38,308 nt of DNA, taken from assembly GCA_902772455.1 (NCBI GenBank), contig CACYAW010000024.1, positions 1 to 38,308 of the forward strand. Direction: 5' to 3'. The stretch's first letter is position 1, and every line of letters begins with the position of its first letter. Made by a program: the position numbers and the translations under genes. This DNA comes from an uncultured Bacteroidales bacterium (lineage in GTDB: Bacteria; Bacteroidota; Bacteroidia; Bacteroidales; Muribaculaceae). This document shows, piece after piece, positions 1 to 38,308 of this stretch. Below the pieces are notes generated by a model. The model saw only the letters and a list, made by a program, of their open reading frames with translations. It made no database searches and had not been told where the DNA came from.

Positions 1-801
1 CTCCTTGGTGTACTTCACGGTCTCGTCGATAGCGCCCTGAGCGATGCCGAGGGCCTGCGAAGCGATACCGATGCGGCCGCCGTCAAGCGTCATCATAGCG
101 ATCTTGAAGCCCTTGCCGAGCTGGCCCAGCAGGTTCTCCTTGGGAACGATGCAGTTCTCGAAAATCAACTCACAGGTAGCGCTGCCGCGGATACCCATCT
201 TCAACTCCTTCTTGCCGACGGAGAAACCGGGCATGTCGCGCTCGACGATAAAGGCCGAGATGCCCTTGGTGCCCTGCGACTTGTCGGTCATGGCCATCAC
301 GATGAACACGTGAGCGTTAGAAGCGTTGGTGATGAAAATCTTGGAGCCGTTGAGCACCCAGTGGTCACCAGCGTCAACAGCGGTCGTCTGCTGCATGGCA
401 GCATCGGTACCGGCATTGGGCTCGGTCAGACCAAAGGCGCCAATCCACTCACCCGAAGCGAGCTTGGGCAAATATTTCATCTTCTGCTCCTCGGTGCCGT
501 GCTCCAGGATGGGAGCCATGCACAGCGAGGTGTGGGCCGAGAGGACAACGCCCGTGGTAGCACACACGCGTGAGAGCTCCTCAACAGCCATGATATACAT
601 CTGCACGGTACCGCCGGCACCGCCATATTGCTTGGGAATGGGAATACCCATCATGCCGAGCTTGCCCATCTTCTGGACCGTCTCGAGCGGGAAGCGCTCC
701 TGCTCATCAATCTCGGCAGCGAGAGGCTTTACCTCGTTCTCTGCAAACGAGCGAACCATCTGCAGGAACAATTCTTCAGTTTTGGAATAGCTAAAATCCA
801 T
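1..801 (-). CDS. bcd: Short-chain (butyryl-CoA) acyl-CoA dehydrogenase, C-terminus beyond the window
   Basis: This is a flavin-dependent acyl-CoA dehydrogenase that would reduce crotonyl-CoA to butyryl-CoA, passing or taking electrons through an electron-transfer flavoprotein. The 267 residues seen start at the ATG at 801 (MDFSYSKTEELFLQMVRSFA) and stay open to base 1. They include the family motifs GAFGLTEPNAGTDA and KIFITNASNAHVFIV and the stretch LDGGRIGIASQALGIAQGA. Family members are about 380 residues, so roughly 110 residues, including the expected catalytic glutamate near the C-terminus, lie off the left edge. It is the last gene visible in the lysine operon, downstream of hbd. etfBA could follow outside the window, but that is only an expectation. 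Assignment to the short-chain class rests on sequence and on the crt-hbd context. Confidence 0.93.
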   Translation of the reverse strand, partial: MDFSYSKTEELFLQMVRSFAENEVKPLAAEIDEQERFPLETVQKMGKLGMMGIPIPKQYGGAGGTVQMYIMAVEELSRVCATTGVVLSAHTSLCMAPILEHGTEEQKMKYLPKLASGEWIGAFGLTEPNAGTDAAMQQTTAVDAGDHWVLNGSKIFITNASNAHVFIVMAMTDKSQGTKGISAFIVERDMPGFSVGKKELKMGIRGSATCELIFENCIVPKENLLGQLGKGFKIAMMTLDGGRIGIASQALGIAQGAIDETVKYTKE

Positions 802-817
802 TTCTTTTAAAGTTTTT

Positions 818-903
818 AGTTTTAAGTTTTAAGTTGTGAGTACGGTATGTATCGCCTGAAAGAGGTAATATTACTTAAAACTAACAACTTAAAACTTAAA
901 ACT
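818..903. repeat. Perfect 20-bp inverted repeat in the hbd-bcd spacer
   Basis: The left arm (818-837) and right arm (884-903) are exact reverse complements of 20 bp, separated by 46 nt. The arms are AT-rich and built from the 7-mer-like words TTTTAAG and TTTTTAG seen in other spacers of the operon. There is no T-tract, so it does not look like a simple terminator. It could fold in the mRNA between hbd and bcd. The right arm lies in the frameshifted tail of hbd and would be intergenic if hbd were intact. Confidence 0.8.
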
Positions 904-1776
904 GAATTCATTAATACTTGTAGAAGCCTTCACCGGTTTTGCGGCCAAGCAGACCGGCACGAACCATCTTGCGCAGCAGCGGGTGAGGACGATACTTGGG
1001 ATCGCCAAACTCGTTGTACGATACTTGGGATCGCCAAACTCGTTGTAAAGCACCTCCATGATAGCGAGGTTCACATCGTTACCAATCAGGTCGGCAAGAG
1101 CAAGGGGTCCCATGGGATGGTTGGCACCCAGCATCATGCACTTGTCAATATCCTCGGCACTTGCGATACCGTCGGCCAGGATACCTACAGCCTCGTTGAT
1201 CATCGGGATGAGGATGCGGTTAACGACAAAACCGGGAGCCTCGTTAACGGGCACGGGGGTCTTGCCGATTTCGGTCGTCAGGTCAACGATGCACTTAGCA
1301 GTCTCCTCGCTGGTGAGCTGGCCCTTGATGACCTCGACGAGCGCCATGCGGTCGGCAGGGTTGAAGAAATGGCAGCCAATGAACTGGGCGGGACGGCTGG
1401 TGCAAGCAGCGATCTCGGTAATCGAGAGTGACGACGAGTTGGTGGCGAAAATGGTCTCAGGCTTGCATATCTTGTCAAGCTCCATGAACACTTCCTTCTT
1501 CAACTGCATGTTCTCGACAGCAGCCTCGATAACGAGGTCGGCATCGGCAAAATCAGCATAATCGGTCGTCGTGGTGATATTAGCCAGGATAGCCTTCATG
1601 GCATCCTCGGTAATCTTACCCTTCTCGACGAGTTTGTTGTAACCCTTGGAGATCGAAGCCATGGCTTTGTCCAGGCTCTCATGGGTGCGGCTCTTCATGA
1701 CCACGGGCATCTTGGCGGCAAAAGCCTTGACGATACCCTTAGCCATCGTACCTGTTCCAATAACGCAAATTTTCAT
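889..1776 (-). CDS. hbd: 3-hydroxybutyryl-CoA dehydrogenase with a frameshifted C-terminus
   Basis: An NAD(P)-dependent 3-hydroxyacyl-CoA dehydrogenase, interconverting acetoacetyl-CoA and 3-hydroxybutyryl-CoA. The start at 1776 gives [20 protein letters not shown] with the GxGxxxxG dinucleotide-binding loop. [33 protein letters not shown] and [19 protein letters not shown] are typical of the family. Up to residue 253 the sequence is normal. A 29-bp tandem duplication (repeat spanning 989-1047) then shifts the frame, and 42 unrelated residues follow to a stop at 889. Removing one copy restores [20 protein letters not shown] followed by GFYKY and a stop at 911, giving a 278-residue protein of normal length. 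The conserved GRKTGEGFY tail is therefore lost as sequenced. The gene may be inactive, phase-variable or affected by an assembly error. It lies 39 bp downstream of crt. Confidence 0.9.
989..1047. repeat. 29-bp tandem duplication inside hbd
   Basis: Two copies of a 29-bp unit lie head to tail (copy boundary at about 1018-1020), with 30 bases matching at period 29. The unit encodes [10 protein letters not shown] of Hbd. Because 29 is not a multiple of three, the second copy shifts the reading frame after residue 253. Confidence 0.97.
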
Positions 1777-1815
1777 AATTTGATAATATTTTGATTATTA
1801 AATGTTTATACTTAA

Positions 1816-2595
1816 TTATTCTCCAACAAACTTGGCAGCACGCTTATTCAGGAAAGCGTCCATGCCCTCTTTTTGGTCCTTAGTGGCAAAGCACTTGCCG
1901 AACAGCGTGTTCTCGTGAGCGATGGCAGCATCGGCATCCAGGTCGTAGCCCTCGTTGATGCTCTGCTTGGCCAGACGGATGGCAACAGGCGCGTTCTTGA
2001 GCATCATGGCAGCCATTTCCATGGCCTTGGGCATAAGCTCCTCGGGCTCATAAACGGCATTGACCAATCCGATGCGCAGCGCTTCGTCGGCACGGATTAC
2101 CTTACCCGTGTAAATCATCTCCTTGGCATAACCCTGGCCCACGAGTTTGGGCAAGCGGCAGGTACCCGAGAATCCCGGGATAATGCCCAATCCCACCTCG
2201 GGCTGACCGAATTTGGCCTTGCTCGAAGCAATGCGGATGTCACAGGCCATGGCAATCTCACAACCGCCACCCAATGCAAAGCCGTTGACAGCGGCAATGA
2301 CAGGAATGGGCAGTGTCTCGATGGCACGGAAGACCTGAGCGCCCAGACGGCCGAATTCCTGGCCCTGCGGCTCGTTGAGGTGAGCCATCTCGGAGATGTC
2401 GGCACCTGCCACAAACGACTTCTCGCCGTCACCAGTGATGATGAGCACGCGGGTCGCCTTGTCCAGGTTGGCGATAAAGTCGCTTATTTCCTTCAGGATG
2501 GTTGAGTTGAGCGCATTCAGCGATTTGGGCGCCGAGATCTTCATGACGGTCACCCCATCCTGCGGTTGCTCAATCTTCAAGAAATTGTATTCCAT
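1816..2595 (-). CDS. crt: Enoyl-CoA hydratase / crotonase
   Basis: A crotonase-fold hydratase interconverting crotonyl-CoA and 3-hydroxybutyryl-CoA. The 259 residues are standard length. The oxyanion-hole and catalytic segments are visible: FVAGADISEM, the glycine-rich LGGGCEIAMACDIRIAS with the first catalytic Glu, and FGQPEVGLGIIPG with the second. The usual GAGGTQRL is GFSGTCRL here, a mild variation. It lies 12 bp after atoA and 39 bp before hbd in the lysine operon. In lysine fermentation, crotonyl-CoA comes from the Kal reaction and can be reduced to butyryl-CoA or oxidised to acetoacetyl-CoA through Crt and Hbd, so both branches are encoded here. Substrate preference is inferred from context. 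Confidence 0.95.
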   Translation of the reverse strand: MEYNFLKIEQPQDGVTVMKISAPKSLNALNSTILKEISDFIANLDKATRVLIITGDGEKSFVAGADISEMAHLNEPQGQEFGRLGAQVFRAIETLPIPVIAAVNGFALGGGCEIAMACDIRIASSKAKFGQPEVGLGIIPGFSGTCRLPKLVGQGYAKEMIYTGKVIRADEALRIGLVNAVYEPEELMPKAMEMAAMMLKNAPVAIRLAKQSINEGYDLDADAAIAHENTLFGKCFATKDQKEGMDAFLNKRAAKFVGE

Positions 2596-2607
2596 GATTT
2601 GCTGGAA

Positions 2608-3267
2608 TTAAACATCCATGGGCTTGAGGTCGGGCGAGATGATGAGCTTGGCCTCGGTAGCGGCCTGCACATCCTCGACGGTGAACTCGGGATGGAGCTC
2701 ACGCAGAACGATACCCTCGGGGGTGATGTCCATGACACCCATCTCGGTGATAATCATGTTGACCTGACCGGCAGCGGTGAGGGGCAGCGTGCACTCCTTC
2801 AAAATCTTGGGGTTACCCTTCTGGGTATGCTCCATGGTGAGGATCACGCGCTTGGCACCTACAACGAGGTCCATGGCACCACCCATACCGGGAGCCATCT
2901 TGCCGGGGATAATCCAGTTGGCGAGGTTGCCTTTCTCATCGACCTGCAGAGCGCCCAGGAACGAAACGTTCACGTGGCCGCCGCGGATGATGGCGAACGA
3001 GGTAGCCGAGTCGAAGGTGCATGCACCGGGATTCAGCGTGATAGCACCGCCACCAGCGTTGATGAGGTTCTTGTCCTCCTTGCCCTCCTCGGGCGTGGGA
3101 CCCATACCCATGGCACCGTTCTCGGTCTGCAATGTTACCGAAACGCCTTCGGGCAGGTAGTTAGGGATTAAGGTGGGGATTCCAATACCCAGATTCACAA
3201 CATCGCCATCGTGCAACTCCTTGGCAGCACGTTTTGCGATGACTTCTCTCATTTGATATTTATCCAT
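2608..3267 (-). CDS. atoA: Butyrate-acetoacetate CoA-transferase, beta subunit
   Basis: The beta subunit of a class I CoA-transferase. In this pathway it should move CoA from butyryl-CoA to the acetoacetate made by Kce, releasing butyrate. The 219 residues match the family. The N-terminal [19 protein letters not shown] and the motif [10 protein letters not shown] are seen, with Glu49 the probable residue that forms the glutamyl-CoA thioester. [20 protein letters not shown] and [15 protein letters not shown] are also characteristic. Its alpha partner atoD is not adjacent but is the first gene of the operon, about 9 kb upstream. The gene sits 43 bp after kamE and 12 bp before crt. Another acyl donor such as propionyl-CoA cannot be excluded from sequence. 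Confidence 0.93.
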
Positions 3268-3310
3268 AATGAAAACAGTGTTTTGAGATTAATTATGTTG
3301 TTTTAAAAAG

Positions 3311-4099
3311 TTATTTCATTCCTCTCTTGACCATTTCCTGAACAACGAACGAAGCCACATCGTCGGCATAGGTGTTCATACCGAAACCGGCATCAAAGCC
3401 CAGCTCCTTGGCCAGCTCGTGCGTTACACGCGCGCCGCCACAGCAGCAGATCATCTTGTCACGCAGGCCCTCAGCCTCCATGAGCTCGATGAACTCGGTC
3501 ATGTTCTTGATGTGAACGTCCTTCTGGGTTACCGTCTGCGAGACGAGCAGGGCGTCGGCATGGAGTTCAATGCCCTTGGCGATAAACTCGTCGTTGGGCA
3601 CCTGTGAACCCAGGTTGTAGGCCTCAATCATCTCGTAGCGCTCCAGGCCATAATGGCCGGCATAACCCTTCATGTTCATGATGGCATCAATACCCACAGT
3701 GTGGGCATCGGTACCAGTCGAAGCACCCACGATGACAATCTTGCGGCCGATGTTCTCCTTGATATACTCGTCGGTCTCATACATGTCCATCGTGTTGCTC
3801 TCCACCTTGGGAACATAAATGGTCGAATAGTCCACCGTGTGGGTGCAGCTGCCATAGCAGTTAAAGAAGGTGAAACCCGGGGTCAGCTCTTTGTAGAAAA
3901 CCACACTGGGATTCTCCAGACCCATCTTGCGGAGCAACTGCTTGGCTGCCTCAACGGCCTCGGCACCGCAGGGCACAGGCAGGGTGAAACTGAGCTGCAC
4001 CTTGCCATCGTTCATGGTGTCGCCGTAGGGCTTTATCTTGGTGAAGTCTAAGGTTTTGTCAAAATCCTTAGCTTCCATGCTATATAATCCTTCGCTCAT
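3311..4099 (-). CDS. kamE: Lysine 5,6-aminomutase beta subunit (B12-binding)
   Basis: The beta subunit of adenosylcobalamin- and PLP-dependent lysine 5,6-aminomutase, which converts L-beta-lysine to 3,5-diaminohexanoate (also acting on D-lysine). The cobalamin-binding signature TDAHTVG is present, with His133 as the lower axial ligand. Lys144 in NMKGYAGHYG matches the known PLP-anchoring lysine (Lys144 of the beta subunit). The C-terminal half continues as a Rossmann-like B12 domain (IVGASTGTDAHT, MICCCGGARVTHELAKELGF). At 262 residues it has the usual length. It follows kamD by 33 bp, so the two subunits are probably made together. The identity is firm because ornithine 4,5-aminomutase subunits are organised differently and the neighbours are all lysine genes. 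Confidence 0.96.
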   Translation of the reverse strand: MSEGLYSMEAKDFDKTLDFTKIKPYGDTMNDGKVQLSFTLPVPCGAEAVEAAKQLLRKMGLENPSVVFYKELTPGFTFFNCYGSCTHTVDYSTIYVPKVESNTMDMYETDEYIKENIGRKIVIVGASTGTDAHTVGIDAIMNMKGYAGHYGLERYEMIEAYNLGSQVPNDEFIAKGIELHADALLVSQTVTQKDVHIKNMTEFIELMEAEGLRDKMICCCGGARVTHELAKELGFDAGFGMNTYADDVASFVVQEMVKRGMK

Positions 4100-4132
4100 A
4101 GTGATATAGTAACCTTATAATTCGTGTTGATA

Positions 4133-5638
4133 TTATCTCTTGCCTTTCATCAGTTCCACAAACGGGTTCTTGGGACGCTTCACGTCGCCGAAGATACCCT
4201 TCTCGAGTGCGGTGAACAGGCCTTCCTTAGTGATATCCTCAAGCAACTTGATGGTGTTGCCCAGAACTTCCTTTACACGGTTGCGGCAAATACCGTCCTC
4301 GGCAAATTCCATTTCCTCGCCAATGCTCTTCATATTGTTGAAAATGTACTTGGCATTCTCGATCGAGAGGTAACGGTCGCTCATGAAAGGCGTGTGGATA
4401 GCCTCGGTGGGCATACCCAGCAGCTGGATACCCTGATGGGTCCAGATACCTATCATGTTGAACAAAGCATCCTGGATGTGGCCACGGAAGATGTTGCCCG
4501 TCATGAACTTCGTTGGCGGCATGTACTTCAAGGTGGCTTTGGGGAAGATTTCGCGGGTCATCTGTGCCTGAGCAAGCTCCAGCAGGAAACCGTTCTCGAG
4601 CATGGGGTCCATCTCGAAGGCATGTCCCAGACCCATCTGCTCCTCGGGCAGACCGGCCATGAGTGCCAACTGCTCGTTGATGAGGTCCGAAGCCAGTACC
4701 GTGTGAGCAGCCTCAACGGCATCGGCAGTGGTCAGGTAGTTGTCCTCACCCGTGTTGATGATCACACCTGCAAAACCGTTGATAATGCGGCTCATGTACT
4801 GGTCGATGAGCGTGCGCTGCATGTTGATGTCGCGGAACAGGATGCCATACAAGGCATCGTTCAGCATCACGTCCAGACCCTCGAAAGCACCCATGATGGC
4901 GATCTCGGGCATACACAGACCTGAGCAGTAGTTACACAGGCGGATGTAACGGCCCTGTTCCTCGCCCACCTCATCAAGCGCCTTGCGCATGATACGGAAG
5001 TTCTCCTGGGTGGCAAAAGTACCGCCAAAGCCCTCGGTCGTAGCGCCATAAGGCACATAGTCCAGAAGACTCTGACCTGTGGTGCGGATCACGGCGATGA
5101 TGTCGGCACCTTGACGGGCTCCTGCCTGAGCCTGTACCACGTCCTCATAGATGTTACCCGTAGCCACAATGATGTAGAGATAGGGCTTGGGACCCTCACC
5201 AATTGTTTCCAGATAGTGCTCACGGCGAGCACGGCGAGTGCGGATGCGGTTCATGCTCTCGTCAACAACGGGTTGCAGCGCCTGGGCAATCTGCTTGGGG
5301 TCACGCGTCACTACCTTGGTAATGTCCAGTTCACCAGTTGCCACTTTCTCGGCAATCTGCTGGGGGTTGAGTCCCGTTTGAATCATGGCATTGGCAATGA
5401 AGAACAAGGCACCCTCGTTCAAGACACCCTTGTCTTTCAACGCCTCAACAACCACGTTGGGCAGGGGCACATCGTTGTCGTCAACACCGTCGATGCCCAT
5501 CAAGCGGCACAGTGTGCGCTCAACAGCCACAGTCGTGTACTGCTCCACAAAAGACTGCACGTCCTCGGCGATGCCTTTAGCCAGCCCTCTGGCGTACTCA
5601 ACTTTTTTAAAATCTAGTCCTAACTTGCTCTTTTGCAT
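4133..5638 (-). CDS. kamD: Lysine 5,6-aminomutase alpha subunit
   Basis: The large catalytic subunit that forms the TIM-barrel active site of lysine 5,6-aminomutase with KamE. The 501 residues are close to the expected length. Recognisable segments include YARGLAKGIAEDVQSFVEQY, TRRARREHYLETIGEGPKPY, the loop RTTGQSLLDYVPYGATTEGF and RLCNYCSGLCMPEIAIMGAF. The enzyme is prone to suicide inactivation, which explains the adjacent reactivase genes kamB and kamC upstream. It lies 30 bp downstream of kamC and 33 bp upstream of kamE on the same strand. No truncation is seen. Confidence 0.96.
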   Translation of the reverse strand: MQKSKLGLDFKKVEYARGLAKGIAEDVQSFVEQYTTVAVERTLCRLMGIDGVDDNDVPLPNVVVEALKDKGVLNEGALFFIANAMIQTGLNPQQIAEKVATGELDITKVVTRDPKQIAQALQPVVDESMNRIRTRRARREHYLETIGEGPKPYLYIIVATGNIYEDVVQAQAGARQGADIIAVIRTTGQSLLDYVPYGATTEGFGGTFATQENFRIMRKALDEVGEEQGRYIRLCNYCSGLCMPEIAIMGAFEGLDVMLNDALYGILFRDINMQRTLIDQYMSRIINGFAGVIINTGEDNYLTTADAVEAAHTVLASDLINEQLALMAGLPEEQMGLGHAFEMDPMLENGFLLELAQAQMTREIFPKATLKYMPPTKFMTGNIFRGHIQDALFNMIGIWTHQGIQLLGMPTEAIHTPFMSDRYLSIENAKYIFNNMKSIGEEMEFAEDGICRNRVKEVLGNTIKLLEDITKEGLFTALEKGIFGDVKRPKNPFVELMKGKR

Positions 5639-5668
5639 AGTGTATAATAGTATATAGTATGATAAATG

Positions 5669-7018
5669 TCATGATTGCGGGCTCGCCTCCAACAGGTTTC
5701 GGGCCATACTTATCCACTCGTTGTCGATGCCCAGGCTTTGAGCGATGTTCAATGCCTCATGGGGCACCTCGCCGTCCTGAACCTCAACCAACTGATAGTC
5801 CATTTCACCGTTTTCAAAGCCTTTAACCCTGAGGCACCGGGCTTCACCGGGTTCTATATCGTAATGCGTTGTCATCACGAGGCTCATGCCACTTCCAGTG
5901 AGCACCTTGAGCAGCGCCGACACCAGGGCCGTGCCCTCGGTGGGATTGGTCGTGCGAGCCGGCTCGTCGATCAACGCCAGTAATTTCTTATTTTCGCGTG
6001 ATGCCTTGATAACGGCATCAATGTTCTTCATCTCGGCAGCGAACGACGACAGCCCTTTCTCGACCGACTGCTCGTCACCGATGCAGAAGTAAACCTCATC
6101 TTTCACGGCAATTCGGGCCGAAGCCGCTGGGATGCCGAACCCAAACTGGAAGAGCAGTTGACACATGGTCAACGTCTTCAGCACCACGGTTTTGCCGCCC
6201 ATATTGGCACCTGTAATCAAGGTGGGGCGCATACCGAAGGTGATATCAACCGGCTGGAACTCCCGTCCATGTGCGGCAAGTGTTTCCTTCACCTGCGGGT
6301 TGAACATGGACACATACTGGCTTGTTCCGTCGGAGGATAAAATGGGGAAAGATAACCCCATCTGTTTCATCTGCATTGCCTTGGCCAGGAAGACGTCTAT
6401 CTGAGCGAGCGCAATCTGCGCCTGCTCAATAGCGTTTGCCCAAGGATGCAACTGGACGCTCAAGTCCTTTCTCACGCCCTCTTCAAGGTCACTGGCCTGA
6501 AGCAACAGGTCGTCTTGCTGATCGGGATGCTGACGCATCTGGTTGCGCAGGTCCTTGAGCTGGGCGCAATAGGAGTCATATATATAAAATGTGGCAATCT
6601 TCATCCCGTCAGGGTCAAGGATAGCAATCACCTTGTCCAAAGCGGGAATCTCCACCACCCCATCCATGCCATGCTGATTGAGAATCTTGGCCACATCGGT
6701 TGCCAGGATGGCCAGGTGCTTGACCTCAAAAAGCTCGATATCGTCAAGCACAGCATTCTGAGAGAGGTTGCGGATGGTGGTGCGGATGTCTTTCAAGCCT
6801 TGAAGCTTGAACAGCAGTGTGTCGATGTGGATTTTCTCGACCTGAGCGATAAAATCACAAAAACGGCGCAGGATGTCATAGGAGGCCATAATCTCCTCGC
6901 CACTCGTCATCATGGGCGAGTCGAGAAGCCAACGGCGGGCAAAACCCGACTGCAGTTCCAGCTCATCGAGCATGAACCGCAGACCACAAGGCGAATCTAT
7001 GACATTTTTCAGTTGCAC
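5669..7018 (-). CDS. kamC: Lysine 5,6-aminomutase reactivase ATPase KamC (MutS-like)
   Basis: A MutS-related ABC-type ATPase that in lysine fermenters is encoded with kamDE and is annotated as the ATPase of the aminomutase reactivase. The C-terminal ATPase domain has the Walker A loop GANMGGKT (residues 270-277), a MutS-like segment GLSSFAAEMKNIDAV, the Walker B region LLALIDEPARTTNPTEG and the H-loop VMTTHYD. The N-terminal half corresponds to the MutS core and clamp helices. DNA-binding domain I of true MutS is missing, and 449 residues is far too short for a mismatch repair protein. The start is a GTG one base after the kamB stop, which implies translational coupling. The reactivase role is family knowledge, not visible in the sequence. 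Confidence 0.9.
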   Translation of the reverse strand: MQLKNVIDSPCGLRFMLDELELQSGFARRWLLDSPMMTSGEEIMASYDILRRFCDFIAQVEKIHIDTLLFKLQGLKDIRTTIRNLSQNAVLDDIELFEVKHLAILATDVAKILNQHGMDGVVEIPALDKVIAILDPDGMKIATFYIYDSYCAQLKDLRNQMRQHPDQQDDLLLQASDLEEGVRKDLSVQLHPWANAIEQAQIALAQIDVFLAKAMQMKQMGLSFPILSSDGTSQYVSMFNPQVKETLAAHGREFQPVDITFGMRPTLITGANMGGKTVVLKTLTMCQLLFQFGFGIPAASARIAVKDEVYFCIGDEQSVEKGLSSFAAEMKNIDAVIKASRENKKLLALIDEPARTTNPTEGTALVSALLKVLTGSGMSLVMTTHYDIEPGEARCLRVKGFENGEMDYQLVEVQDGEVPHEALNIAQSLGIDNEWISMARNLLEASPQS

Positions 7019-7019
7019 T

Positions 7020-8036
7020 CTAATTTTCGTTGTTTTTTAACAGGTCGTAAACAGGAAGCTGTATCGCTTCACTTAAACGGTTGCACAAGGTGTCAGAGTC
7101 AAGGACATATCCACTGGGTGAAGTGGGATTGACAGTGACGGCAATGAGTTTGCTCTTCTGCATCACCCTGATGCGGCCTCCTGACTTGAGGAAGAGCCTG
7201 AATTGCTGGGGAGAGACAAAAATCTTGGTGAAATCCCTCACCACCAGTTCCACTTGCTTGAGGCTTTTGTTCTTTCTCACCTTTTCCAGGAAGCCATCGA
7301 CCAGAGCGCCAGCCACATACAGCGTTTTGCAGTCATCCATGCCCTCGAAACGGATGTCCTTGGACAATGAGCTCATGGCTTCCAGACTGTGCAAATCTCC
7401 ATCTCCATCAATGAACCAGACACCGCGTTCAATCGGCAAAAACCTGTGAATATTGTATTCGTCCGTCAATTCGAGGTTAACGAGATCTACGACATGTGTC
7501 GTCTTGCTCACCAGCGTTGAAAGGTTGGCGGAATAGGCGGCTCCAGTGGCCAAAATCATTGACTGGCTCACGGCTGGCGAAGCCGAACTCATGCGAGACA
7601 AAGCGCCATCAATGATCACCAGGTCGATGTGCAGCCTTCTCATTTCGGTCATCCACCGCTTCAGGCTAGTTGCCGATGACGGCCCTGAGAGCAGGATTTT
7701 GCCCGTCGTGAGCGCCTTAGCTGTCACCACCCTCCCCAGTGAAGTGTTCTCGTCACTCACGTCGATGAGTTCCGACACCAGACGGCGCTGGCGGTAGTGC
7801 ATTTCACTGGTTCCAAAGAACATGCCCTCGCGAAGGACAATCTCCGGTTTTTGTGTGCGAGTGACCTGATCCACTGTTTCCCCATCGATGCCAATTGACG
7901 TCACCGCCATGCGCTTCTGCCGGACAGGCAACCGGTCGAGCACATATTTGAGGCACTCGGTCTTGCCAGTGTTTTTCTCCAGTCCCACGATAGACAAGCT
8001 ATCGTAACGCATTATTTCATCGATGAAGGGCAGCAC
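7020..8036 (-). CDS. kamB: Lysine 5,6-aminomutase reactivase subunit KamB
   Basis: A protein of about 338 residues found only in lysine-fermentation clusters between kamA and kamC, thought to work with KamC to restore inactivated KamDE. Near the N-terminus is a nucleotide-binding-like loop GLEKNTGKTE (residues 18-27), followed by VDQVTRTQKPEIVLREGMFF and a hydrophobic strand with Asp (IDLVIIDGALSRM) that could act as a Walker B. The listed start is a GTG at 8036. An ATG at 8012 (MRYDSLSIVGLEKNTGKTE) is an equally good candidate. It follows kamA by 75 bp, a spacer with a strong hairpin, and abuts kamC. Function comes from gene context and the known family. I see no other domain. Confidence 0.87.
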   Translation of the reverse strand: MLPFIDEIMRYDSLSIVGLEKNTGKTECLKYVLDRLPVRQKRMAVTSIGIDGETVDQVTRTQKPEIVLREGMFFGTSEMHYRQRRLVSELIDVSDENTSLGRVVTAKALTTGKILLSGPSSATSLKRWMTEMRRLHIDLVIIDGALSRMSSASPAVSQSMILATGAAYSANLSTLVSKTTHVVDLVNLELTDEYNIHRFLPIERGVWFIDGDGDLHSLEAMSSLSKDIRFEGMDDCKTLYVAGALVDGFLEKVRKNKSLKQVELVVRDFTKIFVSPQQFRLFLKSGGRIRVMQKSKLIAVTVNPTSPSGYVLDSDTLCNRLSEAIQLPVYDLLKNNEN

Positions 8037-8063
8037 CTTGTACTTGTCAAATTATCCGACGGC

Positions 8064-8093
8064 CTGTGAAGACGCCATATCGCGTCCTCACAG
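8064..8093. other. Intercistronic hairpin between kamA and kamB
   Basis: A 12-bp stem (8064-8075 with 8082-8093, one G-U pair in the minus-strand RNA) closes a 6-nt loop in the 75-bp kamA-kamB spacer. No U-tract follows on the minus strand, so it is not a standard terminator. It may stabilise or process the mRNA, or set the ratio of aminomutase to reactivase. That role is inferred. Confidence 0.6.
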
Positions 8094-8111
8094 ACCAACG
8101 GATTAAATCAT

Positions 8112-9395
8112 TCACTTCTTATTGCGAATCTCGTTGCGCTCGTGGCGCTTCAGTGCCTTGGGCTCTATATTCATGCGTTCGCCCTCAAGCAGTGAGATAA
8201 CGCCATCCACCGCCTTGTCGGCAGCCACCTGCTCCTTAGCGCGTGCAGCCTGGCACTCAGGACAATTGCACTCGTTGTGGTACTCGGTGGGCTCGGTGTA
8301 GGTAGTAATCACACCCTCGAAGTTACGCAGCACTACCCTGCCGGGCGACTGTGAAATGACATACTGAGGCATTACGGGCGTCTTGCCGCCGCCACCGGGA
8401 GCGTCCACAACGAAGGTGGGAACGCAGTAACCGCTGGTGTGGCCACGCAAACCCTCGATAATCTCGATGCCCTTGCTGACGGGAGTGCGGAAGTGCTCCA
8501 GACCCATCGACAAGTCACACTGGTAGATGTAGTAAGGACGAACACGAATCTTGACGATCTCATGAACGAGCTTCTTCATCACGTGTACACAGTCGTTCAC
8601 GCCACGCAGCAATACCGTCTGGTTGCCCAAGGGGATACCGGCGTTAGCCAGCATCTCGCAAGCACGGCTCGAGTCGGGCGTCACCTCGTTGGGATGGTTG
8701 AAGTGGGTATTGATCCAAATGGGATGATACTTCTTCAACATGTCGCACAACTCGGGCGTGATGCGCTGCGGACAAACCACGGGAACACGGGTACCCAAGC
8801 GAACGATTTCCACGTGAGGAATCTTGCGGAGCTCAGAGATGATGTACTCCAATCGCTTGTCGCTCACCATGAGTGCGTCACCACCTGAAAGGAGGACGTC
8901 ACGAACGGTGGGGGTGTTGCGGATGTACTCCAGCGCCTTCTCGATGCGGTCGATGCCGCACTCGTTATCGGTCTGGCCGGCAAAGCGGCGACGGGTGCAG
9001 TGACGGCAATACATCGAGCACATGTCGGTGATGAGGAACAGCACACGGTCGGGATAACGGTGGGTCAAGCCGGGCGTGGGAGAATCCTCATCCTCATGCA
9101 ACGGGTCAAGCAGATCGGCTGCAGCCTGATGAGTCTCAAGGCCGGTAGGGATGCACTGACGACGGATGGGGTCGTGGGGATCATCGGGATTGATGAGGCT
9201 CAAGTAATAAGGCGTGATTGCCATGCGCAGGGTCTTGAGGGTCTGCTTTACACCCTCCTCTTCCTCGGCGGTCAGGCTCACGTATTTCTTGAGCTCTTCA
9301 AGCGTCTCGATGCGGTTTTTCACCTGCCACTTCCAGTCGTTCCACTGTTCGTCGGTGACATCGGGAAACAACTGTTTTCTTCTTGATTCAGTCAT
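8112..9395 (-). CDS. kamA: L-lysine 2,3-aminomutase
   Basis: A radical SAM, PLP-dependent enzyme making L-beta-lysine from L-lysine, the first step of the pathway. The [4Fe-4S] motif CSMYCRHC places cysteines at 126, 130 and 133. The PLP-binding lysine is in PGGGGKTP at residue 338. Both match the catabolic clostridial enzyme (Cys125/129/132, Lys337) within one position. The tail carries ECNCPECQ, a zinc-binding cysteine motif of the long catabolic form. At 427 residues it is longer than the EpmB-type relatives that modify EF-P, which supports a catabolic role. It lies 17 bp downstream of kdd and 75 bp upstream of kamB. Confidence 0.97.
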   Translation of the reverse strand: MTESRRKQLFPDVTDEQWNDWKWQVKNRIETLEELKKYVSLTAEEEEGVKQTLKTLRMAITPYYLSLINPDDPHDPIRRQCIPTGLETHQAAADLLDPLHEDEDSPTPGLTHRYPDRVLFLITDMCSMYCRHCTRRRFAGQTDNECGIDRIEKALEYIRNTPTVRDVLLSGGDALMVSDKRLEYIISELRKIPHVEIVRLGTRVPVVCPQRITPELCDMLKKYHPIWINTHFNHPNEVTPDSSRACEMLANAGIPLGNQTVLLRGVNDCVHVMKKLVHEIVKIRVRPYYIYQCDLSMGLEHFRTPVSKGIEIIEGLRGHTSGYCVPTFVVDAPGGGGKTPVMPQYVISQSPGRVVLRNFEGVITTYTEPTEYHNECNCPECQAARAKEQVAADKAVDGVISLLEGERMNIEPKALKRHERNEIRNKK

Positions 9396-9412
9396 AAGAA
9401 AATGATGATTGA

Positions 9413-10486
9413 TTAGGCGTAGAGTTCCTCAAAAATCTTGCGCAACTCGGGGCATTCGCGGAGCTCCTGCAAGGTAAAGTCGGCATGGCCCTTGGTGTAG
9501 CCGTTACCGATGATCATGTTCACGTCGGCACCGATGCCCTCGGCACCCAGAGCAGCCTTGGTGAAGCTGGTGGCCATCGAGAAGAAGTAAACCACACCGT
9601 CATCCTTGGTGCACAATACTGCGGTCATCTCGCAATCGGGCACGTTCACGCAGTTGATGGTGGTGTCGGCCATCTTGCCGTCGGTCAGCTTGTAAACCAG
9701 CTCGTAAACCTCAACGGGGGTCATGCCGGCAACGCTCTCAACCACGTCACAGAAGCCGAGGTCCTTGATGCGCTGAGTGGATTTGGGGCTGTTGGCCAGA
9801 CCAATCACCTTACCGGTAACGCCTACGCGCTTCTTGGCCTCATAGCAGCAGAGCATACCGCTCTTGCCACCTGCACCCAGGATCACAACGTTCTGGCCAT
9901 ACTGGCACAGCTTGGCGGTCTGAGCGGGAGCACCAGCTACGTCAAGTGCGCTCAGAGCGAGCTTCTCGGGCATGTCGTTAGGAATCTTGGCATAGATACC
10001 GCTCTCGAAGAGGATAGCCTTACCCTTGATGTCCACCTGGTCAACATCGGCACGGATCTCGAGGATCTCGTCGATGCGCAGCGGAGTCAGAGACAGAGAA
10101 ACGAGCGTTGCGATGCGGTCGCCCTCCTGGAGGTCGATCTTGCCCTTCAAGGCATCACCAATCTTTTCTACCTTACCCAGCAGCATACCGCCCGAACCGG
10201 TGCGACGGTTGCGGTGCTTGCCCTGCAGCTCGACATTGAGGAGCATCTCCTTCTTGATTTCCTCCATCACCTCGGCCTCGTTGTTGGGATCCTTGGCCTG
10301 CTGCTTAGCATAGTTGTGGATGTCGGTGAACGAAGCAGAGTCGATATTCAGGGTCTGTACATCGATCAGAATCTCGTTGTCGTAGATCTCGTCCATGTTG
10401 TTGTCCAACTTGTTGGCGGGCTGAGGAAGAATGCCCTTGGGCTCGATTACTCGGTGGGTACCGAATCTATTTCCGTGTTTCTGCAT
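9413..10486 (-). CDS. kdd: L-erythro-3,5-diaminohexanoate dehydrogenase
   Basis: The NAD(P)-dependent oxidative deaminase that converts 3,5-diaminohexanoate to 3-keto-5-aminohexanoate and ammonia. The 357-residue protein starts MQKHGNRFGTHRVIEPKGIL. An N-terminal GroES-like part is followed by a Rossmann domain with NVVILGAGGKSGMLCCYEAK. The segment NRRTGSGGMLLGKVEKIGD is typical of Kdd. It sits between kce and kamA. The upstream spacer (10487-10645) is unusually long for this operon, at 159 bp, and is filled with a heptamer repeat array. Assignment is strong from sequence and context together. Confidence 0.95.
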   Translation of the reverse strand: MQKHGNRFGTHRVIEPKGILPQPANKLDNNMDEIYDNEILIDVQTLNIDSASFTDIHNYAKQQAKDPNNEAEVMEEIKKEMLLNVELQGKHRNRRTGSGGMLLGKVEKIGDALKGKIDLQEGDRIATLVSLSLTPLRIDEILEIRADVDQVDIKGKAILFESGIYAKIPNDMPEKLALSALDVAGAPAQTAKLCQYGQNVVILGAGGKSGMLCCYEAKKRVGVTGKVIGLANSPKSTQRIKDLGFCDVVESVAGMTPVEVYELVYKLTDGKMADTTINCVNVPDCEMTAVLCTKDDGVVYFFSMATSFTKAALGAEGIGADVNMIIGNGYTKGHADFTLQELRECPELRKIFEELYA

Positions 10487-10544
10487 TGTTTAATAGGTTT
10501 TAATTGTTAAACGATTATTTAGTTTTTAGATTTTTAGTTCTTAG

Positions 10545-10628
10545 TTGCTAGTCCCTAGTTGCTAGTCCCTAGTTGCTAGTCCCTAGTTGCTAGTCCCTAG
10601 TTGCTAGTCCCTAGTTGCTAGTCCCTAG
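10545..10628. repeat. Six-copy 14-bp tandem array in the kce-kdd spacer
   Basis: Six exact copies of TTGCTAGTCCCTAG run from 10545 to 10628. Each is two 7-mers of the form TTNNTAG/TNNCTAG. Degenerate 7-mers (TTTTTAG, TTCTTAG, TTTCTAG, TTGCTAG) extend the array on both sides, from about 10519 to 10650. The block fills most of the 159-bp spacer. It has no spacers of unique sequence and is not CRISPR-like. Copy number is likely to vary by slippage. Confidence 0.95.
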
Positions 10629-10645
10629 TTTCTAGTTGCTAGTTT

Positions 10646-11479
10646 TTAGTTGCGCTTGGGCAAGCCGAGGATTTCACGGGCCTCGTCGCTGGTGGCGATG
10701 GGACGGCCGAGCTCGTTAGCGATGCGAACGACTTTCTCTACGAGTTCGCCGTTGCTCTTGGCAAGCACTCCCTTAGAGAGGTAAAGATTGTCCTCAAAGC
10801 CAACACGCACGTTACCGCCCATAGCGATGGCAGCTGCGGCCATCGGGAAAGCGTGACGGCCAACACCGGTCACCGTCCAGGTAGAGCCTGCGGGAATGCC
10901 GTTAACGAGCCAGCACAGGTTGGCTACGGTAGCGGGGGTGCAACCGGGAACGCCCAGCACAAAGTTGAACTGCATGGGGTTGCCGGGAACCTCACCCTTG
11001 CGGGCCATGGTCAGGATGGTGTCGAGGTGACCCATCTCAAAGCACTCATACTCGGGCTTGATGCCGCGCTCCATCATGCGCTTGCCAAAGGCACGCATGG
11101 TGGGCATCGTGTTGTCGAAAATCTCGTCGCCAAAGTTGCAGGTACCGCAATCGAGCGTTGCCATCTCGGGCAGCGGAGTCGTGTCGGTGGACTGCAGGCG
11201 CTCGTCGGGGGTCATACCCACAGCACCGCCGGTCGACGGGATCAGGATGACATTGGGGCACACCTTGAGGATGGCCTCTTCACACTCCTGGAAACGGGCA
11301 CGGTCCTGGGTGGGGGTGCCGTCGTCCCAACGCACGTGCAGGTGGACGATGGCTGCACCGGCATCAACAGCCGACTTGGCCTCACGAACGATTTCTTCAA
11401 CGGTATAGGGTACATTAGGATTCTGCTCCTTGGTAACCTCGGCGCCGCAGATGGCGGCAGTGATAATCAGTTTATCCAT
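10646..11479 (-). CDS. kce: 3-keto-5-aminohexanoate cleavage enzyme
   Basis: A zinc-dependent beta-keto acid cleavage enzyme (BKACE, DUF849 family) that reacts 3-keto-5-aminohexanoate with acetyl-CoA to give acetoacetate and 3-aminobutyryl-CoA. The TIM-barrel protein is 277 residues. The zinc-binding pair is visible in AAIVHLHVRWDDG. LIPSTGGAVGMTPDERLQST, GTCNFGDEIF and PEYECFEMGHLDTI follow in order. Of the many BKACE activities, Kce is chosen because kal and kdd flank the gene. The spacer to kal is 58 bp and contains a repeat element also found before bcd. Confidence 0.95.
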   Translation of the reverse strand: MDKLIITAAICGAEVTKEQNPNVPYTVEEIVREAKSAVDAGAAIVHLHVRWDDGTPTQDRARFQECEEAILKVCPNVILIPSTGGAVGMTPDERLQSTDTTPLPEMATLDCGTCNFGDEIFDNTMPTMRAFGKRMMERGIKPEYECFEMGHLDTILTMARKGEVPGNPMQFNFVLGVPGCTPATVANLCWLVNGIPAGSTWTVTGVGRHAFPMAAAAIAMGGNVRVGFEDNLYLSKGVLAKSNGELVEKVVRIANELGRPIATSDEAREILGLPKRN

Positions 11480-11531
11480 TTTTCAGTTGTTAGTTTTTAG
11501 TTTTAAGTTGTAAGTATGATTACTATCGCCT
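11480..11531. repeat. Spacer element upstream of kce, related to the one upstream of bcd
   Basis: Read on the minus strand, this spacer has AGGCGATA, a short variable stretch, CATAC, then TTACAACTTAAAACTAAAAA and further ACT-containing words up to the kce ATG. The hbd-bcd spacer (about 802-857) has the same order of words before the bcd ATG. A third, more degenerate relative built of ACTAAGG-type heptamers lies before kal (11928-11977). Confidence 0.75.
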
Positions 11532-11537
11532 AAAACC

Positions 11538-11927
11538 TTATTTCTTGCGTTGGCAATCCTTGGGGGTCACACAAGTTCCAGAAGCGCGGCAAACGACCAC
11601 GGGCTCGTCGAGGATATCGGCTGCCGAAGCCGAGATGTCAGGACGGGCCTGAGCCACCTTGCGTGCCTCAAACATCATGTGACGTGAGGTGTTGCCCTCG
11701 CGGTCAATCCAACCCTCAGCCTCGATGAAGTCGCCGGCATAAACGGGAGCCAGGAACTCGATGTTGTCATAGGCGCAGAAGAGGCCCTCATCGCCGTCGC
11801 GCATAATCAACAGCTCGGTAGCCACGTCACCAAACAGGTGAACCATGTGTGCACCGTCAACCAAGTTACCACCGTAGTGTGCGTCCTTTGCGCTCATGCG
11901 CAGTCTGATCATTGTCTTGTATTCCAT
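11538..11927 (-). CDS. kal: 3-aminobutyryl-CoA ammonia-lyase
   Basis: A small hotdog-fold enzyme of 129 residues that removes ammonia from L-3-aminobutyryl-CoA to give crotonyl-CoA. The sequence starts [20 protein letters not shown] and has [20 protein letters not shown] and [15 protein letters not shown], matching Kal in length and pattern. The product feeds Crt/Hbd on the oxidative side and Bcd on the reductive side, all encoded downstream. It lies 50 bp after atoD and 58 bp before kce. A short hotdog protein could be a thioesterase in another setting, but the position between atoD and kce makes Kal the clear choice. Confidence 0.94.
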
Positions 11928-11977
11928 TTCAGTCCTTAGTTTTAAGTTTCTAGTCCTTAGTCCTTGGTTTCCAGTTA

Positions 11978-12577
11978 TTACTTCTCCACGTAGATGCCGT
12001 CAACATAGATACCCGATGCGTGAACATGCTCAGGAGCGATTTCACCAACAGGAACGAGCTTCTCAGCCTCAACAACGACATAGTCGGCAGCGGTAGCCAT
12101 CAGCGGATTGAAGTTATTGGTGGTGCCCAGGAAGACCATGTTGCCAAATTCGTCAACGATGTTGGCACGCAGGAAGGCGATATCGGCACGCAGAGGCTTC
12201 TCCAGCAGGAAATCCTGACCGTCAACTTTGATAATCTCCTTGCCATCGGCCATGATGGTGCCCAGACCAGTGGGAGTCAACACGCCACCCAGACCAGCAC
12301 CTGCTGCACGGATGCGCTCTGCCAGAGTACCCTGGGGAACATATTCCACGATGAGGGTGCCCTCATTCTTCTGCAAAGCAGTCTGCTTGTTGGTACCAGT
12401 GTGGGAAACGATGGCCTTCTTAACCTGGTGGTTGCTGACCAACTTGCCGTGAGCCACCTCATCATAGGCGGTGTCGTTAGCGATGATGGTAAGATCCTTT
12501 ACACCCTTTTCTACAATGGCGTCGATAATCTGGGTGGCACTGCCGTTACCCAAGAAACCGCCAAACATGATTGTCAT
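11978..12577 (-). CDS. atoD: Butyrate-acetoacetate CoA-transferase, alpha subunit
   Basis: The alpha subunit partner of AtoA in the class I CoA-transferase. From the first usable ATG (12577) the protein is 199 residues and begins [20 protein letters not shown], which in relatives is preceded by about 16 residues. The codons just upstream still encode LAVEKVQDG, which resembles the missing family N-terminus, but a TAA at 12608-12610 closes the frame with no ATG, GTG or TTG in between. [18 protein letters not shown] and [20 protein letters not shown] are typical. It is the first gene of the lysine operon, 72 bp from a -7 element. Either a non-standard start is used or the N-terminus is damaged. 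Confidence 0.88.
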
Positions 12578-12648
12578 ACCGTCCTGTACTTTCTCGACGG
12601 CTAATGTTTATGTTTTGTAATATATCGGTTTATGTCTAATAATGGGTG

Positions 12649-12656
12649 CAAATATA
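12649..12656 (-). promoter_or_regulatory. Putative promoter of the lysine operon (-7 box)
   Basis: On the minus strand the bases read TATATTTG, matching the Bacteroidota -7 consensus TAnnTTTG, and are followed by GC. No clear TTG -33 box is found 20 bp upstream; the nearest candidate is TTTA. Transcription would start near 12642, about 65 nt before the atoD ATG. The site lies between the alaS terminator and atoD, so it is the only promoter I can see for the 12-kb operon. Confidence 0.55.
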
Positions 12657-12782
12657 GAAAATTTTCGTCAAATAATAAACCCTTTATGCCCTTTTTTTTA
12701 TTAATGTGAATATAATCTAAACAATCACAGGGAATTGCAAGTTATTAACAATTGGGTTCCAAGTAGTCACAGGATGTAAGAA

Positions 12783-12821
12783 AAGCCCGCCAACACGCTG
12801 TTTGCACGTGTTGACGGGCTT
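12783..12821 (-). terminator. Rho-independent terminator of alaS
   Basis: A 15-bp stem (12783-12797 with 12807-12821, one mismatch) and a 9-nt loop are followed on the minus strand by TTTTCTT. It lies 25 bp beyond the alaS stop codon and separates alaS from the lysine operon promoter. The rest of the 12611-12846 gap holds the operon promoter and AT-rich DNA in which I see nothing else. Confidence 0.88.
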
Positions 12822-12846
12822 GAATTCGGGTTCTCTGACGAAAGGA

Positions 12847-15465
12847 TTACAAGCCTAAAGCCTGTCGCATTGCCGTCATGGCATCCTCAAGACCTTGAGG
12901 ATTGCGACCACCAGCCTGAGCGAAATGGGGCTGTCCGCCACCGCCGCCCTGAATGCACTTGGCAGCGCCACGCACGATATCGCCAGCCTTCTTGCCACTC
13001 TTGACAATGTCCTCGCTGAGCATAACGGTCAGCATGGGCTTGCCCTCGAATTGGGTGGCAGCCAGGAATGCGGTCTGGGTGGGACAGTCGGCCTTAACGG
13101 TGAGAGCAACGCCCTTGACGACGTCGGGAATGCGTTCACCGGTCAAGGTGACGATGGTCATGCCATTCTCTTGTTTAGCCTCGTTCACGACTTGTTTCGA
13201 CAAGATAGCGATGCGCTGTTTCATGAAATCATCCACCTGTTTCTTGAGGTCGGCATTCTCTGTGAGTGACTTCTGCAATGCGGCAATGGCATCGGGAGCA
13301 TTGTTGAGCAGTTCCTTGACCTTGCCTAAAGTATCCTGAACCTGGTCCAGCATCTTCTCGACGCGCTCGCCTGTAACGGCCTCGATGCGTCGGATACCAG
13401 CGGCGATGCTACTCTCGCTGACGATGCGCACCATGCCGATGTTGCCCGTGTTGCACACGTGTGTACCACCGCACAACTCAACCGAGTCACCATACTTGAT
13501 GACACGAACGCGGTCGCCGTACTTCTCGCCGAAGAGTGCCATTGCGCCCATCTGACGGGCCTCATCGATTGGCATTTCGCGGTGTTCCTCGCGCTGGATC
13601 GCCGAACGGATCATCTTATTGGCCAAATGCTCCACCTGACGGATTTCCTCAGGAGTCACCTTGCGGAAGTGAGAGAAGTCGAAACGCAATGAAACCGGAT
13701 CCACATAGGAGCCCTTCTGCTCCACATGTGTGCCCAAAACCTGACGCAAAGCGGCATGCAGCAAGTGGGTTGCCGTGTGGTTGCACTCGGTAGCATGACG
13801 AGCCTCGATGTCGATTGTGGCATGCAAGGTGGCATTCACGTTGCTGGGTAGTTTGGCTGTGATGTGAACCGGCAGGTTGTTCTCGCGTTTGGTATCGGTC
13901 ACCTCGATGACCTCGTCACCCAGGGCCAAAGTACCGCGATCACCCACCTGACCACCCATTTCGGCATAGAACGGGGTGCGGTCCAGGACAATCTGGTAGA
14001 AGGATTTGTTCTTTTGAGTCACCTTGCGGTAACGCAGGATGTTCACGTCGCACTCGGTGAGGTCGTAACCGACAAACTCGGTCACACCTTCCTTGAGTTC
14101 CACCCAGTCGGTTGCCTCGACAGCGGCAGCATTGCGTGCACGCTGCTTTTGTTTCTGCATCTCGACGTTGAATTCCTCCTCATTGACGGTCATGCCGTTC
14201 TCACGCAGGATGAGTTCTGTCAAGTCCAACGGGAAACCAAAGGTGTCGTAGAGCGTGAAGGCCTCTTTACCATCAACCACGTTTTTGCCAGCAGCCTTGG
14301 TGTCGGCAATCACCTTCTCGATGAGTTTCATACCCGTGTCCAGGGTGCGCAAGAAGGCATCTTCCTCCTCCTTGGTCACATGCTTGATGAGATCGGCCTG
14401 TGCTGCAATTTCAGGATAGGCCTCGCCCATACTCTCGATAAGTGTATCAATAAGGCGGTACATGAAGGCCTCCTTGAAGCCCAAGAAAGTGTATCCATAA
14501 CGCACCGCACGTCGCAGGATGCGGCGGATGACGTATCCTGCCTTAGCATTGCTGGGCAACTGGCCATCGGCAATCGAGAAAGCAATCGTACGCACATGGT
14601 CAGCGATCACACGCATGGCGATGTCCACATCCTTGTTCTCGCCATATTTCTTGCCGCACATCTCACCCAATTTGCCAATAAGGGGCTGGAAAACGTCGGT
14701 ATCATAGTTTGATTTCTTGCCCTGCAGGGCCATGCAAAGGCGCTCCAGACCCATACCGGTGTCGATTACCTTGTTGGGCAGCGGCTCCAATGAGCCGTCC
14801 ACCTTGCGGTTATACTGCATGAACACAAGGTTCCAGATCTCGATGACCAAGGGATCATCCTTGTTGACAAGCGAGGCACCAGGCACGGCAGCCTTCTCCT
14901 CATCGCTACGCAGGTCAATATGGATCTCACTGCAAGGTCCGCAAGGCCCGGTATCGCCCATTTCCCAGAAATTATCGTGAGCATTACCGTTCAGGATGTG
15001 ATCCTTGGGCAAATGTGCCTCCCAGAATTTAGCAGCCTCATCGTCACGGCTCACACCGATGCTGTCATCGCCCTCAAAGACGGTGGCATAGAGGTTCTTA
15101 GGATCCAGTTTGTACACATTAACCAGCAGGTCCCAAGCCCAGTCAATGGCTTCATGCTTGAAGTAGTCGCCAAACGACCAGTTGCCTAACATCTCAAACA
15201 TGGTGTGATGGTAGGTGTCGTGTCCTACTTCCTCCAAGTCATTGTGCTTGCCGCTGACACGGAGGCATTTTTGCGAATCGGCGACACGGCGCCACTGAGC
15301 TTCCTTGTTTCCAAGGATGATGTCTTTGAACTGGTTCATACCAGCGTTAGTGAACATGAGGGTTGGATCGTCCTTGACTACCATAGGGGCGGAAGGCACA
15401 ATGTGATGGCCATGCTCCTCGAAGTAACGTTTGAAGGTCTCTCGGATTTCTTTTGCAGTCAGCAT
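12847..15465 (-). CDS. alaS: Alanyl-tRNA synthetase
   Basis: Charges tRNA-Ala with alanine in the cytoplasm. The full-length 872-residue protein has the class II catalytic domain at the start ([35 protein letters not shown]), the editing domain with the zinc motifs [11 protein letters not shown] and [10 protein letters not shown], and a C-terminal C-Ala domain with the glycine-rich [14 protein letters not shown]. The start at 15465 gives [20 protein letters not shown], as in relatives. It is transcribed alone, ends in a clear terminator and is divergent from the merR gene. No defects are seen. Confidence 0.98.
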
Positions 15466-15505
15466 AATGTTTTTATCTTAATGTGTTATAAATGTTCGTT
15501 TTTTA

Positions 15506-15536
15506 TTGCAAAGTCTAAACTTTTTATTTACCTTTG
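15506..15536 (+). promoter_or_regulatory. Promoter of the MerR-family gene
   Basis: TTG at 15506-15508, a 20-bp gap and TACCTTTG at 15529-15536 match the Bacteroidota -33/-7 pattern. The ATG used lies 54 bp downstream. A looser minus-strand -7 (TAGACTTTG, 15509-15517) adjoins the -33 box and could serve alaS, so the two genes may share a compact divergent promoter. Confidence 0.7.
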
Positions 15537-15590
15537 CGGTGTTGTTATCAAACCGCAAAGATACTCAATTCTATCAATCTGTGCAAGACC

Positions 15591-15947
15591 ATGCAGGAAC
15601 TGAATAAAAAATTCTACAAAATCGGTGACGTTTCAGAGATTCTGGGAATCCCTGAGTCAACCTTGCGCTATTGGGAAACGCAATTCACCATCATCAAACC
15701 CAAGCGCAACAAGAAAAACATCCGCTACTACACACCACATGACATTGAGATGATCAGCCGCGTGTATTATCTTGTCAAGGAAAAGGGGTTGAAACTCGAT
15801 GCCGCACAAGCTCAAATCAGGCACAACCGTGAAGGCGTGGACAAGCGCTTTGATGCCATAGCGCAGCTAAAATCCATCCGAGATCAACTTGTCGCCTTCC
15901 AGAACACTCTAGACGAACTATTCCCCGACGTTCCTGCGATTAAGTAA
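15591..15947 (+). CDS. MerR family transcriptional regulator
   Basis: A 118-residue DNA-binding protein. The start at 15591 (MQELNKKFYKIGDVSEILGI) is preferred to an upstream in-frame start at 15534, because that one overlaps the -7 promoter element. The winged HTH covers about residues 8-75 (YKIGDVSEILGIPESTLRYW, RYYTPHDIEMISRVYYLV). A coiled-coil-like helix follows (FDAIAQLKSIRDQLVAFQNT). There are no metal-binding cysteines and no effector domain, so the signal is unknown. Small MerR-like proteins of this type are widespread in Bacteroidota. It faces away from alaS and is followed by a hairpin terminator. Confidence 0.88.
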   Translation: MQELNKKFYKIGDVSEILGIPESTLRYWETQFTIIKPKRNKKNIRYYTPHDIEMISRVYYLVKEKGLKLDAAQAQIRHNREGVDKRFDAIAQLKSIRDQLVAFQNTLDELFPDVPAIK

Positions 15948-15952
15948 CACAA

Positions 15953-15987
15953 TGAGGGCTGTTTCTTTTTTACGGAAACAGCCCTCA
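15953..15987 (+). terminator. Terminator-like hairpin after the MerR gene
   Basis: A perfect 13-bp stem (15953-15965 with 15975-15987) with a T-rich 9-nt loop begins 5 bp after the merR stop. The sequence after the stem is only weakly T-rich (CTGTGTTTG), so efficiency is uncertain. Confidence 0.6.
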
Positions 15988-16130
15988 CTGTGTTTGTCTG
16001 TCACCTTTTCAAGCGTCAGAACGACTCGTACACCCACCCAGTGGGTACTATAATACCGGGATAAGCACAGACCCATTCAAAGGCTTTACCGGCCATCCTT
16101 CATGGCAAATGTCCCCCTACCTGAAAAAGA
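15988..16130. other. Gap between convergent genes with no firm gene
   Basis: This stretch between the merR hairpin and the terminator of the outer-membrane protein gene holds a 6-bp hairpin (16032-16046), a pair of GTCTGT/ACAGAC arms (15996-16001 and 16067-16072) and a 26-codon minus-strand frame (16016-16096). None is supported enough to call as a gene. Confidence 0.4.
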
Positions 16131-16161
16131 CTTGCAACACGCGGTCTTCGCGTGTTGCAAG
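16131..16161 (-). terminator. Rho-independent terminator of the OmpP1-like gene
   Basis: A perfect 13-bp stem (16131-16143 with 16149-16161) and 5-nt loop are followed on the minus strand by TCTTTTT. It lies 53 bp beyond the stop codon at 16215. Confidence 0.9.
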
Positions 16162-16214
16162 CACTTGTAATAATTAAAAACTTTAAAACGCAATTTCTGG
16201 GTAAAAAATCATTT

Positions 16215-17852
16215 CTAGAATCTTACACCCATTGTGAGTGAAATTCGGTTGTTGTTGTCCTTGACGTCGGCACTGACATTGGGGAAATAAAGATCACCAT
16301 CACTGATGGGCGAGAATGCATTATAAACGCTCTCACGCATCTTGTGCACAAAGGCCACGTCGGAGTAGAAAGACTTGTAACGGTATCCCACACCACAAGT
16401 GAAGTTCTGTACGGTGTTGTCATACTGATAAGTAGGATTGGTGCCGACAGTGCTAATGTTGTAGTCGTAGTTATCGACGCCTTTCTCGACTTGAGTGGTC
16501 TTGTAGCTGTAACCTGCACGCAGGCTCCAGTTGGGATTAACGCGATACTCGCCACCGATGCGGATGATGTGTGAAGGCTTGAAGTAATCCTGGATGTTAT
16601 AGGTCACATCAGGATAGTCATTGCCACGGTCGTCACCAACGCGCATTGTCTCGTTGGCCACATACTCATAGTCCATGCTGATGATGGCATTGGTGCCAAT
16701 CACACCTGCCACACTTCCGATGAAGTGCCAAGGCGTCTTGATGGTGTAATTGGACGAATAGTCGTATCCATCATTGCTGCCCTTGTAAGCGCTATACAGC
16801 AGGTTATTGTCCTGATAGGCCTTGAGGTCGGCTTCCAGAAAATAGGTGTCACGCATGTCATAATAGGTGGGTGTGTGGAAGGCGGCACCGATGCGGAGCT
16901 GTTGGGTGGGCTTCCAGATAAGTCCCAGCTTGAAATTCACGCCAGTACCCTCACTATGCAGGTAGTTGTACAGTCCCCAATCGGCACGAGTGTTGTCACT
17001 AACGATAGGAGTCGTGAAAACATCTTCCTCGTCGATCGCCACGTGGGCGTCTTGGAGTTCCTCCACATAGGACTGGTAGCTCCTGTAGTCGAGATCCAGA
17101 ATACCGAAATCAAGTCCCCAATACAACTTGTTGGCAAGATTGCCACCAAAAGCGATATTGTACTCATCGGCATGTCCTCTCTCCTCGATTTCATAGTAAG
17201 CATCTCCGTACGTATCTCTTCCGTAAAGACCTTGCAGAAGACCATCCTCGTTGACGTTGATGATGCCTACTGAACCATTCTTAGTGGGCATATCAAATGT
17301 CGTAATAGCAGCCCAGGGCGCATAACCGTCGAAATAAGGGTTATAGGAGTCGTCCCAATAAAGGTCAAGCGCATTGTAGGGTCCATAAGGATTAACGTTG
17401 ACAAACTCGTCGGCGATGAAATTACTCATCGAGTACGGGATGTTGGAAATAGCGCCAATGTAATGGCGGTTGAACGAGTTGATGCGGTTGTAGGTAAAAC
17501 CAAAGTTGAGATTTGGCATCACCTCGCTGTCAAGTCGAATGGCACCAATGTAGCCCACATTGTTCACATTGAACTTAGTCTCGTTCATCTTGTCCACACC
17601 CGACTTGGTGCTGTTGAAATCAAGACTGAAGGTTACACCCAAGTCAGAACTACGGTACACACCAATGCCACCGGGATTCTGAGTGAGCACCGAGAGGTCG
17701 CCACCCAGGGCACCGAATGCCCCTGCCATCGACTGGAATCGCGATGTGCCACGGAGTTCGGTCTGAGACATCTGTAAGACATCAAAAGCGTCCTGAGCGT
17801 TTATCAGTAAAGGAAGTCCGCACAACAGGAGAGCAAAAACTTTCTTCTTCAT
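16215..17852 (-). CDS. OmpP1/FadL-like outer-membrane transport protein
   Basis: An outer-membrane beta-barrel protein of 545 residues. A signal peptide (MKKKVFALLLCGLPLLINAQ) precedes a segment typical of the FadL/OmpP1 group in Bacteroidota (LRGTSRFQSMAGAFGALGGD, then LSVLTQNPGGIGVYRSSDLG). The rest has many alternating aromatic strands and ends in the barrel-closing pattern ISLTMGVRF with a terminal Phe. FadL-type proteins pass hydrophobic compounds across the outer membrane, but the substrate cannot be told here. Such proteins are often labelled hemin receptor without evidence. It lies 61 bp downstream of the Trp-repeat protein gene on the same strand, so the two may be co-transcribed. 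Confidence 0.83.
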   Translation of the reverse strand: MKKKVFALLLCGLPLLINAQDAFDVLQMSQTELRGTSRFQSMAGAFGALGGDLSVLTQNPGGIGVYRSSDLGVTFSLDFNSTKSGVDKMNETKFNVNNVGYIGAIRLDSEVMPNLNFGFTYNRINSFNRHYIGAISNIPYSMSNFIADEFVNVNPYGPYNALDLYWDDSYNPYFDGYAPWAAITTFDMPTKNGSVGIINVNEDGLLQGLYGRDTYGDAYYEIEERGHADEYNIAFGGNLANKLYWGLDFGILDLDYRSYQSYVEELQDAHVAIDEEDVFTTPIVSDNTRADWGLYNYLHSEGTGVNFKLGLIWKPTQQLRIGAAFHTPTYYDMRDTYFLEADLKAYQDNNLLYSAYKGSNDGYDYSSNYTIKTPWHFIGSVAGVIGTNAIISMDYEYVANETMRVGDDRGNDYPDVTYNIQDYFKPSHIIRIGGEYRVNPNWSLRAGYSYKTTQVEKGVDNYDYNISTVGTNPTYQYDNTVQNFTCGVGYRYKSFYSDVAFVHKMRESVYNAFSPISDGDLYFPNVSADVKDNNNRISLTMGVRF

Positions 17853-17913
17853 AGCGTCAAATTGTTTGGTTTAGTTTAACAAATTAAAGTGTGTGTTGTG
17901 AGAAAGGATTGGC

Positions 17914-19107
17914 TCAGCGACGACGTCCACCGCCACCCGATGAACCGCCATGGCTTCCACCGCCACTGGAACCGCTGCTGCGTGAACCGCCACTGCTATA
18001 GGAACCGCTGCTGTGTGAACTGCCGCTGCTATAGGAACCGCTGCTGCGTGAGCTGCCACTGCGTGAGCTGCTGTTAGAACTGCTTCCGCTGTATGAGCCA
18101 CGGCTGCTGGATCCACGATAAGAGCCACTGCTCGATGAGCGCGAGATGCCGCTATTGCGAGAAGAGATACCACTTGAGGTGCGCGAGCCCATATTGCCGC
18201 TACGAGATGATGATGCATATCCAGTGCGACGGCTTGATCCGCTAGTGCCGACATTTGATGACCGGCTGGTGCTGCCGCCACGAGATGCGATACTGCTGCG
18301 ACCACCGCTACCATCTACACGACTGCGAGTGTTGCGATTGGATGCCAATCCTGCGCGACGTCCACTGCCGAATCCACCAGAGCTATGACGATCAATAGCA
18401 GGACGGTGCTTGCCCCAATCAGCATAGTGATGTACATTGTTTCCGGGCCATCCCCAGTCATAGTGGTTGCCCCAACCCCAGTGGTGACACCAGCTGTGAC
18501 TCCACCAGCCATAATAGGGACTGTACCAATAACCGTAGTACACAGGTCCTCCCCATCCATAACGCCAAGGGCTATACCAGCCATAGTACCAAGGAGAATA
18601 CCAATCGGAATACCAAGGCTCATACCATCCTGTATACCAAGGATAGTAGGAGCCAGCCCATCCATAAGAAGAATAGCCCCAGTCACTACCCACAATCAGG
18701 TTGATGGTTGGAGATTCGTCATAATAGAGTTCCACCAGTTCATCATCATCACTCAAGATGACAATGTCCGGATTGTAAAAGCGCTCGATGCGGCGAGTGT
18801 TGGCAAACGCGTCCTCGTAGATGGTGTCACCATTGATGTCCACCTCATACTCAGGATCATAAGCGCCACGACGGTTGTATTCATCTTCATCGCGCTCGAG
18901 CTGATAATTGCCCTGGGCAATCACCTTGTACTCATCAGGAACCTCACCATAGACGGCAATCGTCTTGGCCGGCTTCTCGACCTTAACCTTGGTTGTGGTC
19001 TTGGCTTTAGAGGCATCATAATAGATGTCGTCATAGTCCTGCGCTTGAACCAGCGATCCAGCTGTCAAGGCCATCAAACCAAGCAATGATAAAATACGAT
19101 ACTTCAT
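17914..19107 (-). CDS. Secreted protein with tetrad tryptophan repeats and Ser/Gly-rich tail, function unknown
   Basis: A 397-residue protein of strongly biased composition. Residues 1-23 form a signal peptide ending VQAQ. Residues 24-140 look like an ordinary domain, acidic and partly beta (EVDINGDTIYEDAFANTRRI, NPDIVILSDDDELVELYYD). From 143 to 231 there are 19 tryptophans. Those at 157, 161, 165, 169, 173, 177, 181 and 185 are exactly four residues apart, with consensus W-Y-x-P/G. From 241 to 397 the chain is Ser, Gly and Arg with few other residues, including 11-residue SSGSYSSGSS-type repeats, and ends RRR. It is presumably exported, perhaps a surface or matrix protein. I recognise no enzyme motif. 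No convincing promoter was found in the 275-bp gap upstream (19108-19382), which is AT-rich. Confidence 0.82.
   Translation of the reverse strand: MKYRILSLLGLMALTAGSLVQAQDYDDIYYDASKAKTTTKVKVEKPAKTIAVYGEVPDEYKVIAQGNYQLERDEDEYNRRGAYDPEYEVDINGDTIYEDAFANTRRIERFYNPDIVILSDDDELVELYYDESPTINLIVGSDWGYSSYGWAGSYYPWYTGWYEPWYSDWYSPWYYGWYSPWRYGWGGPVYYGYWYSPYYGWWSHSWCHHWGWGNHYDWGWPGNNVHHYADWGKHRPAIDRHSSGGFGSGRRAGLASNRNTRSRVDGSGGRSSIASRGGSTSRSSNVGTSGSSRRTGYASSSRSGNMGSRTSSGISSRNSGISRSSSSGSYRGSSSRGSYSGSSSNSSSRSGSSRSSGSYSSGSSHSSGSYSSGGSRSSGSSGGGSHGGSSGGGGRRR
17968..18060. repeat. 33-bp minisatellite in the Ser/Gly-rich coding tail
   Basis: Two near-identical 33-bp units (17968-18000, 18001-18033) and a partial third encode 11-residue Ser/Gly repeats. 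The unit length is a multiple of three, so copy-number changes would keep the frame. Confidence 0.8.
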
Positions 19108-19365
19108 AATTCATTACGTTTTAAAAGTTCATAATTATTGAGTTGTTTGTCATTTAGACCATGAAGTGATAAAAAAGTTTAACATATATCAATAGTTAAA
19201 AATCGGTGCAAGTTATAAAGTAAAAATCTACTACAGCCATTTTTTATCGTGAAAAAATGCTAATTGTTGCATTTTTAACAAAATAACTCATCTTTATTAT
19301 AGCAAATTCCATGCCATAAGCGGTAAAAAGGGATTTCTTATTACCTGCCATATCGAAGAAATAGT

Positions 19366-19373
19366 TACCTTTG
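19366..19373 (+). promoter_or_regulatory. -7 box of trmN6, implying a very short leader
   Basis: TACCTTTG matches the -7 consensus. With transcription starting 6-8 nt downstream, the RNA would begin at about 19380, only a few bases before the ATG at 19383. No clear TTG is seen at -33. Confidence 0.5.
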
Positions 19374-19382
19374 CCGACGAAA

Positions 19383-20096
19383 ATGGCAAGAGAAAAGATA
19401 TTCCGTTTCAAGCAGTTTGCCGTTATCAACGACCTGACAGCAATGAAAGTGGGGACCGACGGTGTTCTGCTTGGTGCATGGTGTCCGGTTGCGGGTGCCC
19501 GCCGAGTGCTCGATGTGGGCACGGGGTGCGGTGTCATTGCCCTGATGATTGCCCAGCGCAACAGCTCTGCTATCATCGATGCTATCGACATCGACCACGA
19601 TGCGATCAAGGAAGCCACTTTAAATTTCGAAGCATCACCATGGCCCCAACGTCTCACCGCCATCGAGTGCGATTTTAACGGTATGGACGAGGCCGAGCCG
19701 TATGACCTCATAGTCTCTAACCCGCCCTACTTCACCGATAGCCTGCCGCCTGCTGACGATGCCCGCCTGCTGGCCCGTCACACACGAGCCCTCACCTACC
19801 GCCAGCTTATCGACGGCGCTTCACGCATGTTGGGCAGTAACGGCATTCTGGCCATGATTTCCCCCACCGATGCAGAAACTGAGATTATCGAGGCCGCCAC
19901 GTTTGCCACGCTTCCTGTCAGGGTGATGACACGGGTTCTTCCTGTCGAGGGAGCAGCCCCCAAACGCACCTTGTGGCAATTGTCTCGGCGTGACACGCTC
20001 TCTTATCGAGAAAACACGCTCACCATTGCCCATCGCGACGGCACATTTACCCGCGAGTATATTGATCTCACAGGCGCCTTTTACCTGAAAATGTAG
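19383..20096 (+). CDS. trmN6: tRNA1(Val) (adenine(37)-N6)-methyltransferase
   Basis: An S-adenosylmethionine-dependent methyltransferase of the YfiC/TrmN6 type that modifies A37 of tRNA-Val. The start at 19383 gives MAREKIFRFKQFAVINDLTA, then MKVGTDGVLLGAW, as in the family. A TTG 12 bp upstream is in frame but falls inside the -7 box. The SAM-binding segment is VLDVGTGCGVIALMIAQR, and the catalytic NPPY is in DLIVSNPPYFTDSL. The protein is 237 residues, a normal length. It is followed after 27 bp by the acyltransferase gene on the same strand. Confidence 0.92.
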   Translation: MAREKIFRFKQFAVINDLTAMKVGTDGVLLGAWCPVAGARRVLDVGTGCGVIALMIAQRNSSAIIDAIDIDHDAIKEATLNFEASPWPQRLTAIECDFNGMDEAEPYDLIVSNPPYFTDSLPPADDARLLARHTRALTYRQLIDGASRMLGSNGILAMISPTDAETEIIEAATFATLPVRVMTRVLPVEGAAPKRTLWQLSRRDTLSYRENTLTIAHRDGTFTREYIDLTGAFYLKM

Positions 20097-20123
20097 CGTT
20101 CTCTCATTTTTAACACATGCAAC

Positions 20124-21092
20124 ATGACGACTATTAGGAGGGATGACATACAGATTCTAAGGGCGATTGCCATTATTGCAGTCGTGTTGATACACACATG
20201 TCCTGACGGCCTGTGTCAGGTATGGTGCCGCCCTTTCATCAATTTCGCTGTTGGCATGTTCCTATTCCTTTCGGGTTACCTCACTAAAACTCATTATGAC
20301 AGTTGGATGGCATTCTTCAAGCGCAGAGTCACGCGTGTAGTCATTCCTTATCTCATCTGGTGCGTCATCTATAGTTTGTCATCAAATCCAGACCCGATTC
20401 TCTTGCTGAAAAATATCATCACCAGCAACGCAACGGCTCATCTTTACTATATTCCGGTTTATGTTCAATTTGTTCTTTTGACCCCATTGATCATTAGACT
20501 GGCCAAGTCACGATACAGGAACATAGGATGGATCATCTCCCCCGTTTCACTACTCCTTTTCTGCTATCCACAGTTGTATACGGGTCGCGTTATAAATGGC
20601 TATTTGAGCATGGCATGCGACATATCGTGTCTCAATTGGTTTACATTCTATTATTTAGGAATTGTTCTGGGAAATGACATCATTTCACGCAATCTTCATG
20701 CAAGAAGCATCGGTCTGCTTTTGTTGGTGTCTATAATACCTCAGATTATAGAGGGCTATATCCTTCACGAACTCGGTGCCAACAATTGCGGCACACAACT
20801 GAAGATCACATCGCTGTTGACGAGCTCCCTGACCTGCATTCTGGCCTATAATATGTTGAGAGCAAGAAAAATGCACATAAACAATCATATGCTCCTAACT
20901 ATTGGCAAATACTCTTTCGGCATCTATTTGTGCCACATATTATTTCTTAGAATACTCAAAGAATTCGCCTTTTACCAGCACATCCCCTATGTGATCAATA
21001 CTGCGATAATTCTCATGTTGAGTGTCCTGCTGTGCATCATCTGCGACAGAGTGTTGAGTCCCAGGATGCTCAAGTGGATAGGAATCAGATAG
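20124..21092 (+). CDS. Acyltransferase 3 family membrane protein
   Basis: An integral membrane protein of 322 residues with about ten hydrophobic segments. The start IQILRAIAIIAVVLIHTCPD holds the conserved His of the acyltransferase-3 family, followed by FLFLSGYLTKTHY and an Arg-rich loop FFKRRVTRVVIPYLIW. The final helices include KYSFGIYLCHILFLRIL. Members add acetyl or other acyl groups to surface polysaccharides, lipids or peptidoglycan. The acceptor cannot be inferred, since no polysaccharide genes are adjacent. Its AT content is higher than that of trmN6 upstream. Confidence 0.88.
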   Translation: MTTIRRDDIQILRAIAIIAVVLIHTCPDGLCQVWCRPFINFAVGMFLFLSGYLTKTHYDSWMAFFKRRVTRVVIPYLIWCVIYSLSSNPDPILLLKNIITSNATAHLYYIPVYVQFVLLTPLIIRLAKSRYRNIGWIISPVSLLLFCYPQLYTGRVINGYLSMACDISCLNWFTFYYLGIVLGNDIISRNLHARSIGLLLLVSIIPQIIEGYILHELGANNCGTQLKITSLLTSSLTCILAYNMLRARKMHINNHMLLTIGKYSFGIYLCHILFLRILKEFAFYQHIPYVINTAIILMLSVLLCIICDRVLSPRMLKWIGIR

Positions 21093-21109
21093 CATTAAAA
21101 AAAACAAAA

Positions 21110-21138
21110 GTCCCGAGACATGGGATGTCTGACGGGAC
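21110..21138. terminator. Hairpin terminator between the acyltransferase gene and feoAB
   Basis: GTCCCG/CGGGAC and AGACAT/ATGTCT form a 12-bp stem with a 2-nt bulge and 3-nt loop. It lies 17 bp after the acyltransferase stop. The A-rich run is on the left, so the U-tract serves minus-strand transcription. No minus-strand gene is visible to its right. It may act for the plus strand only weakly. Confidence 0.6.
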
Positions 21139-21394
21139 CTATATGTTCTGTGTCTAGTGATGCTTCGCCAGCAGTTCGACACAAGGTTGAATTGTTTTAT
21201 TATTAAGAAAAAGTCAGTTTTATATCGTTTGAAGCGTATTGTTTTTTATTGAATTCGATATATTGACTTATTAAAAGAAGAAAAGTTTAATTGGATTCTC
21301 ATATTTAACATTGCTTAACATATTTGCCCAGTAAACTCTTTTATGTCCCCAAAAATGGGGATATAAAAGACGTCAAAAAGACAAAAATTAGGGA
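21139..21394. other. AT-rich gap upstream of feoAB
   Basis: No open frame is convincing here. It contains a long hairpin (21338-21350 with 21357-21369, 13 bp with one G-U) just upstream of the feo promoter. On the minus strand there are TGTGTC/GACACA arms next to the terminator at 21110-21138. Confidence 0.45.
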
Positions 21395-21425
21395 TTGCGG
21401 TAGTCATTGAAGGTAAGTAATTTTG
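21395..21425 (+). promoter_or_regulatory. Promoter of feoAB
   Basis: TTG at 21395-21397, a 20-bp gap and TAATTTTG at 21418-21425 fit the Bacteroidota consensus. Transcription from about 21431 gives a leader of about 22 nt to the ATG at 21453. This argues against the earlier in-frame starts at 21423 and 21435. No Fur-type palindrome is obvious. Confidence 0.75.
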
Positions 21426-21452
21426 CAGATTGGAATGAAATGCAAAAAGTAT

Positions 21453-23831
21453 ATGAATACTGAACAGAATAAAGATAATAAAACAAAGACCCGTTTACTT
21501 GACAACGAACCCGTTGGCAGCAGTGTCCAGGTTGTCCGCGTGATGGGTGAAGGAGCCTTCAGACAACGGTTGCTCGAGATGGGGTTCGTGAGAGGAGCAA
21601 AAGTGACTGTTCTCAAGAATGCCCCATTGCAGGATCCTGTTGAATACATGATTATGGGCTCACACATCTCGCTGCGTCATAGCGAAGCCGCTAAAGTTGA
21701 GGTGACTGACAAGGATGCGGAATTCTGTGACTTGGAGGATGCCTTTAACGGAACCGTCGAGACTACTGTCGCCGGAGTGGACCCGATGTCAGACAATGTG
21801 TTGCGAGTAGCACTCATCGGCAACCCCAATTGCGGCAAGACTTCACTGTTTAACAATGTCACTGGTGCCAAGGAAAAGGTGGGCAACTACGGGGGCGTTA
21901 CTGTTGACAGCAAGGAAGGCTGGTTCAGCGTGGGAGGGCGCAAGGTTCAACTAGTGGACTTGCCCGGAACCTACTCGCTGACAGAGTATTCGCCTGAGGA
22001 GATGTATGTCCGCACTTACATCCGCGACCATCATCCTGATGCTATCCTCAACATCGTTGACGCAGGTAATCTGGAACGCAACCTGTATCTTACCACACAA
22101 ATCATGGATATGAATATCCCCCTGGTGGTTGCGTTGAACATGTGGGACGAACTGGAAAAAAGCGGTGACAAACTTGACATTGAGATGTTGAGCCGTCTGC
22201 TGGGTGCCCGCATGGTGCCCATGACCGCTTATAACGGCCACGGCGTGAAAGAAGTGCTCGAAGCCACTATGGCAGCCATTGACGAGAGCGAAAACGAAAC
22301 CCGTCACCACAATGTGAATTATGGCACCCTGATTGAGGAGAACATCAAACAAGTGAGTGAAATGTGCCCTCAACTGGACCGCTACACAGTGCTCAAAATC
22401 ATTGAAAACGACCAGCATGCCCTGCATTTAATTGATGGCCAATCCAATGCTGACCAAGTGAAATCCACGGCAGCCGAATTACGCCAGGCCATCGAGCGAG
22501 ACTACAATGACGACATCGTCAGCATCATCACCGACCTGAAATACGGCTTTGTGCGCGGCGCCCTTGCCGAAGTGCTCACCCCCAATCCTGACCGTGCCAC
22601 AGGAGAAACCAAGCCCGGTTATTCGCTGGACCGCCTGTTGACGAACCGCTGGCTAGCTCTGCCCATTCTGCTCGTGCTGATGTGGCTCATGTTTGAAGCG
22701 ACCTTCACATTAGGAGCCTATCCGCAGGAGTGGATTGAAAACGGCATCGGCTGGATTGGCGAGTGGATCGGGAAGGCGATGCCCGAGGGCATCTTGCGCG
22801 ATTTGATTGTTGACGGCATCATTGGTGGCGTGGGAGGCGTTCTCGTGTTCCTGCCCCAGATCCTGATATTGTTCTTCTTCATCTCTCTGCTTGAGGACAG
22901 CGGCTATATGGCTCGTGCCGCATTCATAGTGGACCGCATCATGCACCGCGTGGGCCTGCACGGCAAATCGTTCATTCCTTATCTGATTGGTTTTGGTTGC
23001 GGCGTGCCAGCCATCATGGCAACGCGCACACTTGAGAACCACCGCGACCGCATCGTGACCATCCTCACTGTACCCTTCATGTCATGCTCGGCACGCCTTC
23101 CGGCCTATCTGCTGCTCGTAGCGGCATTCTTTACGGCCAAACAGGGCTTGATTTTGATGAGCATTTACTTGATCGGCATTCTGGTTGCCGCTCTCACGGC
23201 CATTGTCTTGAGCAAGACCATTTTGAAACACGACAAGACACAATTTGTGATGGAGTTGCCTCCTTACCGCAAACCTACTGCCCGCAATGCCATCATCCAC
23301 ATGTGGAGCAAGGGCAAGCAGTATCTGCAAAAGATGGCGACCATCATCCTGGCGGCCTCGATCATTGTCTGGGCGCTGGGCTACTTCCCCCGCCATGAAG
23401 GGCAAACGCCCCAAGAACAGATTGAGAACTCCTACATGGGCATGATGGGCAAAGCCATCGAGCCCGTAGTGGCTCCGCTGGGCTTCAACTGGCAGATGGG
23501 CGTGAGTGTGCTTACCGGAGCTGCCGCTAAGGAGATTGTCGTTTCGACAATGGGCGTGCTCTACACCGGAGAGGCCGATGCCACCGAAGAGAGCGCGTCA
23601 CTGAAGGAGAAACTGCAAACGTCCACGAAACCCAACGGCGAACCCGTGTTCAACCCGATTGTCGCCTATTCGTTCATGCTGTTTATCCTGCTCTATTTCC
23701 CATGTATAGCCGCACTTGCCGCCATCAAGCGCGAAGCAGGCACCAAATGGATGGTATTTGAGATATTCTACACCACTGTAGTGGCGTGGCTCGTGTCATT
23801 CATCTTTTACCAGATTGCGATATTGCTATGA
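21453..23831 (+). CDS. feoB: Ferrous iron transporter, FeoA-FeoB fusion
   Basis: An inner-membrane ferrous iron importer of 792 residues from the chosen ATG. Residues about 13-85 are a FeoA SH3-like domain (EGAFRQRLLEMGFVRGAKVT). The GTPase domain follows, with G1 GNPNCGKTS (123-131), G3 DLPG (169-172) and G4 NMWD (229-232). The membrane part holds two Gate segments with conserved cysteines (GFGCGVPAIMATRTLE and PFMSCSARLPAYLLLVAAFF). FeoA-FeoB fusions are common in Bacteroidota. The stop overlaps the start of the small Cys-rich gene. Anaerobic iron uptake fits the lysine-fermenting lifestyle and the two iron-dependent proteins in the window, KamA and the hemerythrin regulator. Confidence 0.97.
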   Translation: MNTEQNKDNKTKTRLLDNEPVGSSVQVVRVMGEGAFRQRLLEMGFVRGAKVTVLKNAPLQDPVEYMIMGSHISLRHSEAAKVEVTDKDAEFCDLEDAFNGTVETTVAGVDPMSDNVLRVALIGNPNCGKTSLFNNVTGAKEKVGNYGGVTVDSKEGWFSVGGRKVQLVDLPGTYSLTEYSPEEMYVRTYIRDHHPDAILNIVDAGNLERNLYLTTQIMDMNIPLVVALNMWDELEKSGDKLDIEMLSRLLGARMVPMTAYNGHGVKEVLEATMAAIDESENETRHHNVNYGTLIEENIKQVSEMCPQLDRYTVLKIIENDQHALHLIDGQSNADQVKSTAAELRQAIERDYNDDIVSIITDLKYGFVRGALAEVLTPNPDRATGETKPGYSLDRLLTNRWLALPILLVLMWLMFEATFTLGAYPQEWIENGIGWIGEWIGKAMPEGILRDLIVDGIIGGVGGVLVFLPQILILFFFISLLEDSGYMARAAFIVDRIMHRVGLHGKSFIPYLIGFGCGVPAIMATRTLENHRDRIVTILTVPFMSCSARLPAYLLLVAAFFTAKQGLILMSIYLIGILVAALTAIVLSKTILKHDKTQFVMELPPYRKPTARNAIIHMWSKGKQYLQKMATIILAASIIVWALGYFPRHEGQTPQEQIENSYMGMMGKAIEPVVAPLGFNWQMGVSVLTGAAAKEIVVSTMGVLYTGEADATEESASLKEKLQTSTKPNGEPVFNPIVAYSFMLFILLYFPCIAALAAIKREAGTKWMVFEIFYTTVVAWLVSFIFYQIAILL

Positions 23832-23995
23832 CAACATCTACCATTATACAAACGATTGTGGCACTCGGCATTGTGGCCGTAGCCCTGGTGTATGTGCTGC
23901 GTCGCGTGTTCAAGACCTCACGCGGCCAAGGCGACTGCGGTTGCGGCTGCGGCAAGAACTGCAAGTGCAAGAATAAACCTGGTAAAGAGTATTAG
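23828..23995 (+). CDS. FeoB-associated Cys-rich membrane protein
   Basis: A 55-residue protein. The start ATG at 23828 overlaps the feoB stop (ATGA), so translation is probably coupled. Residues 4-24 form one membrane helix (STIIQTIVALGIVAVALVYV). The short cytoplasmic tail carries DCGCGCGKNCKCKNK with six cysteines. Small proteins of this type sit beside feoB in many Bacteroidota and Firmicutes and may bind iron or adjust FeoB, although the mechanism is not established. The last codons overlap the stop of convergent radA, and no terminator lies between. Confidence 0.87.
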   Translation: MTTSTIIQTIVALGIVAVALVYVLRRVFKTSRGQGDCGCGCGKNCKCKNKPGKEY

Positions 23996-25377
23996 CCGAA
24001 GAGGTAGCGGAAGGCGTCTTCGACGCGGGCAACCTCGACGACCTTGATGGTCCAGGCATTGCGGTTGCTGCCCTTGAGGTTGTTTTTGGGTATAATTATA
24101 GTGTCGAAACCCAGCTTTTGGGCTTCTGTAACCCGTTGCTCGCAACGAGTCACTTGACGTATCTCGCCAGAGAGACCCACCTCACCGGCGAAACACACGC
24201 CTGTGTTGATTGCCATATCCACATTGGATGACAAAATGGCACTGATGACTGCCAAATCCAAAGCGGGATCATTGACCTTGATGCCGCCCACGATATTCAA
24301 GAAAACGTCTTTTTGAGCCAGTTTAAAGCCCAAGCGCTTCTCGAGCACGGCCAACAGCATGTTCATGCGACGCTGGTCAAAGCCTGTGACCGAGCGTTGC
24401 GCGGTTCCATAGGCTGCAGTGCTCACCAGCGCTTGCACCTCGATGAGGAAGGGACGCATGCCGTCGATGGTCACGCCAATGGCGGTGCCTGACAACTCGC
24501 CATCGCGGTCGCTCAAGAGCAATTCACTGGGGTTGAGGACTTCGCGCAAGCCATCCTCTTTCATCTCGTAGATGCCTATCTCGCTCGTGTTACCAAAGCG
24601 GTTTTTGATTGGCCGCAGGATACGGTACATGTAGTTGCGGTCGCCCTCAAACTGAATGACGGCATCGACAATGTGCTCCAGCACTTTAGGGCCGGCAATG
24701 CTGCCTTCCTTGTTGATGTGACCGATGAGGATAACCGGGGTGTAGGTCTCCTTAGCATAACGCTGGAATGCGGCGGCACACTCGCGGACCTGTGTCACGC
24801 TGCCAGGAGCACTCTCGAGCTGGTCACTGGCAATGGTCTGTATTGAATCCACGATGATGAGTCCGGGCTGGAAGGTGCGGATGCTAGCGAAGATATTATC
24901 CAGCGAGGTCTCACATAACAAGTAGCACTCGCAGTCCATCCGACCGCCTGCGATGCGGTCGGCGCGCATACGCAGCTGTTGGGGACTCTCCTCGCCAGAG
25001 ACGTATAGAACACGACGAGAACGGATGCGCAAGACATTTTGCAAGACGAGAGTTGATTTACCGATGCCCGGTTCACCTCCCAGCAAGACGATGCTGCCTG
25101 GCACAAGTCCACCTCCCAGCACACGGTTGAGTTCCCCGCTAGGCAGATTGATGCGTGGCTGGTCCTCGGCATGGATTTCAGAAATCTTGACAGGCTCGGC
25201 TGCCTTACGGCTTGCCTCCCCCGCCCCAACCAGGCGTGCTTGGGCCGATTTGGGCGCTTTGGGTTCCTCGATGTAGGTGTTCCACTCACCGCAGGCAGGG
25301 CACTTTCCGAGCCACTTGGGTGACTCGTTACCGCAGTTCTTGCAGAAGAAAGTGGTCTTGACTTGTTGCTTTGCCAT
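23992..25377 (-). CDS. radA: DNA repair protein RadA
   Basis: A RecA-like ATPase and branch-migration helicase that helps RecA in homologous recombination. The 461 residues show, in order, an N-terminal zinc finger (cysteines 12, 15, 26, 29), Walker A GEPGIGKST (101-109), the RadA-specific KNRFG motif, and a C-terminal Lon-protease-like domain (VGGIKVNDPALDLAVISAIL). Length and motif order are standard. It lies 58 bp downstream of the TrmH-type gene on the same strand, with a 9-bp repeat array in the gap. Its stop codon overlaps that of the convergent small Feo gene. Confidence 0.97.
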   Translation of the reverse strand: MAKQQVKTTFFCKNCGNESPKWLGKCPACGEWNTYIEEPKAPKSAQARLVGAGEASRKAAEPVKISEIHAEDQPRINLPSGELNRVLGGGLVPGSIVLLGGEPGIGKSTLVLQNVLRIRSRRVLYVSGEESPQQLRMRADRIAGGRMDCECYLLCETSLDNIFASIRTFQPGLIIVDSIQTIASDQLESAPGSVTQVRECAAAFQRYAKETYTPVILIGHINKEGSIAGPKVLEHIVDAVIQFEGDRNYMYRILRPIKNRFGNTSEIGIYEMKEDGLREVLNPSELLLSDRDGELSGTAIGVTIDGMRPFLIEVQALVSTAAYGTAQRSVTGFDQRRMNMLLAVLEKRLGFKLAQKDVFLNIVGGIKVNDPALDLAVISAILSSNVDMAINTGVCFAGEVGLSGEIRQVTRCEQRVTEAQKLGFDTIIIPKNNLKGSNRNAWTIKVVEVARVEDAFRYLFG

Positions 25378-25390
25378 AGAGATTGATAAA

Positions 25391-25435
25391 CTGGAGTTAC
25401 TGGACGGGCTGGACTAACTGGATTTACTGGAGGGA
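25391..25435. repeat. Five-copy 9-bp repeat between radA and the methyltransferase gene
   Basis: CTGGANNNN occurs five times with exact 9-bp spacing (25391, 25400, 25409, 25418, 25427), ending directly at the stop codon of the methyltransferase gene. The variable four bases differ each time. The block fills most of the 58-bp spacer. Confidence 0.85.
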
Positions 25436-26185
25436 TTATCTCCTGAAAAACTCGCTGATGGTGATGGCTGCGGCAACGCCCACATTGAGCGACTCGCTAC
25501 CGGCGGACCTGGCCTTGGGAATGAGCAGACGGCTGTCCACATGCTTGGCTACCTTGGCGCCGATGCCTTGCCCCTCGTTGCCAAAGACCACAAAGCCTTT
25601 CTTGCCCAGTTCGCTGGTATAGATATTCTTGCCGTCAAGGAAGGTGCCATAGACGGGCAGGTCGGAATACTGCTCAAACAACGCTTCCAAATCGCCATAA
25701 TGCACCTTGACGCGGGCAATTGCTCCCATCGTGGCCTGCACTACCTTGTGGTTATAGACATCCACTGAGGTCTTACTGGCGAAGATATCGCGGATGCCGA
25801 ACCAGTCGGCAAGCCGGATGATGGTACCCAGATTGCCTGGATCCTGTATATTGTCCAGCACGATGTTCAGGCTAGCGGCCACCTGTTTCTCATCGATGGT
25901 GTCCACCGGTTTTTCATAGACGGCGATGACGTCGCTGGGTGTGTCGAACTGCGAGATGCGCGCCATCTGCTGGCCATTGGCAAACACGATTTTGTCGTAG
26001 TGCTCGGCAGTACCACACTGTTCATACCACGAGCGCTTGGCAATGAGCCAGCGGCAGTTGAAATGCTGCCACGTGTCACGTACGCACTTGGTACCCTCGG
26101 CAACAAACAGTCCTTCGTCGTCACGGTATTTCTTGGCCCCCAGGCTTCTCACCACCTTAAGGATGCCGTTATTCATATCCATCAT
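25436..26185 (-). CDS. TrmH/SpoU family RNA 2'-O-methyltransferase
   Basis: A SPOUT-class methyltransferase of 249 residues that probably methylates a ribose in rRNA or tRNA. The three SpoU motifs are present: IVLDNIQDPGNLGTIIR, FVVFGNEGQGI and the C-terminal ARSAGSESLNVGVAAAITIS, which form the knotted SAM site. An N-terminal substrate-binding domain (KKYRDDEGLFVAEGTKCVRD) precedes them. Which RNA it modifies cannot be told. The start ATG at 26185 overlaps the stop of the ADP-ribosylglycohydrolase gene. In-frame ATGs at 26182 and 26176 are alternatives. Confidence 0.93.
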   Translation of the reverse strand: MMDMNNGILKVVRSLGAKKYRDDEGLFVAEGTKCVRDTWQHFNCRWLIAKRSWYEQCGTAEHYDKIVFANGQQMARISQFDTPSDVIAVYEKPVDTIDEKQVAASLNIVLDNIQDPGNLGTIIRLADWFGIRDIFASKTSVDVYNHKVVQATMGAIARVKVHYGDLEALFEQYSDLPVYGTFLDGKNIYTSELGKKGFVVFGNEGQGIGAKVAKHVDSRLLIPKARSAGSESLNVGVAAAITISEFFRR

Positions 26186-26997
26186 ATCGCTTCTTGCTCA
26201 CGTTTTGCCACCAGTTCGTTGAACCGCAGCAGGGTTGTACAAAACTCCTCACTCAACAGGGCTATGACAGGTTGTGATATCTCGGTAGGCACTTCGTCAA
26301 CTGCCGAAGAAATCGAACCCGCGATAGCGGCTATCGTATCGGCATCGCCAGCCAGGGCGACCGAGAGGCGAACCACGTCTTCAAAATCCTTGCCCTCCAT
26401 GAAACAGGTGATCGCCTCAGGAACCGTGCGTTGACAGGTTTCATCGAAGGTGAATATAGGACGTATCTCGTCCAAGGTGCGTGACAGGTCATAGTTGAAT
26501 GTCCGAGCCACATAGTCACGGATGTCCTGCTTGGACTTTCCCTGCCTGGCAAGGAAGATGGCTGCCGCCGTGGCCTGAGCGCCCTTGATGCCCTCTGGGT
26601 GGTTGTGCGTTACCTCGGCCGAGACCTTAGCCAGAGCCAATGCCTCGTCAAGAGTGTTGGCATAATACCCAACCGGACTGACACGCATCGCCGACCCATT
26701 ACCAAATGAGTTGTAGGGTTGCGGATCGCTGTCGTGAATCCAATTGGCGAAACGACCGCCATAGCCACGATCAGGGTATTTCCAACACATGTCCAGCATG
26801 ATTTTGACCAAGCGTTCGGGCGTGTGCTTGTCATCTTCGAGCAGCCACAGGGCGTTGGCCATAGTGAGCACAGTGTCATCGGTAAATGTGCTCTTGGGTG
26901 TGAACAACTCGAAATTGTAGTCACGTGTAGGGTTAAACTCATAGGCCGACCCAATCACATCGCCGGCAATAGCTCCAATAATTCCTTTCATTATCAA
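26182..26997 (-). CDS. ADP-ribosylglycohydrolase family protein
   Basis: A dinuclear magnesium hydrolase of the DraG/ARH family, which removes ADP-ribose from proteins or small molecules. The metal-binding motifs are clear: FTDDTVLTM near the N-terminus and GDADTIAAIAG near the C-terminus, with GNGSAMRVSP and HNHPEGIKGA between. It is 271 residues from the ATG at 26997. The ATG at 26991 (MKGIIGAIAGDVIGSAYEF) matches the family start better. It is the first gene of a probable operon with the methyltransferase and radA. The substrate is unknown, and no ADP-ribosyltransferase gene is nearby. Confidence 0.93.
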   Translation of the reverse strand: MIMKGIIGAIAGDVIGSAYEFNPTRDYNFELFTPKSTFTDDTVLTMANALWLLEDDKHTPERLVKIMLDMCWKYPDRGYGGRFANWIHDSDPQPYNSFGNGSAMRVSPVGYYANTLDEALALAKVSAEVTHNHPEGIKGAQATAAAIFLARQGKSKQDIRDYVARTFNYDLSRTLDEIRPIFTFDETCQRTVPEAITCFMEGKDFEDVVRLSVALAGDADTIAAIAGSISSAVDEVPTEISQPVIALLSEEFCTTLLRFNELVAKREQEAI

Positions 26998-27017
26998 ATA
27001 ATGTGTTTAAGAGTTTA

Positions 27018-27025
27018 CAAATATA
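27018..27025 (-). promoter_or_regulatory. Putative -7 box of the ADP-ribosylglycohydrolase operon
   Basis: On the minus strand the bases read TATATTTG, a full match to TAnnTTTG. Transcription would start near 27012, only 15-21 nt before the start codon. A -33 TTG is not evident. Confidence 0.5.
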
Positions 27026-27070
27026 CTACTATTTTACCAAATAGGGCACACTTCAGTTCACATTTTTATA

Positions 27071-27379
27071 TTAGGAGGCCCAAGGAATCAGGTACTGATT
27101 ACCGATTCGGGGCTGAGAGTCAGACGCCTGCTGCGGGGCAGTCATTGCCCTGCGCATAGTTGCCAATGCCGTCACGTCACGCCATCCTTGTGTACAGTTG
27201 CGCACCGTGAGCACAGCCATTCCCGCATAGCGGCCTGCCATATCCAGCAAGGTGCTTTTCACTGACTCCAAGCTAGTGAAATTCACGCCATTTACACTAG
27301 CAAGACGGCGACCATTACACTCCAAAGACGCACAGATGCGGTCGCCGACGTTCACGATGAAATTCAGATTTTTGTTCAT
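27071..27379 (-). CDS. Small protein of unknown function
   Basis: A 102-residue protein with no signal peptide or membrane helix. It begins MNKNLNFIVNVGDRICASLE and has LASVNGVNFTSLESVKSTLL and a Gln/Ser-rich C-terminus. I think similar short proteins occur in other Bacteroidales, but I cannot name a family. The gene looks real: it has an unusually strong Shine-Dalgarno (GAGGAGGA) 7 bp before the ATG and a matching -7 box at 27412-27419. It stands alone between the ADP-ribosylglycohydrolase gene and the divergent TonB receptor operon. Confidence 0.7.
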   Translation of the reverse strand: MNKNLNFIVNVGDRICASLECNGRRLASVNGVNFTSLESVKSTLLDMAGRYAGMAVLTVRNCTQGWRDVTALATMRRAMTAPQQASDSQPRIGNQYLIPWAS

Positions 27380-27411
27380 TGTCGTTCCTCCTCTTTTTGT
27401 TTTTACACTGC

Positions 27412-27419
27412 AAAATTAG
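27412..27419 (-). promoter_or_regulatory. -7 box of the small gene at 27071-27379
   Basis: The minus strand reads TAATTTTG followed by CAG, the same 11 bases as at the feoAB promoter. The leader would be about 25-30 nt. No -33 TTG is found at the usual distance. Confidence 0.5.
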
Positions 27420-27530
27420 GGCGACACAGTGCCAATTTCTTGCACTGATAACATAATAAAAGATAAAATGAGGCATTATAACTTGTCTTTCCCTAGAATT
27501 ACTTGACAGAATTGACCTCATTTTTAGGTA

Positions 27531-27561
27531 TTGCCCATCCATTGGATTGCGAGTAATTTTA
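27531..27561 (+). promoter_or_regulatory. Promoter of the TonB receptor-M16 protease operon
   Basis: TTG at 27531-27533, a 20-bp gap and TAATTTTA at 27554-27561 match the consensus except for the last base. It lies 18 bp upstream of the ATG at 27580. Confidence 0.6.
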
Positions 27562-27579
27562 TACTCCAAAATCATTGAG

Positions 27580-30309
27580 ATGCAAATTATTAGAAATATC
27601 ATACTGGTCCTAACGGCCTTAACCATACAATTCGCTGACGCTCAGGCTCTCATCAGTGGAACGGTGCTGGATGCCGAGACACTGGAACCCGTCATCGGTG
27701 CTACCATCGCCAACGCGAAACTGGGGAAAGCCCTCACGGTCACTCAAGCGGACGGCACGTTCAGCATACCTAAAAATAATGATGTCCAATTGAGAATCAC
27801 GTCTATCGGCTATAAGCCTCTGGTGACCGCACCCACTCCTGACGGCCGTTACCTGTTGCATGCCGAGGTGAGCCAACTGGGCGAAGTTGTCGTGACAGCC
27901 CAGGAAAACCGTGGCCTGACGACATCATCCCGAATCGAAAAGCATGCGATGGAACACCTCCAGCCCTCGAGCTTTGCAGACCTCTTGGAATTGATACCCG
28001 GCGGCAGGAGCATCGACCCGTCGCTGAGCACCCCCAACAATATCCACATCCGCGAAATTTCTACTGGCAACAGCAACTATACGACCTCGTCGTTGGGTAC
28101 AAGTTTCATTATTGACGGGGCTCCGGTATCGACCAATGCCAACATGCAGTTCCTTGCCGGTGCATGGGACGATATGGCCACCAGCCGAGACAATACCAAC
28201 TCCGGAGTGGACATGCGCGGCATATCGACCGATGATATCGAGAGCGTTGAGATTGTGCGTGGCATCCCATCGGTGGAGTATGGCGACTTGACCAGCGGCT
28301 TGGTCAAGATCGAGCGCCGTCGTGGCGGACACGACCTGAAATTCCGCTTGAAGGCCGACATGGGTTCCAAACTGTTGTATGGTGCCAAGGATTTTGAATG
28401 GGAAAAGAGACATTTGACCTTGAATGTAAGCGCCGACTATCTGGATGCCAAAGCCGACCCCCGCAACCAGCTTGAGAACTACAAGCGCATGACCTTCTCC
28501 ACCCGAATGCAAAAGCGATGGGAAAAGAAGGATTACAGCCTCACCCTTTCATCCAATATTGACTTTTCCAGGTCACTCGACAATGACAAAGAAGACATCG
28601 ACCAGACCTATAGCGCCGAAGATTCCTACAAATCGAGCTATAACCGTTATGCCCTGCTGAACGCTTTGCAATTCAAGAGCAAGCAGAACTCGTGGTTCAA
28701 ATCGGCAGAAATCACCCTATCGGCATCACTCGAAAACGACCTGATAGAACGTACACGCCTGGTACAACTGTCGCGCATGACCGTTGCCCCCCTGTCCAAG
28801 GAAGAAGGCGAAAACGATGCCTACATCTTACCCTTCAAATATATCGGCCACCACGAGGTGGAAGGCAAGCCACTCAACGTCTACGCCAAGCTGAATGCCC
28901 GGCTGCAAATCCCGAACAACCACTTGTCCAACACGCTGCTGTTGGGAGTGGATTGGAATCTGGACAAGAACCTGGGGCGCGGGCAAGTGTTTGACCCCCA
29001 CACGCCAGTATATACCAGCATCTCGTCGCGCGCGCGTTCCCTTAAAGAGATACCCGCCAACCATCGCCTGTCGGCCTATGCCGAGGAAAACCTCAAATGG
29101 CCAACCGTTATCGGCTCGCTAGAACTGACCGCAGGCATCCGAGGCACAATGCTGCTCAATCTTGATGCTGAGTATAAGATGAACGGTAAGCTCTATTGGG
29201 ACCCGCGCGTTAATATCGGTTACTCGCTGCCCAAGCTGACGATCTTTGGGCAGCCGACCTTCATCCGCCTTGCAGCGGGCTTGGGCCAGCATACCAAGAT
29301 GCCCACCATGGAGCAACTGTTTCCGGATCTGCTCTACATCGACTTTATCCAGTTGAACTATTACCACGACAATCCCGAGTACCGCCGCATCAATCTGATG
29401 ACCTATATCGTCAATCCGCGCAACACCGCCCTTGAGCCAGCCCGCAACCTCAAGAAAGAATTGTCGCTCGACATCAATATCGGCGGCAACAGGCTGGCAA
29501 TTACGGCATTCCGCGAGAAGATGACCTCGGGATTCCGCATGCAATCCTATTACCGGACTTATCAATACAAGCAATATGACGCAAGCAGCATCAATGCAGC
29601 GGGCCTGACAGCACAACCCAGTCTTGATGAACTGCCCTACACGGTTATCAACGAATTGGCGGGTTATGGCAACTACACTAACGGCAGCATGACCTTGAAA
29701 GAGGGCATCGAATACACCATCGAGACCAAGCGTTTCCCCGTGGTTCTCACGCGCCTGACCATCAACGGAGCCTACTTTCGCACCACCTACAACAACTCTA
29801 TCGTGGACTCCTACCGCCCCAGCCAGGTGATTGACAACCGCCAGATCCAGTACGTGGGACTGTATGCTAACGACGACGGTTCGGTGAGGGAGTCGTTCAA
29901 CACCAATTTCACCCTCGACACCGACGTGCCCCGTCTCAAGTTGGGTTTCTCCTTTTCTGCCCAATGCCTGTGGTTTACCACCTCGCAGCGCAAAGAGGTC
30001 AGCAACTACCCTGTCCAGTATATCGCCCCCGACGGCAGCATCCACGATTGGCAGGACAGCGACGCCAGCGACGTGTACCTGCGCTGGCTGGTTCGGGACT
30101 ACACACCCTCGCAGTTTGAGAAGAACCGCGTCCCGTTTGCCATGAATGTCAATATGAAAGTCACAAAAAAACTCTTTGATGACCGTCTTTACGTTGCCAT
30201 GTTCTGCAACAAACTGTGGGATTACACGCCCGACTATGACAGCCGCGGCACGACTATCCGCCGCCATGTTACCCCGTACTTCGGACTTGAAATGAACATT
30301 AAGTTATGA
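27580..30309 (+). CDS. TonB-dependent outer-membrane receptor
   Basis: An active outer-membrane importer of 909 residues. A signal peptide (MQIIRNIILVLTALTIQFAD, cut near DAQA) precedes a carboxypeptidase-regulatory-like domain (ISGTVLDAETLEPVIGATI), a plug domain (SSFADLLELIPGGRSID, SIEVEYGDLTSG-like ESVEIVRGIPSVEYGDLTSG) and a long barrel ending YFGLEMNIKL. The ATG at 27580 is chosen because an upstream TTG overlaps the promoter. No SusD-like gene follows, so it is not a standard SusC/D glycan system. Instead two lipoproteins, another barrel and an M16 protease follow. Its stop overlaps the next ATG (ATGA). The ligand is unknown; a peptide or protein is my inference from the protease. Confidence 0.92.
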   Translation: MQIIRNIILVLTALTIQFADAQALISGTVLDAETLEPVIGATIANAKLGKALTVTQADGTFSIPKNNDVQLRITSIGYKPLVTAPTPDGRYLLHAEVSQLGEVVVTAQENRGLTTSSRIEKHAMEHLQPSSFADLLELIPGGRSIDPSLSTPNNIHIREISTGNSNYTTSSLGTSFIIDGAPVSTNANMQFLAGAWDDMATSRDNTNSGVDMRGISTDDIESVEIVRGIPSVEYGDLTSGLVKIERRRGGHDLKFRLKADMGSKLLYGAKDFEWEKRHLTLNVSADYLDAKADPRNQLENYKRMTFSTRMQKRWEKKDYSLTLSSNIDFSRSLDNDKEDIDQTYSAEDSYKSSYNRYALLNALQFKSKQNSWFKSAEITLSASLENDLIERTRLVQLSRMTVAPLSKEEGENDAYILPFKYIGHHEVEGKPLNVYAKLNARLQIPNNHLSNTLLLGVDWNLDKNLGRGQVFDPHTPVYTSISSRARSLKEIPANHRLSAYAEENLKWPTVIGSLELTAGIRGTMLLNLDAEYKMNGKLYWDPRVNIGYSLPKLTIFGQPTFIRLAAGLGQHTKMPTMEQLFPDLLYIDFIQLNYYHDNPEYRRINLMTYIVNPRNTALEPARNLKKELSLDINIGGNRLAITAFREKMTSGFRMQSYYRTYQYKQYDASSINAAGLTAQPSLDELPYTVINELAGYGNYTNGSMTLKEGIEYTIETKRFPVVLTRLTINGAYFRTTYNNSIVDSYRPSQVIDNRQIQYVGLYANDDGSVRESFNTNFTLDTDVPRLKLGFSFSAQCLWFTTSQRKEVSNYPVQYIAPDGSIHDWQDSDASDVYLRWLVRDYTPSQFEKNRVPFAMNVNMKVTKKLFDDRLYVAMFCNKLWDYTPDYDSRGTTIRRHVTPYFGLEMNIKL

Positions 30310-30689
30310 AACATCACATTTTATTCCTCTTATTGATAGCATTCACCATGCTGTTCACCGCCTGCGCTCCAGTGGAAGACGACATTTTCACGACCGCTCG
30401 CATCACAGTCTCGGGAGGAAATGACGTTACAATCACCAACGTGCAGGCGCAGGTGAAATTGACCAATGTGAACAGCCGCCAAGTCACCACATCGGCAGAC
30501 TTTAATGGAGCCAGCACGACGGTGGAAGTGCTGCGTGGTGCCTATCAGATAGACATTGAAGGCGTCGCCACTTGCCAATCGGCTGAAAACGTCATCCGCA
30601 TGCGCCAGTTCCGTTGCCAAAGCGACTATGTTGAATTCATCGGTCGCGACGTCAACGAGGTCACATTAAATATCATCTTTCTTGACTGA
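30306..30689 (+). CDS. Small lipoprotein related to the N-terminal domain of the larger downstream lipoprotein
   Basis: A 127-residue lipoprotein. The signal ends LFTAC with the lipidated Cys20, and the following APVEDD is acidic, as in Bacteroidota surface-lipoprotein export signals. The mature part is one probable beta-sandwich. It shares LTNVxxxQVTT (residues 52-62) and the following GAYQIDIEG-type strand with residues 56-66 and beyond of the lipoprotein at 32229-33467, so the two look like paralogous domains. It is translationally coupled to the TonB receptor by an ATGA overlap and lies one base before the barrel gene. It may be a surface accessory or ligand-binding protein of the receptor. 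Confidence 0.8.
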   Translation: MKHHILFLLLIAFTMLFTACAPVEDDIFTTARITVSGGNDVTITNVQAQVKLTNVNSRQVTTSADFNGASTTVEVLRGAYQIDIEGVATCQSAENVIRMRQFRCQSDYVEFIGRDVNEVTLNIIFLD

Positions 30690-30690
30690 C

Positions 30691-32187
30691 ATGAAACGCC
30701 AATTCTTAATCATACTCATCTTCATGACCAATTGGGTTGTGACAATTGCCTCCAATGCTGACACGGCACTGGTCGAACACCTGTCCTTGGGACAACAGCC
30801 CATGTTGGAGGCTATGCGCAACCCTGCCCTGCATGGCCCAGCCTATAAGACCTCCTTCTCGCAGCTGGCACTGGGCATCGACGTGCTACACCAGTCCCAG
30901 GCCTTCGTCCCCGAAAAAGGCAACGGCTATAGCCTGCCATACCTCAAGGTCAACACCTATCATGCCTTGAATCAGCGTTCCACCGTATGGGGCGAGGCCT
31001 CCTACATGACGGGGAAACAGCACAACGTCAAGTGGAACTCCACCAGTGATTATGACCTGTTGCAGCCCTACATCCTCGCCGACACCTTGGGCGGTGACAC
31101 AAGGCGTGAGCGTTACAGCATCTCAGGGGGGTATGCCATGAGCATCAACCGATGGCTACTGGGGGCCGAGATGCTTGTCCGCGCCGAACAGGAATACCGA
31201 GGACATGATCCCCGCATGAGAGGTATCGTCACCGACTTGACGTTGCGCCTCGGAGTTGGCTGTGACTTAATGCGATATCGTCTTGGAGCCGCTATTGAGG
31301 GCAACATCTATAAACAGACCAACAGCGTAGCCTTCTACCGCGAGGAAGGCGTCATCCCCGAGTATCAGATGACAGGCCTGGGCACCGAATACAGCCGCTT
31401 CTCGGGTGACAAGCGAAGCCTCTATTATGACGGAGGAGGACTGGCTGTCATGCTTCACGCCACACCCATCAACAAAAACGGATTTTATGCCGATGTCACC
31501 CTTGACGAGCACCGTTACCACCGGAAACTGGCTGAATATAACTCCATGCCGCTTACCGACCTCTACAACGAGCACACAGGAGCGACAATCGGATGGAAAA
31601 AAGAAAAAGGCAACCGAATAGCCCTGTTCGGACATTTCGACTACACGAGGCGGACAGGCAACGAACACATAGGGGGCACATCCGATGCCCGCTACTTCCC
31701 TGTCATCGCATGCTTGACGATGTACAAAAGCCATATTCTGGAAACCAGTGGCGGAGCGCTCTACGGCCGCGGAAACTGGAACATCAACATGACAGCCGGA
31801 TACCGAGAAGTGAGTGAGGAATATGTTTATCCACACCGGCAAATGGATGCCAGTCACGTTTACTGCAGCCTGCAGGGACAATGTTTCATGCGTCCGTCAG
31901 ACAAATGCCTGCTGACACTGGACGCCCGTGCTTCCTACAATGCCAACACCGGTGACAAGCTGCAAATGCCGTTTGCCAACATGAATGCAGCTTTCACCCG
32001 CCTGATTCAGCACAAGCACCAATTCGCTACAGCCAGTTATACTGATTTCGGTGCCCAGTTGCGAGCCGATTATGCCTTGAAGCAATCCCGCTATGGCCTA
32101 TTTGCCGTAGTGGGGGGAGGCATGGTCCTATGCTCAGCCAGCGAGCACCAGACATCATTTCACAGTTCTATAGGAATCACTTTTTAA
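30691..32187 (+). CDS. Outer-membrane beta-barrel protein (DUF6850-like)
   Basis: A 498-residue protein with an N-terminal signal peptide (MKRQFLIILIFMTNWVVTIA) and many alternating aromatic strands, ending HSSIGITF with a terminal Phe. It most resembles a Bacteroidota outer-membrane barrel family that I recall as DUF6850 and that co-occurs with DUF4876 proteins; that name is from memory. The segment EHLSLGQQPMLEAMRNPALH follows the signal peptide. The ATG at 30691 is used, one base after the previous stop. It sits between the two related lipoproteins. No catalytic motif is seen. It may form a second pore or a surface partner for the TonB receptor. Confidence 0.72.
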   Translation: MKRQFLIILIFMTNWVVTIASNADTALVEHLSLGQQPMLEAMRNPALHGPAYKTSFSQLALGIDVLHQSQAFVPEKGNGYSLPYLKVNTYHALNQRSTVWGEASYMTGKQHNVKWNSTSDYDLLQPYILADTLGGDTRRERYSISGGYAMSINRWLLGAEMLVRAEQEYRGHDPRMRGIVTDLTLRLGVGCDLMRYRLGAAIEGNIYKQTNSVAFYREEGVIPEYQMTGLGTEYSRFSGDKRSLYYDGGGLAVMLHATPINKNGFYADVTLDEHRYHRKLAEYNSMPLTDLYNEHTGATIGWKKEKGNRIALFGHFDYTRRTGNEHIGGTSDARYFPVIACLTMYKSHILETSGGALYGRGNWNINMTAGYREVSEEYVYPHRQMDASHVYCSLQGQCFMRPSDKCLLTLDARASYNANTGDKLQMPFANMNAAFTRLIQHKHQFATASYTDFGAQLRADYALKQSRYGLFAVVGGGMVLCSASEHQTSFHSSIGITF

Positions 32188-32228
32188 TAACAATCAAATA
32201 ATCATCAACTCATTAAAAAAACAGAAGA

Positions 32229-33467
32229 ATGAAAAAGTTCATGTTGAAAAGCATCCTGATGATGCTCACCGCAGCCCTGTGTTTAACATCCTGCAGCAGT
32301 GATGACCCGATTCCCGTCATCCCCACCTCGATGGTGACCCTGGAGGTTCCCTCAAACCTGGAGAATGCTGTCCTCAGCAATGCCGTCGCCACACTGACCA
32401 ATGTCGAGACCAAACAGGTCACCACCATCGAAGGTGACAAGTTTCTCAAGGACGGCAATGGCTACAAAATCATGTGCAATGATTTGCAGGCAGGCACCTA
32501 CAACATTGTTGTGACGGGCCATCTTGACTTCACACTCAACGGCGTTGCCGGACAAAAGGATTTTGAGGTAACATCAGACAATGTCGTTCTCAGCGAGACT
32601 TCTCATGACCTGAAAATGGTTGTCTCGACATTCACTGCCCAGGGTGGTTTCGTCATCAGCGAAATTTTCTTCACCGGCACCACGACCCCCGAAGGGAAAT
32701 CCTACAGCGGCGACCAGTACATCATCATCACCAATAACTCTGACGTCACCCTGTATGCCGACAGCATCGCCGTGCTGGAGTCGGCATTCCTGACCACGAC
32801 CAAGGAGGATTACACCCCCGACATCATGTCCACCCACTTCTCGGTGCAAGCCTGCTACATGATTCCCGGCAATGGCAAGAGCGTTCCCGTTGAGCCCGGT
32901 CAGAGCCTCAAACTGGCTGTTAACGCCATCAACCACAAGACCGAGCAGCCTAACTCCATCGACTTGAGCGACGCTGACTTTGAGTTCTATGACGAGACAT
33001 CCAACCCCAATTTCACCGACCCCGATGGTGAGGCTCCCAACCTGGACAAGTGGTATTGCTACACCGCTACCATCTACCAGTTCCACAGCCGCGGTTTCAA
33101 CTCGATGGCGATTGCCAAGATGAAGACCAGCAAAGAAGACTGGCTCGAGAATTATGTCTATGACGCTACTTATCTGTTTGTGTTCGGTGACTTCTCTAAG
33201 GAGATGACCAAGAGCGGACTTTATAAGGTGCCCAACGAGTGGATTCTCGACGGTGTGAACCTGAGCGTTGAATCGGTACGCGAGTGGAATGTGCTCGATG
33301 CCTCGATTGATGCCGGCTGGACCTACTGCGGCAAGGTGGATCGTGACGATACCCGCTTCAACAAGTCGGTCATCCGCAAGCAGGATGCCAATGGCAAATA
33401 TGTTGACACCAACAATTCGACCAACGACTTCACCCCTGAAGCACCCGCTTCGCTGCTCAACAAATAA
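32229..33467 (+). CDS. DUF4876-like lipoprotein
   Basis: A 412-residue lipoprotein. The lipobox LTSC (Cys22) is followed by SSDD, an acidic surface-export signal. Residues about 35-125 form an Ig- or CarboxypepD-like sandwich (LENAVLSNAVATLTNVETKQ), which also occurs alone in the small lipoprotein upstream. The rest resembles a lamin-tail-like or adhesion fold (GGFVISEIFFTGTTTPEGKS, YIIITNNSDVTLYADSIAVL), the arrangement I associate with DUF4876. It lies 41 bp after the barrel gene and 5 bp before the M16 protease gene. It is probably the ligand-capturing or scaffold lipoprotein of the uptake system. That role is inferred from position. Confidence 0.78.
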   Translation: MKKFMLKSILMMLTAALCLTSCSSDDPIPVIPTSMVTLEVPSNLENAVLSNAVATLTNVETKQVTTIEGDKFLKDGNGYKIMCNDLQAGTYNIVVTGHLDFTLNGVAGQKDFEVTSDNVVLSETSHDLKMVVSTFTAQGGFVISEIFFTGTTTPEGKSYSGDQYIIITNNSDVTLYADSIAVLESAFLTTTKEDYTPDIMSTHFSVQACYMIPGNGKSVPVEPGQSLKLAVNAINHKTEQPNSIDLSDADFEFYDETSNPNFTDPDGEAPNLDKWYCYTATIYQFHSRGFNSMAIAKMKTSKEDWLENYVYDATYLFVFGDFSKEMTKSGLYKVPNEWILDGVNLSVESVREWNVLDASIDAGWTYCGKVDRDDTRFNKSVIRKQDANGKYVDTNNSTNDFTPEAPASLLNK

Positions 33468-33472
33468 GACCG

Positions 33473-36349
33473 ATGAGAAGATTTGTTCTATCACTTATTG
33501 GACTGGTGCTGCTGTCCCTGTGGGCAGCAGCCCAGTTACCTCAGGACCCGTCGGTTCGCAAGGGAACGCTCAAGAACGGCATGACCTACTACATCCGTCA
33601 CAATGCCAAGGAGGCAGGCCTTGCCGACTTCTACATTGCCCAACGAGTCGGGTCTATCCTTGAGGAGCCCCGCCAGCGCGGACTGGCGCATTTCCTAGAG
33701 CACATGGCCTTTAACGGCACCAAGAACTTCCCAGGCAAGAACGGCAAGCCGGGCATCGTGCCCTGGTGTGAGAGCATCGGCGTCAAGTTTGGAGCTAACC
33801 TCAATGCCTATACCTCGGTTGACCAGACCGTTTATCACATCGGGGCTGCTCCGCTCGTCCGTGAGGGCATCATCGACTCCTGCCTGCTCGTGCTACATGA
33901 CTGGAGCCACTACCTGTTGCTTGAAGATGAGGAAATCGATAAAGAGCGTGGCGTCATCCACGAGGAGTGGCGCACCCGCCGTGCAGGAATGGCCGTGCAG
34001 CGCATGCAGGAGGATGTGCTGCCCATCATCTACAAGGGTACAAAATATGAGGACTGCATGCCCATCGGCTCGATGGACATCGTGGACAACTTCCCCTATC
34101 AGGACCTGCGCGACTATTACCAGAAGTGGTATCGCCCCGACTTGCAAGCCATCGTGGTCGTGGGTGACGTCGATGTGGACAAAATGGAGAAGAAAATCAA
34201 GAAGATTTTCTCGTCCATTCCCATGCCCAAGAAAGCGGCCGAGCGCATCTATTATCCCGTTGATGACAATGAAAAGATGATTGTCGCCATCGAGAAAGAT
34301 GCCGAGCAGCCTATTGTGCTCTGCCACCTGTACCAGAAACGGGATGCTACGCCCGACAACGAGAAGGACAGTGAAGTCTATCTGCGCGGCAGCTATATCG
34401 ACGATCTCATCAGCACCATGCTCAATGACCGTTATGCCGAACTGCGCCAACAGGCCGGCTCACCGGTCCAGAGTGCAACAGGCCGTGCCGGCACATTCTT
34501 CATCAGCCGCACCAAGGAGGCTTTTGCCTTGAGCATCAGCTGCAAGCAGGACAACATCCTGGGTGGCATTGTTGCTGCTGTGGCCGTCGCCGAGCAGGCC
34601 CGCCAGCACGGCTTTACCCAGAGCGAACTGGACCGAGCCAAGAAACTCTTCCTCAATGCCGCCGAGCGCCGTTACAACATGCGTGATGACTACCGCAACT
34701 CCCACTATGTCAACGCCTGTGTGAGCAACTTCCTGACGGGCGAGCCGCTGGTATCGGTGGAATATGAGTTGGAAAACACCCGCAGGCTGGACCGCGACGT
34801 AACCCTTGAAGAGGTCAACGCCGCCACACGCGAACTGATCACTGACAAGAATCAGGTTGTAGTCATGTTTGCCCCCGACAAGGAAGATGTCGTTCTGCCT
34901 ACCGAAGGACAGATTGAACAGGTCATCCAGGCGGCTCAACGTCTCTCTTATGCGCCCTACACCGAGCAGGTACTGAGCGACCAACTGATCGGTCAGCTTC
35001 CTCAGCCCGGCACCATCGTCAGCGAAATGCCATATAAGCACGGCTTCACCGAGTACAATCTGTCCAACGGCATGAAGGTATATGCCCGCAAGACAGATTT
35101 CAACGCCGACGCCGTTTCGCTGGCAATGGAGGGTGAAGGAGGAACATCGCTCTACGGTGACGAGGATATTCCTAACTTTAGCGTCATTTCCAGTAGTGTG
35201 ACCGAGGCAGGTGTGGGCGACTACGATGTCCTTACCCTGCGCAAGATGCTCACCGGCAAATCGGTGCGCGTGAGCCCGTCGGTAGGCTCCGAGGGTCAGA
35301 GCATCAACGGCAGTTCGTCGGTCAAGGACATGAAGACCATGTTTGAATTGGCCTACCTGTACTTTACCTCACCCCGCCGCGACACTACCGCGTTCAATGA
35401 ATTCATCAGCCGTAACCGCTCATTTCTCACCAACAGGAATGCTTCGCCCAAGGTGGATTATAATGACTCCATCAGAGCCATACTTTACGGCCATCATCCC
35501 CGCATGGAGCCTGTCGTGCAATCTACCCTTGACCGCGTGGACTATGACCGCATCATGGAAATATACAAGGAGCGCTTCAGTGATGCCGCCAACTTCAAGA
35601 CAGTCATCATCGGCAATTATGACGAAAAGGAACTGCGCCAGTTGCTTTGCCAATATCTGGCTACACTGCCCTCAACAGGCAAGCATGAGCAGACCAATTA
35701 CAGCAATATCCCTCGTATCGTTGATGGACAGTCGGTACACAAGTTCAGTAAAAAGATGGCGACACCGCTGGCCAACGTGAGCATCTTCTATACTGCCGAC
35801 GTGCCGTTCAGTGCACAGAGCGACCTGGAACTGGACTTCCTGAAGCGATGCTTGTCTATTGCTTACACCGACTCGGTGCGTGAGGAGAAAGGCGGCACCT
35901 ATGGCGTGAGCGTGGACTTTGAACTGGCCAAGGAAGACCGGCCCAATGCCACCTTCAAGATCTCGTACAATGCCGACCCCGACCGCTACGAGGAACTCAA
36001 CCCGATTATCTACCAGCAGTTGCAGAACATTGCGGATAACGGGCCTCTTGAATCCAGCATGGCCAAGATCAAGCAATACTTGACCAAGCAATATGCTCAA
36101 ATGGCTATCACCAACGATTATTGGAGCTACATCATCTGGCACGAACTGGACGATGAGGTCGATTTTGACAAAGACTATTGCAAAATGGTTACTGAGATGA
36201 CGGCAGGAGATGTGCAACGCATGGCACAGCGGCTGCTTGCAGCAAAGCGCTGCATCGAGGTCACCATGCTCTCGGAGAAATCTCCAAATTCCCTTTATAA
36301 CCCTTGCCCCCAAGTGTTTTCACCTAACATTTGGGGGCATTTGTTGTGA
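33473..36349 (+). CDS. M16 family zinc metalloprotease (periplasmic)
   Basis: A pitrilysin-family peptidase of 958 residues with two M16 halves. A signal peptide (MRRFVLSLIGLVLLSLWAAA) sends it to the periplasm. The inverted zinc motif is HFLEH (His73, Glu76, His77), with the third ligand Glu154 exactly at HxxEH-x76-E, inside EEIDKERGVIHEEW. The inactive C-terminal half starts near LSNGMKVYARKTDFNADAVS and includes the R/Y substrate-binding region (DSVREEKGGTYGVSVDFELA). The last 20 or so codons overlap a strong terminator hairpin, so the C-terminal tail may be a recent extension. In FusC and PqqL-like systems, an M16 protease degrades a protein imported by a TonB receptor. The same gene pairing here suggests that logic. 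Confidence 0.9.
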   Translation: MRRFVLSLIGLVLLSLWAAAQLPQDPSVRKGTLKNGMTYYIRHNAKEAGLADFYIAQRVGSILEEPRQRGLAHFLEHMAFNGTKNFPGKNGKPGIVPWCESIGVKFGANLNAYTSVDQTVYHIGAAPLVREGIIDSCLLVLHDWSHYLLLEDEEIDKERGVIHEEWRTRRAGMAVQRMQEDVLPIIYKGTKYEDCMPIGSMDIVDNFPYQDLRDYYQKWYRPDLQAIVVVGDVDVDKMEKKIKKIFSSIPMPKKAAERIYYPVDDNEKMIVAIEKDAEQPIVLCHLYQKRDATPDNEKDSEVYLRGSYIDDLISTMLNDRYAELRQQAGSPVQSATGRAGTFFISRTKEAFALSISCKQDNILGGIVAAVAVAEQARQHGFTQSELDRAKKLFLNAAERRYNMRDDYRNSHYVNACVSNFLTGEPLVSVEYELENTRRLDRDVTLEEVNAATRELITDKNQVVVMFAPDKEDVVLPTEGQIEQVIQAAQRLSYAPYTEQVLSDQLIGQLPQPGTIVSEMPYKHGFTEYNLSNGMKVYARKTDFNADAVSLAMEGEGGTSLYGDEDIPNFSVISSSVTEAGVGDYDVLTLRKMLTGKSVRVSPSVGSEGQSINGSSSVKDMKTMFELAYLYFTSPRRDTTAFNEFISRNRSFLTNRNASPKVDYNDSIRAILYGHHPRMEPVVQSTLDRVDYDRIMEIYKERFSDAANFKTVIIGNYDEKELRQLLCQYLATLPSTGKHEQTNYSNIPRIVDGQSVHKFSKKMATPLANVSIFYTADVPFSAQSDLELDFLKRCLSIAYTDSVREEKGGTYGVSVDFELAKEDRPNATFKISYNADPDRYEELNPIIYQQLQNIADNGPLESSMAKIKQYLTKQYAQMAITNDYWSYIIWHELDDEVDFDKDYCKMVTEMTAGDVQRMAQRLLAAKRCIEVTMLSEKSPNSLYNPCPQVFSPNIWGHLL
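36305..36339 (+). terminator. Terminator overlapping the end of the M16 protease gene
   Basis: A 14-bp stem (36305-36318 with 36326-36339, one G-U) and a 7-nt loop are followed by TTTGTTGTG. The hairpin is inside the coding frame, 8 bases before the stop triplet ends at 36349. It would end the TonB receptor operon. Confidence 0.82.
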
Positions 36350-36369
36350 TAAATACCAAAAAATGATGA

Positions 36370-36400
36370 TTGCCAGTTTGGATAGGGACCACTAATTTTG
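36370..36400 (+). promoter_or_regulatory. Promoter of the hemerythrin-LuxR gene
   Basis: TTG at 36370-36372, a 20-bp gap and TAATTTTG at 36393-36400 match the consensus. It lies 20 bp upstream of the ATG at 36421 and rules out the earlier in-frame start at 36370. Confidence 0.75.
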
Positions 36401-36420
36401 CCGCAACAACACGCGATACG

Positions 36421-37380
36421 ATGAAGAGCCAAAAGATATATGAAGCAACCGACCAGATGATCTCCCTTATCGGCGACAATTATAATCTGCTGCAGTCATT
36501 GGGCGCTTTCGGCATCAGCTTGGGCTTTGGCGACAAGACGGTGAAAGAGACCTGCGAGAGCAACGGCGTGGACACCCACACCTTTCTCACCGTGGTCAAT
36601 TATGCCATCAACGGCATTGGCGTAGCCGAGGACGACGAGCTCATCTCAGTCTCTACCCTGTTGCATTATCTGGAAGCCAGCCACGCCTATTTCATCGATT
36701 TCCAGTTGCCGTATATACGCCGCGAGCTGGAGGAGTCGCTCAACGAGGAGAATTCGCTGGCCCAGCTCATCATGAAACTCTATGACGAGTATGCCCACGA
36801 AATCAAGCGCCACATGAACTATGAGCAGCAGACGCTGTTCCCCTACGTGGAAAAGCTTCTTGAAGGTCAGCCCGCCAGCGACTACAATGTGGAGACCTTC
36901 TCCAAGCATCATGGCGCGGCCGACCAGCAGTTGAGGGAATTGAAAATCCTCATCATCAAGTATCTGCCACAGGACGGGTTGCATAACAACCAGCTGACGG
37001 CCACGCTTCACGATATCTACGAGAACGAGGAATGGCTTACCCAGCATGCCATGGTCGAGGACCACATCTTTGTACCCGCCATTCGGCGCCTGGAACGACT
37101 CGTCAAGCATGGTGACGTGACGCGTAACATTACCAACATGGTATTCAAGGATGGTGCGCAAAGTGCCGAGACGCTCTCACAGCGCGAAAAGGAAGTCATC
37201 GTCGCCGTTGTCCAGGGCATGGCCAACAAGGAAATCGCCAACCATCTTGAGATCTCGGTCAATACCGTCATCACACACCGACGCAACATCGCCCGCAAAC
37301 TCCAGATCCACAGCCCTGCGGGACTGACCATCTATGCCATAGTTAACGGCCTGGTGGATATCAACGCCGTGAAACTGTAA
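36421..37380 (+). CDS. RIC-like hemerythrin domain fused to a LuxR-type HTH regulator
   Basis: A 319-residue regulator. Residues 1-65 resemble the ScdA_N/DUF542 part of RIC (YtfE) proteins, but the usual CC pair is absent and only Cys45 remains. Residues about 75-230 are a four-helix hemerythrin-like domain. His88, His131-x3-Glu135, His163/164 and His209-x3-Glu213 reproduce the spacing of the YtfE di-iron ligands (HxxxE twice). Residues 252-310 are a LuxR/NarL HTH (LSQREKEVIVAVVQGMANKE, ISVNTVITHRRNIARKL). A di-iron sensor of nitric oxide, oxygen or iron status that controls transcription directly is the likely role. Target genes are unknown; the uptake operon just upstream and feoAB are candidates. 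Confidence 0.88.
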   Translation: MKSQKIYEATDQMISLIGDNYNLLQSLGAFGISLGFGDKTVKETCESNGVDTHTFLTVVNYAINGIGVAEDDELISVSTLLHYLEASHAYFIDFQLPYIRRELEESLNEENSLAQLIMKLYDEYAHEIKRHMNYEQQTLFPYVEKLLEGQPASDYNVETFSKHHGAADQQLRELKILIIKYLPQDGLHNNQLTATLHDIYENEEWLTQHAMVEDHIFVPAIRRLERLVKHGDVTRNITNMVFKDGAQSAETLSQREKEVIVAVVQGMANKEIANHLEISVNTVITHRRNIARKLQIHSPAGLTIYAIVNGLVDINAVKL

Positions 37381-37467
37381 AAGGATGTTTAATTTCTCAG
37401 CCGATAGGCCGATTAAAAAATCTGAGGCGAATTATGACACAGCCTCCTATTCTTTTCACCCATAAAG

Positions 37468-37514
37468 AAAAGCGTTGAAAACCAAGTTATATTTCCTTGA
37501 TCTTCAACGCTTTT
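37468..37514. terminator. Terminator after the hemerythrin-LuxR gene
   Basis: A perfect 12-bp stem (37468-37479 with 37503-37514) flanked by A4 on the left and T4 on the right could stop transcription in both directions. The inner loop has a further CAAG/CTTG pair. It lies 88 bp after the stop at 37380. Confidence 0.82.
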
Positions 37515-37521
37515 AATGTTG

Positions 37522-37565
37522 AGCGGTAAACGGGACTCGAACCCGCGGCCCTCAGCTTGGGAAGC
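37522..37565 (-). tRNA. 3' half of a tRNA-Gly(CCC)-like gene (remnant, probable attachment site)
   Basis: On the minus strand the bases form the anticodon loop TTCCCAA (anticodon CCC), the 3' strand of the anticodon stem, a variable region, a full T-arm with TTCGAGT loop and GCGGG/CCCGT stem, and an acceptor 3' strand TTACCGC plus discriminator T. CCA is not encoded. Upstream, similarity stops two bases into the anticodon stem, and there is no D-arm or 5' acceptor strand. It is not a functional tRNA gene. tRNA 3' halves starting at the anticodon are classical integrase attachment sites. The intact copy would be outside the window. Confidence 0.7.
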
Positions 37566-37661
37566 AAGCTAATTTCAAGGGCAAATACCTGGTTAATAAT
37601 AAATTATAGTTACTCTTTTTTAATGTACACAGCATTGAACACATAGGGTCTCTAATCTACC
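37566..37661. other. AT-rich gap between the tRNA remnant and the XRE gene
   Basis: Nothing gene-like is seen. The 6-bp inverted pair AGCTTG/CAAGCT straddles the end of the tRNA similarity (37554-37570). Base composition becomes clearly more AT-rich from here to the right edge. Confidence 0.4.
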
Positions 37662-38030
37662 CTACTTTTTACACATTATTATAATATCTTGAAGACGCTT
37701 GTTCTCGTTCTCGAGTTCGCGTATGCGCTCGTCACGTCGGTCAATGATATCTAGCAACCTGTTGACTGTTTGCTGGAATTCATTGGCACCATTGGCCAGG
37801 TTCTGCGCAACCTGCTCTTCGGGAGACGGAAGATAATACGGCTCCAGGCTGGGTATACCCAGAACCTCCATCAGATTCTGCTGAAACTGGATGGGAGCAC
37901 TTACCCTCCTGTTCTCAATCTGCGAAATGAAGCCTTGAGGATATTTTGTCAAGTCCGCCAGTCGCCTCTGAGTGATGTGGTGCTCTTTTCTAATGCGCAG
38001 TAAATCAATATCTCTGCTGACTAACTTCAT
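37662..38030 (-). CDS. XRE family transcriptional regulator
   Basis: A 122-residue phage-repressor-type protein. The start at 38030 (MKLVSRDIDLLRIRKEHHIT) is chosen over a longer frame from 38108, whose extra 26 residues lie in promoter-like AT-rich DNA. The HTH spans about residues 10-62 (TQRRLADLTKYPQGFISQIE). The C-terminal third is a predicted coiled coil (IDRRDERIRELENENKRLQD), probably for dimerisation. There is no peptidase domain. Composition is AT-rich compared with the genes to the left. Divergent orientation to the gene at 38246 and the nearby tRNA remnant suggest the control region of an integrated element. Confidence 0.85.
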   Translation of the reverse strand: MKLVSRDIDLLRIRKEHHITQRRLADLTKYPQGFISQIENRRVSAPIQFQQNLMEVLGIPSLEPYYLPSPEEQVAQNLANGANEFQQTVNRLLDIIDRRDERIRELENENKRLQDIIIMCKK

Positions 38031-38064
38031 AATTTCTTCAAAAAATATTCTATAATAATTGCGT

Positions 38065-38091
38065 CTGATAATAAAAATATCAGTATATTTG
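38065..38091 (+). promoter_or_regulatory. Divergent promoter element with adjoining palindrome
   Basis: CTGATA/TATCAG arms (38065-38070, 38078-38083) directly precede the plus-strand -7 box TATATTTG (38084-38091). The palindrome lies between the -7 box and a weak -33 TTG (38059-38061). It could be the operator of the XRE protein. Confidence 0.45.
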
Positions 38092-38143
38092 CAACCAATT
38101 AGCGACAATCATCATCACTAATTATGCACTCTATTTGACGCTG

Positions 38144-38173
38144 CAAATTTATATAAAAGATTTTGATTGTCAA
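38144..38173 (-). promoter_or_regulatory. Promoter of the XRE gene
   Basis: On the minus strand TTG (38173-38171), a 19-bp gap and TAAATTTG (38151-38144) fit the consensus. The leader to the ATG at 38030 would be about 110 nt and would run across the palindrome. Confidence 0.6.
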
Positions 38174-38245
38174 AATAATTGCAAAGTTTTTATTATATTT
38201 TTGATACTTTATTTGTAATATTTTTATAATCAAACAGCTAAAACA

Positions 38246-38308
38246 ATGAATAACAGTAGTTTAATCGACCTCTACAATCAGGTCAAGAAAGAGCCGACTC
38301 CGGCGGCC
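38246..38308 (+). CDS. Start of an unidentified gene, cut by the window edge
   Basis: An ATG at 38246 opens a frame of 21 codons (starting MNNSSLIDLYNQVKKEP) that continues past the right edge. A TATTTTTG -7-like box lies at 38196-38203. It faces away from the XRE gene, as the first early gene of a phage or conjugative element would. I do not recognise the family from so few residues. Confidence 0.55.
   Translation, partial: MNNSSLIDLYNQVKKEPTPAA

Follow-up and report, generated by a model that had tools for sequence, protein, structure and literature searches.

According to the abstract of Cooley and Wright (2024, PMC11017572), errors made during assembly are known to produce false pseudogenes. 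The situation outlined there resembles the one analyzed here in two respects, in that a conserved gene is frame-shifted in a draft genome and whole in its relatives, and in that several such genes are found in one assembly. The abstract covers frameshifts and internal stops generally and does not mention exact head-to-tail duplications, which are the form seen here; a literature search at the level of abstract openings found no paper describing exactly this duplication artefact.

The other closely related system is phase variation by tandem-repeat copy number, with which the present locus shares a repeat unit whose length is not divisible by three and which therefore sets the reading frame. 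Contingency loci retain their repeat tract across strains or relatives, whereas no repeat tract was found at the hbd site in any of the 88 relatives that could be aligned. A search for literature on reversible short duplications, again limited to abstract openings, yielded nothing useful.

A tandem repeat shifts the reading frame of hbd as sequenced

The window, i.e. the whole stretch of 38,308 nucleotides that was analyzed, from an uncultured gut bacterium, is the complete contig C24, one of 163 contigs of a draft assembly (G000; 3,153,659 bases, 87.43% complete and 4.52% contaminated). Its features are listed in Table 1 together with the other exact duplications of the assembly. Using TRF, an exact tandem repeat with a period of 29, 2.0 copies and a 100% match was identified at positions 989-1047, which confirmed the two exact head-to-tail 29-bp copies in hbd described in the sequence-only reading of this DNA. 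The span 889-1080 proposed there does hold the repeat, and it also includes the shifted tail of the gene, the repeat itself being restricted to 989-1047. Homology past the two units amounts to 1 base. When up to 3 mismatches were allowed, the 29-base unit occurred in the window exactly twice (989-1017 and 1018-1046), with 0 occurrences expected from 100 shuffles. A hairpin at the repeat had a z score of -1.79, and 12 of 200 shuffled sequences were as stable.

As the earlier reading had also stated, the normal C-terminus of the predicted protein is replaced by 42 unrelated residues, the out-of-frame tail starting at residue 254, directly after Arg253. The normal ending was found on the same strand in another frame (window 911-1018, minus strand), where 35 residues are followed by a stop. 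A unit of 29 bases does not comprise a whole number of codons, and the regular ending is in a different frame, so a change in copy number at the repeat shifts the frame. Residues 2-257 of the frame as sequenced match positions 5-261 of the 283-position NCBIfam profile NF004474 (PRK05808; 3-hydroxybutyryl-CoA dehydrogenase), yet the score of 364 bits is below the curated cut-off of 408, unlike that of the whole 278-aa protein of relative L002, which reaches 415.7 bits. Among PDB relatives, 4r1n and 4kuh match residues 2-258 and 6aa8 matches residues 2-257. Database matches that end at residue 257 run a few residues into the out-of-frame tail.

Table 1. Coordinates of the features in the window and of the clean exact duplications in assembly G000. 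C, contig; L, locus.
Feature	Position	Strand	Gene or region	Remark
acyl-CoA dehydrogenase	1..801	-		cut by contig end at base 1
hbd, 3-hydroxybutyryl-CoA dehydrogenase	889..1776	-		295-aa frame as sequenced; residues 254-295 out of frame
conserved normal C-terminal coding stretch	911..988	-	hbd	25 residues + stop; intact; other frame than 5' part
29-base copy, one of two	989..1017	-	hbd	exact repeat
29-base copy, the other	1018..1046	-	hbd	exact; match runs one base further, to 1047
short-chain enoyl-CoA hydratase (crotonase)	1816..2595	-		best family NF004475, 362.9 bits, cut-off 394
29-base duplication	C24:989		hbd	frame broken
82-base duplication	C5:58126 (L136:18890)		acyl-CoA carboxylase alpha-like subunit	frame broken
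17-base duplication	C17:30916 (L148:10916)		M16-type peptidase	frame broken
34-base duplication	C61:14902 (L261)		OPT-type transporter	frame broken
21-base duplication	C5:411		methylmalonyl-CoA mutase-like B12 domain	frame kept
36-base duplication	C4:300		surface-type protein	frame kept
63-base duplication	C41:4093		large secreted-type protein	frame kept
62-base duplication	C27:2594		non-coding
19-base duplication	C32:3324 (L162:3324)		tRNA-Met gene (L162:3268-3344)	overlaps 3' end of gene

Genomic context and pathway

The hbd gene is flanked by the acyl-CoA dehydrogenase gene that is cut by the contig end and by the crotonase gene, and genes for 3-oxoacid CoA-transferase subunits adjoin. A lysine fermentation set is located nearby, comprising lysine 5,6-aminomutase alpha and beta, KamB, KamC, lysine 2,3-aminomutase, KDD, KCE and KAL. 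The proposal that Hbd acts in an oxidative branch of lysine fermentation appears doubtful, as the classical lysine route leads from 3-aminobutyryl-CoA to crotonyl-CoA, acetoacetyl-CoA is cleaved, and Hbd is not a needed step. We agree that Hbd connects acetoacetyl-CoA and crotonyl-CoA, and the enzyme would serve butyrate formation from acetyl-CoA. The abstract openings retrieved in a search on lysine fermentation in this bacterial group contained nothing useful.

A 14-base unit is present in 7.4 copies at window 10542-10644, between two lysine fermentation genes, and period-7 arrays of TTTTAAG and ACTTAAA are found at 806-835 and 873-903, between hbd and the acyl-CoA dehydrogenase gene; these two arrays look approximately reverse-complementary to each other and could pair into a hairpin. 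Exact tandem repeats with periods of 7 and 14 are prominent, numbering 39 and 57, respectively, in 1.81 Mb of G000, and 9 and 8 in 400 kb of G023.

hbd in related genomes

In order to compare the repeat region among relatives, 91 related loci (L002-L092, at least 7 of which duplicate another locus) were aligned to it. The contig scan for hbd, in which 80 of 588 loci were kept, provided mostly drafts titled Bacteroidales or kin, many of them from ruminants, and it may lack very close neighbours of the window's own genome. The 29 bases are absent in 88 of the 91 loci, as one gap of 29 in 78 and as several gaps totalling 29 in 10, and the remaining three (L028-L030) were too distant to be aligned over the repeat region. 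The duplication is thus private to one assembly when compared with these 88 loci, among which a genome of the same species is possibly not represented, and none of the 88 has the long 295-residue form. A motif search placed the start and the end of the gene in one frame for 69 of the 91 loci, with a length of 278 aa in 68 and 279 aa in one, the other 22 having failed the search; these lengths fit the 278-residue protein that had been predicted to result from the loss of one copy.

The conserved coding stretch behind the repeat (window 911-988) differs from that of the nearest relative in 2 codons synonymously and in 1 non-synonymously; across the 69 relatives, the median numbers of synonymous and non-synonymous codon differences are 8 and 0, respectively. 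In these codon comparisons the stretch is conserved and shows no decay; a lesion that is real at all would have to be very fresh.

Additionally, hbd matches were obtained in 40 of the 61 genomes searched, own genome included, and in 24 of the 36 other genomes of the same genus. All of these 24 show a main match up to residue 256 or 257 and, in another frame, a separate match to the tail. The gene was not found in the other 12 same-genus genomes (G001, G004, G006, G012, G016, G021, G022, G025, G026, G028, G029 and G030), which are drafts 62-96% complete, G012 being 96% and both G016 and G029 94% complete. Within this group, lysine 5,6-aminomutase beta was likewise not found in 8 genomes and was present in 4, once cut short; hbd or the cluster as a whole may vary across the genus or may have been lost in draft gaps. 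A second hbd in the own genome was also looked for, and there was one match only; with the assembly 87% complete, the absence of a second copy is not final.

Exact duplications elsewhere in the assembly

From the own assembly, 100 stretches (1,813,438 of 3,153,659 bases) were compared with 149 control loci of 1,421,003 bases, about 1.38 million of them distinct. The controls consisted of 109 hbd neighbourhoods from relatives and other bacteria, 20 loci of G023 and 20 of G002, and represent other assemblies, possibly made with different pipelines. A clean class was defined as exact two-copy repeats with a complex unit, a period of at least 17 and no more than 2 extra matching bases (in fact 0 or 1); since the limit of 2 is part of the definition, the lack of flanking homology in this class is partly by choice. 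The 100 stretches yielded 19 exact tandem repeats with a period of at least 17, of which 9 were set aside for having more than 2 extra bases, 1 was of low complexity and 9 were kept. The controls contained three, all excluded by the same rule (9, 19 and 4 extra bases). There were therefore 9 clean duplications in the 1.81 Mb read from the own assembly versus 0 in 1.42 Mb of controls (P = 0.005).

The nine units are 17-82 bases long. Apart from Hbd, the protein names given for the duplicated loci in Table 1 are putative and were read off the translations. Seven of the nine duplications lie within long reading frames, and of these four break the frame (29, 82, 17 and 34 bases) and three keep it (36, 21 and 63 bases), which is about what would be expected of random lengths, as without selection.

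Relatives were also searched for four of the other affected proteins. The carboxylase matched in 34 of 37 genomes, own included; in the other genomes its main matches reach no further than residue 350 of 389, most of them stopping at 338 or 339, and in many cases a continuation lies in another frame. The mutase-like protein matched in 32 of 37 genomes, own included, and relatives that match over the full length have 7 codons fewer than the query. Some member of the peptidase family is present in all 37, and the close same-genus ones end, among the matches listed, at 478-495 of 545. The transporter matched in 24 of 31 genomes, own included, with the main matches of relatives starting at residues 27-29, bar one later-starting fragment. 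These matches show that relatives lack the duplications in all four genes.

A 42-base unit repeated about three times was also observed near a contig end of the own assembly (C58:394; L188), in a frame of repeated HHPRRYHQNGD-like residues.

Four of the nine clean duplications are located within 1 kb of a contig end, versus 7.2% of the bases read (P = 0.0025), a limit that was chosen post hoc. When places were drawn from the same stretches, the distance to the contig end gave P = 0.004 for the summed log distance and P = 0.015 for the median. The last 20 stretches (288,096 bases), which were fetched after the 1-kb idea had arisen, contained one clean duplication, 9,787 bases from a contig end, and so did not repeat the trend. 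The trend would be in line with an assembly cause without proving it.

Origin of the duplication

The sequence-only reading had left three options open, namely a reversible switch, a fresh loss of function and an assembly error. Of these, assembly error is the best supported, and we consider it probable that the second 29-base copy is an assembly artefact: the repeat is absent from the alignable relatives, the 3' end of the gene is intact, and such duplications are in excess over the controls. The 29-base duplication would then most likely be present in the sequence file and absent from the organism. As a mechanism, two pieces overlapping by 29 bases were probably joined head to tail with the overlap not collapsed. 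Uncollapsed joining of this kind would be expected to produce exact head-to-tail pairs of any length and in any frame, with no flanking homology, and the living cell would carry one copy and a normal 278-aa Hbd. A k-mer size of 29 was also considered, on the basis of the default k-mer list of MEGAHIT, as a single assembler setting behind the duplications; the unit lengths, from 17 to 82, fit no one k.

The exactness of the repeat, its confinement to one assembly and the absence of decay downstream of it would also suit a genuine tandem duplication of 29 bases, very recent in origin, by which hbd is inactivated in the strain or in part of the population and which may revert. Tandem duplications of about 29 bases do arise in bacteria. 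The loss of hbd may also be tolerated, given the 12 same-genus genomes in which it was not found, 4 of which keep another gene of the cluster; this observation slightly lowered our estimate for the artefact and raised that for a real loss by a similarly small amount, although these genomes are incomplete drafts and some of the absences may be gaps. A real loss would, however, need several independent fresh duplications, some in frame and others out of frame, within conserved genes of a single genome, and the lack of clean-class duplications in the control loci and the flanking homology of only 1 base also speak against it, so that we regard it as unlikely. The more general proposal of a lineage-wide burst of fresh, exact and revertible tandem duplications (17-82 bases, no flanking homology), hitting several metabolic genes including hbd, is in our opinion very improbable.

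A reversible on/off switch (contingency locus) controlling Hbd has the least to recommend it, and we consider its probability to be minimal. A frame shift of this type would be reversible, and the number of copies in an exact 29-base direct repeat can in principle rise or fall. On the other hand, no alignable relative (0 of 88) keeps the repeat, and the same assembly contains comparable exact duplications, likewise private, at other places. Moreover, slippage needs an existing repeat or short homology to start, and the single base of homology flanking the unit indicates that the duplication did not begin by slippage on an existing repeat. The genes that usually switch are surface and defence genes, unlike hbd, a gene for a metabolic enzyme in a catabolic cluster. 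The suggestion of a switch is therefore left without support.

Implications

If the second copy is an assembly artefact, then four conserved genes of the draft, hbd and three others, would be mistaken for broken genes, and a metabolic model built on it would wrongly drop the step from acetoacetyl-CoA to crotonyl-CoA. Exact two-copy repeats without flanking homology, counted per assembly and compared with relatives, offer a cheap warning sign for draft genomes. If, instead, the duplication is real, a step of the butyrate pathway would have been lost naturally, and perhaps reversibly.
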